This document shows, piece by piece, positions 1 to 64,000 of a stretch of DNA of 64,000 bases (its first letter is position 1; each line of letters begins with the position of its first letter). The stretch lies in NCBI RefSeq assembly GCF_007741535.1, contig NZ_CP036525.1, forward strand, positions 434,001 to 498,000, given 5' to 3'. Under the pieces are notes generated by a model. It saw only the letters and a program-made list of their open reading frames with translations. It did not search any database and had not been told where the DNA came from. The position numbers were made by a program, and so were the translations under genes. This stretch comes from Rubripirellula lacrimiformis (GTDB taxonomy: Bacteria; Planctomycetota; Planctomycetia; Pirellulales; Pirellulaceae).

Positions 1-33
1 CGACTGCGGCGCACCCCGCTGGACGTCTATTGA
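1..33 (+). CDS. possible 3' end of an upstream gene (partial)
   Basis: Frame 1 is open from the first base to a TGA at 31-33 and would encode about ten residues ending in PLDVY. This could be the tail of a gene starting before the window, but so short a stretch can be open by chance. Nothing in it identifies a family, and bases 34-225 hold no convincing gene. Confidence 0.2.
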   Translation, partial: RLRRTPLDVY

Positions 34-225
34 TTGGTTCAAATCACTGGGGTGGTTGGTGGCAGACCATGTTGGACGTTTTGAGTCCTCGGGGACTCTT
101 TTTGCTGGCGGTTTACGGGCTTTTGGGGGAATGCGGCCGTTTGGCATGCGAGCTGCTTTCAGGGATCGGTTGCATCTTGTTTTCGCATCCCGATCGCGGT
201 CCCGGTTCTCGTAGGAGTTCTTCCA

Positions 226-1707
226 ATGTCCAGTGTTGATATGCGTCATCCTTTCCATGACGGTTTCTTTGCTAGACCGAATACGAACCGGACCTCGCGT
301 GTAAACGCATCTCGGGCGGAGTCGTCGTCCCTGCCCCCGGCGGTTTGGTGGACCATGTTTGTGGCCAGTGGGATCGCGTTAGCCACCAGCACCTACCTCG
401 CATGGTCGTCCCTGACTTCGAGCCCCGTGGCTGGGTGCAGCGGTGGCAGTCTGTTTGATTGCAGCCATGTGCTGCACACCCGTTGGTCCAGCGTGTTGTC
501 GGTTCCTGTCAGCATCCCAGCGATCGCGACTCACTTGACGTTGATCACTCTGTTGCTGATTCGCCCTGTTTCGGGCTCTCGACATCCGGCGGGACAAGAC
601 TCGAAGGGGCACCATCCTGCAAGCCTGTACCGCCGCCTGCGGATGACGGGCATTGGGTTGGCATCGCTGGCCGCCGGGGCCGCCGCAATTTGGTTCATCG
701 GTTTGCAGATCTTTGTGATCCAACACCTGTGTCCTTATTGTTTGGTTGCGCACACCGCCGGACTAACCCTGGCAGCCGTTTTCCTATGGCAACACCCAGT
801 CAGTAGGCAAGCGATGACGGGGATCGGTTCTGCCGCCGTTGTTTCACTCGCCGTCCTCGCCACATTGCAAATCCGTGCCGATGAACCGCAGACGTTTGAA
901 GTGATCCAGTATCCGCAGTCGTCGGCTGTCCAGGGATCCACATCGACAGTGACGGATGCAGACAACGATGACGCCACCTTGTTCCAGCCTCCTGCGTCGG
1001 CGCAATTGCAAACATCGCTTGACAACATGAACCAGCGCTGGAATCCACAGCAGGTGATCCGGTTGTCGTCGGTGTTCATGAACCCGTCCAGCATCTTGGT
1101 ATCGGAAGTTCAGGTTGATTCACCGAGCGAAAAGAGTTCCGTGGTGATTCTTGGTGGAGTCAAACTTGCGACAGATTCGTGGCCATTGGTGGGCGATCCC
1201 AATGCCGAGTTGGTGGTCGTGGAGATGTTCGACTACACCTGTCCGCATTGCCAACGGACGCACGCGTCGCTGAAAGGAGCCGAGCAAAAGTACGGTGACC
1301 GGTTGGCTGTGATCACGCTGCCCGTTCCGCTCGATGGCAAGTGCAATCCGACCGTCCGATCGACCAACCCAGCCCATGCAGATGCGTGCGATCTTGCGAA
1401 ACTGTCGATCGCAGTCTGGGCGACTGACCGGGAACAGTTCGGCGAATTCCATCACTACCTGTTTGATTCCAAACCTGGGTACGCCCAGGCCCTTGGGAAG
1501 GCGAAGACGATGGTCGACAGCCAGAAGCTGGATGCCGTGCTTCGCGGTCCGCTGCCGAGTGATTATGTGCAGCGACACGTTCAGCTGTACCAAAAGGCTG
1601 GTTCAGGCCAGATCCCCAAGCTGTTGTTCCCCCGAACGACCGCGGTTGGTGCCGTCGAATCGACGGATGCGATGATCCGCTTGATTGAACAGAACTTGGT
1701 GCGTTAA
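226..1707 (+). CDS. VKOR family protein fused to a DsbA-like thioredoxin domain
   Basis: This 493-residue membrane protein probably makes disulfide bonds in exported proteins. The N-terminal half is a vitamin K epoxide reductase domain with hydrophobic helices at about 41-62, 95-113, 141-165 and 176-190. It carries the cysteine pair C71/C79 and the redox motif CPYC at 169-172. After a second hydrophobic stretch near 197-216 and a linker, residues about 312-493 form a thioredoxin/DsbA-like domain with CPHC at 339-342 in FDYTCPHCQ. In known bacterial VKORs the thioredoxin partner is reoxidised by VKOR, which passes electrons to quinone; here both are in one chain. The ATG at 226 is the first in frame. 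It stands alone, with 319 bp of empty sequence downstream. Confidence 0.88.
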   Translation: MSSVDMRHPFHDGFFARPNTNRTSRVNASRAESSSLPPAVWWTMFVASGIALATSTYLAWSSLTSSPVAGCSGGSLFDCSHVLHTRWSSVLSVPVSIPAIATHLTLITLLLIRPVSGSRHPAGQDSKGHHPASLYRRLRMTGIGLASLAAGAAAIWFIGLQIFVIQHLCPYCLVAHTAGLTLAAVFLWQHPVSRQAMTGIGSAAVVSLAVLATLQIRADEPQTFEVIQYPQSSAVQGSTSTVTDADNDDATLFQPPASAQLQTSLDNMNQRWNPQQVIRLSSVFMNPSSILVSEVQVDSPSEKSSVVILGGVKLATDSWPLVGDPNAELVVVEMFDYTCPHCQRTHASLKGAEQKYGDRLAVITLPVPLDGKCNPTVRSTNPAHADACDLAKLSIAVWATDREQFGEFHHYLFDSKPGYAQALGKAKTMVDSQKLDAVLRGPLPSDYVQRHVQLYQKAGSGQIPKLLFPRTTAVGAVESTDAMIRLIEQNLVR

Positions 1708-2026
1708 CGCTGCGGTGATCCAATTCCGCGGTTTTACGAGATCGTGTTCACGGGCAGCTATCGAGGGGTTCGGTCTGTCCTCATCTGGGCCTGCATTTGC
1801 GACGGGCAGGTTGCCCAGAAAAATTGCACTTTGCAGTTGGCTTCCATGGGAAACGAAGTGTCGTGATAGGCGAAATAACCGTGTTTCCAACATCGGTCAT
1901 CCTGCTGGATGGGGCGGTGCAGGTGTGGCACGTGTTTTGCGATTTAGCTGCCAAAGCATCTTGGTGCTCAGTCGTTAGGCAGTCCTTCATTGCCTCGGCC
2001 CGAACCTAATTCAAGCGACCTCTCTC
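1708..2026. other. intergenic, nothing recognised
   Basis: This 319 bp stretch between the VKOR fusion and the next small ORF shows only short overlapping frames without family features. No clear terminator hairpin or repeat was found. Confidence 0.5.
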
Positions 2027-2440
2027 ATGACCATTCTCGTCAAACGGTTGCCGGGTACGACCCGTGCTTGTCATTGTTGGTTCCGAGTCCAACCGGGCCA
2101 GCCCTTGGACGTCACCTTCCACTTGGTGGACACCAGTCGCAACAGCATCAACTGGGCAGGGCAGCAACCCAGGTTTCGGGTCTACAGCCAGACCATTGAC
2201 CAGCTGGTCGTGCTGGAAGTCACCGATTCCCATACGTGCAACTTTCAGCCCGGCGGCCTATGGCGGCTGCAATTATCGGCGCAACAAACCAGTGCATTGC
2301 CCCGTGGTGGTATGCGATTCACCTTGGAACATCGGCACGCCGACGGCGATTTTGTCTTCGGTCTGTTGGGGGGAGTTAGTTGCAGTGACGCACCGGCGAA
2401 CTGCGATCACAACCGGATCGCGAAATTGCTGCCGCACTAA
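2027..2440 (+). CDS. hypothetical protein, 137 aa
   Basis: No family is recognised. The frame has a plausible protein composition with alternating hydrophobic stretches such as DVTFHLVD and LVVLEVTDSH that suggest a small beta-rich domain, and it has no signal peptide or membrane segment. A second frame overlaps it (2064-2492), but that product is rich in W, S, T and R and looks like a shadow. The ATG at 2027 is the first of the frame. It stands alone between the VKOR fusion and the FAS1 gene. It could be a real single-domain protein or an unusually open non-coding frame. Confidence 0.5.
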   Translation: MTILVKRLPGTTRACHCWFRVQPGQPLDVTFHLVDTSRNSINWAGQQPRFRVYSQTIDQLVVLEVTDSHTCNFQPGGLWRLQLSAQQTSALPRGGMRFTLEHRHADGDFVFGLLGGVSCSDAPANCDHNRIAKLLPH

Positions 2441-2667
2441 CCGAATCATTTTTCAGGCGGATTGGGTAGGTCTGCATAGCGTCGATTCTTGACGTGCGGT
2501 GATCGGCAATCGGTTCTTCTCTATCGGGAAATGCGTTTCTGGAAAAAGATTTCAAATTCTTGCATCCGTTGGACTCGCATCCACGAATACGTATTCGACT
2601 CGGCCAGTCCCTTCGTTCATCCGGGCGAAGGTTCGTATTTCGATTCCAACGATAGAGCACAAGAAAC

Positions 2668-3810
2668 ATGAAGACTTTCAAGCGTTATTGCCTGACCGCA
2701 GCGATCGCCGCTTTCTCTGTGGTGAACACAAATGCCGCCGACATCGTCGACACCGCGGTGGGGGCCGGTTCCTTCCAAACATTGGTCGCGGCCGCCAAAG
2801 CAGCGGGTTTGGTCGACACGTTGAAGGGAGATGGTCCGCTGACCGTCTTTGCACCCACCGATGCCGCTTTCAAAAAGTTGCCCGCAGGCACGGTCGAGTC
2901 ACTGCTGAAGCCCGAGAACAAAGCGAAGCTTGCCGCAATCCTGACCTACCACGTCGTGCCAGGAAAGGTGATGGCAGCCGATGTCGTGTCTCTGACCGGA
3001 GCGAAGTCTGTCCAAGGTCAGCAGATCGACATCAAGGTCGACGGTTCCACCGTCATGGTCGATGGTGCGACCGTGGTGAAGACGGACATCGATTGTGACA
3101 ATGGTGTGATCCACGTCATCGATTCTGTGATCTTGCCCGCGGACAAGAACATTGTCCAGACTGCGGTCGGGGCCGGTTCGTTCAACACACTTGTCGCTGC
3201 GGTTAAGGCAGCCGGATTGGCCGAAACACTGTCCGGCGATGGTCCGTTCACCGTGTTCGCACCGACGGACGAAGCGTTCGCCAAACTGCCAGCCGGAACG
3301 GTCGAGTCGCTGTTGAAGCCAGAAAACAAGCAGAAACTGGTCGACATCTTGACCTACCACGTCGTCGCAGGACGCGTCTATTCAGGCGATGCGGTGGCAG
3401 CCAAGACAGCCAAAACTTTGCAACGGTCGTCGATTGCAATCAAGGTGGGCGATTCCGGTGCGATGATCAACGACGCGGGGTTGGTATCGACCGACATCGA
3501 CAGTTCCAATGGTGTGATCCACGTGATCGATTCGGTGCTGATGCCGCCGGCAAAGGGTGCTAGCGTGCAACAGGTGCTGCATGGTGCCATTGTGCAGGGA
3601 TCCCAAATGTTCAACGCTGGGCACCACGGGGCCTGTGCAGACATCTATAGTGAGACGTTGCACGGGTTGATGAATGCCAACGTCGAACCGTCGCTTCACC
3701 ACCAAATGACCAGCGTCATCCAGATGGCCGATTCGCAACAATGCCCCACGACACGTGCGTGGACTTTGCGTCGCGGAATCGATCAGATGTACGTCCAATT
3801 GGCAAAGTAG
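2668..3810 (+). CDS. secreted protein with two fasciclin (FAS1) domains
   Basis: The 380-residue product starts with a signal peptide ([10 protein letters not shown], cleavage likely after NTNA near residue 24). Two FAS1 domains follow, at about 25-157 and 158-297. Each has the H1 motif TVFAPTDxAF, the LTYHVV segment and the closing [10 protein letters not shown] box. The C-terminal 80 residues, from about 300, are not FAS1; they contain several His and Cys residues ([18 protein letters not shown]). FAS1 domains generally mediate adhesion or matrix binding outside the cell. The gene ends 46 bp before an ECF sigma factor on the same strand, so it may be a target of, or cotranscribed with, that regulator. 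Confidence 0.93.
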
Positions 3811-3856
3811 ACGTTCGTGTCTTCTGAATGCTTGATCACACTCCGGAAATGACCTC

Positions 3857-4468
3857 GTGACTGAATCGGTTCTGATGCGTATCGCGGCAGGCGATCGCTC
3901 CGCTGTCGACGACTGTTTAGATTGCTACGGTGGTCTGATCTGGTCGTTGGCCAAGCGGTGGATCGGGAACGTTGACGACGCCGAAGACGCCGTGCAGGAA
4001 ATTTTTGTGGAACTTTGGCAACAAGCCGGGCGTTTTGACCCGGCGGTTGCGGCTGAATCGACATTTGTCGCGATGATCGCTCGACGCAGGTTGATCGATC
4101 GTCGCAGGAAACAGTCGAAAGCACCTGTCATGGAATCGATCGTTGTCGACCAAGTCGACACGGCTTTGGAAAGCGGATCGGAAGAAGTGATGGTTCGCGG
4201 CGAAGAAGCGGATCAAGCCAAGCTATGCTTGGACAAGTTATCGTCGACTCAGCAGAAAGTGCTGACGATGACGGTCTATCACGGAGCATCCCATACCTTG
4301 ATCGCTGGCAAGCTCTCGTTGCCCTTGGGCACGGTCAAGTCCTACGCTCGCCGAGGCCTGATCCAGTTAAGGGACTGCATGCAACGCAGCGCGGATGCTG
4401 TCGAAGCGACTCGCTTGGCGGCTGGTGGTGCGGCGGGAAGAGTTACCGCGACAGGGAGTCGATCATGA
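3857..4468 (+). CDS. ECF-type RNA polymerase sigma factor
   Basis: A 203-residue sigma-70 family protein. Region 2 lies at about residues 5-90 with the typical DAEDAVQEIFVELW segment near residue 35. Region 4 lies at about 120-185 with a helix-turn-helix around SHTLIAGKLSLPLGTVKSYARRGL. The frame opens with GTG at 3857; an ATG five codons further on (3872) is an alternative start. It ends in an ATGA overlap with the next gene, which encodes a membrane protein of anti-sigma type, so the two are probably translated together. The family normally directs extracytoplasmic stress genes; the likely target here is the FAS1 gene upstream. Confidence 0.92.
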   Translation: MTESVLMRIAAGDRSAVDDCLDCYGGLIWSLAKRWIGNVDDAEDAVQEIFVELWQQAGRFDPAVAAESTFVAMIARRRLIDRRRKQSKAPVMESIVVDQVDTALESGSEEVMVRGEEADQAKLCLDKLSSTQQKVLTMTVYHGASHTLIAGKLSLPLGTVKSYARRGLIQLRDCMQRSADAVEATRLAAGGAAGRVTATGSRS

Positions 4469-5286
4469 GTTCATCATCATCCTCGCCGACTCCATCGGAA
4501 TGGGACGAATTGTTGGCTGGCGAAGCGCTGGGCGATCTCGATTCGGCCGAGCTGCAGCGGCTCGACAATCACTACCCCCAAGGGCGTCCCGAATCAGGTG
4601 CCGATCTCATGCGGACCGCGTCGGCGTTGCATTTGGCGTTATCGTCGAAAGATTCCGACCGGCTGCCGGATCATCTGCGACAAAAGATTGCAAGCGATGC
4701 CGCCGCGCACATACCCGCCCAACCAACCGTGACGCTTGACCCGGGGCAGCAGTGGAGTGTTCGTCCGGGCGTTTCCATGCGCGAGCAGATCGCGTGGTTG
4801 GCGGCGGCAGCGTGCTTGTTGCTCACCATCGGCGTTTGGGTCAGCCGGGGACCAGAAATCGGTGTGGGCCAAAGCGGTGGTGGTTTAGCAATGGACTTCG
4901 GAAAACAACGCCAGCAACTGCAAACGTCCGAAGATCATCTGGAGATCAGTTGGACCCCAGGCACCACGCCATTCGACAATCCGGTATCGGGCGATGTGGT
5001 GTGGAGCAATTCGCAGCAAAGTGGGTTCATGCGTTTTGTCGACATGCCCATCAACGACCCGTCCCAAGAACAGTACCAATTGTGGATCATCGATCCGGCC
5101 CGTGACGACGAACCGATCGACGGTGGCGTGTTCGACGTCACAAAGTCGGGCGAGGTGATCGTGCCAATCGACGCCAAGCTGCAAGTCATCGATCCGGCTG
5201 CGTTCGCCATCACGATCGAAAAACCCGGCGGCGTCGTCGTTTCAACCCAAGAACGTCTGCCCCTACTAGCGTCTGTGATACGGTAG
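4465..5286 (+). CDS. RskA-like transmembrane anti-sigma factor
   Basis: The 273-residue product starts at the ATG of the ATGA junction at 4465-4468; the longer upstream frame overlaps the sigma gene and is rejected. The cytoplasmic N-terminus (about 1-105) is acidic and starts with a WDELLAGEALGDLD segment typical of anti-sigma domains of this class. No zinc-binding HxxxCxxC motif is present. One membrane helix lies at about 109-127 (IAWLAAAACLLLTIGVWV). The exported part, about 150-273, matches the RskA C-terminal pattern, with YQLWIID and the closing FAITIEKPGG block. It would hold the cognate sigma factor at the membrane until a signal releases it. Confidence 0.85.
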   Translation: MSSSSSSPTPSEWDELLAGEALGDLDSAELQRLDNHYPQGRPESGADLMRTASALHLALSSKDSDRLPDHLRQKIASDAAAHIPAQPTVTLDPGQQWSVRPGVSMREQIAWLAAAACLLLTIGVWVSRGPEIGVGQSGGGLAMDFGKQRQQLQTSEDHLEISWTPGTTPFDNPVSGDVVWSNSQQSGFMRFVDMPINDPSQEQYQLWIIDPARDDEPIDGGVFDVTKSGEVIVPIDAKLQVIDPAAFAITIEKPGGVVVSTQERLPLLASVIR

Positions 5287-5470
5287 TCCCCGTGCCCGCG
5301 ATTGTTCGCTAAAGTGGCCGGGCGTGTCGGGTGCGTGCCAGTGACGAAAGGTTGCGACCCGGTCAACGTATCTAGCGGTGTTCTTGGGTTTGTAGTCGGC
5401 CGATGCGGTGCATCCCGCGATCTAGAATGCCACGGCGCACAATCGTCACGATGGTCGAAGCAGAGCAAAC

Positions 5471-5937
5471 ATGAATCTGGACAGTTGGCTGACGGTCGTA
5501 CTGTTGACGTTGGTCGCTGGCTTGGCGATGCCGTTAGGAGCGTTCCTGGCCAGTTTGAAATGGACAAAGAACGCGCGGGTTCGAAGCGAGTTCCAGCATT
5601 TGGTTGTCGCGTTCGGCGGAGGGGCATTGTCCCGGAAGGTTTCAATTCAGCGATCGAGCTTCGCGAAAGAGCGGGCATATCATCGTCTCGAATCATTGTT
5701 GCTTTTACACTGATGGCACTGCTGGGCCCCACCGTTGGCTTGACTGGGCTGTTCTGGCTTTCTGCCTATCCGGTCGTGGTGGCGAAGGTGATGCTGTTTT
5801 CCGCTGCCGGAATTCTGTACCTGACATTCCAGGATATCGCTCCTCAATCAAAGCTCGATCGATCTTGGATTCCCGCTCTGGGGGCCGTTGCTGGGTTCCT
5901 GCTTGGGCTGGTTGGGAAAATGTTGGTTGGATCCTAA
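5471..5937 (+). pseudogene. ZIP-like metal transporter, broken by internal deletion/frameshift
   Basis: Two reading frames each hold one part of a single membrane protein. From the ATG at 5471 the first frame gives a helix (LTVVLLTLVAGLAMPLGAFL) and runs to FGGGAL near 5625. The second, in another frame from about 5633, resumes with VPEGFNSAIELRERAG and continues through helices at about 5695-5760, 5765-5820 and 5875-5930 to the TAA ending at 5937. FGGGAL and VPEG are usually separated in ZIP-like proteins by a further half-helix that is missing here, so a deletion of a few tens of bases with a frame change is likely. The open frame from 5302 is only a chance extension of the second part. A sequencing error could explain the frame change but not the missing segment. 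Confidence 0.65.
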
Positions 5938-6089
5938 TGGACTTCAGCGGCGGCAAACGTTGGCTGCGGATGCTAGTCTAATCGGAAGATCCGGTTGTCA
6001 TTGGCCGATGGTTTTGGGCGTCGTTGGCAATGCGAACATGCCATCCGTTGGATCTTCTCGCCACAAAAGTTCGGGCATCAAGAGTCATC

Positions 6090-7571
6090 ATGAATTCATC
6101 TTTATCACGGCAGTTTCCAGTTTTAGCCATCGTTGTTTTGGCGGCTTTGCTGTTGGCTTTGTGCCCCTGTGAAGTGCAGGCGGATAGGCCGAATGTTCTT
6201 TGGATCTATGTCGACGATATGAGCGACTGGATGGGGTGCTATGGTGATCCGATCGCTGAAACACCGAACATTGACCGCCTTGCCAGCGAAGGCGTTTTGT
6301 TTCAGCACGCCTACATACCGGCCCCCGTCTGTTCGGCGGCGCGCTCCGCGTTGATCACCGGTACCATGCAAACAACCCATGGTTTGCACCAGCATCGGAC
6401 CATGATCAAAAAGCCTTTGCCCGATGATTTGTTGACCGTTGCGGAACTGTTTCGCACTGCTGGATACCTGACGTTCAACGAAGCGAAGGACGACTACAAT
6501 TTCAAGCGAGACCGCGACCTGATGTACTCGCCTGAGTTTCAGCGTCCTACGACCCGGCAGGTCCATTCACACATGCTGGGACGCGACGTGTCCTGGTTGA
6601 AACAGTTGCAAGGCAAGACGTTCTTCGGGCAAATCCAACTGAAGGGCGGAAAGTTTGGCGGCGAAACCGGCGCGAAGTATCCGGCCGAAAGCGATGTGGA
6701 GGATGACCAAGTTGCGGTACCGCCCCAGTACCCCGATCATCCTGTGTTTCGAAACGCGATCGCCCGCCACTATCAACAGATTTCGGAAACGGACCAGCAG
6801 GTCGGAGCGATCGTGTCCGGATTGAAGGAATATGATTTGTGGGACAACACGGTCGTGTTCTTCTTTACCGATCACGGAAGTCCGTTGCCGCGGTCCAAGC
6901 AGTTCTTGTACGAAGACGGCACCAAGATTCCGCTGATCGTACGATTGCCTGAAAGTGTTGGAACCGACGTGAAGTCTGGATCCACACGATCCGATCTAGT
7001 TAGCGGCATCGACATTCCCGCCAGTTCTCTCGGATTGGCAGGGATCGACATCCCCCAGTTCATGGAAGGGCGAGACCTGTTCGCCGATCGATACCAGCCA
7101 CAGCAGTTCGTGATCTCGGCGCGTGATCGGATGGGCAATGCAATCGATCGGATTCGCACCGTACGATCCAAACGGTTTCGCTACATTCGAAACTACATGG
7201 TCGACCGCCCGCTGTATCAGCCACAGTATCGTGACGGATACGCAACGTTTGTGACGATGCGAAAGATGTTAGCGGCAGGTCAGCTTAGCCCACTGCAGGC
7301 GTCCTATTATGATGCCGATGATCGTCCCGTCGAAGAGTTGTATGACCTGATCAACGACCCCCATCAGACGTTCAACTTGGCCAGCAACCCGGACTTTGAA
7401 TCGGTCCTGAATCAGCATCGTGATCACCTGCAGCAGTGGGAAGAAAGCACGGACGACAAAGGACGCTATCCAGAGAGTCGCGAATCGCTGCGGTTGGTGT
7501 TCCAGTCATCCCAGGGGAAGTGTGTTTCGCCCGAGTACGACTTTTTGAAGGCCGAATCACAGGATAAGTAA
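6090..7571 (+). CDS. secreted sulfatase (S1 family)
   Basis: A 493-residue formylglycine-dependent sulfatase. The ATG at 6090 is chosen because it directly precedes a signal peptide (hydrophobic stretch about 10-25); the open frame upstream gives no sensible residues. Mature sequence begins near RPNVLWIYVDDM, whose Asp pair binds the metal. The maturation motif is CSAAR, with C81 the residue converted to formylglycine. TDHGSPLPRSK near 275 matches the second metal-ligand region, and the end shows the family's ELYDLINDP block. Substrate is not predictable, though heparan- or other polysaccharide-type esters fit the family. The TAA stop lies in the left edge of an inverted-repeat element, so the natural C-terminus may have been changed. 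Confidence 0.93.
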   Translation: MNSSLSRQFPVLAIVVLAALLLALCPCEVQADRPNVLWIYVDDMSDWMGCYGDPIAETPNIDRLASEGVLFQHAYIPAPVCSAARSALITGTMQTTHGLHQHRTMIKKPLPDDLLTVAELFRTAGYLTFNEAKDDYNFKRDRDLMYSPEFQRPTTRQVHSHMLGRDVSWLKQLQGKTFFGQIQLKGGKFGGETGAKYPAESDVEDDQVAVPPQYPDHPVFRNAIARHYQQISETDQQVGAIVSGLKEYDLWDNTVVFFFTDHGSPLPRSKQFLYEDGTKIPLIVRLPESVGTDVKSGSTRSDLVSGIDIPASSLGLAGIDIPQFMEGRDLFADRYQPQQFVISARDRMGNAIDRIRTVRSKRFRYIRNYMVDRPLYQPQYRDGYATFVTMRKMLAAGQLSPLQASYYDADDRPVEELYDLINDPHQTFNLASNPDFESVLNQHRDHLQQWEESTDDKGRYPESRESLRLVFQSSQGKCVSPEYDFLKAESQDK

Positions 7572-7699
7572 GCAACGAGCGATCAATCAGTGTCGTTTCT
7601 TTCTTCCCCCTCTCTCTAACTCTCTCCCCCCCGCAAACCGCTGCGCGGCGGGGGCGAGATGAATTTGATCGCGACACTGGTTGATCGCTGGTCGCTTAC
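7570..7699. repeat. inverted-repeat (MITE-like) element, copy 1
   Basis: About 130 bp bounded by imperfect terminal inverted repeats: TAAGCAACGAGCGATCAATC at the left and the complement of TAAGCGACCAGCGATCAACC at the right. The interior is a pyrimidine-rich run followed by CGCAAACCGCTGCGCGGCGG. A near-identical copy lies in the opposite orientation at 17802-17934. The element carries no gene. Its left edge contributes the TAA stop of the upstream sulfatase. Confidence 0.75.
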
Positions 7700-7827
7700 C
7701 ATCGATGAGAGTCCGGCTTTTCTCGCGGGACGCAGTGAAAGATGGCAACTTCATGGCTCTGGTGTTGGGTTATCATTGATCGGAATAGCTACGTCATCTC
7801 ATCCCCCCCCCATCACGAGTGATCCCG

Positions 7828-9249
7828 ATGCAGCGGATTTTCTTTCTGGCCTTGTTGGCCACTTGCTTGCTGGCGACGTGTTTGTCGCCGCTGAAAGCAT
7901 TGGCAGAGACAACCCGTCCGAACATCGTCTTTATCTTTGCCGATGACTGGGGATGGGGTGACCTTGGCTGCCATGGTCATCCCTACGTGAAGACGCCGAA
8001 CATCGACCGCTTGGCTCGTGAAGGTACCGACTTTCATCGCTTTACCGTTGCCAGCGGCGTGTGTTCGCCGAGTCGCACATCGGTGATGACCGGACATTAT
8101 CCGGCCCGATACAACATTGACGGGCACTTTGCTTGGGTTCCAAGCAACGCCAAACGGAATATGCCCGATTGGTTGGATGCCAATGTTGTGACGCTGCCGC
8201 GGCTATTGCAAAGCGGTGGTTACGCCACGGCTCACTTTGGGAAATGGCATCTGTCCAACAACATGATCCCGGACTCGCCGTCGCCGGCTGTGTATGGCTA
8301 CGACACCTACGGTGCATTCAATTGCTCGGGGGAACAGATGCCGGTTCACGAGGACGCGGATCACGCGATCGAATTCATGGAAGCGAGCCACGAAGCGGGT
8401 AAGCCGTTTTTTGTCAATCTGTGGATGCACGAACCGCATACTCCCTTTCACACCGTCCCGAAATACCGTTGGCGATTTCGCGATAGCGGACTGGATGAAA
8501 CCGATCAGATTTACGCTTCGGTGTTATCGCATGCGGATGACCGGATCGGTGAGGTGCTCGATGCACTGGATCGATTGAATTTGACTGAGAACACGCTGGT
8601 GATCTTCAGCAGCGACAACGGCCCAGCCAGAGGCGGAAAAGAGTTGGAATTGATGCACGACAGCGCCACAGGTTGTGGGTATGGAATCGCGGCGTCCAAA
8701 GGAATCACTGCAGGTCGCAAGGGTTACAAAGCCGCCCTGTTCGAAGGCGGTATCAATGTTCCGTTCATCGCACGTTGGCCGGGAAAGATCTCAAAAGGCA
8801 AAATCGACAAGACATCGATGATTTCCGCAGTGGACCTTCTGCCCACGTTCTGTGAGATCGCGGAAGTCAAGTTGCCGCCAAGCTATCGTCCCGATGGCGT
8901 TGGGCAAATCGCAGCGTTGACTGGCGAAGCGACGGTGGGCCGGTCCATCCCACTGTTCTGGAAGATGTCGGGGCGAGGTTCGGCCAAAGCCAAAGGTTCG
9001 TACCATTGGGTGTCTTATGCCACGGTCGACCGCAACTGGAAACTGTTGACCGATCGCGATCAAAGCATGTCGGAACTGTACGACATCGTTGCCGATCCGT
9101 TGGAAAAGAACGATCTGGCCGGCACCAACCCGGAGATCGTCAGGGAGCTGAACGCTTCGATTTCCCAGTGGCGATCGACGCTGCCCGATGCACCCACCGG
9201 GGATGTCTTTTCGAACTTGCGAGAATCAGATTCCAAGGACGCACCGTGA
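7828..9249 (+). CDS. secreted sulfatase (S1 family)
   Basis: A 473-residue sulfatase. The ATG at 7828 is preferred over a GTG three codons upstream because a clean signal peptide follows (residues 1-26, LALLATCLLATC core). Metal-binding FIFADDWGWGDLG lies at 35-47, and the formylglycine motif is CSPSR with C79. GKWHLSNN near residue 140 and SSDNGPARGG near 265 are further conserved active-site blocks, and KAALFEGGINVPFIARWPGK is the family's substrate-side strand. It shares strand and neighbourhood with the preceding sulfatase and faces the next one tail to tail, 74 bp apart. Confidence 0.94.
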   Translation: MQRIFFLALLATCLLATCLSPLKALAETTRPNIVFIFADDWGWGDLGCHGHPYVKTPNIDRLAREGTDFHRFTVASGVCSPSRTSVMTGHYPARYNIDGHFAWVPSNAKRNMPDWLDANVVTLPRLLQSGGYATAHFGKWHLSNNMIPDSPSPAVYGYDTYGAFNCSGEQMPVHEDADHAIEFMEASHEAGKPFFVNLWMHEPHTPFHTVPKYRWRFRDSGLDETDQIYASVLSHADDRIGEVLDALDRLNLTENTLVIFSSDNGPARGGKELELMHDSATGCGYGIAASKGITAGRKGYKAALFEGGINVPFIARWPGKISKGKIDKTSMISAVDLLPTFCEIAEVKLPPSYRPDGVGQIAALTGEATVGRSIPLFWKMSGRGSAKAKGSYHWVSYATVDRNWKLLTDRDQSMSELYDIVADPLEKNDLAGTNPEIVRELNASISQWRSTLPDAPTGDVFSNLRESDSKDAP

Positions 9250-9280
9250 TGCCGGCGACGATTTTCGTCCGCTAAAGTGC

Positions 9281-9313
9281 AGCCGCCGAAGGACTGAGCG
9301 GACTCTTTTTTTC
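9281..9313 (+). terminator. probable intrinsic terminator
   Basis: AGCCGC and GCGGACT can pair with one bulged A around an 11-nt loop, and a run of seven T follows at once. It sits just after the sulfatase ending at 9249 and before the convergent sulfatase, so it would end rightward transcripts. The stem is short, so confidence is moderate. Confidence 0.4.
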
Positions 9314-9323
9314 TCGCACGGTC

Positions 9324-10853
9324 CTAGGGCGAAATCTTTTGGACCTGGATCGCAACATCGTTCGTTGCCGCAGCGCCAGCCGTGCTGCGGCCGTTGTGGA
9401 TGTCTGACTTTAGGTTGGCGAGAAGCTTTGCAACCAGGTCGGGGTGGACCGAGTAAAGATTGTTGGTTTCGCCAGGATCAGAGTCCATGTCATACAGTTG
9501 GCCGATCGGTAGGTCCTTGTTCTTTGCCGCTTGATTTTCGTTGGGCGACGACCACCCGCCCGATCCGCGGCACAGCAACAGTTTCCATCTTCCTTGTCGA
9601 TAGGCGAAATGGCCACCAATGGAATGGTGAATCAGGCCATCGCGAGAAGCTGGGTTTTTGTCGCCCGACAATGCGTTCCGAAAGCTAACGCTGTCTTCGG
9701 CTGCGCCGTCCGGAATCTTGCTGTGCACCAGGTCGGCGCAAGTCGCCATCAAGTCAACTTGGCAAATGGTTTGGTCGCAAACGCTTCCGGGGACGATTTT
9801 TTCAGGCCAGCGGGCGAAGAACGGAACCCGATGTCCACCATCCCACAAGTCAGCCTTGGATCCGCGGAACGGGCCACTGGGGTGGTGCCCCTTGCGAATC
9901 ATGTCGTGGATGCCAGCCGCTTTGGAACAACCATTGTCGCTGGTGACGATGACGATTGTGTTGTTTGCGAATCCCGACTGGTCGACGGCTGCAACGATTT
10001 CGCCAACCACTGCGTCCGTTTGCATGACGAAGTCGCCGTACGGGCCCACTTCGCTTTTGCCCTGCCAGTCCTTTGACGGCAGGATGGGGGTGTGAGGAGA
10101 CGTGAAGGCGATGTACGCAAAGAACGGTTGGGTACCATCTTGTTGACGGATGAAGTCGACCGACTTTTCAGCAATCATGGGCAGGACATCAACCGCTTCG
10201 AAACTGGGATCGGCCGGCCCCTTTCGGCGAAACGCTTTCGTGACGGTTCCCTGTCCAACGAAGCGATCGTTTTCGATGTACAGGTAGGGCGGCATGTCGA
10301 GGGACGCCGAGATGCCATAGAAATAGTCGAAGCCGCGATCGACCGGGCCGTTGTTGATTCGTGCGGCCCAATCAATGTTCTGTGGGTTGTGACCTTCCAG
10401 CGGAGTGTCGTCGGTCCACGGGATATCCATGCCCAGGTGCCATTTGCCAATTGCCCCGGTCGTGTACCCGTGCTGTTGCAGGAACCCGGCGACGGTCATT
10501 CGATCGCGATCAATCAACGGTGGAGCAAAGCCGTACAAGACGCTTCTTTGCAACCTTGTCCGCCAGTTGTAACGCCCAGTCAGGATGCTGTACCGGGTCG
10601 GCGTGCAGACCGACGAGGAACTGTGGGCATCGGTGAATGTCATTCCCTGTGACGCCAACTGATCGATCTTTGGCGTGGCGATCTTGCCACCGTCGGGGTT
10701 CAAGCAATGAACGTCGCCATAGCCAAGATCATCGGCAAGGATGAACACGATGTTCGGACTGCTCTCGGCTACCTCACTCGGTTCGGCTGCTTGGATTTCA
10801 GCGAAACAGACCGCTGCCATCAGGCCGAGAAACATCGGTGAGGCTGAATTCAT
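9324..10853 (-). CDS. secreted arylsulfatase A-like sulfatase
   Basis: A 509-residue sulfatase read leftward. A signal peptide covers about residues 1-23. FILADDLGYGDVHC holds the metal-binding Asp pair (41-42), and the formylglycine motif is CTPTR with C83, followed by YSILTGRYNWRTRLQ, a typical arylsulfatase A-like sequence. GKWHLGMDIPW near 140, HTPILPSKDW near 250 and TSDNGCSKAAG near 300 are conserved active-site segments. The tail has QLYDMDSDPGETNNLY, as in family members of normal length. It is convergent with the preceding sulfatase. Confidence 0.94.
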   Translation of the reverse strand: MNSASPMFLGLMAAVCFAEIQAAEPSEVAESSPNIVFILADDLGYGDVHCLNPDGGKIATPKIDQLASQGMTFTDAHSSSSVCTPTRYSILTGRYNWRTRLQRSVLYGFAPPLIDRDRMTVAGFLQQHGYTTGAIGKWHLGMDIPWTDDTPLEGHNPQNIDWAARINNGPVDRGFDYFYGISASLDMPPYLYIENDRFVGQGTVTKAFRRKGPADPSFEAVDVLPMIAEKSVDFIRQQDGTQPFFAYIAFTSPHTPILPSKDWQGKSEVGPYGDFVMQTDAVVGEIVAAVDQSGFANNTIVIVTSDNGCSKAAGIHDMIRKGHHPSGPFRGSKADLWDGGHRVPFFARWPEKIVPGSVCDQTICQVDLMATCADLVHSKIPDGAAEDSVSFRNALSGDKNPASRDGLIHHSIGGHFAYRQGRWKLLLCRGSGGWSSPNENQAAKNKDLPIGQLYDMDSDPGETNNLYSVHPDLVAKLLANLKSDIHNGRSTAGAAATNDVAIQVQKISP

Positions 10854-11171
10854 AGGTGTTCTCTACTTCCGAAAAAGAGGGGGGGCAGGATAACGATGGA
10901 GCGCAACGCCACCGTTACCAGAGACCGGGATCGCCCGATATTGGCTGGGATGGCAAGGAATTTGTTCGCCCGATGCTGCTTGGTCAAGCACGCTGATCCG
11001 TCAAGCATGCTGACCGGCGAAACAGGCGAAGGCTTCACACGGCGGTTGGTGCTGGTGTCGCCTGGACAGAAATCAGGGCATGGATCCCCCGCGAACCTCG
11101 CTGGCTGAACGCGATGACCGGTTTCAGTGACCGGTTCAAGTGGCTGCGGGGGGGATGTCGCATGCGAACGA
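10854..11171. other. intergenic, no gene seen
   Basis: This 318 bp region lies upstream of the leftward sulfatase and downstream of the leftward small lipoprotein gene. A short inverted repeat, ACCGGTTTCAGTGACCGGT, at about 11118-11136 may help end transcription of the lipoprotein gene. No coding frame has protein-like features. Confidence 0.45.
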
Positions 11172-11345
11172 CTATTCTTCGGTTTCGGTAATGTCCTGGC
11201 CGGTCACTTTGGCAAGTTCGGCTTCATAGTCGGCAATCGCCTGCGCGTCGGCATCGCCGGTCACGGTTCGGTTGGAATCGTCGCCACAGCCGGCGACCAA
11301 AGCGACGAGGAACAGGAGCGTTAGAAAGGGAGTTGCTTTCATCAT
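11172..11345 (-). CDS. small lipoprotein, 57 aa
   Basis: The product begins MMKATPFLTLL, has a short hydrophobic core and a lipobox LVAGC, so it should be cleaved and lipidated at that Cys. The remaining ~37 residues are acidic and polar (DADAQAIADYEAELAK, then DITETEE at the end). The start at 11345 is chosen because residues further upstream are not signal-like. It lies 111 bp downstream of a DUF1559 gene on the same strand; in planctomycetes such tiny lipoproteins are commonly found beside DUF1559 genes. Function is unknown. Confidence 0.75.
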   Translation of the reverse strand: MMKATPFLTLLFLVALVAGCGDDSNRTVTGDADAQAIADYEAELAKVTGQDITETEE

Positions 11346-11456
11346 GTTGACTCGGTGAGTGGATGGAGGAATGAACATTCGTGCCTCGCGAAACCCAAGG
11401 TGTCATTGGCATTCAAGGCCCGACGGACATTCGCGGCGGAACGAATGAAGGCGGGA

Positions 11457-12665
11457 CTAGATTTCTTGGTCAATGACTTCTCGCGAGGCACGCGTACCCA
11501 GTGCGCCCCACAGTCCGTAGGGGCTGGCCGATCCAGGGGTTCGGACGCCGGTGCCGTTGAGCCAGACATTGCCAACGGTAGAGTCGCCGGCTTCGATGGA
11601 ATCGGTGACAAACTTGACCGCTCCATCACCCATCAGGACATGGCATCCGCCTTGGTGGCGGCTGGACATCGTTGCAACCAACGTGGTGCCCAGCGTGTTG
11701 TAAGGACCACAGACTTCGCGGTTCGGCGACAGGATCGTCATGCATCCGGAAAACAACGCGCCGTTGTCTGCCCAGCGATAACCGCGTGCGAAGAGTTTCC
11801 GCGATTGCATCACGTACTGAGGTGCCCAAAATCGGGGTCTAAGGGGATCGACCAACGGTTTGCAGACGGCGGGATTGTTTCGAATGCCGCCCAGCGAGAC
11901 GCCGGGGGCACTGGAGTTCGGGGCCGATTCGGTGGCATTGGTCCGATTGTCGTTGTCGCCAAGGTCGGTGGCAATTTCGCCCATCGCGATCGTGTTGGAC
12001 AGTCCATCCAGACAGTCGCGGAAGCGTGATTTTTGAAGCGGTTTGAACATGCCGCGGTGGGCCGCATTGGCTTGTCTCGATGCACCCGTGGTGATCGCCG
12101 TTCGCTGATTGTTGTACGGGCCAAAGTAGGTTCGCCAGCTGGAATCACCAAAGCAGGTTGCGTAATTGGTTCGCCCCAAAGCGGGCAGCCCAAACCCGGG
12201 ATCGCTCGGACATCGGTAGCCGTTGACTTCCGTGGCCCAGGGGATGTATTGGATTTGGTCCGGCGTGGATCCCATCGGTGGCCACGGTGGATTTTGGACG
12301 GTGCCGTCTGTCCGATTCTGGTTGGGGTTCGAAATCTGCTCCCACAGCGCCTGCTGCTCGATAAACGGCAGGATGGGAACAAGCATGCTTAATCGATAGC
12401 GATTGCCGAGGTTGGAAGGTCGAAACCAGGCGTCGGGGGTTCCCGGTTGAGTTCCGGTCCCGTGGGTTGGCAACTGGTTGAATGCCGAATGGTAATTGTG
12501 GATGGCCAACCCCAGTTGCTTGAAGTTGTTGCTGCAGCTCATCCGCCGAGCGGCTTCGCGAGCGGATTGCACAGCGGGCAGCAGCAGCCCCACCAGTACT
12601 CCAATGATTGCAATGACGACGAGCAGTTCCACTAGGGTGAAACCTCGCTTTTGAGCGATTTTCAT
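11457..12665 (-). CDS. DUF1559 pseudopilin-like protein
   Basis: A 402-residue protein starting at the ATG at 12665. Residues 1-40 form a type IV pilin-like prepilin leader and helix: [19 protein letters not shown] with the G|FTLVE processing site, then [17 protein letters not shown]. The DUF1559 body follows ([21 protein letters not shown]), and the C-terminus has the HQGGCHVLMGDGAVKF block, matching the H-X9-DG signature seen in planctomycete members. It is probably processed by a prepilin peptidase and sits in the envelope; molecular function is not established for the family. The small lipoprotein gene follows it. Confidence 0.93.
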   Translation of the reverse strand: MKIAQKRGFTLVELLVVIAIIGVLVGLLLPAVQSAREAARRMSCSNNFKQLGLAIHNYHSAFNQLPTHGTGTQPGTPDAWFRPSNLGNRYRLSMLVPILPFIEQQALWEQISNPNQNRTDGTVQNPPWPPMGSTPDQIQYIPWATEVNGYRCPSDPGFGLPALGRTNYATCFGDSSWRTYFGPYNNQRTAITTGASRQANAAHRGMFKPLQKSRFRDCLDGLSNTIAMGEIATDLGDNDNRTNATESAPNSSAPGVSLGGIRNNPAVCKPLVDPLRPRFWAPQYVMQSRKLFARGYRWADNGALFSGCMTILSPNREVCGPYNTLGTTLVATMSSRHQGGCHVLMGDGAVKFVTDSIEAGDSTVGNVWLNGTGVRTPGSASPYGLWGALGTRASREVIDQEI

Positions 12666-13024
12666 AGTCTTCCTCGAGAATAGAGATGACTCAAAATGAA
12701 GCAGATGGATCACGGCAAGCGGGAATAGTCCATCCGAAAATCAGATTCAGTGGTCGTTTGCCGGACCTAAAGGCTATATGAGGGATCCTAATGGATTCTT
12801 AACATGGAAAGTAAGAAAAAAGTCACTTTATGCTGGACGCCGGCAAATCTTCTATTCTAAGCGTTGGGCAGTCGGCTGCCGGCGACGGGATCTTGGTGGT
12901 CCCGGCCGCGTGCTCACCTTTTCCCTGCTTCTTTCCGTTTTCTTTGTTCAGGTTCTTCGAACCTCTCTCATATCCATGGGGCCACTGACGACAAATTGGA
13001 AATGAACAACGATGGGTGGATGAC
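12666..13024. other. intergenic between divergent DUF1559 and ECF sigma genes
   Basis: This 359 bp region must hold the promoters of the leftward DUF1559 gene and the rightward ECF sigma gene. It contains an AT-rich patch near 12775-12860, unusual for this window. No promoter boxes can be called with confidence and no gene was seen. Confidence 0.45.
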
Positions 13025-13564
13025 ATGACCGATAGCCTCCATTCGCACCAAGACCACGTGAACGGATTGTTCGTAAAACACTCGCCACGGATCCGCGGAT
13101 TTGTGCTCAGTATCCTTCCCAACATGAGTCGGGCCGATGATGTGATGCAGGAAACGTTCCTGACGATCGCAGCAAAGTCGGACGAGTTTGTGCGCGGGAC
13201 GAACTTCGTCGCGTGGGCCTGCCGAGTCGCCCAGCTAAAGGTGCTGGAGGACTGCAGACGACAGGGAAAGAACGCTTGCTGTCTATCGCCCGAGGTGATC
13301 GAGGCGGTTTGTTTGGTCCATTCGCCAGAGCCGCAGGACGTTCGCGACGAACAGCTTGTCGCGTTGCAGAAATGTTTGGACTCGCTTGCACCACATACGC
13401 GTCGTGCAATCGATCTTCGCTATGTTCGCGCTCATAAGGCTGGCGAGATTGCGAGATTGCTGGGCTGGACGACCGAGTCGGTGTACGTGGTCCTGTCCCG
13501 AGCCCGCGACGTGCTTCAGGATTGTATCGACACTCGTTTAGCGGGCCAAAACGATGGACATTGA
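13025..13564 (+). CDS. ECF-type sigma factor (planctomycete FecR/LamG-associated type)
   Basis: A 179-residue sigma factor with region 2 at about 8-80 (DDVMQETFLTIAAK, then NFVAWACRVAQLK) and region 4 at about 115-172 (APHTRRAIDLRYVRAHKAGE then the helix-turn-helix LGWTTESVYVVLSRARD). The ATG at 13025 is favoured; a GTG three codons upstream is possible. Its end overlaps the start of the next gene by 11 bp, which couples it to a FecR/LamG membrane protein, the usual partner of this ECF type. It probably responds to an envelope or polysaccharide signal passed on by that partner. Confidence 0.9.
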   Translation: MTDSLHSHQDHVNGLFVKHSPRIRGFVLSILPNMSRADDVMQETFLTIAAKSDEFVRGTNFVAWACRVAQLKVLEDCRRQGKNACCLSPEVIEAVCLVHSPEPQDVRDEQLVALQKCLDSLAPHTRRAIDLRYVRAHKAGEIARLLGWTTESVYVVLSRARDVLQDCIDTRLAGQNDGH

Positions 13565-16190
13565 ACGACTGCATGTGTTGATCCATTTGTATCTTGACGA
13601 AGGGCTTTGTCAGGAAACAAAACGCGAATTGGAACAGATGCTTTTGGCTTCGCCGCGTGCGCGTGATGAATTCTGGGCGCGGGCGAACATGAATTCGATG
13701 CTACGCCAATGGGGGCAAGAGAGTTGGGGGGCCGGCGTCAATTTGGGGGATTCGCCCGATACGTCGCTGCCGCAGCCGAAGGCTGGTCGGGCGATGCTGT
13801 TGATGCTCGCTGCGATCGCAGCATCGGTAGCGCTGACGTTTGCAGGCTATCGAATGCTAAAGAAAACTCGGGGCGGGCCGACCGCTCGCCCACAGACGGT
13901 GTTGGCCAAGGAACCCGCCCCTTTGGCCCAGTCGATGCCGGTCGGCGCCGCCCAGGACGCCCCAGACGGGACAGCCGTTTGGGCGGCGATGTTGCGCAGT
14001 GTCATGGATGTCCAGTGGGTCGAAGGCACCCGACCGCTAAGCGTTGGCGAGGTGATGGTGTCGCATCGAATTCAGATCGAAAGCGGTTTGATCGAACTGC
14101 AAACCAATCGCGGGGCGATTGTCCGCCTGGAAGGACCAGGCGACCTGGAAGTGATCAACGGGATGGAAGTTCGCTGCCTTGCCGGCCGATTGCGAGTGGA
14201 TGTTCCGCCACCCGCCCACGGGTTCGTCGTGCGGACGCCGATGGTCAATGTGGTTGACCGAGGTACCAGTTTTGCAATGGATGTTGGCGGGGAAACGGCA
14301 ACCGAAGTGCACGTGATCGAGGGGATGGTTGAACTGGTTTCCACGTCAACCGACCAGGTCACGCGTGAACTTCAAGAGGGCCAGTCCGTGGGCGTTAGCC
14401 AAGGAGGATATCGGGATATCCCGTCGCGAAAGAATGAGTTTCTTGCCGCCGGCACACTGTCGTCTCGCCAGCAGGTCATCGTGAAGCAAGTGGTCGAGGC
14501 TTGGGATCGGCGGCGGCAAGTGTTGGTCCAAGATCCCGATTGCTTCCTGTATTTTGATTTCCAAACGCGGAAAGATGCCGATACGGTGCTGACGAACAAG
14601 GCGGTCGGCGCTAGTCGGTCGACCGATGGAACGATCGTGGGATGTGATCACGCGGTCGGGCGATGGCCAGGGAAGCACGCGCTCGAATTCAAGAACCCCT
14701 TCGACCGTCTGCTCGTTCCGCTGTCACCGAATCACCGTTCGGGCAATCGCAGGTCCCTTAGTTGTTTCCTGTCCCTGCGGCTGGATGCCTTGAACTTGAC
14801 CCCCAGTTCGCTGTGGACGATCCGGGGTCACGGGGCAGAGGAGGTGCGATGGCAGATCGTCCCGATGGCGGACCATCCGGCACTTGGGCGATTGGAGTTG
14901 TTGCAGCGTTCAGCCAATGGAGATGTCGCAAAATACGTTAGCGAATTCCGTTTCCGTCCCGAGCAGCTTGGGACCTGGGTGCATCTTGCGTTGGTGTGGG
15001 ATGACGAACAAGACGAGTGTCGGCAATACATCGATGGCACATGTGTGTCGGCGCATCGAATCGAAGTGGTTGCCGACGAAATGCGGTTGGATGGTCAGTT
15101 GGAAATTGGGAACGGCGGTCTTAGTGGACCGCAGTGGCCTAGAACGCAGTGGCCTAGAACGCAGAGGCCTGATCCGCAGTGGCCTGATCCGCAGTCACAC
15201 GAAATCCGCGGCCGACTGTGTGGTCGTATCGATGAACTGGCAATGTTCGATCGTGCGATCACTGACCGCGAGGTCCGCGCGTACCAGAATCTGCGAGTGA
15301 TCGAATGGGAATCCGACCATGGCGACAATCGATGGGACGTGAATAAGAATTGGGCAGCGGGAATTGTGCCATCGAGTCACGACGTCGTCCTGATCGATGG
15401 CGCGGGTGAACGGCATGCTCATTATTCACAGGGTCAGTCGCCGAATCTGAATGCCATTCGAGTCGGTTCGGGGGAAGGTCGCATCGGCGCGTTGAAGATC
15501 TCGGGCGGTTCGTTGAAAACGACTGGCAACGCCGAGAGCAGAACACGCATCGGCGTAGCCGGTGGGGATGGAGTTGTGACGCAGGATGCGGGCGATGTCG
15601 TGATGAATGCCTTGCAAATGGGCTTGGATATGGGATCCGTCGGAACCTATCACCTGAACGGCGGAACGTTGCTTGTCATTCGGGGCGCTGGCCGAACCGT
15701 GGGCAGCCTCGATATCGGTGCGAATCAAGGGCATGGACTTCTGGAAATCTCTGGCGGTTCGCTCACGACGCGAAGCGGAGTGACGCTTGGTCGATTGGGT
15801 GGGGTTGGAACATTCGCTGTCCATGGTTCGGACATCGAACGAATCGCGATCGGTTCCCAGGGCAGTCGTGATGGGTTCTGGGTTCAGAAAAGCGGCAGCA
15901 CGTTGATCGCTGCGATGGATGCCGGCGGCGTTACCCCCATTGATATCGATGAAACGGGGGACGATGGCGGTGGGGACGTAACGTTTGATTCGGGATCGCT
16001 GCTGGATGTTCGTTTCGCCGACGAAACGCTCACCGGTTCATGGGATTTGATGACCTGGGAAGGTAAGCTTGAAGACAACGGATTGCAGTTTTCAGACTCC
16101 GTTGATCCGAATCGTTGGTCGTTTCAGTTTGTCGATACCGATGATTCGGGGTCACCCGACACTTTGCGGGTCACGGCCGGCAATCCGTAA
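13554..16190 (+). CDS. FecR-domain anti-sigma-like protein with LamG domain
   Basis: An 878-residue single-pass membrane protein. The cytoplasmic N-terminus (about 1-75) has an anti-sigma-like helix set including LASPRARDEFWARANMNSML. A membrane helix lies at about 79-99. A FecR domain follows at about 150-290 (GAIVRLEGPGDLEV, RTPMVNVVDRGTSFAMDV). Residues about 360-590 form a LamG/concanavalin-like domain that includes WVHLALVWDDEQDECRQYIDG. The C-terminal ~290 residues have repeated strands (LKISGGSLKTTGNAESRTRI, LLEISGGSLTTRSG) that suggest a beta-helix. It likely controls the overlapping ECF sigma factor by sensing a glycan outside the cell. A 15-bp tandem repeat interrupts the LamG domain. 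Confidence 0.88.
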   Translation: MDIERLHVLIHLYLDEGLCQETKRELEQMLLASPRARDEFWARANMNSMLRQWGQESWGAGVNLGDSPDTSLPQPKAGRAMLLMLAAIAASVALTFAGYRMLKKTRGGPTARPQTVLAKEPAPLAQSMPVGAAQDAPDGTAVWAAMLRSVMDVQWVEGTRPLSVGEVMVSHRIQIESGLIELQTNRGAIVRLEGPGDLEVINGMEVRCLAGRLRVDVPPPAHGFVVRTPMVNVVDRGTSFAMDVGGETATEVHVIEGMVELVSTSTDQVTRELQEGQSVGVSQGGYRDIPSRKNEFLAAGTLSSRQQVIVKQVVEAWDRRRQVLVQDPDCFLYFDFQTRKDADTVLTNKAVGASRSTDGTIVGCDHAVGRWPGKHALEFKNPFDRLLVPLSPNHRSGNRRSLSCFLSLRLDALNLTPSSLWTIRGHGAEEVRWQIVPMADHPALGRLELLQRSANGDVAKYVSEFRFRPEQLGTWVHLALVWDDEQDECRQYIDGTCVSAHRIEVVADEMRLDGQLEIGNGGLSGPQWPRTQWPRTQRPDPQWPDPQSHEIRGRLCGRIDELAMFDRAITDREVRAYQNLRVIEWESDHGDNRWDVNKNWAAGIVPSSHDVVLIDGAGERHAHYSQGQSPNLNAIRVGSGEGRIGALKISGGSLKTTGNAESRTRIGVAGGDGVVTQDAGDVVMNALQMGLDMGSVGTYHLNGGTLLVIRGAGRTVGSLDIGANQGHGLLEISGGSLTTRSGVTLGRLGGVGTFAVHGSDIERIAIGSQGSRDGFWVQKSGSTLIAAMDAGGVTPIDIDETGDDGGGDVTFDSGSLLDVRFADETLTGSWDLMTWEGKLEDNGLQFSDSVDPNRWSFQFVDTDDSGSPDTLRVTAGNP
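15132..15191 (+). repeat. in-frame 15-bp tandem repeat, four units
   Basis: Units CAGTGGCCTAGAACG, CAGTGGCCTAGAACG, CAGAGGCCTGATCCG and CAGTGGCCTGATCCG lie head to tail inside the FecR/LamG gene. They encode a Trp-Pro-Arg-rich loop (QWPRTQWPRTQRPDPQWPDP). Because the unit is a multiple of three, copy-number change would keep the frame. Confidence 0.9.
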
Positions 16191-16307
16191 CGTGGTGGTG
16201 GTGAGCAGGGTTAGCAGTTCGAACGTCGATGCCGCACGGAGGTATGATCATCGACGGTTCGCGGGATCTGTCCGGCACTTTACGAAAACGATTGAGTGAG
16301 AATCTGA

Positions 16308-17804
16308 ATGCAAATTCCCAAATCATTGCTGTTGATCGCTGCTTGTCTGTGGATTCATGCGACGCAGGTTCGGCCGTTGGACGCCGCCGATGCCGAGATT
16401 TCGCGTCCTAATATCGTGTTTCTGTTTGCGGATGATCAATGCACCTATTCGGTTGGGTGCTACGGGAACCAGGACGCGATCACTCCCAACATGGACCAGC
16501 TAGCCCACGACGGCTTGGCATTTGACCGGCACTACAACACGACAGCCATCTGCATGGCCAGTCGCGCCAATGTGTTCACCGGGATGTACGAATACAAAAC
16601 CGGATGCAACTTTACCCACGGTGACATGCACGCCGACGTGTGGGCAAAGTCGTATCCTGTTCTGCTTCGCCAAGCGGGTTACCTGACGGGATTCGCTGGT
16701 AAGTTTGGAATCGTCGTCGCGGGCAAAGGGCTGTGCGAAGAAGACTTTGATTTTTGGGGTGGAGGTCCTGGGCAAACGAATTATTCGACGGCCAAGAACG
16801 GTTCGATGCAGAAGTACGCCAAGGACTACCCACACTCGACTTTGTCCTACGGCGCGTTTGGCCAAGACGTCATTCGTGAATCGGTCAAACAGGACAAACC
16901 GTTCTGCTTGTCGATCAGTTTCAAGGCACCGCACAAACCGGCGACCCCCGACCCTCGATTCAATGACGTTTACGCTGGCAAAAAGTTTACGAAACCAGCA
17001 AACTTTGGTCGCGAATTTGGGGAACACCTGTCGCCGCAAAGCAAGACGGGACGTCAGTACCCTCGCTTCATCGAGTGGAATTATGACAGCGACTATGACG
17101 GCGAAATGGCAAAATATCATCAACAGGTTCATGGCATCGATGTGGCCGTCGGCATGATTCGCGATGAACTGACGGCACAGGGCGTCGCGGACAATACCGT
17201 GGTGATCTACACCAGTGACAACGGCTACATCTGTGGGTCGCATGGATACGGATCGAAGGTTCTGCCGATGGAGGAATCGTCGCGAGTTCCCCTGATGATC
17301 TACGATCCCCGCAGCCCTGTCAGTGGCAAGCGTCTCCGCTGTGATCGTCTAACCGGCAATATCGACTTTGCACCGACGTTCTTAGAGTTGGCCGGTTTGC
17401 CGGTACCTAGCAACATGGATGGCAAAAGCTTGTTGGGATTGTTGCAGGATCCCGACCAGGGGGGCCATGACCAAATGGCGTTCATGAACCTGTTTGGGCC
17501 TGAATCAAATTCCAGCCTGACCTGTCTGACCCCGCAGTTGAAGTACACGTATTGGTGGTACGGCGACGATCAGATGGATCCAGTCGAGGAACTGTTTGAT
17601 CTTCAAAATGATCCGCTCGAACTGACCAATCTTGCTAGCCGTTCGGGAAGCAAAACGATGCTTGACCAGATGCGGCGGCGATACGATCAAGAAGTGGCCA
17701 GGTGGAACGATCAAGCGGTCGGCTACAACGATTACCGTCGATACGGAGTCCATTTTGATCGGAACATTCCGATCTCTGAAAAGAGCGACGCGATGGCGAG
17801 GTAA
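16308..17804 (+). CDS. secreted sulfatase (S1 family)
   Basis: A 498-residue sulfatase with a signal peptide of about 27 residues ([14 protein letters not shown] core). [16 protein letters not shown] holds the metal ligands, and the formylglycine motif is CMASR with C82, a form common in planctomycete sulfatases. [27 protein letters not shown] and [17 protein letters not shown] are the remaining active-site blocks. The tail has [18 protein letters not shown]. The TAA stop at 17802-17804 falls in the edge of the second inverted-repeat element, the same relation as for the sulfatase ending at 7571. Confidence 0.94.
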
Positions 17805-17934
17805 GCAACGAGCGATCAATCAGTGTCGCGATGAAAGTCCTCTCGCCCCCGCCGCGCAGCGGTTTGCGGGGGAGAAAGTTAGAGAGAGGGGGAAGAAAGA
17901 AACAACACATATTGATCGCTCGTTGCTAACGAGG
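17802..17934. repeat. inverted-repeat (MITE-like) element, copy 2
   Basis: About 133 bp with strong terminal inverted repeats: TAAGCAACGAGCGATCAATC at the left and the complement of TTAGCAACGAGCGATCAATA at the right. The interior (CTCTCGCCCCCGCCGCGCAG and onward) is the reverse complement of the interior at 7596-7661, so the two copies lie in opposite orientation. TAA flanks both ends of this copy, which could be a 3-bp target duplication, but copy 1 does not show the same on its right side. No coding capacity. Confidence 0.8.
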
Positions 17935-18212
17935 ATTTCGTCACCCCAGAACCAGAACCAGAACCAGCGGCCTGCTGATCGAGTCAGCCGTGATCGCGTC
18001 AGCGGCCGGGCATTCTCCGTTGCCCTTTACCTTGCGGCAACAGCGGATCACTGTTGCCCGTGAGCTTTTGATTCGATCGGCTCGCCGCATCGCAAATGAT
18101 TTACTCCCTTGGCGAAGCCCGATAGGCTTTCCGGGTTGTTCGACTTGTCGGGCCTGGACGGGCCCGGATACGAACCCCATCCCCTCTCACTTTTCAAGGT
18201 GTGCCGTCAACC
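17935..18212. other. intergenic, nothing recognised
   Basis: Rest of the 408 bp gap between two sulfatase genes after the inverted-repeat element. It starts with a short CCAGAA repeat (CCCCAGAACCAGAACCAGAA) at about 17944. No gene or clear promoter was recognised. Confidence 0.45.
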
Positions 18213-20009
18213 ATGATTTTGAATTTGCGTGTCCCGCTTGTCGCGGTCGGTCTATTCGTTTCCGCGACTGTTTTGGCAGGTCGTCCCAATGTGGTGTTTG
18301 TGATTTCCGATGACCAGGGTTACGGCGACCTTGGATGCACTGGCAATCCAATCATCAAGACTCCGAACATTGATCGGTTGGCGTCCCAGAGTTCGGGGCT
18401 GAGCGACTATCACGTGGCCCCGACTTGTTCGCCCACGCGATGTTCGTTGTTGACCGGACACTGGACGAACCGCACGGGAGTCTGGCACACGATCATGGGT
18501 CGGTCGATGTTGCGAGAGAACGAGGTCACGGTCGGGCAGATGTTCACCGACGCGGGCTATGAAACCGGAATGTTCGGGAAATGGCACCTGGGCGACAACT
18601 ATCCCTATCGTCCCGAGGACCGCGGATTCACTGAGGTCTATCGGCACGGTGGAGGCGGTATCGGTCAGACACCGGACCTATGGGACAACGCCTACTTTGA
18701 CGGATCATATTTTCACAACGGCGAGATCGTTGCGGCGAAAGGTTTCTGCACCGATGTCTTTTTTGATCAAGCCAACGAATTCATTCGCAACTGTGCCAAG
18801 GCTGACAAGCCATTCTTTGCTTACATTTCGACGAACGCACCGCACAAACCGCTGCACTGTCCGCCGGAGTATATGGACATGTACCCCGATCAATCGGACA
18901 ACATCGCCGCTTTTTACGGCATGATTACCAACGTCGACGATAACGTTGGCAAGACGCGGAAGTTGATCGAGGAACTTGGTGTGGCCGACGACACGATCTT
19001 TGTATTCACGACTGACAATGGGACCGCCAGCGGCGCGAAGGTCTACAACGCGGGGATGAAGGCAGGGAAGGGGAGTCCCTACGAAGGAGGCCACCGTGTT
19101 CCCTTCTTTCTGCATTGGCCGGCCGGTGGGATCACAAAGCAGCATGATGTTCCGCAGCTTACGCACGCCGTCGACATCGTTCCAACCTTGCTGGAAATGA
19201 CGGGCGTCAAGAAACCCGAACAGGTGAAGTTTGATGGCGTATCCATCGCCGCGTTGCTGGATCCCACCCAAGATGTGGATTGGCCGCTGCGTTTGGTCAT
19301 CAGTGATTCCCAGCGTGTGCGCGATCCGATCAAGTGGCGAAGTTCCGCGGTGATGATGCAGAAGTACAGACTCGTGAACCGCAAAGAGCTTTATGATGTC
19401 GCCGCCGACCCGGGGCAGAAACGCAACATCGCCAGCGATCATCCCGAAATAGTTGCGAAGATGCGGCAGTTCTATGAACAGTGGTGGGCCGAGTTGAAGC
19501 CGACCTTTTCGCAGACCACTGAAATCTATCTGGGGCACCCCGATCATCCGGTGGTCCGTCTGACCGCCCACGACTGGATTCAGAACGTCTATCCGCCTTG
19601 GCACCAAGGATCGATCCGCGCTGCCGATCGCAAACGCCCCGATTCGGGCAGGCTTGTCCACGAAGGTCACTGGGCGGTGAAGGTGATTCGCGATGGCAAG
19701 TACCAAGTCTCGCTGCGCCGCTGGCCAGCCGAATCGGGAGCCGCCATCAATGCTGCCCTTCCCGCCGGTGACGATGTTCCGGGCGCCACCACGCCCTTCC
19801 GTGCCACGCCCGGCCAGGCGATCACCGCCACCCAGGCGGTCCTTCGCATCGACGCAGAAGACTTGCAACGAAAGCCGGTTGCCCAGGATGCAGCCGAGGT
19901 CAGTTTTGTGACGAACCTGAAAAAGGGTTCCCATCAATTGGCTCCCGTTTTCGAGATCAGCGAAGGGGAACTGGGGGCGTACTACGTTGTCGTCACCTTC
20001 TTGGAGTGA
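18213..20009 (+). CDS. secreted sulfatase with C-terminal extension
   Basis: A 598-residue sulfatase. The ATG at 18213 directly precedes a signal peptide ending near LAG (about residue 23); a GTG four codons upstream is less likely. FVISDDQGYGDLGC has the metal ligands, and CSPTR carries C72 as the formylglycine precursor. GKWHLGDNYPYR, NAPHKPLHCPPEYM and TTDNGTASGAK are conserved blocks. After the normal family end near residue 430, about 165 further residues follow, starting around HPVVRLTAHDWIQNV and containing WAVKVIRDGKYQVSLRRWP, a beta-rich extra module found on some planctomycete sulfatases. Its role is not known to me; binding of substrate is a guess. Confidence 0.93.
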   Translation: MILNLRVPLVAVGLFVSATVLAGRPNVVFVISDDQGYGDLGCTGNPIIKTPNIDRLASQSSGLSDYHVAPTCSPTRCSLLTGHWTNRTGVWHTIMGRSMLRENEVTVGQMFTDAGYETGMFGKWHLGDNYPYRPEDRGFTEVYRHGGGGIGQTPDLWDNAYFDGSYFHNGEIVAAKGFCTDVFFDQANEFIRNCAKADKPFFAYISTNAPHKPLHCPPEYMDMYPDQSDNIAAFYGMITNVDDNVGKTRKLIEELGVADDTIFVFTTDNGTASGAKVYNAGMKAGKGSPYEGGHRVPFFLHWPAGGITKQHDVPQLTHAVDIVPTLLEMTGVKKPEQVKFDGVSIAALLDPTQDVDWPLRLVISDSQRVRDPIKWRSSAVMMQKYRLVNRKELYDVAADPGQKRNIASDHPEIVAKMRQFYEQWWAELKPTFSQTTEIYLGHPDHPVVRLTAHDWIQNVYPPWHQGSIRAADRKRPDSGRLVHEGHWAVKVIRDGKYQVSLRRWPAESGAAINAALPAGDDVPGATTPFRATPGQAITATQAVLRIDAEDLQRKPVAQDAAEVSFVTNLKKGSHQLAPVFEISEGELGAYYVVVTFLE

Positions 20010-20369
20010 ACCCAGTGTGTCCGTCTTGAAGTTGCGCCTTTTGTATTTGTGGTCAAGTTGTAGGCCGGATCCAGGGCGCAATTCATGCCGGATCAGCGCA
20101 AACGGTGGCATGATCAACCTAGCTTTGGTCGGAGATGAAATTTTCGTTTGCGTCCGCCGATCCGGAATTTACGCCGTTTGCTTGATCCGGCCTGCGTAAA
20201 ATCGCAACTTCCAAAGGTCCCCGCGACGGGGCGGAATGGAGTTCGCACCACGGGATTCGTCGATCCCGGTGGCGGATGGAAAGTGGTGTTGCCCATTCAT
20301 CATGGGGATGTCAGCAATCCGGGTGCGACCAGCACCGGCAATTTCAAATGATGGGTAGATCACACAAAC
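20010..20369. other. intergenic with hairpin repeat
   Basis: This 360 bp gap before the SDR gene holds the REP-like inverted pair at 20060-20199. No coding frame in it is convincing. Confidence 0.5.
20060..20199. repeat. REP-like inverted repeat pair (GTAGGCCGGATC family)
   Basis: GTAGGCCGGATCCAG at 20060 is answered by CTTGATCCGGCCTGCG at about 20181-20196, a nearly perfect inverted pair about 110 bp apart, with a weaker CCGATCCGG between. A related pair occurs near 43698-43735. These are probably dispersed extragenic repeats; they might also form a terminator-like structure for the sulfatase ending at 20009. Confidence 0.6.
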
Positions 20370-21122
20370 ATGCCAATGGACGAAGCACCATCGACCAAGA
20401 AAACCGCGATCGTCACAGGCGGTTCCGGTGGAATCGGTAGTGGCATTTGCAGACGGCTTGCGAAAGACGGTTTCAACGTGGTTGTCCATTATCATTCGGA
20501 CAGCGAAGGTGCGGCCGGCTTGGTGGAATCGCTGTGTGAAGTCGGCGGTCGTGCCGTTGCAGTTCAAGCCGACGTGACCGATCAGCAGCAGATGTCCAAG
20601 CTGTTCGAAGAGGCCGAGTCTCGTTTTGGACCCGTCGACGTGGTCGTGGCAAACGCAGGGATTTCGATCGGTGGGCCCGTCGCCGATTGTTCGCTGGATG
20701 ATTTCCAAAAGCTGATTTCGGTCAACCTATTGGGTGCGTTTTTGACCATTCGCGAAGCGGCCCGGCGTGTTCGCGACGGCGGCCGGATCATCTTCATTTC
20801 GTCGCAGCTGGCGGAGCGTCCACGACCGGGCATGGGAGTTTACTCCGCAACCAAAGCCGCCATCGATGCGATGTTGGTGTCGATGTCTCACGAACTTGGA
20901 CCACGCGGGCTGACCGTCAATAGCGTCCGTCCCGGCGCGACCGTGCCGGGGGTGTTCGACGAAAGCGGTGAAGACCGTCAAGAGGTGTTTCGTCAGCTTT
21001 CCGTGTTCAAGCGTCTGGGAACTCCGGACGATGTCGCGGGCGTCGTTTCGTTTCTTGCCAGCCACGATGCCGATTGGATCACTGGCCAACACATTCGTGC
21101 CGATGGTGGCATGTCAAACTAG
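20370..21122 (+). CDS. short-chain dehydrogenase/reductase (FabG-like)
   Basis: A 250-residue classical SDR. The NAD(P)-binding motif is TGGSGGIGSG at about 17-26, with NAG in VVVANAGIS near residue 95. The catalytic motif is YSATK, with Tyr158 and Lys162 and the partner Ser in FISSQLAE. It ends with WITGQHIRADGG, the usual C-terminal signature of FabG-like enzymes. It would reduce a keto group or oxidise an alcohol with NAD(P); 3-oxoacyl-ACP reductase is possible but unproven, since there are no fatty acid genes nearby. ATG at 20370 is used; the ATG two codons later would also serve. Confidence 0.9.
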   Translation: MPMDEAPSTKKTAIVTGGSGGIGSGICRRLAKDGFNVVVHYHSDSEGAAGLVESLCEVGGRAVAVQADVTDQQQMSKLFEEAESRFGPVDVVVANAGISIGGPVADCSLDDFQKLISVNLLGAFLTIREAARRVRDGGRIIFISSQLAERPRPGMGVYSATKAAIDAMLVSMSHELGPRGLTVNSVRPGATVPGVFDESGEDRQEVFRQLSVFKRLGTPDDVAGVVSFLASHDADWITGQHIRADGGMSN

Positions 21123-21137
21123 TACCTTCTCGCCAGC

Positions 21138-21275
21138 GCAAATTCGCCCGTCACCGCGTCCCATCAACCCGTAGCGAAAGTCGCCAAGACTTTCGGCAAC
21201 TTCTCGCGAATGCAAATTCGCCCGTCACTGCGTCCCATCAACCCGTAGCGAAAGTCGCCAAGACTTTCGGCAACT
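21138..21275. repeat. 74-bp direct duplication carrying a CGAAAGTC hairpin
   Basis: The block starting GCAAATTCGCCCGTCAC at 21138 is repeated at 21212 with one visible difference (CACCGCG against CACTGCG). Each copy has CGAAAGTC GCCAA GACTTTCG, an 8-bp stem with a 5-nt loop. It fills the gap between the SDR and peroxiredoxin genes. Related hairpins occur at 36422-36447 and 46845-46870. Confidence 0.85.
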
Positions 21276-21292
21276 CTTTTCTCCTTCTGATC

Positions 21293-22057
21293 ATGACCAT
21301 GAAATCGAGCCTTCGAATGAAACCTTCTCTCCATCTAGCGATCGCTGCTTTTTCGGCTTCGACGTTCTTGTCCAATGTTGCGATGTCTCAGGAATCCAAG
21401 CCCGCCATGACGATGTCGCAGCAGTTGGCCGAAAAAGCGGCTCAGTCGATCAACCGTATGCCAGCGGACCGATTGGCAGCCGCCAAAAAGGGTGTCGAAA
21501 TGGTGCGTGCAACAGGGATCGAGGAATCAGCCAAGCAAGTTGGGGATGCGGCGGTCGACGGTCAATTGAAAGACTGGAAAGGGAACACGATCACGCTAAG
21601 TGAACTTTGGAACGAAGGCCCAATCGTTCTGATGTGGTATCGCGGCGGTTGGTGCCCGTACTGCAACATTCAGCTTCGGGCGATGCAGCAAAACTTGGAC
21701 AAGATCGAAAACGCAGGCGCGAAGCTGGTCATCCTGACCCCCGAGCTTCCCGAAAAGGCCAAACAAACGGCCGAAGCGAACGATCTGAATATCGTTGCGT
21801 TGCACGACAAAAATAACGAACTGGCTAAAAAGTACGGCATCGTGTTTGACCTGCCATCGACGATCGCACCGATGTATCGCGACAGTGGCAGGTTGAAGAC
21901 GTACAACGGCAACGACGATTTGCAGTTGCCGTTGTCGGCGACATACGTCGTCGACAAGTCCGGCAAAATCACCTACGCCTTCTTGGACGCAGACTACAAA
22001 AAGCGTGCAGAACCAGCCGAAGTGATTGCCGCCGTGAAAGCGATCGCAGCCGATTGA
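21293..22057 (+). CDS. secreted peroxiredoxin-like (AhpC/TSA) protein
   Basis: A 254-residue thiol peroxidase-like protein. The ATG at 21293 is used; ATGs at 21299 and 21317 are also possible, and all keep the signal peptide (AIAAFSASTFLSNVAMS). The longer frame reads through the upstream repeat and is rejected. The AhpC/TSA domain begins near DGQLKDWKGNTITLSEL. The active motif RGGWCPYCNIQLRAM holds C121 and C124, a thioredoxin-like CPYC spacing seen in the AhpC/TSA subgroup with this GGWCPYC motif. It probably reduces peroxides or thiols in the periplasm. It converges with the DAC-domain gene, 7 bp apart. Confidence 0.88.
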   Translation: MTMKSSLRMKPSLHLAIAAFSASTFLSNVAMSQESKPAMTMSQQLAEKAAQSINRMPADRLAAAKKGVEMVRATGIEESAKQVGDAAVDGQLKDWKGNTITLSELWNEGPIVLMWYRGGWCPYCNIQLRAMQQNLDKIENAGAKLVILTPELPEKAKQTAEANDLNIVALHDKNNELAKKYGIVFDLPSTIAPMYRDSGRLKTYNGNDDLQLPLSATYVVDKSGKITYAFLDADYKKRAEPAEVIAAVKAIAAD

Positions 22058-22064
22058 TCTCCCG

Positions 22065-23357
22065 CTAAGGCAGATACGGCCAGTACGTCAGTTTCTGGTT
22101 CAAACAGGCGACGAAACGGACGTCGCCGTCTTGCGATACCACCACGGCAATCGCGTCGTTGATTCCGTTGACCAAACGATAGGCCGAACGATGCCGGGTC
22201 CCAGACGAATCGGCACGTTCAGAGATCGTCTTCGCCGCCTCCAGATCAAGGGCGCGGTGGATGCTTGATACATGCGAATTGCCGAGGATCTCGCCCCCGA
22301 ATCCGATCAGGCGAAAACTACGGTCCAGCACCAACGATCCATCGACGTTCATCAAATCGGCCAGCAGATGGCTGAACTCGATCAGTGCTTCGTCGATGCT
22401 GGCCAGATCGGCATCCAACATTTGCAGATAGTCGTTCAGGGTGACGACGGCCAGACCGCGGACCCGGCCGATCTCTGCCGCCCGTTTCATCAGCTTCAGC
22501 ATTAGCCGACGGAATCGAAAGGTGGAATCGTCTGGCTGAAAACGAACGCGAAATCGAAACCATTCATCCGGAATGCCTTGGTCGCAGGCATTCTCGGGCA
22601 AATACACCAGCATTCCACCGTGGCCGCGCATGCGGACCAAACGAAGCACGCGGCGCACCAATCGCTGCGCGAGATCTTTGACAAAGTCGTCACAAACTTG
22701 GCATCCCGTGCCTTGGGCGGCGTGATCGCCCATTTCGTCCAGCAACGATTCCCGAATCGCTACGAATCGTTGGGGCAGCCATTTCGAAAGGAACGGGTCG
22801 AACCCGTCCTTCAGCAACTGTCCCGTGTTGGATTCCAGGATCCGTGTATAGCCACAGGTCGCGACGATGTGTCCGGGGGAAAGTGCTTGGATTACCAATT
22901 TGTCCGGCAGCGGAGCAGCGGGCAAGCGACCGCCTTCCAAGTGGTTGACCCATTCGGTGCCGGTTACGATCATTCCCCAAACGCTCAATTGACCCGACGG
23001 GTCTCGGTACACGGCAAGGAGGGCGCGGTAGTAGCCAGCAGCCGCAGCCAGTTTCCTTAGGTTATGAGCCGTGTAGGGCGCCGGTTCGTCGAATCGAAGC
23101 ACATGCAGCGGGCTGGATCCGTCCGCTGCTTCACGCTGGAAAACGTCCTGGGACACGAAGACGATGCGGCACTGGACCGCGGATTTTTCCTCACGCAACA
23201 AACTCGCTTGGTACATCGTGTCCAGCAGAGTGACGACGACGTTGTGATCGGGAAGCGCGTCAAGCGGATGGTCTCGCGATATCCACCGCTCGCGAAGAGC
23301 GGTCGCAATGTCGATTGGGTAGGCAGACACTTTATGAAGATCCATCGTCGAAATCAT
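22065..23357 (-). CDS. DAC-domain protein (DisA_N-like, putative diadenylate cyclase or sensor)
   Basis: A 430-residue protein whose C-terminal ~110 residues match the diadenylate cyclase fold. VDGSLVLD (D339 of the DGx motif) lies in the substrate-binding loop, and GTRHRSA (386-392) matches the RHR motif; FGGEI and NGINDAIAVVVSQDG complete the domain. Known diadenylate cyclases have DGA, so the A-to-S change at 341 needs attention. The N-terminal ~320 residues are an uncharacterised module, with VCDDFVKDLAQRLVRRVLRL as a probable helix. This layout resembles sensor-type DAC variants (called DACNV in family databases) more than DisA or CdaA. No signal peptide or membrane helix is evident, so it should act in the cytoplasm. 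Confidence 0.75.
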   Translation of the reverse strand: MISTMDLHKVSAYPIDIATALRERWISRDHPLDALPDHNVVVTLLDTMYQASLLREEKSAVQCRIVFVSQDVFQREAADGSSPLHVLRFDEPAPYTAHNLRKLAAAAGYYRALLAVYRDPSGQLSVWGMIVTGTEWVNHLEGGRLPAAPLPDKLVIQALSPGHIVATCGYTRILESNTGQLLKDGFDPFLSKWLPQRFVAIRESLLDEMGDHAAQGTGCQVCDDFVKDLAQRLVRRVLRLVRMRGHGGMLVYLPENACDQGIPDEWFRFRVRFQPDDSTFRFRRLMLKLMKRAAEIGRVRGLAVVTLNDYLQMLDADLASIDEALIEFSHLLADLMNVDGSLVLDRSFRLIGFGGEILGNSHVSSIHRALDLEAAKTISERADSSGTRHRSAYRLVNGINDAIAVVVSQDGDVRFVACLNQKLTYWPYLP

Positions 23358-23443
23358 CGCTTCCGTTGAAATGAGTCGCTACGTTGCTGATCGCTGTTCG
23401 AAGCTGCACCGGTTGGTGGCTTGATCCTGTGCCCGATCGGGCC

Positions 23444-23541
23444 CGTGCTTGTTCGGACCCGTGCTTGTTCGGACCTGTGCTTGTTCGGACCTGTGCTTGT
23501 TCCGGTCCTGTGCTTGTTCGGCCCTCTGCTTGTTCCGGTCC
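23444..23541. repeat. 16/17-bp tandem repeat, six units
   Basis: Units of the form TGTGCTTGTTCGGACC (with a 17-bp variant TGTGCTTGTTCCGGTCC) are repeated six times. They occupy the 332 bp gap between the leftward DAC gene and the rightward Dabb gene. The unit is not a multiple of three in all copies, and the open frames through it are artefacts. Otherwise this gap (23358-23689) holds nothing recognisable. Confidence 0.88.
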
Positions 23542-23689
23542 TGTGCACCACTGGGCCCCGCATCCGCTGGCGCCATGTCCGCTGTGGCACCGTATCCACT
23601 GATACTGGGCCACCTGTCGTTTGGTCTCTACAATGCCGCGGTCGCCGCAGCAGGCGATCGTCCCATTCTTTCACTCCGGAGTCATCACC

Positions 23690-23998
23690 ATGTTTTATCA
23701 CAGTGTTCATTTTTGGTTGCGCGACGGGGTCGGCGAAGCAGAGCGTCAGCAAGTGATCGAAGGGGTCAAGAGCCTGGGCAACAGCCCCAACATGGAATCG
23801 GCACGCGTTGGAGTGCCCGCAATGACCGATCGAGCGGTGGTTGACAATTCGTATAGCATCCAGCTGATCGCCGTGTTTGCCGACAAAGCGGCACATGATC
23901 GATACCAAAGCACCGACGACGAAGTGCATCAAGCGTTCATCGCCAACTTCAAGCCCTACTGGACCAAGGTCGTCATTTACGACTCGTTGGACGCTTAA
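23690..23998 (+). CDS. Dabb (stress-responsive alpha/beta barrel) domain protein
   Basis: A 102-residue protein starting at the ATG at 23690, before MFYHSVHFWLR. The segment VHFWLRDGVGEAERQQVIEG followed by HDRYQSTDDEVHQAFIANFK and a final strand KVVIYDSLDA is typical of Dabb proteins, which form small dimeric alpha/beta barrels. Some relatives are stress proteins or small cyclases, but the substrate cannot be told here. The upstream in-frame residues come from the intergenic region and have no family match. Confidence 0.85.
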   Translation: MFYHSVHFWLRDGVGEAERQQVIEGVKSLGNSPNMESARVGVPAMTDRAVVDNSYSIQLIAVFADKAAHDRYQSTDDEVHQAFIANFKPYWTKVVIYDSLDA

Positions 23999-24047
23999 AG
24001 GCCCGTGCCGCCGATGCGTTCGGCTGCCGCCCGCCGATGCAATCGTA

Positions 24048-25538
24048 TCAATACTTTCCGTTGGTGCCGAACATGTCTTTCTTCGATGGACGCGGTCGAA
24101 TTCGGACGCTGTGATCGGGTTCGCCAGTCACGCGGTCGAATTCGTCGGGGGTTCGGCGAGACGGTACATAATCGTTCGTTTCGTCGGTCCACTTTGCCAA
24201 CGCTTGGGTCAAACGCTGCTTGACCGACGCGTATGCCGGGTCATTGATTCGGTTGTTCAGTTCGCCCGGGTCGCGTTCCAGGTCAAACAGTTCCCACTGT
24301 GGCCGCGGTGATCGAAAACACGCTTGTTGTTCGGGCGACAGAGTTCCCGCTTTTTGCATCTGCAACATGTTCTGCCAACTGAGTCCGCGTCCGGCATCCG
24401 CGGATGGCGTCGGTGGCAGGTCGACATAATCGTTGCGGATCAACTTGAATCGCTGGGTCGTGATGCATCGGGCGTGATCTTCGTAGTCGTGCCAGTGATC
24501 TTCGGCAAACGCGAACTGGCGGTGCGGTTGTTCAGGGTTCCACAACACCTTGGCAAAGCTCTGGCCTTCATTGGCCATCGCATTGGCGCCGGCAAGTTCC
24601 AGGAAGGTTGCGGCGATATCGACGCTGCTGACCAAGGCTTCGGTGGTTCCACCCGCTTTGACCTTCGCAGGCCAGCGAACGATCCAAGGGGTTCGGATTC
24701 CCCCGTCGTAGAGCGTCGTCTTGTCGCGTGGGAACGGGCGTCCATTGTCGCTGATGAACAGGATCAGTGTTTCGTCATCGACGTTCTGCTGCTTCAGTTT
24801 GGCGACCACCTTGCCCACGTAGGTATCCAGTCGCCCGATTTCGTCATAGTAAAGCCGCAGGTCTTCACGCACATCGGCCGTGTCGGGCAAGTGCGCCGGT
24901 ACGATGACATCATCACGGCTGTGGGGTGGGTCCAGTGATCCTTCGGTGTACTCGCGATGGGGGTCCAGTGCGGCTAGCCATAGAAAGAAGGGTTGGTCAC
25001 GAGGACGTTCTTCAATCGCTCTTTCCCAATCTTTACATCCGCTGGGTTGGGATGCGACCATCTTGGCGGGTTCACCATCCTTGCTAGACGGTAGCACGAA
25101 TCCGGCCGCGTCCGCCTCGTAGATGCGGTCAAAGTGGTCGCGAACCGCGTCGCCCAAGTGCCACTTCCCGGCCGCCGCTGTGTAGTAGCCGCTGTGCTGG
25201 AGCCGCTTGGAAAATGTTTCGGAATCTTTCGGCAGCGGCCAATGCAACTGTTCGGCCCCTGTGTTGTGAGGATACTTTCCGGTCAGGATGCTTGAACGCG
25301 ATGGGCTGCACGAATTGGTGGTCAGATAGGCGTGTTCGAACTGCAACCCATCGGTTGCCAAACGATCAATGTTCGGAGTCCGGATCGCAGGGTGCCCGTA
25401 GGCTCCGCAATCATTCCAGTTCATGTCGTCGGCGATGATCAGCACAAGGTTGGGGCGATCTTCATTGGCCATGACACTTGGAACGCCCAGGCCAATCAAA
25501 AGAAGTGCAATTGGTAGGTTCAGGCCGCGGTTGTGCAT
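24048..25538 (-). CDS. secreted sulfatase (S1 family)
   Basis: A 496-residue sulfatase on the minus strand. The start is placed at 25538 because MHNRGLNLPIALLLIGLG is a signal peptide, cleaved near VMA; the open frame runs 139 codons further upstream but with non-protein-like sequence. LIIADDMNWNDCGAYG holds the metal ligands, and CSPSR carries C77 as formylglycine precursor. GKWHLGDAVRDHFD, DPHREYTEG and FISDNGRPFPRDK are active-site blocks, and WELFDLERDPGELNN closes the domain. It lies tail to tail with the Dabb gene. Confidence 0.94.
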   Translation of the reverse strand: MHNRGLNLPIALLLIGLGVPSVMANEDRPNLVLIIADDMNWNDCGAYGHPAIRTPNIDRLATDGLQFEHAYLTTNSCSPSRSSILTGKYPHNTGAEQLHWPLPKDSETFSKRLQHSGYYTAAAGKWHLGDAVRDHFDRIYEADAAGFVLPSSKDGEPAKMVASQPSGCKDWERAIEERPRDQPFFLWLAALDPHREYTEGSLDPPHSRDDVIVPAHLPDTADVREDLRLYYDEIGRLDTYVGKVVAKLKQQNVDDETLILFISDNGRPFPRDKTTLYDGGIRTPWIVRWPAKVKAGGTTEALVSSVDIAATFLELAGANAMANEGQSFAKVLWNPEQPHRQFAFAEDHWHDYEDHARCITTQRFKLIRNDYVDLPPTPSADAGRGLSWQNMLQMQKAGTLSPEQQACFRSPRPQWELFDLERDPGELNNRINDPAYASVKQRLTQALAKWTDETNDYVPSRRTPDEFDRVTGEPDHSVRIRPRPSKKDMFGTNGKY

Positions 25539-26051
25539 GGATGATCCTTGTGGAAAAGCAGTGGGGCCAGCGGTACGCCAGCCAGTAGGCAGGGCAGGGC
25601 AGGGCAGAGAAGCGTGGGGGCATGATTTTGTTCCACCCCATCGACTGCTCAAGCCCGCGATCGAATCAATGATAGTCGCCGATGGCGATCGGCAGCAGAG
25701 GTTGCCGTAGGATCCCAGCAATCCGGCGGCTTCCGTCACTAGAGTCGGCCCCACCACCTGGCGATGGAATTCGGCCGGTTCGGATCGCTCGCCGCTGCCA
25801 CAGAAACAGTGGTCCGCAAGGGTGGCTGCGATAGCCGGCCAGGCCGTTTCGGGGGCGCGCAAGCGAGGTTGAATGGGATTTGAACGCAAAGGCGAGCGAT
25901 CGGGGCCGTGCCCCGTGACCCAGATCGCTGCGCCTCTACCCGTGCGTCCTTGCAAGGGAGTGCGTGTCGCACATCTCTTTCCTCGGTCAGGCCCGATCCA
26001 ATGGTTCCCGGACCCTATTTAGTAGTATCGGGACCATGCTTGGGTTAATCT
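25539..26051. other. intergenic, nothing recognised
   Basis: This 513 bp region between the divergent sulfatase and LuxR-type regulator genes should hold their promoters. It contains a short GGGCA run near 25590 (GGCAGGGCAGGGCAGGGCAG). The minus-strand open frame crossing it is considered chance. No tRNA or riboswitch fold was recognised. Confidence 0.45.
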
Positions 26052-26807
26052 ATGCGGCGATCGCCCCATCTTTCCCCCCCGAATCGGTCTTCAGTTTCCA
26101 CCGTGCCATCCCGCGACCAATCTTCGGACACTCCGCCATCGGCTGAAGCCGATCTCCCGCCGCTGGATGCCGCTTCGCTGTGGGCTGCTTTCTCGCAGAC
26201 CAAAGGTGTCGGCGTCAGCATCACCGACGCCCAGGGGCGATTGTTGTTCGTCAACGATACCGCGATGGTGTTGTTTTCGAAAACGGCAGAGATCGCGTAC
26301 CAGGGAAAATGCATCAGCGATTTTCATTCGCCCGAATACGTTGCCGAGCGATTGGCGATGATTGGCCGTGTGTTGCACGAGGGCCGGCCTTTGTCGATGC
26401 AGCATATCTATCACGGAAAGAAAATCTGTTCGACAGTCTGGCCGATTCGCGATTCGCAGCCGCCCTATGACCGGGTGGTGGTGATCAGCCGAACCGATTC
26501 CGGCGACGGCATGATGATTCCCGAAGTGGCCGAACAGGTCAGTACCGAGTTCATTGACTTGGGCCCGCTAAGCGTCTTGACTCGCCGCGAGGTCGAAGTC
26601 GCAGTGCTGCTGGGCCATGGGATGAGCGTCCCCAGGGTTGCCCAGTTGCTGCACCGTAGCCCGAAAACGATCCAGCGTCACAAGGCGGCGATCAGCACCA
26701 AGCTGGGTGTGCATGGACAGGCCGAATTGGTCGCCATCATTACCGAAATGGGGCTGGAACTTGACGATGCAAATCGAAAACGGTTTCCTTGTCATCCGGA
26801 TTCGTAA
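26052..26807 (+). CDS. PAS domain-LuxR type transcriptional regulator
   Basis: A 251-residue DNA-binding protein. Residues about 40-155 form a PAS-like sensor domain (GVGVSITDAQGRLLFVNDTA). Residues about 172-240 form a LuxR/GerE helix-turn-helix: LTRREVEVAVLLGHGMSVPR with LLHRSPKTIQRHKAAISTKL as recognition region. No receiver domain or kinase is linked, so it probably senses a small ligand or redox state directly and acts as a one-component regulator. Targets are unknown; the sulfatase upstream (divergent) and the glutamate decarboxylase downstream are the nearest candidates. ATG at 26052 is the first in frame. Confidence 0.88.
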   Translation: MRRSPHLSPPNRSSVSTVPSRDQSSDTPPSAEADLPPLDAASLWAAFSQTKGVGVSITDAQGRLLFVNDTAMVLFSKTAEIAYQGKCISDFHSPEYVAERLAMIGRVLHEGRPLSMQHIYHGKKICSTVWPIRDSQPPYDRVVVISRTDSGDGMMIPEVAEQVSTEFIDLGPLSVLTRREVEVAVLLGHGMSVPRVAQLLHRSPKTIQRHKAAISTKLGVHGQAELVAIITEMGLELDDANRKRFPCHPDS

Positions 26808-27069
26808 CCGGACTGAATGACGCTGCGTGGCTTGTGCCGCTGCGGCGATCAAGTCGGGGCTTCCTCGGGCGGGGCCAATCATTTGCATGATTGGGAGCCA
26901 TGGAAATGGCCGCGACTGCGGGCGCTATCGCTATTGCGGTGCCGTGGGACAATCGTGGAATGCGCAGAACAGCAGAATCGGTGGTGCTGAAAACCTGTTC
27001 AATGTCGCTGCGTTCGATTCTATTAGTCACGCAATGTTCCCTCTGATTATCGACCAATAGAAGTGACCT

Positions 27070-28467
27070 ATGAGTTCGCAGAACCGAGACACGATACGCG
27101 ACATGATGGACGACGAAGTCTATGCTTCGTCAGACCTTTCGTCGGCCATGCCCAAGGATCAGATGCCACAGCAGGAACGGTCGTCACGGCATGTCTATTC
27201 GGCGATCCATGACGAGTTGATGCTGGACGGTAATTCGCGACAGAATTTGGCGACTTTCTGCCAAACTTGGGCGGAACCAGAAGTGCACCAGTTGATGGAC
27301 GAGTGCATGGACAAAAACATGGTCGACAAGGACGAGTATCCACAGACGGCCGAGATCGAACGCCGCTGTGTCCGCATGCTGGCCGCGCTGTGGAATTCGC
27401 CGGATGCGACCAACACCTCGGGCTGTTCAACGACCGGTTCTAGCGAAGCAGCGATGCTGGGCGGCATGGCGATGAAGAGGGCCTGGGAAGCCAATCGCAA
27501 AGCCGCCGGAAAGCCTTACGACAAGCCCAACCTGATCACAGGCCCGGTCCAAGTGTGTTGGCACAAGTTCGCTCGCTACTGGGATATCGAACTGCGAGAA
27601 ATTCCCATGGAGGGCGATCGGATGATCATGTCGCCCGAGGAAGTGGTTCGCCGCTGCGATGAAAACACGATCGGCGTTGTGCCGACGCTTGGCGTGACGT
27701 TTACCTGCCAATACGAACCGGTCAAAGCGGTGGCAGATGCACTGGATCAATTGCAGCAAGAAACCGGACTCGACATTCGAATGCACGTCGACGGTGCCAG
27801 CGGCGGATTTCTGGCTCCGTTCTGCGCACCCGACTTGGAATGGGACTTTCGCATTCCCCGTGTAAAGTCCATCAACACGTCTGGTCACAAATTTGGCTTG
27901 GCTCCGCTGGGCGTCGGATGGGTGATCTGGCGAGACGCGAGCGACCTGCCCGAAGAAGAGATTTTCTGGGTGAACTACCTGGGCGGAAACATGAAAGACA
28001 TTGCGCTGAATTTCTCTCGCCCCGGCGGTCCCGTCGTTTGCCAATACTACAACTTTCTGCGGCTTGGACGCGAAGGCTATCGACGGATTCACGCGGCGTG
28101 TTACGAGACGGCACAGTACCTAGCAGCCGAAATTGAAAAACTAGGGCCGTTCGAGATGATCTACAGCGGCGACATGGCCAGCGGCATTCCCGCGCTGTGC
28201 TGGAAGGTCAAACAGGGCGTGGATCCAGGGTTCACGCTGTACGATTTTGCAGACCGTCTGCGGGCTCGCGGTTGGCAGGTTCCTGCCTATTCGCTTCCCG
28301 CCGACCAACAGCAAATGGTCATCCAGCGGATCCTGGTTCGACATGGTGTCAGCCGAGATCTCGGGGAACTGTTGATGGAAGATATGAAGCGGGCGATCGA
28401 TCACTTCGAAAAGCATCCGGTCCATACGCCGCTTTCGGAGTCCGAAGCGTCCGGTTTCCGTCACTAA
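27070..28467 (+). CDS. gadB: glutamate decarboxylase (PLP-dependent)
   Basis: A 465-residue enzyme of normal GadA/GadB length that converts glutamate to 4-aminobutyrate and CO2, using up a proton. Diagnostic blocks are [19 protein letters not shown] near 120, the PLP-phosphate region HVDGASGGF near 240, and [10 protein letters not shown] with Lys274 as the PLP-binding residue. [20 protein letters not shown] is also typical of the family. The C-terminus lacks the strictly conserved E. coli-type pH-sensing HxxHT tail, though it does end in H. The usual antiporter GadC is absent; a different membrane protein follows 54 bp downstream. Confidence 0.93.
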
Positions 28468-28521
28468 CGATTTGCCGGCGCTCGGCCCCGCAAATCGAAT
28501 CAACCATTGTCAAGGAACGTG

Positions 28522-29388
28522 ATGGATCAGCCATCCCAAGGTCATCTGGATTTGCGGAGTCAAGCGTTGTCGGCCGTTGGGCCATGGCCGTTCACAACAC
28601 GCGTGGCGTTGGAGATTGGCGGAGTGATCCGTCAACGGACCTCTCGCAGTCATCGCAAACGAGTTTCCGAGGCTTGTTCGAGTCATTCGGCTAGCCCCGA
28701 TTCATGGGCGCGAATCAGCCACCGATTGAACCTGTGGATTGGTTCGGTCTTTGCAATCGGTGCGTTGCTTTTTGCGGTCGCCAGCGGGTTGGCGTTGATG
28801 CCCGCGATCGCAGGGCACGTGTTCGACCAACCACGCATCAATGCAATCTACTTTGCGGGATCGATCCCGTTCACGATCGCGGCTTGGTTGCAGTTGTATC
28901 AGGCTGCGAACGCCGGTGAATTGGATTCTGGGACGGTCGATTCCGATCGTCGGTTTCTGTTCGGATGGTTCCCGCACCGGATTGGATGGACCAGCAGCGC
29001 GTTGCAGTTCATGGGCACTGTGTTGTTCAATCTGAACACTTTGGATGCGATGTTGCCGACGCTGAATTGGTTTCAACAGGACCTGTTGATTTGGTTGCCA
29101 GATTTTGCGGGATCGGTGTTGTTCCTGGTTTCGGGTTACCTAGCGTTCATCGAAACCTGTCATCGGTACTGGGCTTGGAAACCCCGAAGTCTTGCCTGGT
29201 GGATCGTGTTCATCAATCTGGCCGGGTGTGTCGGGTTCATGTCGTCGGCTGTGTTTGCATGGGTGTCCCCCGGCGCTGCGAACCCCGAATTTGCAACCTT
29301 TGCGACGATGTTGACTTTGCAGGGTGCGGTTTGCTTTCTGGTGGGGGCGTTGCTGATGTTGCCAGAGGCCGGGATCGGGTCTGCTTAG
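28522..29388 (+). CDS. multi-pass membrane protein of unknown function
   Basis: A 288-residue protein starting at the ATG at 28522; a TTG five codons upstream is the only other start. After a basic N-terminal ~75 residues, about six to seven hydrophobic segments follow, at roughly 77-99, 107-123, 160-178, 190-208, 220-241 and 258-279 (LWIGSVFAIGALLFAVASGL is the first). No family motif was recognised. It lies 54 bp after the glutamate decarboxylase gene on the same strand and is probably cotranscribed with it. It is not a GadC-like amino-acid antiporter by length or sequence. The stop codon sits inside a 15-bp tandem repeat. Confidence 0.75.
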   Translation: MDQPSQGHLDLRSQALSAVGPWPFTTRVALEIGGVIRQRTSRSHRKRVSEACSSHSASPDSWARISHRLNLWIGSVFAIGALLFAVASGLALMPAIAGHVFDQPRINAIYFAGSIPFTIAAWLQLYQAANAGELDSGTVDSDRRFLFGWFPHRIGWTSSALQFMGTVLFNLNTLDAMLPTLNWFQQDLLIWLPDFAGSVLFLVSGYLAFIETCHRYWAWKPRSLAWWIVFINLAGCVGFMSSAVFAWVSPGAANPEFATFATMLTLQGAVCFLVGALLMLPEAGIGSA

Positions 29389-29471
29389 ATCAGGTCTGCT
29401 TAGATCAGGTCTGCTTAGATCAGGTCTGCGGTGATCAGGTCTGCGGTGATCAGGTCTGCGGTGATCAGGGA
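29373..29471. repeat. 15-bp tandem repeat across the stop codon of the membrane protein gene
   Basis: Six units: one GATCGGGTCTGCTTA, two GATCAGGTCTGCTTA and three GATCAGGTCTGCGGT, then a partial unit. Unit 1 lies in the coding end and provides part of the TAG stop (29386-29388). Units two and three repeat the same in-frame TAG; units four to six do not. Confidence 0.92.
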
Positions 29472-29542
29472 TGGGGTTGGCAGGCCTTTGTTTTCAGGTC
29501 TTCATTTACAGGCCAATGGTCACGTCGCGTTCCGAACGATTT

Positions 29543-30532
29543 CTAGATCTTCAATCGCCCTTGGTCGGCTTCTGCTACGAAGTGCTCGATCGATTGCTGT
29601 ATCGACTCGGACAACGGCGTGTGTGTGGTGTTGGGGAATGCGTCTAGGAAGGGTTGAAAGTCGAGGTCGCAAACAAAGGGAACTTCGCTTTCACCGGCCG
29701 TGATTTGGAATCGCTCGGGAATGCCCAGGGATGAAGCGGACGTTTGCATCGCGTTGATCATTTCCGCGGTGGACGCTGTATGGCTTGGCAGGGTGAACGC
29801 ACCGAATCCATCGTAGGGTTCCATCAGTGCATTGCCGAACGCGGCACCGACGTCGGGGGCATACAGATAGTCTTGTGAGTTGCGGTAGGGGATTTCGTAA
29901 GGCTGTCCCAACGCGATCTGCTTCATCGCTGTTGTTGGTGCTGCTGTTTGACCGGCATCCCGCCCCGGTCCGAACACTGCACCCGGTCGAAGGCAAGCCG
30001 TAGCGATGCCGGTGTCATGTGCAAACAGCCGGCACAGGTTTTCGGCTGCCAGTTTCCAGACTCCGTAAACGTTCACGGGCATCGGTTCCGAATCCGTCTC
30101 GATTCGGCCTGTCGGGTACGTTGATCGTGGTCCATAAACGGCCATGGAACTTGCGAAAACGAATCGTTGCAACGACGTTTGGCTATGTTTCATCGCTTCG
30201 ATCAGGTTTTGCGTTCCCGCCAAGTTTGTCTGCAGCCCTCGATCGCGATGCGAATTGCAATCGGGCGTCTGCAGTCCAGCCAGGTGAGCGATGCGGGTGA
30301 ACGAGTGATGCGATATCCATTGATCGACTTGTGGTCCGTCGCTCACATCGCAGGCGACGACTTCCAATCGGCTCCGGTCGACATTCTCGAACACTCGCTG
30401 CGTTCGGTCTTCGTCAGCGCTACGGCTCAGTAGGGTGACGTGGCTGTTGGTGTTATGGAGCAACCACTTTGTGGTCGCCGCACCGATACAGCCATAGCCG
30501 CCGGTGATCAGGACGTTCGGGACGGATTCCAT
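29543..30532 (-). CDS. NAD-dependent epimerase/dehydratase (extended SDR)
   Basis: A 329-residue extended SDR. The Rossmann motif is TGGYGCIG at 11-18. AHLAGLQ near residue 83 and FASSMAVYGPRSTY near 126 are conserved, and the catalytic tyrosine and lysine are in YGVWK near 155-159. RPGAVFGPGRD matches sugar-nucleotide epimerases and dehydratases. It probably acts on a nucleotide sugar or related polyol; the exact substrate cannot be assigned. It starts 2 bp after the end of the XylR-type regulator on the same strand, so the two form an operon and the regulator's ligand is likely connected to this sugar. Confidence 0.88.
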   Translation of the reverse strand: MESVPNVLITGGYGCIGAATTKWLLHNTNSHVTLLSRSADEDRTQRVFENVDRSRLEVVACDVSDGPQVDQWISHHSFTRIAHLAGLQTPDCNSHRDRGLQTNLAGTQNLIEAMKHSQTSLQRFVFASSMAVYGPRSTYPTGRIETDSEPMPVNVYGVWKLAAENLCRLFAHDTGIATACLRPGAVFGPGRDAGQTAAPTTAMKQIALGQPYEIPYRNSQDYLYAPDVGAAFGNALMEPYDGFGAFTLPSHTASTAEMINAMQTSASSLGIPERFQITAGESEVPFVCDLDFQPFLDAFPNTTHTPLSESIQQSIEHFVAEADQGRLKI

Positions 30533-30534
30533 GT

Positions 30535-31716
30535 TCAGATTTGCCTAGGTTGTTTTCGGTATTCGCCGGGGGTGATCCCGGTTTCGCGTTTGAACGCCAC
30601 CGACAATCGTTCGGTATGTCGGTAGCCGGCCAAGGGGGTGATTTGTTCAAGTGTCATGTTCGTTTCACGCAGCAGTTGCTTGACGCGATCGACCTGTGCA
30701 CGGGTGATTTCGTCGTGCAATGTGGATCCGAATTCAGCACGAAAGCGGCGTTCCAATTGGCGTCTAGAGATTCGCACGGCATCGGCGACGTGGTTGACAT
30801 TGATGCCATCGCATGCGTGCTGGCGAATGAATCGGCAGGCTTCGGCCAAGTCCCGATCCTCGGATGCATGGACCTGAGTCGATCGTCGGCAGGATACGCG
30901 TTGGGGCGCAAGCAGTTCAAGTCGCGAGTGTCGTTGGCCACCATGCATCATCTGCTGCAAAGCTTCGGCCGCCCGGTATCCAATTCCTTCGGCATCGGGG
31001 CGGACGCTGGACAATGTAGGGTCGCACAGCGGGCAGATCGCGTCGTCGTCATCGACACCGATCACACCAATTTGGTCCGGCACCTGGATATCCAGAATGC
31101 CGCAAGCGTTCAGGACTTGTTGGCCTCGGATGTCATTGCATGCCAGCAGCCCGGTTGGGTGTTGAAGGGTTTTCAGCCAGGTCGAAACGCCGTGGTCGTC
31201 CATCATTCCCGACTGTTCGGCGCCCGAGACGCGTGCCCCTTCCGTCCCGGGTGATTCGTACACCGAAAGTGGCAATCCGGCCGCTTCAACGGCCTCGCGA
31301 AAGAATCGCAATCGGGCCATCGAAAAGTGAATGGTTTGGAATCCGCAAAACGCAAATCGTTCGAAACCTCGTTCACGCAAATGGTCAAACGCCAGCCGGG
31401 CAACCGCTCGGTCGTCGGTATCGAAACGCGGCATGCCGGGAAATTCGTGGCGGCAGCGGACGTCCACCACCGGCACCCCCAACGCACTCAATTGGCCCAC
31501 CGAGTGCTGGTCGACTCGGGCGATGGCACCGCTGACCGATGCCGAACCGAGCCAATCGGGCAGGGCCGCGTCGATCGTCATTTCTTGGTGCATCAAAGAC
31601 CAGTTGGTCCGCGTCCGAGCGAACAGGGCGATGCCTTTAAGTAGTTCGCGGCCGTACGACCGCGATGTTTCCACCATCAGGGCGATCTTGGGGCGGGGGC
31701 GGATACTCACTGGCAC
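30535..31716 (-). CDS. XylR-like transcriptional regulator (LacI-type sensor, AraC-type HTH)
   Basis: A 393-residue regulator. Residues about 9-280 are a periplasmic-binding-protein-like sugar sensor (KIALMVETSRSYGRELLKGI at the start; DQIGVIGVDDDDAICPLCDP near 240). Residues about 290-390 hold two AraC-type helix-turn-helix units, with RISRRQLERRF and the closing AGYRHTERLSVAFKRETGI signature. This order matches the XylR family, which switches on pentose-use genes when its sugar binds. The partner gene here is an epimerase and not xylose isomerase, so the ligand may be another sugar. Confidence 0.92.
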   Translation of the reverse strand: MPVSIRPRPKIALMVETSRSYGRELLKGIALFARTRTNWSLMHQEMTIDAALPDWLGSASVSGAIARVDQHSVGQLSALGVPVVDVRCRHEFPGMPRFDTDDRAVARLAFDHLRERGFERFAFCGFQTIHFSMARLRFFREAVEAAGLPLSVYESPGTEGARVSGAEQSGMMDDHGVSTWLKTLQHPTGLLACNDIRGQQVLNACGILDIQVPDQIGVIGVDDDDAICPLCDPTLSSVRPDAEGIGYRAAEALQQMMHGGQRHSRLELLAPQRVSCRRSTQVHASEDRDLAEACRFIRQHACDGINVNHVADAVRISRRQLERRFRAEFGSTLHDEITRAQVDRVKQLLRETNMTLEQITPLAGYRHTERLSVAFKRETGITPGEYRKQPRQI

Positions 31717-31824
31717 AGATCTCCCTGGTCACAAAGACTTGACGCAAAACATCATTCGTGTGTCGCAGATCATCATCGACAAACGGTCGGCTAATGTCGA
31801 CAATGACTCCTGTAAGCAAGCGAA

Positions 31825-34800
31825 ATGGCGTCGTTTTCTGGTAAGATGATATTAACTGCCTTTGACGCGTTTCATCAAGAATCTATCCCCAGCCATCACA
31901 GGTGTCGACTCTTGTTCAGGTCAACATTGGTTCTATCCGCGATTGTCACCGTGGTCCTGCAGGCCTGCGTCAGCGGTTTGCCGACGGCACGTGGCGACAG
32001 CCCATTGTCGGTCGAACAGCTTGATTTTTTCGAGAAACAAGTGCGTCCTTTGCTGGCACAGCACTGCTATTCGTGCCACAGCGCCGGTTCGAAGAAGCTG
32101 CAGGCTGGGTTGCGAGTCGACTACCGCAGCGGGCTGATCGATGGTGGCGATTCGGGCCAGGCGATCGTGCCCGGTGATCCGGCCGCCAGTTTGTTCATGG
32201 AGGCTCTGCACTACGAGTCGTACGAGATGCCGCCCAAGGGCAAGTTGGCCGACGACGAGATCGCCGTTTTTGAACAGTGGATCCGCAACGGGGCGCCGTG
32301 GCCCGAGGAAGATGTGCCTGAAGCCAGCGGTGATGATCGAGCGAAATTCAATCTGGAAGGTCGCAAACAGGAACATTGGGTTTGGCAGCCGATCCAGTCG
32401 CCATCGCCGCCCATGGTCAAGGATGCGTCTTGGCCCCGCGCCGAACTGGATCACTTTGTTCTGGCAAAGCTAGACGACAACGCTCTGGTGCCCAGTCCCG
32501 ACGCGGACCGCGCCGCGATCTTGCGACGCCTGTATTTGGATCTGATTGGCTTGCCGCCTTCCCCGCAACAGACGGCCGAGTTTCTAGCCGACGATTCGGC
32601 GATGGCAACCGAGAACCTAGTGGACCGGTTGTTGCAGTCGCCCCGATTTGGCGAACGCTGGGGACGGCATTGGTTGGATCTGGTGCGGTATGCCGAATCC
32701 CGCGGGCACGAATTCGATAACGATTCGACCAATGCCTATCAGTATCGCGATTACATCATTCGGGCTTTCAACGCAGATGTTCCCTACGACCAGTTGATTC
32801 GCGAGCACATTGCCGGAGACCTCGTGTCGCCGCCTCGACTGAATCCCGAACAGGGGTTCAACGAGTCGATTCTGGGAACCGGTTTTTGGTTCCTGGGGGA
32901 ATGGGTCCATTCGCCGGTGGACATCCTGAAAGACGAATCTGATCGTTTTGACAATATGGTCGATGTGATGTCGAAGGCCTTCTTGGGCGTCACGGTATCC
33001 TGTGCCCGATGTCACGATCATAAATTTGATGCGATTTCGACGGCGGATTATTACTCGCTGACCGGATTCTTGCAGAGCAGCGACTTTCGTCAGGTGCGTT
33101 TCGAGTCGATGGAATCGAATCGTCGTGTCGCGTCACAGTTGTCGAAGGTCGATGCATCCTATCGCGACCAGGTATCGCAGTGGTTGCTTGATCACGGTCA
33201 CGCCCAATCGCAAGCGACACCTTTGCCCGAGGAAATTTCCAGCCGATTGGTGGTGGACTATCAAAACCTAGCGGACGATCAATTTCTGCAGGACGGATTT
33301 ATCTTCGGCGATGCTCCGCGTCGATTCGGTGACGCGTGGCTGGATGAATCGGGGGATCAGCCGGTGATTCGTTTGGCGGCCCAGGGGCAGGCCGGGAATG
33401 ATGCGATTTGGGATGGTTTGGAAACGTTGTCTGAAAAGGGACAAGAGAATCGTGGCAAACTGCACCGGCTTCCTCGCGCCGGTCGAACACTGCGGACGCC
33501 AACGTTCGCGTTGAATGCGGGGCGTGTGCTTTGTCGTGTGCAGGGGGAAGGGCATGTTGTCGCCTGCGTTGACTCGCATCGATTGATTGCCGGACCGCTG
33601 CATGGTCAAACCGTCCAGTCGATCACTTCGAAATCGCCTTGGGTGGAACTGGATCTGTCTCGCTACATAGGGCACCGGTTGCACCTTGAATTTACGCCCG
33701 CACAAAATTCCCGCTTGCAAGTCGCTTGGGTCATGCAAGGTGATCAAACGCAGGTTGCTGCTGCCAAGGCAGCGCTGGGGGATTCCGTGGCGGATCAACC
33801 GGATCCGTCGTTGGTCGATTTGGCTAAATCGTCCGACCCATGGCAGTCGCTTGCCGCAGAATGGGCACAGAAACGCGCCGACTTGAAGGGCCAAATCGTG
33901 AAGCGATCGCACGCTGCGATGGCGATGATGAACGGGACTGGCGAAGACGCCCATGTTTTGATCCGCGGGAATTCTTCCAGTCCAGGCGATCTTGAACCAA
34001 GACACTTCTTGACCGCCATCGCTGGCGATGCACCCATGCCGATCGAATCCGGTAGCGGGCGATTGGAATTGGCGGAACAGATCAATGATCCCGCCAATCC
34101 ATTGACCAGCCGAGTCATCGTCAATCGAATTTGGCACCATTTGATTGGGCGTGGCATCGTTCCGACGACCGACGATTTTGGTGTGCTTGGCCAACGACCG
34201 ACGCACCCAGAATTGTTGGATCATCTTGCAACGCGGTTCACCACCGGCGGACAGAGTATCAAGCAGATGATCCGGTACATCGTGCTTTCGCGGACCTACC
34301 AGATGTCCAGCAAGCCGGACGCCCAAGCCGTTGCCGCCGATCCTAAGAATTTGCTGTGGCATCACCGATCGCCCAAGCGACTCGAAGGGGAAGCGATTCG
34401 AGATTCGTTGTTGACGTTGTCGGGGGAAATCGACCTGACCTCGTTCGGCGAATCGGTCCCTATCCACCTGACATCGTTCATGGATGGTCGTGGACGTCCC
34501 AAACGCAACGGGCCATTGGATGGCAACGGAAGGCGATCGATCTATATCGCAGTGCGTCGGAATTTTCTGTCGCCGTTCATGTTGACTTTCGACACGCCGG
34601 TTCCATTCAGTTCGATGGGGCGGCGAAATGTATCCAATGTGCCGGCGCAATCGCTGATCTTGATGAACGACCCGTTTGTCGTTCAACAGGCCAGTGGTTG
34701 GGCTCAGCGTGCACAGCAGAATGCAGACACGCTCCCGCAGCGAGTTCGGTGGTTGTATCTGTCCGCGTTCGCGCGCCAACCAACGCAGCCCGAGCTTGCT

Positions 34801-34908
34801 GCAGCGATTGCCTATCTGGATTCGCCACAGGACCAACCGGACATCGGGCGCTGGGCCGATCTGGCTCATGCGCTGATCAATACGAAGGAGTTTATCTTTC
34901 TACGATGA
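31825..34908 (+). CDS. PSCyt1/PSCyt2/PSD1 planctomycete cytochrome protein
   Basis: A 1027-residue exported protein of the planctomycete-specific type. After a hydrophobic leader (about 33-56) comes a PSCyt1 cytochrome c domain with heme motif CYSCH at 81-85 (Met in MPPKGKL as possible axial ligand). A DUF1549 (PSCyt2) domain at about 205-410 contains a second heme-like motif, CARCH, in VSCARCHDHKFD. The middle (about 480-640) is probably a beta-sandwich, and DUF1553 (PSD1) covers about 720-1000 (NRIWHHLIGRGIVPTTDDFG). ATG at 31825 is the first; an ATG at 31846 is an alternative. It overlaps the DUF1501 gene by ATGA, the usual partner arrangement. Biochemical function is not established. Confidence 0.92.
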   Translation: MASFSGKMILTAFDAFHQESIPSHHRCRLLFRSTLVLSAIVTVVLQACVSGLPTARGDSPLSVEQLDFFEKQVRPLLAQHCYSCHSAGSKKLQAGLRVDYRSGLIDGGDSGQAIVPGDPAASLFMEALHYESYEMPPKGKLADDEIAVFEQWIRNGAPWPEEDVPEASGDDRAKFNLEGRKQEHWVWQPIQSPSPPMVKDASWPRAELDHFVLAKLDDNALVPSPDADRAAILRRLYLDLIGLPPSPQQTAEFLADDSAMATENLVDRLLQSPRFGERWGRHWLDLVRYAESRGHEFDNDSTNAYQYRDYIIRAFNADVPYDQLIREHIAGDLVSPPRLNPEQGFNESILGTGFWFLGEWVHSPVDILKDESDRFDNMVDVMSKAFLGVTVSCARCHDHKFDAISTADYYSLTGFLQSSDFRQVRFESMESNRRVASQLSKVDASYRDQVSQWLLDHGHAQSQATPLPEEISSRLVVDYQNLADDQFLQDGFIFGDAPRRFGDAWLDESGDQPVIRLAAQGQAGNDAIWDGLETLSEKGQENRGKLHRLPRAGRTLRTPTFALNAGRVLCRVQGEGHVVACVDSHRLIAGPLHGQTVQSITSKSPWVELDLSRYIGHRLHLEFTPAQNSRLQVAWVMQGDQTQVAAAKAALGDSVADQPDPSLVDLAKSSDPWQSLAAEWAQKRADLKGQIVKRSHAAMAMMNGTGEDAHVLIRGNSSSPGDLEPRHFLTAIAGDAPMPIESGSGRLELAEQINDPANPLTSRVIVNRIWHHLIGRGIVPTTDDFGVLGQRPTHPELLDHLATRFTTGGQSIKQMIRYIVLSRTYQMSSKPDAQAVAADPKNLLWHHRSPKRLEGEAIRDSLLTLSGEIDLTSFGESVPIHLTSFMDGRGRPKRNGPLDGNGRRSIYIAVRRNFLSPFMLTFDTPVPFSSMGRRNVSNVPAQSLILMNDPFVVQQASGWAQRAQQNADTLPQRVRWLYLSAFARQPTQPELAAAIAYLDSPQDQPDIGRWADLAHALINTKEFIFLR

Positions 34909-36359
34909 ATATGAAACCATCTTTTCCTTGTGAACGTTATCAGCCTGCACCGCTTTCGCGTCGTGAAATGCTGTCGCGTTGTGGCAGCGGTTTTGGTGCG
35001 GTCGCCTTGGCCGCGCTTCGCCAGGATCGGTCGTTCGGCGCTGCGGGACACTCCGGCGGACCGGGCGCTGCCGGTCACGGTCTGCATCATCCGGCACGTG
35101 CAAAGAACGTCATCTTTCTGTACATGGACGGTGGTCCGTCCCAGATCGATACGTTTGATCCCAAGCCGTTGTTGGATAAGTTCAACGGCAAGGATCCCGG
35201 CAAATTGTTCAATGTTGAACCGACGCAGTTCAACAACAACGGGTCTGTGTTGGCCAGCCCGTGGAAATTCAAACAGCACGGCGAATCGGGAATCCCGGTC
35301 AGCAGCCTGTTTCCGCACGTGGCCGAATGTGTCGACGAATTGGCGCTAATTCGGTCGATGGTTTCCGAGTTTCCCGAGCACACTTTCGCGAACTACTTTC
35401 TGCACACCGGCAGCGGGTTGCAGGGCCGACCCAGCATGGGCGCGTGGGTCAACTATGGGCTGGGCAGCGGGTGTCAAAATCTGCCCGGCTTTGTCGTCAT
35501 CAATGGCGGCCTAATTCCGCCCGGTGGCCTCGATTGCTTCGGCAGCGGTTTCCTGCCGGCAAGTTACCAAGGGTCTGTGTTCAAGCCATCGGGCTCTGGC
35601 GTTGCCAATATCGCGCGGACGGAACCGACCGAAATGCGTCAGCGACAAAAGCTGGATCTGGTTCATCAGTTGGACCAGTTTTCGGTCGACCAGTTCGGCC
35701 AGCACGACAGCCTTGAATCGGCGATTCGCAACTACGAAGTTGCCTATGCGATGCAAGCCGCGGTGCCCGAGATCATGTCGGTCAAGGACGAGACACAGTC
35801 GACTCGGGAAATGTATGGATTGGAATCCAAGTACGAGCCAACACGGATCTATGGTGCCCAATGTTTGATCGCCCGCCGGATGATCGAAAGCGGTGTGCGA
35901 TTTATCGAATTGACCTGTCCCGATGTCGGTGGTGATCGCTGGGATCAGCACAACAATTTGGAAAAGGGGCACCAGGACAATGCTCGCGCAGTGGACCAGC
36001 CGATCGCGGGACTGCTGAAAGACCTACGCCAACGAGGACTGTTGGACGAAACGTTGGTCGTCTGGGCGGGCGAGTTCGGGCGAACACCGTTCGCGCAAGG
36101 GAAGAACGGGCGAGATCATAATCAGTTTGGCTTTACGGTCTGGATGGCTGGTGGCGGAGTCAAACCAGGATCGATTTACGGAGCCACGGACGAATGGGGC
36201 TACAAAGCGGTCGAAAACCGAGTGGAAGTTCATGATCTGCACGCCACCATGCTGCACTTGATGGGCGTGGACCACACTCGCAGCACCTTCCGTTTTGGTG
36301 GTCGCGACATGCGGCTAACCGACGTGAAGGGCCACGTGGTTTCAGACGTCATCGCCTAG
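34905..36359 (+). CDS. DUF1501 family protein, Tat-exported
   Basis: A 484-residue protein starting at the ATG of the ATGA junction with the PSD1 gene; the frame is open 183 codons further upstream inside that gene, but that part is shadow. The N-terminus has a twin-arginine signal, LSRREMLSRCGSGFGAVAL. The DUF1501 domain starts at KNVIFLYMDGGPSQIDTFD and has WAGEFGRTPFAQGKNGRDHN near residue 385; these are sulfatase/alkaline-phosphatase superfamily metal-site patterns. In planctomycetes DUF1501 proteins nearly always accompany PSCyt/PSD1 proteins. The pair may act together outside the cytoplasm, but no reaction has been assigned. Confidence 0.93.
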   Translation: MNMKPSFPCERYQPAPLSRREMLSRCGSGFGAVALAALRQDRSFGAAGHSGGPGAAGHGLHHPARAKNVIFLYMDGGPSQIDTFDPKPLLDKFNGKDPGKLFNVEPTQFNNNGSVLASPWKFKQHGESGIPVSSLFPHVAECVDELALIRSMVSEFPEHTFANYFLHTGSGLQGRPSMGAWVNYGLGSGCQNLPGFVVINGGLIPPGGLDCFGSGFLPASYQGSVFKPSGSGVANIARTEPTEMRQRQKLDLVHQLDQFSVDQFGQHDSLESAIRNYEVAYAMQAAVPEIMSVKDETQSTREMYGLESKYEPTRIYGAQCLIARRMIESGVRFIELTCPDVGGDRWDQHNNLEKGHQDNARAVDQPIAGLLKDLRQRGLLDETLVVWAGEFGRTPFAQGKNGRDHNQFGFTVWMAGGGVKPGSIYGATDEWGYKAVENRVEVHDLHATMLHLMGVDHTRSTFRFGGRDMRLTDVKGHVVSDVIA

Positions 36360-36373
36360 CCCCAACGCATGTG

Positions 36374-36447
36374 GCAGCGAATGTCGCCATGGCTTTCGGC
36401 TGCTCCCCCCCCCACCCTCACCGAAACTCTTGGCGAGTTTCGCTACG
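36374..36447. repeat. hairpin repeats of the CGAAACTC/GAGTTTCG family
   Basis: CGAAACTC TTGGC GAGTTTCG at about 36423-36443 is a perfect 8-bp stem, followed by CTACGTTG. A weaker relative, GCAGCGAATGTCGCCATGGC, lies at about 36374. They occupy the gap between the DUF1501 gene and the beta-propeller gene and may also end transcription. The same family appears at 21138-21275 and 46845-46870. Confidence 0.7.
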
Positions 36448-36507
36448 TTGATGTCCGGGCTTGACTCACCTCGCCCTCGTTTCTTTCCGCACAAAGACTA
36501 CCACGCC

Positions 36508-37443
36508 ATGCATCACGCACTCACGACGATCATCTTCGCAGCATTTGCAACTGCCGGGTTGGTTCAGGCCAAACAGGTTGACCATTCTTTCCTGGCATGC
36601 GGACAGCAAACATACATCATGGGGGCGGATGGCAAACGCACCTGGACCTATCCGCACTCCACTCGTGATGGATACGTTGCCGCCGATGGCACGATCACCT
36701 TGACGCTAAGTCGATCCAAACAGCATCCCGGGGGTGCGGTCGTTCAGATCGACCCGCAGGGAACCGAAAGCCTGTTGTGGAAAGGAACGCAAGCCGAAGT
36801 CAACAGTGCCCAACCGACCGCCGACGGCACCTATGTGATCACCGAGGCTGGGCCGAAACCGCGACTGTTGGAAATTGATCAAGACGGCAAAGTGTTGGTC
36901 CAGTTCCCCTTGGATTGCCAAACCAAGGACAACCACCACCAGACTCGAATGGCAAGGAAGTTGGACGACGGGACTTACCTGGCGCCGCATCTATTTGATT
37001 TCGAAGTCGTGCACTACTCCAGCGATGGAAAAGTCTTGGGACGTATCGACACCACGCTTCCCGGGGATCCTGACCGAAAAGTGCACACATGGCCGTTCAC
37101 TGCCATTCGACATGGGGACGGCAAGACGTTGGTTGCGTGTACCAATGGAAACCAAGTCATCGATTTTGACGCCGATGGCAAGATCGTTTGGCAGTTGACC
37201 AACGACGATCTGCCCGGTCCTTGGTTGCAAGACCCGTGTGGCTGCCAATTGTTGCCCAACGGAAACGTGGTCGTCGCTTGCTATGCAGGTGGGCGGAAAG
37301 ACGTGAACGCGCCGAAGTTGTTCGAAGTGACGCCCGATAAAGAAGTCGTCTGGGTATTTGGCGATGGAAAGAAGTCGGGAATCCACCACTTTCAAATCAT
37401 CGACACCAACGGCGAACCGTTGAAGCGACCCGCAATGAAGTAG
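36508..37443 (+). CDS. secreted beta-propeller-type protein
   Basis: A 311-residue exported protein. The ATG at 36508 begins a signal peptide (LTTIIFAAFATAGLVQA, cleaved before KQVDHS). The body is made of repeated blades with DG turns: MGADGKRTWTYPHS, EIDQDGKVLVQFPL, YSSDGKVLGRID, DFDADGKIVWQLTN and VTPDKEVVWVFGD. This pattern resembles PQQ-like or arylsulfotransferase-like propellers, about six blades. No catalytic residues could be pointed out, so it may bind a ligand or polysaccharide. The open frame further upstream reads through a hairpin repeat and is not used. It follows the DUF1501 gene on the same strand. Confidence 0.8.
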   Translation: MHHALTTIIFAAFATAGLVQAKQVDHSFLACGQQTYIMGADGKRTWTYPHSTRDGYVAADGTITLTLSRSKQHPGGAVVQIDPQGTESLLWKGTQAEVNSAQPTADGTYVITEAGPKPRLLEIDQDGKVLVQFPLDCQTKDNHHQTRMARKLDDGTYLAPHLFDFEVVHYSSDGKVLGRIDTTLPGDPDRKVHTWPFTAIRHGDGKTLVACTNGNQVIDFDADGKIVWQLTNDDLPGPWLQDPCGCQLLPNGNVVVACYAGGRKDVNAPKLFEVTPDKEVVWVFGDGKKSGIHHFQIIDTNGEPLKRPAMK

Positions 37444-37671
37444 TGCGTCTTGGGTTTGCCGATTCACTTCGTTTGCCCCAACCCCTGGTCAAAATAGTTG
37501 CCAGCAGCATCCTGTTCGTGGGTATATTGGGTTCGCACGAACGGTCGAAAGATGAATGCAGGAAAGGTTTTGCAGCGATCGATTGTCTTCGAATCCAACG
37601 GTGGTGGGAACGATGTTGGCAACGATGTTGGCAACATTGACCGACAATCGCTCACCTTGCTTAGGTTGTCC

Positions 37672-40600
37672 ATGAACCCGGTTTCTTTCCATGCGAAGTT
37701 TTCGATGCGTTGGGGCAGCGTGTGCTTTGCCGCGCGAGTGTTCATCGGTGTATTTCTAGTTCTGTTGCTGGTCGGGTGTCGTAGGGATTCGAGTTCGGCT
37801 GAATCGACGTCGAACCTAGCTGAGTCCCGTTCATCGTCACCGGTTGATCTGCGTGCACAGTTGCGGTCGTTCATGCAGGCGCGTGATTGGGAAGCCGCTC
37901 GCCCAGTGGCCCGCCAGGCAATCTTGGCGAATCCGAACGATCCCGACTTGTTGACCGACGCGGCGAAGGTTTTTGGGTTTGGTGGTCAGGCACGTCAGGC
38001 GGCTGAGATGCTGGTCGAAGCGGCGCGAGTTGCCGACTATCGTCCCGCATCGCGAGTGGATTTTGCGGTCCGAGCGTTGATCGAGGTGGGCGATCTGTAC
38101 GGTGCGATCGAGTTGCTAGAGAGTGCGCTCGACGCAGCCCCGGAGCACGTTGAACTGCGTCGTGTCTTGGTTGGGTTCTTGGGCGAGGCAGAGCGGACCG
38201 AGAAGATCCCGCCCCATTTTATGCGTCTGATTCAAGATCGGAGCTTTGATTTCCCGCTGCTGGTATCGCTTACCGAAACATCCTCGCGGCGGTTCGCGGT
38301 GGACACGATCGAACTCATTTTGAAACGCAATCCAACGGATCATCGTTCGAAATTGGGACAAGCGTCTTCGATGATCGCCGAGGGAAACATCCCGGCGGCG
38401 GCCCGGGTGCTCGAAGAAATTCTGGAAAACCATCCGGACTTTGCACCCGCCCATGCGTTGTATGGTCGAACATGGGTCCTGCAACGACAGTTCGAAGAGA
38501 TTGTGAACTGGAACGATACCGCACCCCCGGGGACCACGTCGTACTGTGATTACTGGCTGACCGTCGCAGACTGGGCGGCACACTACGATCGCATGGACGA
38601 AGCCGCCCGAGCCTACTGGCAGGCAACTCGTTTGGATCCAAATCGCAGTCTTGCTTGGTCCGGCTTGTCGCATGCGATTCGTGCGGGAACAACCGATGAC
38701 ATTTCAGCGAGCGGCGAACATGAACGAGCTGAGATGTTGCGTGCGATTGACGAACGCATTGTCAACTTGTTGGAACTGCGAAAACGGTATTACTCGTTCA
38801 ACGTCGGGAATCGAGTCAGTCAATCCGATGCAGTCGCGGTCGCAGAGTCGCTATGGAAACTAGGAAGATATTGGGAGGCGGAGGCCTGGACCGCCTCGGC
38901 GACAAGCCTAACGGATTCACCCTCATCGCAGCTCGCGGGCCTGCGGACGCAGATCTTGGCGGCGCTGCAAAACGATCGGCGCTGGCAATCTGATACGGGT
39001 CAAGTGGCGTTAACTTTGGATCTGTCGGATTTCCCATTGCCAACGCTCCACAAACGCGGCGAAGCCAACGGTTCGAACCAATCATCGCTTGCTAACGCCC
39101 ACGATCGTTCCGCTGTAATCCCGGAAAATCTGTCAACCGAACACCTTCAACTCGTCGAGCAAAGCGATCAATGGGGGCTCACGGGAATTGGTGCAAACAA
39201 TAATCCCGGGGACGCCAAATTAGCAGCCTTGATTCGATCGACGGGAGCCGGCGGCGGCGCGATCGATTATGACCTGGACGGATACTGCGATTTCGTCGTC
39301 ATGAATGCGGGTGGCACGATGCTGGAACTCGACTCCATGCCCAATGACTTGATGCGGAACGTCGGTCATCGATTTACCAAAGTCACTGACTCGGCAGGTG
39401 TCGGGGATCGTGGTTTCGGGCAAGGGATCGCGATTGGTGACTACAACGAAGATGGTTTTCCCGACTTGTTCTTTGCGAATTTGGGAAGCAACCGTCTGCT
39501 ACGAAACAACGGGGATGGCACGTTTACCGAATGTTCGGACCAGCTGAATGACGATGAACGGCAATGGACGTCCAGCGCGGCATTCGTGGACGTGAACGAC
39601 GATGGCATCTCGGACTTGTTAACGACCAATTACTGTGCCACGGTCGATTCGTTAAGCAAAGGATGTTTCGACGATTCAGGCCAGGAAGGACCTTGCCATC
39701 CGCTGCGATTTCCGGCTCGCAAGGATCAGTTCTTCGTTGGCAGCGGCAATGGAGAGTTTCGGGATGTATCGAAACAGTGGATCGGCAACGGTTCGACCGG
39801 ACGCGGGCTAGGAATCTTGGCTGGGACGCTAGACAACGAAGGTTTGGGGATTTTGATCGCCAACGACATGTCTGCCAATTTTTACTTCACCCCGCAGGTG
39901 TCCGCGCGCGGCGATGAACCTGGGCGGTTATCCGAAAGCGCTGCGGCGAGAGGTGTTGCTGTTGACGGTCGCACGATGACTCAAGCATCCATGGGCATTG
40001 CGGCCAGCGACTTCGATGGTGACGGCGACCTTGATTTTTATATGACCGGGTTCGCTCAGGAATACAATATCCTTTACGAGCAGATTTCCGCGGGCTATTG
40101 GCGTGATCAAACCGGGCGTCTGAAACTCGATTTGCCAACGCTGTCGACGGTCGGTTTTGGTACCCAAGCCATTGATTTGGACGGCGACGGGATCGATGAA
40201 ATTGCAGTAGCGAACGGGCACATCGGAGAATTTCCTGACCCCACCGTTCCTCGCTACGAGCAGCCGTTTCAGATCTTTCGCCGCGGTTCTCAGGGGGATT
40301 TTGCGCTGCTTGATGACGATCCCTGGGGAACCTATTTCAACACCCCGCATGTCGGGCGGGCAATGTGGCGAATGGATGTCAATCATGATGGCCGTGGCGA
40401 TCTGATGATAACCCATAACGCCGAACAGGTTCGCTTGCTCGTCAACCAATCCGACGATGATAGCCATCGGATTGCTTTCCGGCTGGTCGCGACTGAATCG
40501 TCTCGTGACGCGATCGGAGCCATCGTTCGCTTTCAGGCCGATGGTCGCGCCCGGACGCTCTGGCAACTCGCCGGCGATGGTTACCTCTGCAGCAACGAGC

Positions 40601-40758
40601 GGACATTACGAGCGGGGCTGGGGAGTGACGACGAAGTCACCAACGTGACGATTACTTGGTCAGACGGCAGCGTCACCGAGCTTGGCACCCTAGCCGCGGA
40701 TGTTGAGTATCTTGTGGTGCAGGGTCAGACGCTGCCTTATGAATTGAAGCAGTGGTAA
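37672..40758 (+). CDS. large lipoprotein with TPR, FG-GAP/VCBS repeats and UnbV-like C-terminus
   Basis: A 1028-residue protein. The start at 37672 is chosen because a lipoprotein signal follows (FIGVFLVLLLVGC); the upstream 58 codons are not signal-like and include a GATGTTGGCAAC duplication. Residues about 65-330 contain TPR-like helical repeats. From about 540 several FG-GAP/VCBS calcium-binding loops appear: DYDLDGYCD, DYNEDGFPD, DVNDDGISD, DFDGDGDLD and DLDGDGIDE. The C-terminus has an ASPIC/UnbV domain (ITWSDGSVTELGTL). Such proteins are common in planctomycetes next to TPR proteins and cytochromes, as here. It is likely a surface or periplasmic scaffold; enzymatic function is not known. 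Confidence 0.9.
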   Translation: MNPVSFHAKFSMRWGSVCFAARVFIGVFLVLLLVGCRRDSSSAESTSNLAESRSSSPVDLRAQLRSFMQARDWEAARPVARQAILANPNDPDLLTDAAKVFGFGGQARQAAEMLVEAARVADYRPASRVDFAVRALIEVGDLYGAIELLESALDAAPEHVELRRVLVGFLGEAERTEKIPPHFMRLIQDRSFDFPLLVSLTETSSRRFAVDTIELILKRNPTDHRSKLGQASSMIAEGNIPAAARVLEEILENHPDFAPAHALYGRTWVLQRQFEEIVNWNDTAPPGTTSYCDYWLTVADWAAHYDRMDEAARAYWQATRLDPNRSLAWSGLSHAIRAGTTDDISASGEHERAEMLRAIDERIVNLLELRKRYYSFNVGNRVSQSDAVAVAESLWKLGRYWEAEAWTASATSLTDSPSSQLAGLRTQILAALQNDRRWQSDTGQVALTLDLSDFPLPTLHKRGEANGSNQSSLANAHDRSAVIPENLSTEHLQLVEQSDQWGLTGIGANNNPGDAKLAALIRSTGAGGGAIDYDLDGYCDFVVMNAGGTMLELDSMPNDLMRNVGHRFTKVTDSAGVGDRGFGQGIAIGDYNEDGFPDLFFANLGSNRLLRNNGDGTFTECSDQLNDDERQWTSSAAFVDVNDDGISDLLTTNYCATVDSLSKGCFDDSGQEGPCHPLRFPARKDQFFVGSGNGEFRDVSKQWIGNGSTGRGLGILAGTLDNEGLGILIANDMSANFYFTPQVSARGDEPGRLSESAAARGVAVDGRTMTQASMGIAASDFDGDGDLDFYMTGFAQEYNILYEQISAGYWRDQTGRLKLDLPTLSTVGFGTQAIDLDGDGIDEIAVANGHIGEFPDPTVPRYEQPFQIFRRGSQGDFALLDDDPWGTYFNTPHVGRAMWRMDVNHDGRGDLMITHNAEQVRLLVNQSDDDSHRIAFRLVATESSRDAIGAIVRFQADGRARTLWQLAGDGYLCSNERTLRAGLGSDDEVTNVTITWSDGSVTELGTLAADVEYLVVQGQTLPYELKQW

Positions 40759-40909
40759 GCCGTCGACGAAAAATCAGGAGGCGTCCGTTTGGCTGAGAAA
40801 CACACTGGGCGCCTACCGCTGTTCCATCGATCGTTCCCAAGTCATGGGGCATTCGAAACGCAGGGAAGCATGACGCGTCGGGTTCGTGTTTCGCGTCCGC
40901 CGGATGTTT

Positions 40910-42295
40910 CTATTCCTCTTTGTTTTCAGTCGTGTCGCCGGTGGCGATCGACTCGTAGTCGACGCCGCAGAGCACAAACTGTTTGTCGACAGGTTGCGGA
41001 TTCTTTGCGAGTTCCATTCGTTGCTGGTTGATCTCGGTGAGCTGTGACTGTTGTTCGTTCGCCGCGATGGTGGAACGACCATAGGCGATTCGAACGGCCT
41101 GCCACGAGAGTGACTCGAGCGGACGATGTAAGTCTTCGAGTAGCTTTGCCAGTTCGGCCAGGTCGTTCAAATTGCGTTGATTGGACTGGGCCAGCTGTTG
41201 GCCGATTTCGCGAGTTCTGGCGATCGACGTCGCACGCTGCAAGACCGTTTCGGCTTGATCCGCGCTCACGTTCTGGGCGTCCGGCACCAGACGGCTGAGC
41301 GACGATGCCAACTGGAAATAGGCTTTGTCATCGGTCGAATCCGACAGGATGGCTTCGCAAAAACACTTCACGGCACGGCGATCGTCCTGGTCGTTAGCAG
41401 CCGATACACCCCGTGCGAACCATGCGTCGGCGTTGTCGGGGATGGTTTCAGTGTTCGTTTCGATCCACTGTTTTAGCGATTCGAAATCTCCCTGCTCCGC
41501 ATACGCTCGCCCGAGTAGTGCTGACTGCGTCGACGACTGTGGTGTGACCGACTGTAGCTCGGCGATCACCGAATCCCATTCGTCCTTGCCGGCCGCTGCG
41601 CGTGCCCTGCCCACCGAACCGATCGGGTCAAGATGTTCACGTGATGCATCGGCAGCAAAGGGAGCCGAAAGACTCAGCAGCGTACGCAGTTCGATTTCTT
41701 CGACGTTGCCTTGTTCGCACAATGCGTTCAGCGGTGCCGCGGCTTCGAGTCGCCGACCCTGACGCACCAGAAGCTGCGCGAGCTGGCGATGGGCCATCGT
41801 GGCGTCCGGGACCGCATCCAGCACCGCTCGATAGCGAGTTTCCGCTTCGTCCCAACTTCCCTGTTGCACCAACCACTGCGCGGTCTGCCCCAGCGCCGGC
41901 AGCTGCGTTTCAGGCACGGCTTCCGCCAATTCGTCCAGCATCATGATCGCTTCGGGGTAGCGATGTTCTTCGCCCAGCACCATTGCCATCGTGAAGACGA
42001 CCTGCGGATTTTCAGGGGCCATCGAAAATGCTTTTCGGATGGGACCGCCGGCAGCCTTGATCTGTCCGGTCTGAAGTGCTTCTGTGGCGGTGGCAAGCAA
42101 TGATGGTACGTCGACTATCTGTTCGACCGCAGGGGCAGCGGCGACCGGAGCGGGCGGTGTTACGGCCACTGGCTTTACAGGTTCCGAAAGGGGCTGGTCG
42201 GGCGTGCATCCGCAGGAAATGACGAACAGGAAATATCCGATCGTTCGGATGAAGTTGCGATTGCAGAGTCGAATTGTCAATTCTTTTTTCCCCAA
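40910..42295 (-). CDS. TPR-repeat lipoprotein
   Basis: A 461-residue protein with an N-terminal hydrophobic segment, IGYFLFVISCGC, whose Cys 28 or 30 may be lipidated. A Pro/Ala-rich linker (VAVTPPAPVAAAPAVEQ) follows, then tetratricopeptide-like repeats from about 65 to 330, for example ATEALQTGQIKAAGGPIRKA and WFARGVSAANDQDDRRAVKC. The C-terminal ~100 residues form further helices. It would act as an envelope scaffold. It is convergent with the TPR/UnbV gene and divergent from the seven-heme cytochrome gene, with only 125 bp between the latter two, so they may share a control region. Confidence 0.85.
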   Translation of the reverse strand: MGKKELTIRLCNRNFIRTIGYFLFVISCGCTPDQPLSEPVKPVAVTPPAPVAAAPAVEQIVDVPSLLATATEALQTGQIKAAGGPIRKAFSMAPENPQVVFTMAMVLGEEHRYPEAIMMLDELAEAVPETQLPALGQTAQWLVQQGSWDEAETRYRAVLDAVPDATMAHRQLAQLLVRQGRRLEAAAPLNALCEQGNVEEIELRTLLSLSAPFAADASREHLDPIGSVGRARAAAGKDEWDSVIAELQSVTPQSSTQSALLGRAYAEQGDFESLKQWIETNTETIPDNADAWFARGVSAANDQDDRRAVKCFCEAILSDSTDDKAYFQLASSLSRLVPDAQNVSADQAETVLQRATSIARTREIGQQLAQSNQRNLNDLAELAKLLEDLHRPLESLSWQAVRIAYGRSTIAANEQQSQLTEINQQRMELAKNPQPVDKQFVLCGVDYESIATGDTTENKEE

Positions 42296-42420
42296 GCCAG
42301 TGCAAGAATAGTTTGCATCATGAGCATACTCGAATTTCTAGGATATCGTTGGCCACGGTTCTGGGGACACTCGATCGTGTTAGAATTCGTGCCGTCTGGA
42401 AGTCGAAGCCTCGATGCGGC

Positions 42421-43593
42421 ATGCATTCTCGGGAGATATCAGTGGGTCGCCTAATTCTTGTCGTTGTCGCGATGATCGCGATTGCTTTCTTGGCAGTCGC
42501 GATGTTGCAACAGTCATCGCCTTCCACGTCCGAAAGTGCATCGAACTCCCCTTCGGATTCGACCGATGCGGCCTTGGAGATGGCAGTCAGCCCAGTCGAC
42601 TTGAGTTCGACATTTGTTGGTCGCCAAGTTTGCAGCGAGTGTCACGAAGATAACTTTCACATGCACGGCAAATCGGGGCATGCGTCGACATTTGTCAGTA
42701 CTCGCGACTCTGATGTCGCCAAGAAATTTGTCGGGAAAACACTGGATGCCGGTGAACCGTATGGATTGCTAACGTACTCGATGGATGAAAACGGATTACG
42801 CGTTGCTCGCGTCGATGATCCGAGTGATCAGTCTTTTCCACTGCAGTATGCGCTGGGTTCGGGGCACAACGCGGTCACGTTCTTTTCGCTGATTTCGGAT
42901 GCGGCCGACGACACCATTGGTATCGAGCATCGAGTGTCGTGGTTTGCTTCCGATGACCATTTCGGGCTGACGCCGGGGCAAATCGGAACCTCGTCAACGA
43001 CGTTGGCGAATTGTTTTGGCAACTCCGTCCATGACGAACACATGCGGGCTTGTGTCGATTGCCATACGACTTCGGCAAACATCGTTGATCAAAACATCGT
43101 GGATTTAATCCCTAATGTGAACTGTGAAAAATGTCACGGTCCCGGCGGCGAGCATGTGCGTCAGGCTAGGCTATCCAACAATCCGCCGCCGTTTTCGGTC
43201 GGACGCGATGATTGGAACGCCGAATCCGAATTGCAGCTGTGCGGCGAATGTCATCGATTGCCGATTGATTTTCCGCCCAAACAACTGCGAGAGTACCCGG
43301 CGTTGATGGCCAGGTTCCAGCCGGTGGGAATGCTTCGTAGTAAGTGCTATCTAGAATCAAGCGGCCAGTTTCAATGCACGACCTGCCACAATCCTCATCA
43401 AGCGTCGACGGCAAAGTCGATGGAAGCGTACGTTAATGATTGTGTTCAGTGTCACCAAGAGAACACATCCGATCACGTCGTTTGTCCGGTATCGCCTCAA
43501 GAAGGGTGTATCGAGTGTCACATGCCGCCGATGCGATTCGAGCAAGGCATGACGTTCCATGATCACTACATTCGGGTGCATCCCGAGGACTGA
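42421..43593 (+). CDS. seven-heme c-type cytochrome
   Basis: A 390-residue membrane-anchored protein. The ATG at 42421 precedes a helix LILVVVAMIAIAFLAVAML (about 10-28); the open frame upstream has no signal-like sequence. Seven CXXCH heme-binding motifs are present in order: CSECH, CVDCH, CEKCH, CGECH, CTTCH, CVQCH and CIECH. Spacing and the CEKCHGPGGEH and CTTCHNPHQ sequences resemble the multiheme cytochromes (cytochrome c554 / NapC-like repeats) found with TPR and UnbV proteins. It probably carries electrons in the periplasm. Partners cannot be set from sequence alone, but the adjacent TPR proteins are likely. Confidence 0.92.
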   Translation: MHSREISVGRLILVVVAMIAIAFLAVAMLQQSSPSTSESASNSPSDSTDAALEMAVSPVDLSSTFVGRQVCSECHEDNFHMHGKSGHASTFVSTRDSDVAKKFVGKTLDAGEPYGLLTYSMDENGLRVARVDDPSDQSFPLQYALGSGHNAVTFFSLISDAADDTIGIEHRVSWFASDDHFGLTPGQIGTSSTTLANCFGNSVHDEHMRACVDCHTTSANIVDQNIVDLIPNVNCEKCHGPGGEHVRQARLSNNPPPFSVGRDDWNAESELQLCGECHRLPIDFPPKQLREYPALMARFQPVGMLRSKCYLESSGQFQCTTCHNPHQASTAKSMEAYVNDCVQCHQENTSDHVVCPVSPQEGCIECHMPPMRFEQGMTFHDHYIRVHPED

Positions 43594-43633
43594 CACGGCA
43601 ACATCAGGCATTGTCCTGCCGTAGCCGAACGAA

Positions 43634-43656
43634 GCAACGAGCGATCAATCGGTGTT
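43634..43656. repeat. solo end of the inverted-repeat element
   Basis: AAGCAACGAGCGATCAATCG matches the terminal repeat of the elements at 7570 and 17802. The interior and the other end are not found nearby, so this is a solo or decayed end. Confidence 0.6.
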
Positions 43657-43697
43657 GCCCGATCATTGGCATCGTATCAATGCCCTCGACGCCCGGT

Positions 43698-43735
43698 TGC
43701 CGGATCCGCGTCGCTCCGCTCCTTGATCCGGCCTA
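43698..43735. repeat. REP-like inverted repeat (CCGGATC/GATCCGG family)
   Basis: TTGCCGGATCCGCG is followed by CTCCTTGATCCGGCCTAC. The arrangement matches the pair at 20060-20199 but is much closer together, so it can form a compact hairpin. It lies between the seven-heme cytochrome and the DUF1559 gene. Confidence 0.55.
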
Positions 43736-43779
43736 CTTCACTTCGGCTATGCGTTGGATCGCTCTCGTTCTGACGGGCG

Positions 43780-43816
43780 CATAAGAAAACCTCGCCCACC
43801 ATGTGCGGGCGAGGTT
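43780..43816 (-). terminator. intrinsic terminator of the DUF1559 gene
   Basis: AACCTCGCCC and GGGCGAGGTT form a perfect 10-bp stem with a 9-nt loop at 43788-43816. Read on the minus strand the stem is followed by TTCTTAT. It lies about 30 bp past the stop of the leftward DUF1559 gene. Confidence 0.8.
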
Positions 43817-43847
43817 CGATGCTGATCAACAAAACGCTGATTGGCGA

Positions 43848-45119
43848 TTAAAACTCTTGGATAATCTCTTTCGAAGCTCGTGTGCCGAGTGCGCCCCACA
43901 AGCCATAGGGACTCTTTGCACCAGGATTGTTGTCGCCGGTGATGATCGGAGCGTTTTGATTGCCAGCTTCGATCGAATCCGTGATGAATTTCACGGCACC
44001 GTCCGTCATCAATACATGAACGCCACCCTGGTGGAAGCTGCTTGGCGCAAATGCTCCCGGGTTATCCGCCCACTGGCCGATGCACAGTTCGCTATTCGGA
44101 GGACGAACCGTGTAGACATTCGAAATGCCAGAGCGAAGTGCTGCCGCCCATCGCATCCCGCGACTGTGGCTGGTGCTGGATTCCAGGTTGGAAGGAACCG
44201 TACAACCGGTGCTGGATGGGCCGCACCAGAATTGGGGTCGTTCTGGGTCAAGCTCGTTGGATGTCACGCAGTGCGAAGGGTCGTTCTGCACATCGTTCGC
44301 GCTGCCACCACTGTTCCATGAGTAAGCACCGCGTTTGTCTCGGTCACCTTGGTCGGTAATGATTTCGCCCATTGCGATTGTGTTGGACAGGCCGTCCTTC
44401 ACGTCACGGAAAGCGCGAGCAACGTGCATCGAAAATACGCCACGATGAACAGCCCTGGCTTGGCTGGCACCCCACGTGCTGGTTGTTGGCCCGTACGGTG
44501 GGTTGTCCGTCCCATTCACGTTGATGTGGCTTTGATGCCGAGTGCTGAACGAGTCGCCCACGCACATGCCGTAGTTGGTACGGCCGAGCCCTGGCAAGCC
44601 TTTGCCACCATCGCTTGGGCAACGAATGTTAGAAATTTCGGTCGCCCATGGAACGTAGCCGGGATCCGTTGAGAAGGACTTTGGACTTGGCCCCATGGCT
44701 GGCCATGCGCCGGGGATTCCGGTGTCTCCGGGTGGTGGCGCGCCGGTCACGGTTCGGGTGTCCGGGTTCGAAATTTGTTCCCACAGCGCTTGTTGCTCAA
44801 AGAACGGTGTTAATCCAACCATGGCGCTTACGGTCAGCTTGTTAGAACTGTTGGATCCTTGCCACCAGTTCGATGATCCTGCGGTCAGTCCCACCCCGGT
44901 TCCGGTACCGTGCTGGGGCAACTGATTGAACGCGGAATGGTAGTTGTGCATTGCCAAGCCGATTTGCTTGAAATTGTTGCTACAACTCATCCGACGGGCA
45001 GCCTCTCGGGCTGCTTGAACAGCGGGCAATAACAGTCCCACTAAAACTCCAATGATGGCGATAACCACCAACAATTCGACCAATGTAAAGCCATTGGCCC
45101 GACGATCTCGTTGACTCAT
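43848..45119 (-). CDS. DUF1559 pseudopilin-like protein
   Basis: A 423-residue protein. The ATG at 45119 gives [17 protein letters not shown], with the prepilin-type G|FTLVE site and hydrophobic helix; 90 further open codons upstream are ignored as non-signal sequence. [17 protein letters not shown] and [20 protein letters not shown] are near-identical to the DUF1559 gene at 11457-12665. The C-terminal [16 protein letters not shown] is the H-X9-DG block, followed by [15 protein letters not shown]. The insertion of about 20 residues relative to the other copy lies in the central domain. An intrinsic terminator follows. Confidence 0.93.
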
Positions 45120-45509
45120 GTAGTCACTCCAAAGAAAGACTGGGAAAGAGGATTGGGCCGAAGGGGGGATGGATTGACCATAAACGCGACTAATAACATG
45201 CTGTTCCACCGTGACCTCGGCCCGATCTAGCCTAACGTCTGCGAGGGGGGCCCGGACAACCTGAAGCCGATAGTTTCCCTGGAAAAAAGAGAAAATTTCC
45301 TGCGTGGCGGTGCTTTTGGGGGGCTGTCGTGATCGGATGCACAGTGCCGTTGCCGCTTGATTCTCGGCATCGGTCCGGCTGGCTGGCATGCATCCGGACA
45401 GTGCCCAAAGATGATGTGCGTCCGAACAGCAAACCTGCCTGAAGCGTGCCTGTTTGCCACTCGAAAACGGGGTTTGGTGAGCACGGTCTGAATCGACCCG
45501 AATCCGGAC
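45120..45509. other. intergenic upstream of the DUF1559 gene
   Basis: This 390 bp region should hold the promoter of the leftward DUF1559 gene. Several minus-strand open frames cross it but have Pro/Ser/Arg-rich shadow composition. No repeat or promoter was recognised with confidence. Confidence 0.4.
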
Positions 45510-45659
45510 GTGATCGGCGTTGGGTCAACGACGACCGATTGCCCGGATCGCAAGGCACTGCTTGATCAGCAGCAGGCGATCAACGACGCGCTGGTTCAGC
45601 AGATCGAGATGGTCTCTGCACTCGCTCCGCTGCCAATGTCGGTATCGGCGGATCAGTAG
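45510..45659 (+). CDS. possible 49-aa protein or gene fragment
   Basis: From a GTG at 45510 the frame encodes 49 residues, including [20 protein letters not shown] and ending MSVSADQ, with a TAG stop. The composition (Asp/Gln-rich amphipathic helix) looks more protein-like than the other frames here. An in-frame stop lies at 45489-45491, so a long upstream extension is excluded. It may be a small gene, or the remnant of a larger one. A hairpin about 140 bp downstream (45801-45853) could be its terminator or an unrelated repeat. Confidence 0.3.
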
Positions 45660-45800
45660 GGGGATTTCTCCAGACCTCCCACGCGGTCGATCGATTGGGA
45701 GACCGTGGGGCACGTCGTAGATATCCGCGGCAACGGAGGTGCAGATTTTTGGGAGGCGTGCCAGCGTTCAATGGATCCAGCGATGGAAGTCATCCATGAC

Positions 45801-45853
45801 GGGTGTCCTGTTGTTGCCGGATTGCTTCGCAACCGAAGAACGACAGGACACCC
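45801..45853. repeat. long hairpin (GGGTGTCCTGT inverted repeat)
   Basis: GGGTGTCCTGTTGTT at 45801-45815 pairs with AACGACAGGACACCC at 45839-45853, a 15-bp stem with one mismatch and a 23-nt loop containing TTGCTTCGCAA. On the plus strand it is followed by ACTTTTG. It may be a terminator or a dispersed hairpin repeat. Confidence 0.65.
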
Positions 45854-45985
45854 ACTTTTGAAATAGCGATTCAGGTTCCGCTAAGCCGCGAATTCGAACA
45901 CCCCTCAACCAATCGTGATTTGGGGACCTGACGAGACCAGATCCGTTTCACTGGATGACGATTGGTGCGACTCGCTGATCAGAGA

Positions 45986-46165
45986 TTATCGGGTTGATTC
46001 TCGCATCGACTTCTCATAAGCCGCACTTTCTGCAGCCGTCATTTCCGGCTCTTCTTCGGGGACCTCTCGGATGACTTCAGTGTCACCACCGGATCCGCCA
46101 CAACCGACGAGGGAAAATGTGGAAACGCTGAAAACAGCGATCCAAATAAGGCAAAACTTCTTCAT
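45986..46165 (-). CDS. small lipoprotein, 59 aa
   Basis: A 59-residue protein that starts MKKFCLIWIAVFSVSTFSLV, has the lipobox LVGC with Cys22, and then an acidic tail (GGSGGDTEVIREVPEEEPEM and onward to MRESTR). AAGGACC lies just upstream of the start (minus strand) as a weak ribosome-binding site. It resembles the 57-residue lipoprotein at 11172-11345 in size, lipobox and acidic tail, although the two are not clear homologues. It lies about 870 bp upstream of a DUF1559 gene on the same strand. Function unknown. Confidence 0.75.
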   Translation of the reverse strand: MKKFCLIWIAVFSVSTFSLVGCGGSGGDTEVIREVPEEEPEMTAAESAAYEKSMRESTR

Positions 46166-46762
46166 GTTAAGGTCCTTGGAGGGGATGAATGGGGAAGGCC
46201 AGCATAGGGTGCTTGGGGCACGCCATTTGTTTTTCGCTGTGGGGATAGCTTAACAGCTCGAAACTGCCGTCGCCACCAAGTTGGGGGCAGCTCGAAAATG
46301 AGTTTGCTGAATCGGCAATCGCAGTGCATTAGAGTTCATCGTTTCGATATCTGGTCAGTCAGATCAGGGTTGGTTATCGCGAATCGATCGAAACAAGATT
46401 GGTGAACGTTCGGCCATCCAGGGATCTCCCGATTGTCCTCGTTTGTTCTGGCGAAACGGTTGGACATGTTGGTGAAAGACCATTGGCTAGCCGAGAAGGC
46501 TTGCGGTGAAAAATTCGCTCTTTCACGCGGCCCACAAGCAACACGCTGAGCCATTGGACGCTTCCTGCACGACGCTCTGTGAAAGGATGCAACGCATTGA
46601 ACCGGAGGTTTAGCGGGATCTGGTTCAATCAGGCTGCCGCACCGCTATGGAGATTCGGTAAGCCCTCGAAGGCGTCTAATGCCAAGACGTTCGGTTGCTC
46701 CAGAACCCCCGGCCGAACTCTGGATGCGTTTGTCGATCGAGTCGAACTTTCAACGGCAATGG

Positions 46763-46828
46763 TGAGCCGCGGGCCGTGAGGCCACGGGCATTAGGGGGAT
46801 TCCCGGCCGCTCACGCGATCACGGCTCA
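46763..46828. repeat. imperfect inverted repeat (TGAGCCG/CGGCTCA)
   Basis: TGAGCCG at 46763 pairs with CGGCTCA at 46822-46828, and CGTGAG/CTCACG forms an inner stem. The structure has a GC-rich loop. It is an extragenic hairpin of unknown role. Confidence 0.5.
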
Positions 46829-46968
46829 CTCAATCGATGAACTCTTGGCGATTTTCGCTACGTTGCTGGTTGGTTAGCCGCTTGGGCGATCGCCTGGGTT
46901 TGTCATCCTTGAACCGTCACTAGCGGCCTGCTGATTAAGTCGTTTTCCTGAACTTAACGTGCAAATCA

Positions 46969-47024
46969 TAACCCGCTGCGTGAGCGAGGGATCACGTCGA
47001 ATCCCTCGCTCGCGCAGCGGGTTA
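46969..47024. repeat. 24-bp stem hairpin of the RCVSEG-type repeat
   Basis: TAACCCGCTGCGTGAGCGAG at 46969 continues to 46992 and pairs with 47001-47024 over 24 bp with one mismatch, around an 8-nt loop. The rightward frame reads TRCVSEGSRR and the mirror arm SLARAAGY-type peptides, which is why short false ORFs are called here. It is an extragenic palindromic repeat. Confidence 0.8.
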
Positions 47025-47372
47025 CTCAATCAACAGCCCGCTAGCGCCCAAACGGCTAGGGAGGTTCTGTCCCAATCGTTCCTGTCTATCGGAGTTTGCC
47101 AAACCAAGCCGCATGAATTTGACCGTAAGGGTTGTCGTCCGCGAGAGCGAAACTGTCCAAGAAGCCGTTCGTCGGTTTCGAACGATGTGTCGCCGATCGG
47201 GCACTTTTGCCGGCGTTACGTTCGCATGAACGATCGAAATCGCCAGTGTTAGTACTGCGAATCCAAGGGCGTTGATAGACGCCGACGACTTCATCTTGCC
47301 AAAGGGCGGGCTCGCAGGTGATCGGAAGTGGCGGATCCGGCGCTGCCCCCGCCGGGGCGCCTGTGGGGCGGC

Positions 47373-48647
47373 CTACTCTGATTCGGTGACTTCGAGTCCA
47401 AGGATGGAAACGTCGTCGATCGGACCGCGTTCACCGCACCAATCTTCAACCGATTTCAGCAGCGATGACACACTGTCTTGCAGTGAATTGGATCGGCTGT
47501 CCGTGATGACATCGAGCATTCGTTCTCGCGAAAACTGGTCGTTCTGGCCGTTCATCGCCTCGGGAACACCGTCGGAGTAAAGGTAGATTCGATCTCCCGG
47601 TTTCAATTGAATCACCTCTTCGGCGAACTCGATGTCCTGCGCCCAACCGATCGTCATTCCATCGCACTCAACCATTCGCGGCGCACACGATTTGGGTAGT
47701 TGCACGATGGGGTCGTGCCCTGCAGATACAAATCGGAACTGAAGCGTTTTCAAATCGATCACGCCATACAGCATCGTGAATGACAGTTCATTCTGCTCTT
47801 CCATTGGAAAGCGACGATTCAATTCCTTGGCCACATCTTTGGGGGCAGTCACCCGCGGTGATAGCTCGCCTTTGTGTTGGCGGACCAGCAGGGACGACGT
47901 CGAGACGCGGGAGGTCAGCAGTCGTCCGATCGTCACCGAAAGCAAGGATGCTGCCACCCCATGACCGCTGACATCGACGACGTACAGCGCGACGTGCCGG
48001 TCGTCCAGCGGGATCACATTCAGGAAATCACCCGCTAGTTCGTCGCACGGTCGGAACGCCCAAGCGATTTTCAGTCGATCTAGTTTTGGCAGTTCGGAAG
48101 GCAGCAGCGATTGTTGAACGCGAGCTGCGGCCTCCAGGTCCCACTTCATCCGCTGGCTGACTTTCTGGAGCCGTTCATTGGCTTCTCGCGACGCCGCTTC
48201 GGCTTCCTGTCGGGCGGTGATGTCCGATTGCACGCCGATGAAATGAGTCGTCTTTCCGCTCGCGTCACTGATGGGTGTCACCGATAGACGGTTCCAGAAC
48301 TTGGTCCCGTCTTTGCGATAGTTCAGCAGTTCGACCACCACGGGGCGATGGTTGCCAATGGCGTCGCGGAGTCTATCGACGGTGGATGGATCGGTGTCTT
48401 CGCCCTGCAGGAATCGACAGTTTTTCCCCAGCACGTCGACGCGGGAGTATCCGGTCAGCCGTTCGAATCCCTCGTTGGCGTAGATGATGGGATTGTCGGG
48501 CTGGCTGGGATCGCTGATCGTGATTCCCTCGGCAGAAGATCCAAGGGCACGGTTCTTCAGTTCCAGTTGGAACTCGAAACTCTGGTCATCCAACAGCATG
48601 GACGTATGCTCCGAAGCGTCTCTGCTCGTCTCTTCTGGTGCGTTCAT
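47373..48647 (-). CDS. LOV blue-light sensor domain fused to PP2C (RsbU/SpoIIE-type) phosphatase
   Basis: A 424-residue two-domain protein. Residues about 36-140 form a LOV domain: GITISDPSQPDNPIIYANEG, then GKNCRFLQG with C77, the cysteine that bonds to flavin C4a in blue light, and FWNRLSVTPISDASGKTTHF. A short coiled linker (about 145-175) has RQEAEAASREANERLQKVSQ. Residues about 180-424 are a serine phosphatase of the RsbU/SpoIIE class with DELAGDFLNVIPLDD, VVDVSGHGVAASLLSV and YLYSDGVPEAMNG as metal-ligand motifs. It probably dephosphorylates an anti-anti-sigma (STAS) protein in response to light, starting a general stress cascade. No partner-switch genes lie in the window. Confidence 0.92.
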   Translation of the reverse strand: MNAPEETSRDASEHTSMLLDDQSFEFQLELKNRALGSSAEGITISDPSQPDNPIIYANEGFERLTGYSRVDVLGKNCRFLQGEDTDPSTVDRLRDAIGNHRPVVVELLNYRKDGTKFWNRLSVTPISDASGKTTHFIGVQSDITARQEAEAASREANERLQKVSQRMKWDLEAAARVQQSLLPSELPKLDRLKIAWAFRPCDELAGDFLNVIPLDDRHVALYVVDVSGHGVAASLLSVTIGRLLTSRVSTSSLLVRQHKGELSPRVTAPKDVAKELNRRFPMEEQNELSFTMLYGVIDLKTLQFRFVSAGHDPIVQLPKSCAPRMVECDGMTIGWAQDIEFAEEVIQLKPGDRIYLYSDGVPEAMNGQNDQFSRERMLDVITDSRSNSLQDSVSSLLKSVEDWCGERGPIDDVSILGLEVTESE

Positions 48648-48818
48648 CGACTCGCTGGTTCGGTTAGGATTGTCGTCATACCATGGCAGGTTGAAGTGGT
48701 GGCATTAGACCATAAAAAGCCGAGCCGCCGGTTGGCGAGGGATGCGTCCATGGAAGGTCACGGAAACGTAAACGGAGCTGGCCACCTGATCGGTTTCGCT
48801 GTTGGTGTCGGCCGTGTT

Positions 48819-49157
48819 ACCTTCGAGGTTCTCGGCCATTTCAACCAGCCCCAGTCTCAACAACTCAGTGAGGCGGCCGTCAATCGCCTTCTCGGCGGCA
48901 CGTGGATGGCGATCTGTCGAAACGACGGAGGCAACTACCACTTCACTAGCAGTGTGGATGCCGTGGCATGGGACGTGGCAAAGGAAATGCCTTTCGTTCC
49001 CAGCGGACTGAATTCCAAGCCGACCTTCGACCGGTTCGGCGGCATCTATTATCTCGGCTGGCAGGAAGCCACTCGCATCGACGGGGGCAATCGCAGCGTC
49101 TTCGACGTGGATGTTTCGCACGACGGCAGAATCGAGTCTTCGCTTACCGCAAACTAG
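48819..49157 (+). pseudogene. decayed fragment of a sialidase-like (BNR family) exported hydrolase
   Basis: The frame encodes QLSEAAVNRLLGGTWMAICR, then NDGGNYHFTSSVDAVAWDVA, KEMPFVPSGLNSKPTFDRFG and GIYYLGWQEATRIDGGNRSV. These follow the pattern of a C-terminal part of planctomycete exo-alpha-sialidase-like proteins (expected SEAAVNRLxDGTWMAICRND). There is no start codon or signal peptide in frame after the LOV gene, and the frame ends soon after DVSHDG, where the family normally continues for some dozens of residues. The start given marks where similarity appears to begin. Antisense reading of the LOV gene accounts for the long open frame upstream. It is best seen as a 3' gene remnant. Confidence 0.45.
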
Positions 49158-49178
49158 GCTGCCCCTGGCGAAGCGTTC

Positions 49179-50231
49179 CTACCGCCCACGCCAAATCGGT
49201 AGGTCGATCGTTTCCCAACGTTTCGATTGGATCGACCGATAGCTAGCGTCGACAATGGCGTTCACGACGTATCCGTCGTAGAACGTCTCGGAGGGCTGGC
49301 GTCCTTGGTCCATGGCGTCCAGCATGTCGGTGAACATGGTGTTGTATCCCAACGCCGCGACTTCATCGCCGACCGGGAACATCCAGCCACCGCTGCGTTC
49401 CGATTTTTCGGTGGTGCACTGGGCGCTGTCCTTCGCCGAATACATTTCCATGCCTGTGCGTAGCCAGTGATTCAGCCACAGAGTGCCCTCGGTGCCGGCG
49501 ACTTCGTCGCGCAGGTCCATGCCACCGCGAAATGCCCAACTGACCTCGAATTGACCGATCGCTCCGTTTTCATAGCGAACCATGCCAATGGCATGATCTT
49601 CCGCTTCGATCGGATGCACTTGCGTGTCGCCCCAACACACGACTTCGACCGGGCGGATGTCTTTGCCAATGAACGCGCGTGCGATTTCGATGCAGTGGCA
49701 GCCTAGGTCTATGATGGCACCTCCACCGGCTCGTTGCTGGTTCCAGAACCAATCGCTATGCGGTCCTGGGTGCGTTTCGCGAGATCGAACCCACAGGATT
49801 CGGCCCAGGTCACCGGCCTGAACCGATTGCAGGCCTTTGAGTGTTTTGGGCGGATAGACCAAGTCTTCCAGATAGCCGTGGAACACGCCCGCGGCTTCTA
49901 CGGCGCGCAGCATCCGCAACGCTTCAGCGGAACTGCGTCCTAGCGGTTTGGTGCACAGCACGGCTTTGCCCGCTTTGGCTGCCGCCATCACCGCCCGTTC
50001 GTGCAGGTCGTTCGGCAGCGCGATGATCACGGCGTCCGTGGAATCGTCACCGATTGCGTCATCCAGGTTTGCCGTCCAGCGGTCAACGCCCCACTTCGCA
50101 GCGAACGCCGCCGCGTTCTCCGGCGATCGTGAATACACCAGTTGGACACGGTCGCGGCTGCGCCCGGCGTGCAGTGCCTGCGTATAGGACGATCCAATCA
50201 GGCCAGTGCCCAGCATTGCAATGCGAGTCAT
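49179..50231 (-). CDS. Gfo/Idh/MocA family oxidoreductase
   Basis: A 350-residue NAD(P)-dependent dehydrogenase. The Rossmann motif GTGLIGSSY lies at 8-16, and [16 protein letters not shown] near 92 carries the family's catalytic Lys (xKPL). [19 protein letters not shown] near 168 is the C-terminal domain's signature with the catalytic His. It would oxidise or epimerise a sugar or inositol-type polyol. The start codon overlaps the stop codon of the PhyH gene (TGATG), so the two are translated together and probably process the same substrate. Confidence 0.92.
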
Positions 50232-51001
50232 CAGCTGGACACCGATTCGGAAGTCAATCGCTTACCGACGCGTGCATCATCCCAGCGCTGCAAGGGCTCG
50301 TAACTGGCATGTTTGCCGGTGATGAACGGGTCGTTATGTCGTGTGTTGTAGCAGCAGATCAATGACCAACGCGGATGTTCGCTTTCGTTCTTGTCGCTGC
50401 GGTGCAGCAGGTTGGCATGAAAGAATAGGACATCCCCCGGCTGCATTTCGCAGTAGACCAGTTCATGGTGCTTCATTGCCTGTTCGACTCGCACCATATC
50501 CGCCCCGGCCTGTTGTCCCGACTTGCCATGATCGACCCGGCCTATCTTGTGAGAACCTTTCAAGACCTGCAGGCATCCATTTTCTCGGTTGGCTCGATCG
50601 ACCGCCAGCAATGCGCTGCCCATGTCGGGGTACAAGCAACCGAAGTCGTACCAATACCCATAGTCTTGATGCCATTCCCAGGCACCGCCGACACGCGGCT
50701 CCTTCAGCATCATTTTGTGGTGATAGTGATAGATTTCGGAACCGAGGAACGCTTCCATTGGATCGACGATGCGGCGCGAACGCACGATCGCCGTGTACAT
50801 GGAATCGTCGTCCAGGTGATTGCGAAGCGCCAATCGGCTCTCGCCACCGGTGGCATCCTTTCGAGTGATCGCTTCCGCATCGAGTTTGCGATCACCTTTG
50901 GAATAGCGGAGCAGGCCAGCCATTTCATCGGCGTCGAAAACATTGGGGATCAACACGTAACCGTCGCGATGAAAATCTTGAACTTGGTCGGTGGTTGGCA
51001 T
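50231..51001 (-). CDS. phytanoyl-CoA dioxygenase (PhyH) family protein
   Basis: A 256-residue Fe(II)/2-oxoglutarate-dependent oxygenase. The metal-binding motif HxD is H111/D113 in [10 protein letters not shown], and the distal His is H200 in [10 protein letters not shown]211 in [10 protein letters not shown] would bind 2-oxoglutarate. The length fits the family. PhyH enzymes hydroxylate diverse substrates, and in planctomycetes they often lie near Gfo/Idh/MocA genes, as here. It starts at the ATG at 51001. The gene upstream in the array direction is absent; a large repeat array begins 163 bp beyond its start. Confidence 0.92.
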
Positions 51002-51164
51002 GGCATGACCTGGGATTGTTGTGAATCAGTCGTCGGCTTCGCGACCCCGATTTCAATGGCGTGCACACCAACGAGTAAACGACTCAAAAAACGTACTGTC
51101 AAGTCCAGTGAAGAAGAGGGACGCTTCGGTGCGATCCACATCGGAGTCGTTTCACCGCGTCCAG

Positions 51165-53964
51165 CGATCCGCTACTGGATCGTTTAACCGTGCGGGCAAA
51201 GCCCCACGCGTGTATGGGTGAAACGCGTGATCCGCTGCCGGATCGTTTAACCGTGTGGGCAACGCCCCACGCGTGTATGGGTGAAACGCGTGATCCGCTG
51301 CCGGATCGTTTAACCGTGCGGGCAACGCCCCACGCGTGCATGGGTTGAAACGCGTGGCCCGCTGGGCACACGGTTAAACGATAGCGGGCGACGCACCGGG
51401 AGAGGTTCCGTCGAGTCGTGTGATCCGCTGCTGGATCGTTTAACCGTGCGGGCAACGCCCCACGCGTGCATGGGTGAAACGCGTGGCCCGCTGCTGGATC
51501 GTTTAGCCGTGCGGGCAACGCCCCACGCGTGCATGGGTGAAAGGCGTGGCCCGCTGCCTGATCGTTTAACCGTGCGGGCAACGCCCCACGCGTGCATAGG
51601 TGAAACGCGTGGCCCGCTGGGCACACGGTTAAACGACAGCGGACGCCGCTTCGCGTCGGGTTCCGTCGTGTCGTGTGATCCGCTGCTGGATCGTTTAACC
51701 GTGCGGGCAACGCCCCACGCGTGTATGGGGTGAAACGCGTGGCCCGCTGGGCACACGGTTCAACGACAGCGGACGCCGCACCGCGTGAGGTTCCGTCGAG
51801 TCGCGTGATCCGCTGCTGAATCGTTTAACCGTGCGGGCAACGCCCCACGCGTGCTTGGGTTGAAACGCGTGGCCCGCTGGGCACACGGTTAAACGATAGC
51901 GGACGCCGCTTCGCGTGAGGTTCCGTCGAGTCGCGTGGCCCGATGCCGGATCGTTTAACCGTGCGGGCAACGCCCCACGCGTGTATGGGTGAAACGCGTG
52001 GCCCGCTGGGCACACGGTTAAACGACAGCGGACGCCGCACCGCGTGAGGTTCCGTCGTGTCGTGTGGCCCGCTGCTGAATCGTTTAGCCGTGCGGGCAAC
52101 GCCCCACGCGTGCATGGGTGAAACGCGTGGCCCGCTGGGCACACGGTTAAACGACAGCGGACGCCGCTTCGCGTGAGGTTCCGTCGTGTCGTGTGATCCG
52201 CTGCTGAATCGTTTAACCGTGCGGGCAACGCCCCACGCGTGCTTGGGTTGAAACGCGTGGCCCGCTGGGCACACGGTTAAACGATAGCGGGCGACGCTTC
52301 GCGTGAGGTTCCGTCGTGTCGCGTGATCCGCTGCTGGATCGTTTAACCGTGTGGGCAACGCCCCACGCGTGCATGGGTGAAACGCGTGGCCCGCTGGGCA
52401 CACGGTTAAACGACAGCGGACGCCGCTTCGCGTGGGGTTCCGTCGTGTCGCGTGATCCGCTGCTGGATCGTTTAACCGTGCGGGCAACGCCCCACGCGTG
52501 TATGGGTTGAAACGCGTGGCCCGCTGGGCACACGGTTAAACGACGGCGGACGCCGCTTCGCGTGAGGTTCCGTCGTGTCGCGTGATCCGCTGCTGGATCG
52601 TTTAACCGTGCGGGCAACGCCCCACGCGTGTATGGGTGAAACGCGTGGCCCGCTGGGCACACGGTTAAACGATAGGGGGTGACGCTTCGCGTGGGGTTCC
52701 GTCGTGTCGTGCGATCCGCTGCTGGATCGTTTAACCGTGTGGGCAACGCCCCACGCGTGCATAGGTGAAACGCGTGGCCCGCTGGGCACACGGTTAAACG
52801 ACAGCGGACGCCGCACCGCGTGAGGTTCCGTCGTGTCGCGTGATCCGCTGCTGAATCGTTTAGCCGTGCGGGCAACGCCCCACGCGTGCTTGGTTGAAAC
52901 GCGTGGCCCGCTGGGCACACGGTTAAACGACAGCGGACGCCGCTTCGCGTGAGGTTCCGTCGAGTCGTGTGATCCGCTGCTGAATCGTTTAACCGTGCGG
53001 GCAACGCCCCACGCGTGCTTGGGTTGAAACGCGTGGCCCGCTGGGCACACGGTTAAACGACAGCGGACGCCGCTTCGCGTCGGGTTCCGTCGTGTCGTGT
53101 GATCCGCTGCTGGATCGTTTAACCGTGCGGGCAACGCCCCACGCGTGTATGGGTGAAACGCGTGGCCCGCTGGGCACACGGTTAAACGACAGCGGGCGCC
53201 GCTTCGCGTGGGGTTCCGTCGAGTCGTGTGATCCGCTGCTGAATCGTTTAACCGTGCGGGCAACGCCCCACGCGTGCATGGGTGAAACGCGTGGCCCGCT
53301 GGGCACACGGTTAAACGATAGGGGCGCCGCTTCGCGTGAGGTTCCGTCGTGTCGTGTGATCCGCTGCTGGATCGTTTAACCGTGCGGGCAACGCCCCACG
53401 CGTGTATGGGTGAAACGCGTGGCCCGCTGGGCACACGGTTAAACGATAGCGGCGCCGCTTCGCGTGAGGTTCCGTCGAGTCGCGTGATCCGCTGCTGGAT
53501 CGTTTAGCCGTGCGGGCAACGCCCCACGCGTGCTTGGGTGAAACGCGTGGCCCGCTGGGCACACGGTTAAACGATAGCGGGCGACGCTTCGCGTGGGGTT
53601 CCGCTGTGTCGCGTGGCCCGCTGCTGGATCGTTTAACCGTGCGGGCAACGCCCCACGCGTGCTTGGGTTGAAACGCGTGGCCCGCTGGGCACACGGTTAA
53701 ACGACAGCGGACGCCGCACCGCGTGGGGTTCCGTCGTGTCGTGTGATCCGCTGCTGGATCGTTTAACCGTGCGGGCGACGCCCCACGCGTGCTTGGGTTG
53801 AAACGCGTGGCCCGCTGGGCACACGGTTAAACGACAGCGGACGCCGCACCGCGTGAGGTTCCGTCGTGTCGTGTGATCCGCTGCTGAATCGTTTAACCGT
53901 GCGGGCAACGCCCCACGCGTGCATAGGTGAAACGCGTGGCCCGCTGGGCACACGGTTAAACGAT
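51165..53964. repeat. 2.8 kb A/B hairpin repeat array, about 44 modules of ~64 bp
   Basis: Two module types alternate. A is GATCCGCTGCTGGATCGTTT plus AACCGTGCGGGCAACGCCCC and ends ACGCGT; B is GGCCCGCTGGGCACACGGTT plus AAACGACAGCGGACGCCGCT and ends near GTCGTGTCGT. The first eight modules read A-A-A-B, A-A-A-B; after that A-B alternates about 18 times and the last B is cut short at 53964. The sequence TCGTTTAACCGTG in A is the exact complement of CACGGTTAAACGA in B. The array has no unique spacers. On the minus strand two frames lack stops over long distances, giving false ORFs with PARLND and HAWGVARTVKR repeats. It lies between the start of the PhyH gene and the end of the sulfatase gene at 53983. 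Confidence 0.95.
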
Positions 53965-53982
53965 TGGGGGGATCCCCGCAGA

Positions 53983-55458
53983 CTACTCGGCGCTGCGGCC
54001 TTTCGGGGTGTCGTAATAGGCTGACATCTGTTTCCACCACGCCTCGAGTTGCGGTTTCATGGCGTTCACGATGGTGGGGTGCGATTGGGCTACGCTGGCT
54101 TGTTCGCCGATGTCGTTCTTTAAATCGAATAGCTGCAGGGACGTGCCATCAGGATGCATCAGTAACTTCCATCGCCCGTCACGCATCGCCAGTGGCGGGC
54201 TGATGTGGTCTGGGTTTCCTGGTTGGATGCTGCCGTGAACACCGTACTCCCAGAAGATCGGAGCATCACGGTCCGTCGGCATTCCCAATAGCGCCCCGGA
54301 CATGTCGATGCCGTCCGTTGGTTCGGTGGGTTCCACGCCACAGATCGATGCGATCGTTGGCAGGACATCGATTGCCGCCATGACCGTGCGGTCGTCGGTG
54401 GTAGCGGGCGCGATCTTGCCAGGCCAGCGAGCGATGAATGGCATGCGAATGCCGCCCTCGTACAGACTCCACTTGCGACCGAACAATGGTCCAGTGAAAC
54501 CCGGCGGATCGAAACCTTTCTTGTAGTAGCGAGGCCAGTCGGTGGGCCCATTGTCGCTGGTGAACAAGATCAAGGTATCGTCGGCTAACTGCAGGTCATC
54601 GATCGCGGTCAACAGTCGGCCAATCTGTCGGTCCATCTCGTCCAACACGGCAAAGAATTCGATGTCCGGAGGATTCTTGGACGTACCAACCCATTTTTGA
54701 TGTTGTTCATCCGACGGTGCGTGCCCATCGTGCACGTCATTGGGGAAGACACGTAGGTAGAACGGTTGGTCGTGGTTCCGCGTGATGAAGTCGATCGATC
54801 GATCCACGTAGGTTTCGGTTGTCTTGTGCTTGGGCAAGTCCAGAATTTCACCCCGGCCGTGTTCCCAGCTCTGTTCTTGATTGCCCGTTTTCTGCCACAG
54901 GATCCGATCGCCCAGTCCTTCGAAGGAAACGAGGGATTCGTCGAAGCCATATTCTTGGGGCAGCGGAGCGTCGCCGACGTCGCGGCCACCGCCCATGTGC
55001 CATTTTCCAAAGTGTGCGGTTCGATACCCGGCACGCTTCAGTAGCTTGGCCAGTGTCGGAGCCGATGGGTCTAGCCAATCCGGCATTTGGCGATCGCGAT
55101 TTGATTCGCGAGTGGCAAGGTACGAATGGATCCGATGTCGCTGTTGATATTGGCCGGTGGTCAACGCCACTCGCGAAGCAGAGCAGATGGGCGAATTGAC
55201 ATAAAAGTTCGTCAGACGAATGCCCTCATTGGCCAGTCGGTCAATGTTGGGAGTCTTCATGGCTGGGTTTCCGAAGCAACTCGGATCCGCGTACCCCATG
55301 TCATCGATGAACAGGACCACAACATTGGGGCGGAGATGGTTCGTTTCGATCGCTGGTTGCTGGCCTCGGGACGATGGGCAGCACGTCAGCAGGATGAAGG
55401 TCGCTAACAGGCAAGTGGCTGGTTTGCTGCGGAAGGTTAGCATCGGCTGGATGGTCAT
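53983..55458 (-). CDS. secreted sulfatase (S1 family)
   Basis: A 491-residue sulfatase on the minus strand. The ATG at 55458 is chosen, with another at 55443; the frame is open 141 codons further upstream but that part is not protein-like. A signal peptide with CLLATFILLTCCPSSRG is cleaved before about residue 33. VVLFIDDMGYADPSC gives the metal ligands, and CSASR carries C92 as formylglycine precursor. GKWHMGGGRDVGDAPLPQEY, RVFPNDVHDGH and FTSDNGPTDWPR are active-site blocks. It is divergent from the next sulfatase, with a 180 bp gap, and its 3' end lies 18 bp from the repeat array. Confidence 0.94.
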   Translation of the reverse strand: MTIQPMLTFRSKPATCLLATFILLTCCPSSRGQQPAIETNHLRPNVVVLFIDDMGYADPSCFGNPAMKTPNIDRLANEGIRLTNFYVNSPICSASRVALTTGQYQQRHRIHSYLATRESNRDRQMPDWLDPSAPTLAKLLKRAGYRTAHFGKWHMGGGRDVGDAPLPQEYGFDESLVSFEGLGDRILWQKTGNQEQSWEHGRGEILDLPKHKTTETYVDRSIDFITRNHDQPFYLRVFPNDVHDGHAPSDEQHQKWVGTSKNPPDIEFFAVLDEMDRQIGRLLTAIDDLQLADDTLILFTSDNGPTDWPRYYKKGFDPPGFTGPLFGRKWSLYEGGIRMPFIARWPGKIAPATTDDRTVMAAIDVLPTIASICGVEPTEPTDGIDMSGALLGMPTDRDAPIFWEYGVHGSIQPGNPDHISPPLAMRDGRWKLLMHPDGTSLQLFDLKNDIGEQASVAQSHPTIVNAMKPQLEAWWKQMSAYYDTPKGRSAE

Positions 55459-55638
55459 TCGGGATGGCGTGGGGGGGCGGGTCGGTTCGTATTGTATTGC
55501 CCCGATCACGACGAGGGGATCCAGCCTGCCAGACAGGCTTGGTGCTAACAGGATAGTCGTTCGATCGTCCCCGCGCTGGCTCGATCGACTACGCTGGGGG
55601 GAAGTTCTATTTCGGCCAGCATTTACGAAAAACTCGCT

Positions 55639-57897
55639 ATGAAACACTGCATCTTCTTGCTCGGCTTGACGCTTTCTGTTTTGGTGGCCAAGGGGGCCCA
55701 TGGGATCGATTCGGCACGCCCGAACATTTTGTATTTCTATGTCGACGACATGGGATGGGGATCCATCGGGCCCAATGGCCAGGCCGCTCGCAAAGCCCAG
55801 GGGTTGCCGTACGTGCGGACGCCCAACTTGGATCAGCTTGCGGCCCAGGGTGTCAACTTTACCCGTGGCTATGGCTGTCACGTTTGCTCTCCCGCTCGAT
55901 CATCCCTGCAAACAGGTTTTCACCAGGGGCATACCTTTGCCGATCGCAACGATCCCGACAACGCTCGGAAAGCACTGCGTGCCGATGACGTGTTGGTCGG
56001 CGATGTGTTATCGGCGGCCGGCTATGTGACGGGATACTGGGGCAAGTGGGGGTATGGCGGATCGAAGGATCAGGTCGATCCAGTCATCCAGAACGTGCAG
56101 ACGTTGCCAACCCAGCATGGTTATACGCACGTGTTGGCCGAACTCCATCACGTGCGTGCGCATACGTTCTTTCAGCCGACTTTGTGGAGTGCGCCTGCGG
56201 TGCCCGGAGCTGTTGGTGGCATCCAGTTGGTGCCCAATTCGATGACGCGATATCAGGGCAACGTGTCTTATCCGAACGCGCCGGCAAATCAGAATCACGC
56301 TGACTATCCTGCGACGGCCTACTGTGACGACTCGTACGCCTTTGCTGCATTGGATTTCGTGCGCACGCAGGGTCAGAACTACAATCGCACCGGGCAACCA
56401 TTCCATGGACTTCTTGCCGTCCAGATCCCTCACGCTCCCTTCGGTGAGATCGCGTCGCTGCCACAGTGGGACGAAGGATACGCCAACGATCCGAAGTTTT
56501 CGCAGCTCTCGGATCAGACTCGACAGTGGGCAGCCATGGTGACCCGTATCGACGCCCACTTTGGCAATCTGTTGGCGGCGCTCGATGACCCGAACAACGA
56601 TGGGGATACATCGGATTCGATCGCGGACAATACGCTGGTGATTTTTCAGTCCGATAACGGAGGCCCCGGTGGGGGCAGTCATGTTGAACTGAACGCAAAC
56701 GGTGGTCTACGCGGTACCAAGGGCATGATTCAAGAAGGCGGTATTCGAGTCCCGTTTCTGATGCGGTGGCCAGCAAAAATTTCGACCAACACGGTGTTGA
56801 AGGCGGGGACCGATAGCGACATGGTCGTCGACGTGACCGATCTGTTGCCGACTTTCTGTGAACTGGCTGGCGTGCCGGTGCCGCTGGGAATCGACGGTGT
56901 GTCGATCGCGCCGACTCTGCTTAGCAAAGGACATCAACGGCATCGGGATTTCATCATCCACGAAGCGAGCAATGGTCAATCCATCATTCGTGGCAAATAC
57001 AAACTGGTGCGTTCCAAACGATCCCCGCTGAAACTTTACGACCTGGATGCGGATGCGGCAGAGACAACCGATATCGCAGCCGATCATCCCGACTTGGTCA
57101 GCGAGATGGAAACGCTGCTGTTGGGCGAACGGGTTGCCGAGCCAAAAGGATTCGCCAACACGTATCACCGCTGGACAGGCCGCGACGGTGCCTCGACGGA
57201 TGATCCCGACAACTGGTCCGACTACCAGTACTCCAACGCTGGCATCACCTACATGCAGGATCCGGGTTCGCCGCAGTTGTCATGGGTGGCAAGGATCCGG
57301 AATGATGGCGACAGTGACAACGTCGCGGTTGCGAACTCCGACCTAAAAGTTCTGGGGCTGGAGATTCGTGGCGGTGCGGATGCCAGCCAATCGTTGCTGC
57401 TTGGGCCCGGTGTCAACTTGGTTGGTCGCAATGAAATTCGGTTGGCTGCAAATGCTAGGTTGACGGTTCATGACGCTGTCGTGTCGACGCTGCGTTGGAT
57501 CGATATTCAACCCACCGCCACCTTGGTTGGCCAAGGAACGATCGATGGCACCCTCTACAACGACGGGCTGGTTGCCGTGACAGGCACCAATCGCCCCAAG
57601 CTAGTCGTCCATGGCGACTATCATCAGTCGGCCGAGGGCAGGCTAAAATTGTCACTGACAAATGATGGGAACTCGGTGCTTTCAGTCACCGGACACGCCA
57701 ACCTCGATGGTGTGCTCGCGATCGAAACGACCGCCGGGTTTCGTCCCATTCCCGGGGGTGCGTTCGCCGTCATCGAATCCCAAGCAATCACAGGCCGATT
57801 CGCCAACGCCGGTGACGAAGTTGTCGCGGGAGACGGTCGACGCTTTGGAATCGAGTATTCACAGTCGACGGTGACTCTTGTCGCACAGGAACGATAA
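55639..57897 (+). CDS. secreted sulfatase with long C-terminal beta-helix-like extension
   Basis: A 752-residue protein with a signal peptide (CIFLLGLTLSVLVAKGAHG). The sulfatase domain, about residues 27-500, has YFYVDDMGWGSIGPNG, the formylglycine motif CSPAR with C83, TGYWGKWGYGG, QIPHAPFGEI and FQSDNGGPGGGSH. From about 515 an extra region has repeated strands (LLGPGVNLVGRNEIRLAANA, ATLVGQGTIDGTLYNDGLVA, LKLSLTNDGNSVLSVTGHAN), a pattern of autotransporter-like or polysaccharide-binding beta-helices. It ends in a typical AIESQAITGRF-like tail. It leads into the DUF1592 gene with 32 bp between, so it may be the first gene of the operon. Confidence 0.93.
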   Translation: MKHCIFLLGLTLSVLVAKGAHGIDSARPNILYFYVDDMGWGSIGPNGQAARKAQGLPYVRTPNLDQLAAQGVNFTRGYGCHVCSPARSSLQTGFHQGHTFADRNDPDNARKALRADDVLVGDVLSAAGYVTGYWGKWGYGGSKDQVDPVIQNVQTLPTQHGYTHVLAELHHVRAHTFFQPTLWSAPAVPGAVGGIQLVPNSMTRYQGNVSYPNAPANQNHADYPATAYCDDSYAFAALDFVRTQGQNYNRTGQPFHGLLAVQIPHAPFGEIASLPQWDEGYANDPKFSQLSDQTRQWAAMVTRIDAHFGNLLAALDDPNNDGDTSDSIADNTLVIFQSDNGGPGGGSHVELNANGGLRGTKGMIQEGGIRVPFLMRWPAKISTNTVLKAGTDSDMVVDVTDLLPTFCELAGVPVPLGIDGVSIAPTLLSKGHQRHRDFIIHEASNGQSIIRGKYKLVRSKRSPLKLYDLDADAAETTDIAADHPDLVSEMETLLLGERVAEPKGFANTYHRWTGRDGASTDDPDNWSDYQYSNAGITYMQDPGSPQLSWVARIRNDGDSDNVAVANSDLKVLGLEIRGGADASQSLLLGPGVNLVGRNEIRLAANARLTVHDAVVSTLRWIDIQPTATLVGQGTIDGTLYNDGLVAVTGTNRPKLVVHGDYHQSAEGRLKLSLTNDGNSVLSVTGHANLDGVLAIETTAGFRPIPGGAFAVIESQAITGRFANAGDEVVAGDGRRFGIEYSQSTVTLVAQER

Positions 57898-57929
57898 TTC
57901 TCGATTTGTAACCGGCGGTCTCGGATCTT

Positions 57930-60071
57930 ATGATGGCTGACCCCACCACTCTCGTATGGCGACCCACCTTGGCGATTTTTTCAACGCAACTTTCAAGCGT
58001 CTTTCGATACGCCGGCGTCGCTGCAGTTCTGATGCTTGCGGCACAGAACGGGTTAGCCGACACGCATCCCGAACCCATTGGGGCCATCGTCCGCGATCAC
58101 TGTGTGCAGTGCCACGGGCAAAACGGGGAGGTCAACGGCGACGTTGACTTGTTGCCGTTCGTCGGATCCGTGTCCGAACTGGGGAATCAGTCATGGTTGC
58201 CTGATCTGATCCGGGTGGTGGAATCCGGCGAAATGCCACCACCGGATGAGTCGGTGATCGAGGCCGAAGATCGAGCCAAGTTGGCCGGCGCTCTGAAACA
58301 GTTGCTAAGCCAGGCGTCCGCTGAACGGGTGGGGCATGCGCCGGTGCGTCGGATGAATCGGTTCCAGTACGACAATGCTGTGCGAGATCTGTTTCAGTTG
58401 AACTGCGTGGTGTTTTCGTTGCCGGAACGGATGATGCGCGAACACAAAGGCTATTTCGATCCTGCGTCAGGGGTGATGCCTGACACCGTGATGGTCGGTA
58501 GCCGGCCGTTGGGGAAATCGCAAATGATCGAACCGCGTTTGCAGGGCGTCGCTCCGTTCCCGCAGGATCTTCGCGCCGAGCATGGTTTCGATAACCGCGG
58601 CGACCATCTGTCGCTATCGCCGCTGTTGATGGAAGCCTTTTTGACGCTCGGGCAATCGGTGACACAGAGCCCCGACTTTACAGCCAAGCGTGTTGGCATC
58701 TGGGCCGAATTTTTCGCCGATCCGAATTTGTCTGATGATGCCCAGCGGCGTGAAGTCGTCCGCCAACGTTTGGCTCCTTTTTTGACCAGTGCGTTTCGTC
58801 GGCCCTGCGATGATGCCATGTTGGATCGCTACGCAAAATTTGTCGATGCACAAATCAATGCGGGGCTGGGATTTACCGAAGCGATGAAGTCCGTTGCCGC
58901 CGCCACCATCGCCTCGCCCCGGTTTCTGTACATCTATGACGAAGCCAGCGACAAAGAGGGGCCGGAGCCGCTCGATGACTTTGAACTGGCTACGCGTTTG
59001 TCGTTCTTTCTTTGGGGCAGCCTGCCGGACGAAGAGCTCCTTCGCTTGGCTAGCCAGCACCGTTTGACTGAACCGGATGTATTGGTCGGGCAAGTGGACC
59101 GGATGTTGTCCGATAAGAAACTGAAGCGTTTCTGCGATAGCTTTCCTGCCCAGTGGTTGCAATTGGAACGAATCGTTTCGGCGAACCCAGACCCTGAACG
59201 TTTTCCGAAGTTCTACTATGCGAAGTATCGAAACAGCATGCACATGATGGTTGAACCGCTGTTGCTGTTCGAAACGGTGCTGATCGAAAACCTGCCGATT
59301 ACCCAGTTCATTGATTCGGACTTTACGTACCGATCGATGCTATTGCGTGATGCCTATCGGGAAGACGTGTCGCCACAGGATCGCAAGCAGGGACGCGGTA
59401 ACGACGTCATGGCGTTGACGTTCCGTCGATTGCCGGTGACCGATCGGCGTCAGGGAGGCGTGATCACCAACGCGGCCGTGATGACGATGACGTCGGGACC
59501 GCAGCGAACTCAGCCCATCACTCGCGGATCGTGGTTGTTGACCGTGATTTTCAACGAACCGCCCAAGCCGCCGCCTGCGGACGTCCCGCCCTTGTCGGAA
59601 GAACCTAAGGCGGACGAGGCACAAATGACTCTGCGGGAACGATTGGCGCTGCACCGCGAGCGGGCTGATTGCCGTGGTTGCCACGAAAAGATTGATCCGC
59701 TTGGCTTTGCGTTGGAAAACTATGACCCGATTGGGGTTTGGCGTGAAAAATATGAAAACGGCCGCGACGTTGATATGGCCGATACTTTGTTTCACGAGCA
59801 TTCGTTCCAGAATGTGATCGAGTTTAAAGATGCATTGTTGGCCGAGAAAGACCGTTTCACGCAAGGGTTCACGCGTCACCTGTTATCGTTTGCACTGGCC
59901 AGAGAACTGGAATCGTCCGACGTCACCGCGGTCCAGGAAATTGCTGCTGCGGCTGCCGCGGATGACTACCGGATCGGGACGCTGATCCGAAACGTCGTTC
60001 TTAGCAAGCCGTTTCGAATGAAGATGAATCCATCTCACCACCAGGACAATCATGATCAACGCGAAAATTAG
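57930..60071 (+). CDS. DUF1592/DUF1588/DUF1585 cytochrome-domain protein
   Basis: A 713-residue exported protein typical of planctomycetes. A signal peptide (AGVAAVLMLAAQNGLA) is followed by a cytochrome c motif CVQCH at 58-62 in the PSCyt1-like part. DUF1587 is at about 130-200 (RMNRFQYDNAVRDLF), DUF1595 and DUF1592 at about 220-470 (LATRLSFFLWGSLPDEELLR), and DUF1588/DUF1585 at about 480-700, with CRGCHEKIDPLGFALENYD giving a second CXXCH. It overlaps the next gene (DUF1552) by 20 bp; these two families are nearly always paired. A role in periplasmic redox or polysaccharide chemistry is inferred from company kept, not known. Confidence 0.93.
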   Translation: MMADPTTLVWRPTLAIFSTQLSSVFRYAGVAAVLMLAAQNGLADTHPEPIGAIVRDHCVQCHGQNGEVNGDVDLLPFVGSVSELGNQSWLPDLIRVVESGEMPPPDESVIEAEDRAKLAGALKQLLSQASAERVGHAPVRRMNRFQYDNAVRDLFQLNCVVFSLPERMMREHKGYFDPASGVMPDTVMVGSRPLGKSQMIEPRLQGVAPFPQDLRAEHGFDNRGDHLSLSPLLMEAFLTLGQSVTQSPDFTAKRVGIWAEFFADPNLSDDAQRREVVRQRLAPFLTSAFRRPCDDAMLDRYAKFVDAQINAGLGFTEAMKSVAAATIASPRFLYIYDEASDKEGPEPLDDFELATRLSFFLWGSLPDEELLRLASQHRLTEPDVLVGQVDRMLSDKKLKRFCDSFPAQWLQLERIVSANPDPERFPKFYYAKYRNSMHMMVEPLLLFETVLIENLPITQFIDSDFTYRSMLLRDAYREDVSPQDRKQGRGNDVMALTFRRLPVTDRRQGGVITNAAVMTMTSGPQRTQPITRGSWLLTVIFNEPPKPPPADVPPLSEEPKADEAQMTLRERLALHRERADCRGCHEKIDPLGFALENYDPIGVWREKYENGRDVDMADTLFHEHSFQNVIEFKDALLAEKDRFTQGFTRHLLSFALARELESSDVTAVQEIAAAAAADDYRIGTLIRNVVLSKPFRMKMNPSHHQDNHDQREN

Positions 60072-61416
60072 GTTGCAGTCGCGACGTCGGTTCCTGCGTG
60101 GTGTCGGCGGATCCGCTTTGGCGCTGCCGTGGTTAGAAGGTCTGGCTGTTGCCAGTCCAGTCCAGGCTGCTCCTCCGCTGCGGATGGCGCACTACTACGT
60201 CCCCATTGGCGTCGTTCGGCGTGCATTCTTTCCAGGTGAGGCCGGCGACGTGATCCCCAAGGGCAACCTGGGCAACGTGATGAAGTCGCTTGGCAAACAG
60301 GATCCCAAGTTCTTTGCAAAGCCGCTGGACGAATTGACGCCGACGATGGCACCGCTGGACGCGTTCAAAGATCGGGTCACGCTGGTCACAGGAATGGACC
60401 GTACGTTCCAACAAGGCACCGATGTGCATGCCCAGTGTGCCAGTTGTTACCTCAGCAGTGCCCCGCCGTTTGCCGTCAAAGGATCTGCCTGGCCGCTGGA
60501 CCGGACGTTGGATCATATCGTTGCCGACCATGTCGGAACCCGAACGCCATTTCCGACGTTGGAATTCAGTTGCAACAGCCATCGCGATAACAAAGAATCG
60601 ATCTACTTCGACAATATCTCTTGGTTCGGTACTGGGCACCTGGCGCCGTCGATCCGCGATCCTCGAAAAATGTACCGTCGTCTGTTCAGCACGACTGAGA
60701 TTGACCAGTACCGAAACATCACGGATCTAGTGCTGGAAGACGCACGCGATCTGCGTCTGGATTTAGGGCACAGCGATCGTCAAAAGTTCACAGAGTACTT
60801 TGATTCGTTGCGGTCGATCGAGAAACAGTTGGATCGGCTGGAGACGATGAAGTCAGAACTCGCCAAAGTGGATTTCGAAGAACCCACCGAAGCACACATG
60901 CCGCGCGGGCAATACATTCGCGTGATGGGCGATTTGATGGTGGTCGCGCTGCAGACTGGGCTGACCAACGTCACGACATTCATGATCGGGCCTGAACGTT
61001 GGGACACGCCGTTCTTGTATGAAGACCTGTTCGACTCGCCCCGTAGCCATCATCAGATGTCCCACAACCAGACCAAGATGATTGACGACTTGGTCAAACT
61101 CGATCAGTTCCACATGCAGCAGTTCGCTTATCTGGTCCAAAAAATGGATGCCGTCCAGGAAGGCGAATCTGGCTCGCTGTTGGACAACACGATCTTTACT
61201 TACGGTTCGGGGTTAGGAGACGGATCGACGCATCAATACAACGATCTTCCGATCGTCGTCGCCGGCGGCGGGAAACGCGTTCGGTCGGGGCAACACATCA
61301 ACATGCCCGAAGGCACTCCACTAGCAAACTTGTGGTTAACGCAAGCTCGATTGATGGGAGTCGATCTAGACCGATTCGCCGATAGTACCGACGAAATTTC
61401 CAGTCTCGTGGTCTGA
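60052..61416 (+). CDS. DUF1552 family protein, Tat-exported
   Basis: A 454-residue protein with a twin-arginine signal, SRRRFLRGVGGSALALPWLE. The DUF1552 body includes MAHYYVPIGVVRRAFFPGEA and DVHAQCASCYLSSAPPF; the CASC motif has two Cys but no following His for a heme. NTIFTYGSGLGDGSTHQYND near residue 380 resembles metal-site strands of DUF1501. Its start overlaps the DUF1592 gene by 20 bp, the typical pairing. No reaction is assigned. Confidence 0.92.
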   Translation: MINAKIRLQSRRRFLRGVGGSALALPWLEGLAVASPVQAAPPLRMAHYYVPIGVVRRAFFPGEAGDVIPKGNLGNVMKSLGKQDPKFFAKPLDELTPTMAPLDAFKDRVTLVTGMDRTFQQGTDVHAQCASCYLSSAPPFAVKGSAWPLDRTLDHIVADHVGTRTPFPTLEFSCNSHRDNKESIYFDNISWFGTGHLAPSIRDPRKMYRRLFSTTEIDQYRNITDLVLEDARDLRLDLGHSDRQKFTEYFDSLRSIEKQLDRLETMKSELAKVDFEEPTEAHMPRGQYIRVMGDLMVVALQTGLTNVTTFMIGPERWDTPFLYEDLFDSPRSHHQMSHNQTKMIDDLVKLDQFHMQQFAYLVQKMDAVQEGESGSLLDNTIFTYGSGLGDGSTHQYNDLPIVVAGGGKRVRSGQHINMPEGTPLANLWLTQARLMGVDLDRFADSTDEISSLVV

Positions 61417-61456
61417 TCGTCGTTGACTATCCCCGCAATTCACCATAGGAGCCGTG

Positions 61457-62668
61457 ATGGGCTTTGTTTCGAACCGTTTGTTGCTGTCCACTTTGATCCT
61501 GGTCTACGCGGTCGCCTGCATGCCCTTGGCGTCGGGGACTGCCAGTGAATCGCAATCGCTTGCCCTGTTGGTGGAAACGATTGACTCCAACCTCGGTGAC
61601 CCTGCGGTGTGCAGTGCGCTGATGCGAGGGATGTTGAGCGGTTTGGAAGGTCGGCGAAATGTCATGCCGCCACCTGGATGGCGTGAAACCAGTGCCCGAT
61701 TGACCGACAATCCCAACGCCGAAGTGCGTGAATTGTCGAGTCAGCTTTCCCGCGTGTTCGGGGATGCGGAAGCAACCGCACGTGCGTTGGCCTTGTTGAC
61801 GGACGCAACCGCGGACATCGGCCAACGAAGATCGGCGTTGCGATCATTGCTGACACAGCAAAACGATCGTGTGCCCGAGTTGTTAGATTCGTTGCTAGAT
61901 GATCCTGCATTCACGCTGGATGCTATCCGCGGGTATTCCATGGTTGCGAAAGATTCGGCGCCGTCCATCCTGTTGGGCAAGTATCCGCGACTGTCTTCGG
62001 CCCTGCGTCGTGCCGTGGTTGAAACGCTTGCCACGCGCAAGGAGTACGCCCAGTCGTTGTTGGTCGCGATGCGGCAGGGGATCGTTCAACGCAGCGAAGT
62101 GCCGCCACACATTGCACGTTCGCTTGCCGATCTTCTTGGCGATCCATTCATCGAAATCTACGGTGACGTGCGGGCGGTGGCGGTGGATCGGGAACGTTTG
62201 ATTGCCAAGTACAAGGCGATGATCACACCCGATGCGATCCAAAAGGCGGATGCTTCACGAGGGCGTGTTGTGTTTCAAAAGACCTGCGCCGCGTGTCATT
62301 TGTTGTATGGCGAAGGCGGCAAGGTGGGCCCCGATTTGACCGGTTCGAACCGTGCCAATTTGGACTACATCCTGCTGAACAGTGTCGACCCCAGCTATGA
62401 CGTCCCGGACGCTTACAAAATGGTTCAGATTCTGACCGTCGGTGGCCGGTTGATCAACGGAGTGCTAGCCGAAGAGGACGCGATTCGCGTGGTGCTGAAA
62501 ACGGCCGAACAGCCTCGCGTGGTGATCGCAAAAGAAGACATCGACACTCGCCGTGTATCGCCTCAATCGATGATGCCGGATGGTCAGTTGGATCAAATGA
62601 AATCGGAACAGGTGATCGACCTGATCAAGTATCTGCAAACGACTCAGCAAGTGGAACTCGCAAAATGA
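61457..62668 (+). CDS. heme-binding (planctomycete cytochrome c) lipoprotein-like protein
   Basis: A 403-residue exported protein. The ATG at 61457 is chosen over the GTG one codon before; the signal peptide is LLLSTLILVYAVACMPLASG, whose Cys could be lipidated. The middle (about 50-240) consists of alpha-helical, HEAT-like repeats. The C-terminal ~135 residues are a cytochrome c domain with GRVVFQKTCAACHLLYGEGG (heme motif CAACH) and a Met in SPQSMMPDGQLD as probable sixth ligand, matching the putative heme-binding domain found in planctomycete membrane-bound dehydrogenases. It overlaps the next gene by ATGA. Confidence 0.88.
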   Translation: MGFVSNRLLLSTLILVYAVACMPLASGTASESQSLALLVETIDSNLGDPAVCSALMRGMLSGLEGRRNVMPPPGWRETSARLTDNPNAEVRELSSQLSRVFGDAEATARALALLTDATADIGQRRSALRSLLTQQNDRVPELLDSLLDDPAFTLDAIRGYSMVAKDSAPSILLGKYPRLSSALRRAVVETLATRKEYAQSLLVAMRQGIVQRSEVPPHIARSLADLLGDPFIEIYGDVRAVAVDRERLIAKYKAMITPDAIQKADASRGRVVFQKTCAACHLLYGEGGKVGPDLTGSNRANLDYILLNSVDPSYDVPDAYKMVQILTVGGRLINGVLAEEDAIRVVLKTAEQPRVVIAKEDIDTRRVSPQSMMPDGQLDQMKSEQVIDLIKYLQTTQQVELAK

Positions 62669-64000
62669 CCAATCGTTTTCATCGGCCAGTGTTGTTTGCT
62701 TCGGTTCCCTTGGTGTTGGCGATCGGTTTCGCGGCGCCCGCGACCGAACCACACAACACGCTTCCGAAACAACAGCACAGGACAAGTGAAGCGCCGTTTC
62801 TGACGCCCGACCAGGCTGTTGCCAAGATGGCGATTCCCGACGGATTTGATGTGTCGGTGTTCGCATCGGAACCCGATATCGCCGAGCCGATCGCGTTCTG
62901 TTTTGACGATCGTGGCCGGATGTGGATTGCCGAAAATTTTAACTATCAAACGCGGCGTCAACACACCGACGATCCGGTTAGCCGGATCCAGATCCTAGAG
63001 GATACCGATGGTGATGGTGTTTTCGACACCAAGAAGACGTTCTCCGACAAACTGACATTCACCTCGGGGTTGGCTTGCGGGTTTGGCGGCGTGTTTGTCG
63101 GGTCGCCACCCAACCTAAGCTTCATCCCCGATGCGGATGGCGACGACATTCCCGATGGGCCACCCCAGCCGCTGTTGGATGGATGGGGGATCAATGACCG
63201 ACACGAAACGCTGAATAGTTTTATCTGGGGGCCCGATGGCTGGCTGTACGGCTGCCATGGCGTGTTCACGCAATCACGGGTTGGGCATATCGGTGATGAC
63301 GATGCGGATCGCCAGTTCATCGACGGAGGAATTTGGCGGTACCATCCGACCCGAAAAACGTTCGAAATCTTTGCTCGCGGACTTTCAAATCCGTGGGGAT
63401 TCGATTTCAACAACCAGGGGCAGGCTTTTGCGACCTGCTGTGTGATCCCTCACTTGTTTCATGTCGTTCAGGGGGGCGTCTATCACAAGCAGAGTTTGCC
63501 TCATGTGAATCCACACATCTATGACGACATCCAAACGATCCGCGATCACACTCACTTGTCGGCCCATGGTGGCGCACGATTCTATCTGGCGGATGCCTTT
63601 CCGTCGCAGTATCGCGACCGGTTGTTCATGTGCAATATTCACGAGCACGCCGTGTTGACCGATGTGATGGTGCCCCGTGGATCCAGCTTTATCGGCAAAC
63701 ACGGTGACGACTTTATGCCTGCGAATGATTTGGCATGGGTAGGGTTCAGTGTCGAGGTCGGCCCCGAAGGCGGAGTCTATATCCTGGATTGGCATGACAC
63801 CGACGTCTGTGGCAACGCGATCAATTTTCCCAACAGCGGGCGGGTCTATCGCATCATGCCAAAGGATGCGCCGATGACGCCGCCGCCCAATCTGTCAGCG
63901 ATGTCAGATTCGCAGTTGGTCGACTTGCAGATGCATTCCAACGATTGGTACGTCCGACACGCTAGGACGTTGTTGCAGTCGCGAAACGCGTCAGGGAAAC
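62665..64000 (+). CDS. PVC-type membrane-bound dehydrogenase domain protein (partial, runs off window)
   Basis: The gene starts at the ATG of the ATGA junction and is open to the window edge, giving at least 445 residues. A signal peptide (VLFASVPLVLAIGFAAPA) is followed by a glucose/sorbosone-dehydrogenase-like beta-propeller: MAIPDGFDVSVFASEPDIAE, FDDRGRMWIAENFNYQTRRQ, SFIWGPDGWLYGCHG and ARGLSNPWGFDFNNQG. HLSAHGGARFYLADAFP and EGGVYILDWHDTDVCG are typical of the planctomycete membrane-bound dehydrogenase domain. HEAT repeats and a cytochrome domain usually follow, beyond this window. It would oxidise a sugar with electrons passed to the preceding cytochrome. Confidence 0.9.
   Translation, partial: MTNRFHRPVLFASVPLVLAIGFAAPATEPHNTLPKQQHRTSEAPFLTPDQAVAKMAIPDGFDVSVFASEPDIAEPIAFCFDDRGRMWIAENFNYQTRRQHTDDPVSRIQILEDTDGDGVFDTKKTFSDKLTFTSGLACGFGGVFVGSPPNLSFIPDADGDDIPDGPPQPLLDGWGINDRHETLNSFIWGPDGWLYGCHGVFTQSRVGHIGDDDADRQFIDGGIWRYHPTRKTFEIFARGLSNPWGFDFNNQGQAFATCCVIPHLFHVVQGGVYHKQSLPHVNPHIYDDIQTIRDHTHLSAHGGARFYLADAFPSQYRDRLFMCNIHEHAVLTDVMVPRGSSFIGKHGDDFMPANDLAWVGFSVEVGPEGGVYILDWHDTDVCGNAINFPNSGRVYRIMPKDAPMTPPPNLSAMSDSQLVDLQMHSNDWYVRHARTLLQSRNASGK

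Follow-up and report, generated by a model that had tools for sequence, protein, structure and literature searches.

The window, a stretch of 64,000 nucleotides (64 kb) of Rubripirellula lacrimiformis DNA that spans positions 434001-498000 of the chromosome, contains a long tandem array between two co-directional genes. It lies behind a sulfatase gene and in front of a gene of the PhyH family; the true start of the sulfatase is probably further in than that of its longest ORF. The array is real: Tandem Repeats Finder describes it with a period of 129 bp (21.7 copies, 90% matches, score 4350) or of 259 bp. Modules of two types, A and B, number 44 in total at up to four mismatches. They are mostly arranged as A-B dimers of 129-130 bp, with a dimer spacing of 128-130 bp, and a covariance model recognises 20 complete dimers and four places where A stands alone. 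With the same model, at E up to 1, no further unit occurs elsewhere within the window. Since the genome is assembled as one 8.54-Mb contig, a short-read artefact is unlikely, while the copy number of the array is not thereby proven. Tandem Repeats Finder also reports two short tandem repeats in the window, at 23426-23546 (16-bp units) and 29373-29469 (15-bp units).

Table 1. Features of the array and its neighbours (window coordinates), and copies of the associated insertion sequence (coordinates in the genome, G000).
Feature	Position	Strand	Basis
Whole array: 24 A (REP) and 20 B (inverted REP) modules	51166..53963	+	Tandem Repeats Finder, module count, covariance model
First of the 20 complete A-B dimers (REP, linker, inverted REP)	51306..51381	+	Covariance model
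A-only units at the left edge, 63-bp spacing	51180..51289	+	Partial model matches 51180-51226 and 51243-51289
Two more A-only units	51436..51561	+	Partial model matches 51436-51482 and 51499-51561
Last complete dimer, its end 20 bp short of that of the sulfatase ORF	53889..53963	+	Covariance model
Left neighbour: PhyH-family dioxygenase gene, array upstream of the gene	50231..51001	-	Pfam PF05721, E 1.8e-36
Right neighbour: sulfatase gene (longest ORF), array at the gene's 3' end	53983..55881	-	Pfam PF00884, E 2.3e-49
IS copies L251-L260	2676703, 4298693, 5580286, 5797639, 3634260, 5270000, 5544346, 5582432, 5602137, 7699943		

Read toward each other, A and B consist of the same 9-base foot, TCGTTTAAC, and a short GC-rich hairpin, in opposite orientations. 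Each hairpin has an 8-bp stem, one unpaired base and a 3-nt loop. Together, the two modules are a REP and an inverted REP, the plan of a BIME. The consensus of the foot is CGTTTARC. At positions 2-9 of the 329 full units collected from the chromosome, CGTTTAAC is found in 217, CGTTTCAC, a variant also present in the R. lacrimiformis genome, in 67 and CGTTTAGC in 12. The first 14 bases of these units contain GTAG in none of the 329, so that we do not file the element in the GTAG superfamily.

The fold of the unit was assessed on 34 units, one per locus, with L062 left out. In a structure of two hairpins, 99.6% of the cells are paired and both partners have changed in 16 cells, compared with 2.4 in shuffles (0/500); further pair types are not above shuffles (317/500). 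A cloverleaf of the whole dimer is favoured by single-strand folding (z -3.9) and has 95.3% of its cells paired, with six both-side changes, above most shuffles (17/500). The compensatory changes nevertheless favour two separate hairpins, and we reject the cloverleaf as the functional fold: each hairpin seems to be conserved on its own. Of the 18 Rfam matches obtained at E up to 5, not one comes near a gathering score.

Copies within the window array are similar, and 19 aligned units differ by 100 substitutions and 10 indels, with single-base changes predominating. All four allele combinations occur in 81 of the 91 pairs of variable sites; variants have therefore been reassorted among copies, recurrent mutation possibly accounting for part of the pairs. 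Identity is constant with distance along the array, at 0.936 both for adjacent units (lag 1) and for lags of 6 and above. A units that follow one another occupy all three reading frames, which rejects a coding array. A CRISPR is rejected on its spacers, as the spacer itself repeats within the array and there are no unique ones. An earlier note on this DNA had described about 44 copies of two alternating modules, of low and mostly single-base divergence, with recombination among copies as one possible cause of their uniformity and with neither unique spacers nor a coding explanation; these points all stand, including the signs of recombination. Its two module types are also found, now as inverted versions of one foot-plus-hairpin element.

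The array is one member of a large family. At up to two mismatches, the A half occurs 575 times (338 + 237) in the 8.54-Mb chromosome, and a reversed-pattern control yields 0 + 0 matches. We examined 35 loci, the window and 34 others, which are part of the family, as the genome holds further places; together the 35 carry 329 full units, and 30 of them contain three or more. Where a locus has two or more units, these point one way in 31 of 32 cases, the remaining locus (L044) having 20 of 21 units in one direction. When neighbours are simply taken as the longest ORF, which in a few loci is an IS gene, a short ORF or the RAYT described below, arrays lie between convergent genes at 20 of 33 loci, between co-directional genes at 12 and between divergent genes at one. 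The excess of convergent placements has p = 1.5e-5 against an assumed quarter, which is not a measured background. Array periods are 96-129 bp, leaving short spacers between units.

Variation is unevenly distributed along the period. Per site and within arrays (n = 26), it amounts to 0.038 and 0.053 in the hairpins, 0.074 and 0.084 in the feet, 0.099 in the linkers and 0.141 in the spacers. Over the full period, identity is 0.90 within and 0.72 between arrays (n = 30); arrays thus differ by their spacers. Identity between the 30 arrays drops weakly with chromosomal distance (Mantel rho -0.086, p 0.024), a decay too slight for local hopping to be relied on as an explanation. Two neighbouring features were seen at individual loci. 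At L049, an IS66-family transposase gene (3675-5432, minus strand) separates two parts of one array. At L047, a short array with a repeat of about 30 bases and varying spacers, CRISPR-like in look, occupies 5896-6459, some 2 kb from the REP array.

The hairpins are also the target of an insertion sequence. A 1.57-kb IS, whose transposase carries DUF772 and DDE_Tnp_1, is present in the genome in 10 identical copies, and each of the 10 interrupts the B hairpin at its three-base loop (GCCC-NNN-GGGC); both orientations occur. In nine cases the loop bases are found at either end of the IS, the exception being L255 (GCT and GAT). Two further copies with 73-74% identity are likewise found among the repeats. 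This loop specificity independently hints at recognition of the hairpins within the cell.

One of the 35 repeat loci, L054, contains a gene with repeats of the array family on both sides. Its 204-residue product (L054:1696-2307) is encoded by a single-copy gene and resembles the REP-associated tyrosine transposases, or RAYTs. The best curated family is NF047646, REP_Tyr_transpos (E 4.4e-12), at 46.1 bits, under the cut-off of 80; with Pfam Y1_Tnp the score is 21.6, just under the cut-off of 23. All 13 aligned RAYT proteins match NF047646, and all 13 have both HxH and YVxxNP. H102, H104 and Y172 are invariant in 13 of 13 and in 21 of 21 aligned proteins, N176-P177 in 13 of 13; by homology, the first three would be the HUH motif and the catalytic tyrosine. 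Among the hallmarks of RAYT or TnpA-REP proteins given in the passages of PMC2817692 on their motifs are NP(L/V)(R/K)xG after the tyrosine and a fully conserved threonine near the N-terminus. The looser motif NPx[KR]xG is present in 10 of our 13 proteins and the strict form in two; threonine is absent from the invariant N-terminal columns of the 13-protein alignment (A2). A profile of 21 relatives matches PDB entries weakly, an ISDra2-type TnpA at E 0.002 and the TnpA-REP 4er8 at E 0.011. Judged by its sequence, the L054 protein is best classed as a divergent RAYT, of a putative clade that scores under the NF047646 cut-off.

These results change the picture of an isolated array. The earlier note had taken it for a single locus, which it is not. 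It had also seen no transposase beside the array; a linked RAYT-like gene sits inside another array of the same family and an IS targets the repeats. The search that it had proposed, for other arrays and for a linked gene, turns up dozens of arrays in the same genome, the RAYT at L054 and, as follows, the foot near RAYT relatives in other planctomycetes.

In the family Pirellulaceae, the RAYT has matches in 47 of 241 genomes at E up to 0.001, strong ones in about 30; at that threshold, the 21 other genomes of the genus yield no match. At many of the relatives' loci, inverted repeats combine the same foot with a hairpin that differs from lineage to lineage. Exact TCGTTTAAC is present in 23 of the 30 RAYT loci of the family search (L079-L108, our own included). 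The nearest relatives, L080 and L113, share the hairpin type of the window. A contig scan with the single RAYT protein as query found no relatives. With alignment A2 as query, the scan gave 378, of which we analysed the best 80; these are nearly all planctomycete, L168 being titled Vicinamibacteraceae. The most widespread 8-mer within 500 bp of these 80 genes is CGTTTAAC, at 33 loci (2.8 occurrences expected), and CGTTTAGC lies within the same distance at 26. Taken together as CGTTTARC, the foot is found within 500 bp at 56 of the 80 loci, on both sides at 43, and is absent from 24. Where 400 bp or more is available on each side of the gene (63 loci), the foot lies on both sides in 35 and in a strict inverted arrangement in 25.

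The foot variant (AAC or AGC) agrees with the RAYT tree: 57 labelled rows need three changes, versus 18 in shuffles (0/500), in a tree of 98 rows where near-copies help such clustering. Other Y1 transposases were considered as partners of the repeats and rejected. A full REP occurs at none of 32 such loci and a stray foot within about 3 kb at seven of the 32, the set comprising four loci of our own genome (L001-L004, of which L002 and L003 overlap) and 28 from ten relatives, out of 112 matches.

Amplification of an old palindrome, homogenised by slippage and unequal crossing-over alone, would make the RAYT a chance resident of one array. The reassorted variants and the lack of decay along the window array are in keeping with such a plain satellite. 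So are three relatives, G167, G168 and G171, which have at least 19-20 repeat-model hits each and no RAYT of the L054 clade; nine of their 26 other Y1 loci were examined and are without such repeats. RAYT loss in these genomes is possible, by analogy with the loss of REPtrons reported for E. coli strains in the relevant part of PMC3733652. One repeat family at 35 chromosomal loci needs dispersal, however, and the foot recurs at RAYT relatives that have different hairpins, its variant following their tree. We hold a satellite without transposition to be rather unlikely. The conserved hairpins, with their compensatory changes, and the placement of arrays, often between convergent and rarely between divergent genes, could instead reflect a tandem structured non-coding RNA or a transcription-termination block acting in RNA at gene 3' ends. 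Rfam offers no match near its gathering score, the model is matched by units on both strands and the spacers differ between loci, all of which makes such a primary function very unlikely; a role in RNA or termination is compatible with the data as a secondary one.

Another candidate is the integron, its attC sites having a motif that we take to be RYYYAAC...GTTRRRY. The GTTTAAC...GTTAAAC of the dimer fits, and the arrays might then be attC clusters without cassette genes. The genome encodes two integron integrases over the TIGR02249 cut-off, L071 (G000 2970738-2971676) and L072 (G000 192198-193013). Across the family, 122 of 241 genomes have one over the cut-off: 20 of the 26 with repeat-model hits versus 102 of the 215 without (Fisher p 0.006). 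The corresponding figures for a strong RAYT hit are 7 of 26 and 23 of 215 (Fisher p 0.027), so by co-occurrence alone the integron integrase does better than the RAYT; both co-occurrences may track genome size. Against the integron stand the loci themselves. Exact TCGTTTAAC is absent from all eight examined loci with matches to the integron-integrase model, two of them over the cut-off, and the short periods leave only short spacers between units. Moreover, the complete genome G168 has at least 20 repeat-model hits and no integrase over the cut-off, and the same foot accompanies RAYT genes with other hairpins. An attC identity of the repeats is unlikely, and the reading of the arrays as cassette-less attC clusters strikes us as extremely improbable.

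The remaining explanation, a RAYT/REP system, has well-described counterparts. As set out in parts of PMC8266576, PMC2817692, PMC3733652 and PMC1525189, a REP and an inverted REP are joined by a linker, often in tandem, the hairpin is bulged, copies number in the hundreds and a HUH-Y1 gene is framed by REPs; known REPs are mostly found in the intervals of co-directional and convergent gene pairs, and IS elements target them. Our elements share with the BIMEs and REPtrons of PMC8266576 and PMC2817692, as their texts outline them, both the tandem REP-linker-inverted REP and a RAYT gene flanked by REPs that are abundant in the genome, and with the GTAG superfamily the short imperfect hairpin with an unpaired base. 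They differ in the foot (CGTTTARC, not GTAG), the divergent RAYT clade, the 2.8-kb array with 20 dimers and the planctomycete host. The CGTTTARC system nonetheless seems to work like a member of the GTAG superfamily.

Two further groups come close. TIRtrons, with their TIRYT genes, are RAYT-like genes with long flanking inverted repeats, some self-complementary and some forming dispersed or clustered families, and R. baltica has very many tyrosine transposase genes flanked by repeats, as well as several families of REPs, according to the text of PMC3733652. Flanking inverted repeats at RAYT-like genes are thus common to both systems. The motif named in that text, GGGGWSAS, is not the CGTTTARC foot; the figures of PMC3733652 may already show part of what is described here. 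Class 3 TnpA-Y1 proteins, as characterised in the section of PMC6006769 devoted to them, occur mainly in Planctomycetes, Acidobacteria and Proteobacteria and are flanked by atypical secondary structures that can reach high copy number. The planctomycete occurrence and the abundant flanking structures recall our system, whereas the motif of class 3 is Y----Q and its foot CnGA in that section; the protein described here shows the YVxxNP of class 2 and goes with a CGTTTARC foot. Elements that insert selectively into REPs are known as well, IS1397, ISKpn1 and IS621 being those named in the pertinent lines of PMC1525189. The IS found here shares this preference for REPs with them, as far as those lines describe it; it differs in its DUF772/DDE transposase and in its restriction to the triloop of one hairpin, in 10 of 10 identical copies. 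In the literature, a search for GTTTAAC with palindromes gave nothing on REPs by title among the matches listed, and no match joined repetitive extragenic palindromes with Rhodopirellula. Nor did any join REPIN with planctomycetes, in a poor search that used a truncated word as a whole word.

We conclude that the window array is probably a tandemly amplified BIME of a planctomycete RAYT/REP system with the unusual tag CGTTTARC. Its REPs would be recognised on single-stranded DNA, through foot and hairpin, by the single-copy HUH-Y1 RAYT, as TnpA-REP does in E. coli. By cleaving such elements, the RAYT, probably a domesticated transposase, would most likely have dispersed them, and we infer that it mobilises the repeats. 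Once a dimer had landed, the dimer and a piece of the adjoining spacer would have been amplified in tandem, and unequal crossing-over, slippage or gene conversion may then keep the copies of an array uniform. For the window locus, no close sulfatase ortholog lies beside the PhyH matches in the genus. A genus-wide search (22 genomes) returned best full-length PhyH matches of 48-55% identity, and a sulfatase within about 1.5 kb, 24-35% identical to that of the window, at eight of the 29 loci outside our own genome; no orthologous junction or empty site was found among them.

On balance, and with some hesitation, we favour a broader proposal. The CGTTTARC REPs would form a third large tagged class beside GTAG and CGTC, with a RAYT clade of their own across Planctomycetota. 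In some lineages they would build, at dozens of sites, satellites as long as 2.8 kb, and these would serve as private landing sites for a loop-reading IS. The biochemistry of TnpA-REP, to the extent that the sources above cover it, comes from E. coli, Stenotrophomonas and Marinomonas, whose REPs are all GTAG-tagged. A different foot on the same plan would mean that natural variation could test what a RAYT reads: the foot, the bulge or the loop. The satellite-like arrays, in turn, offer a bacterial model for the passage from short mobile repeats to homogenised satellites.
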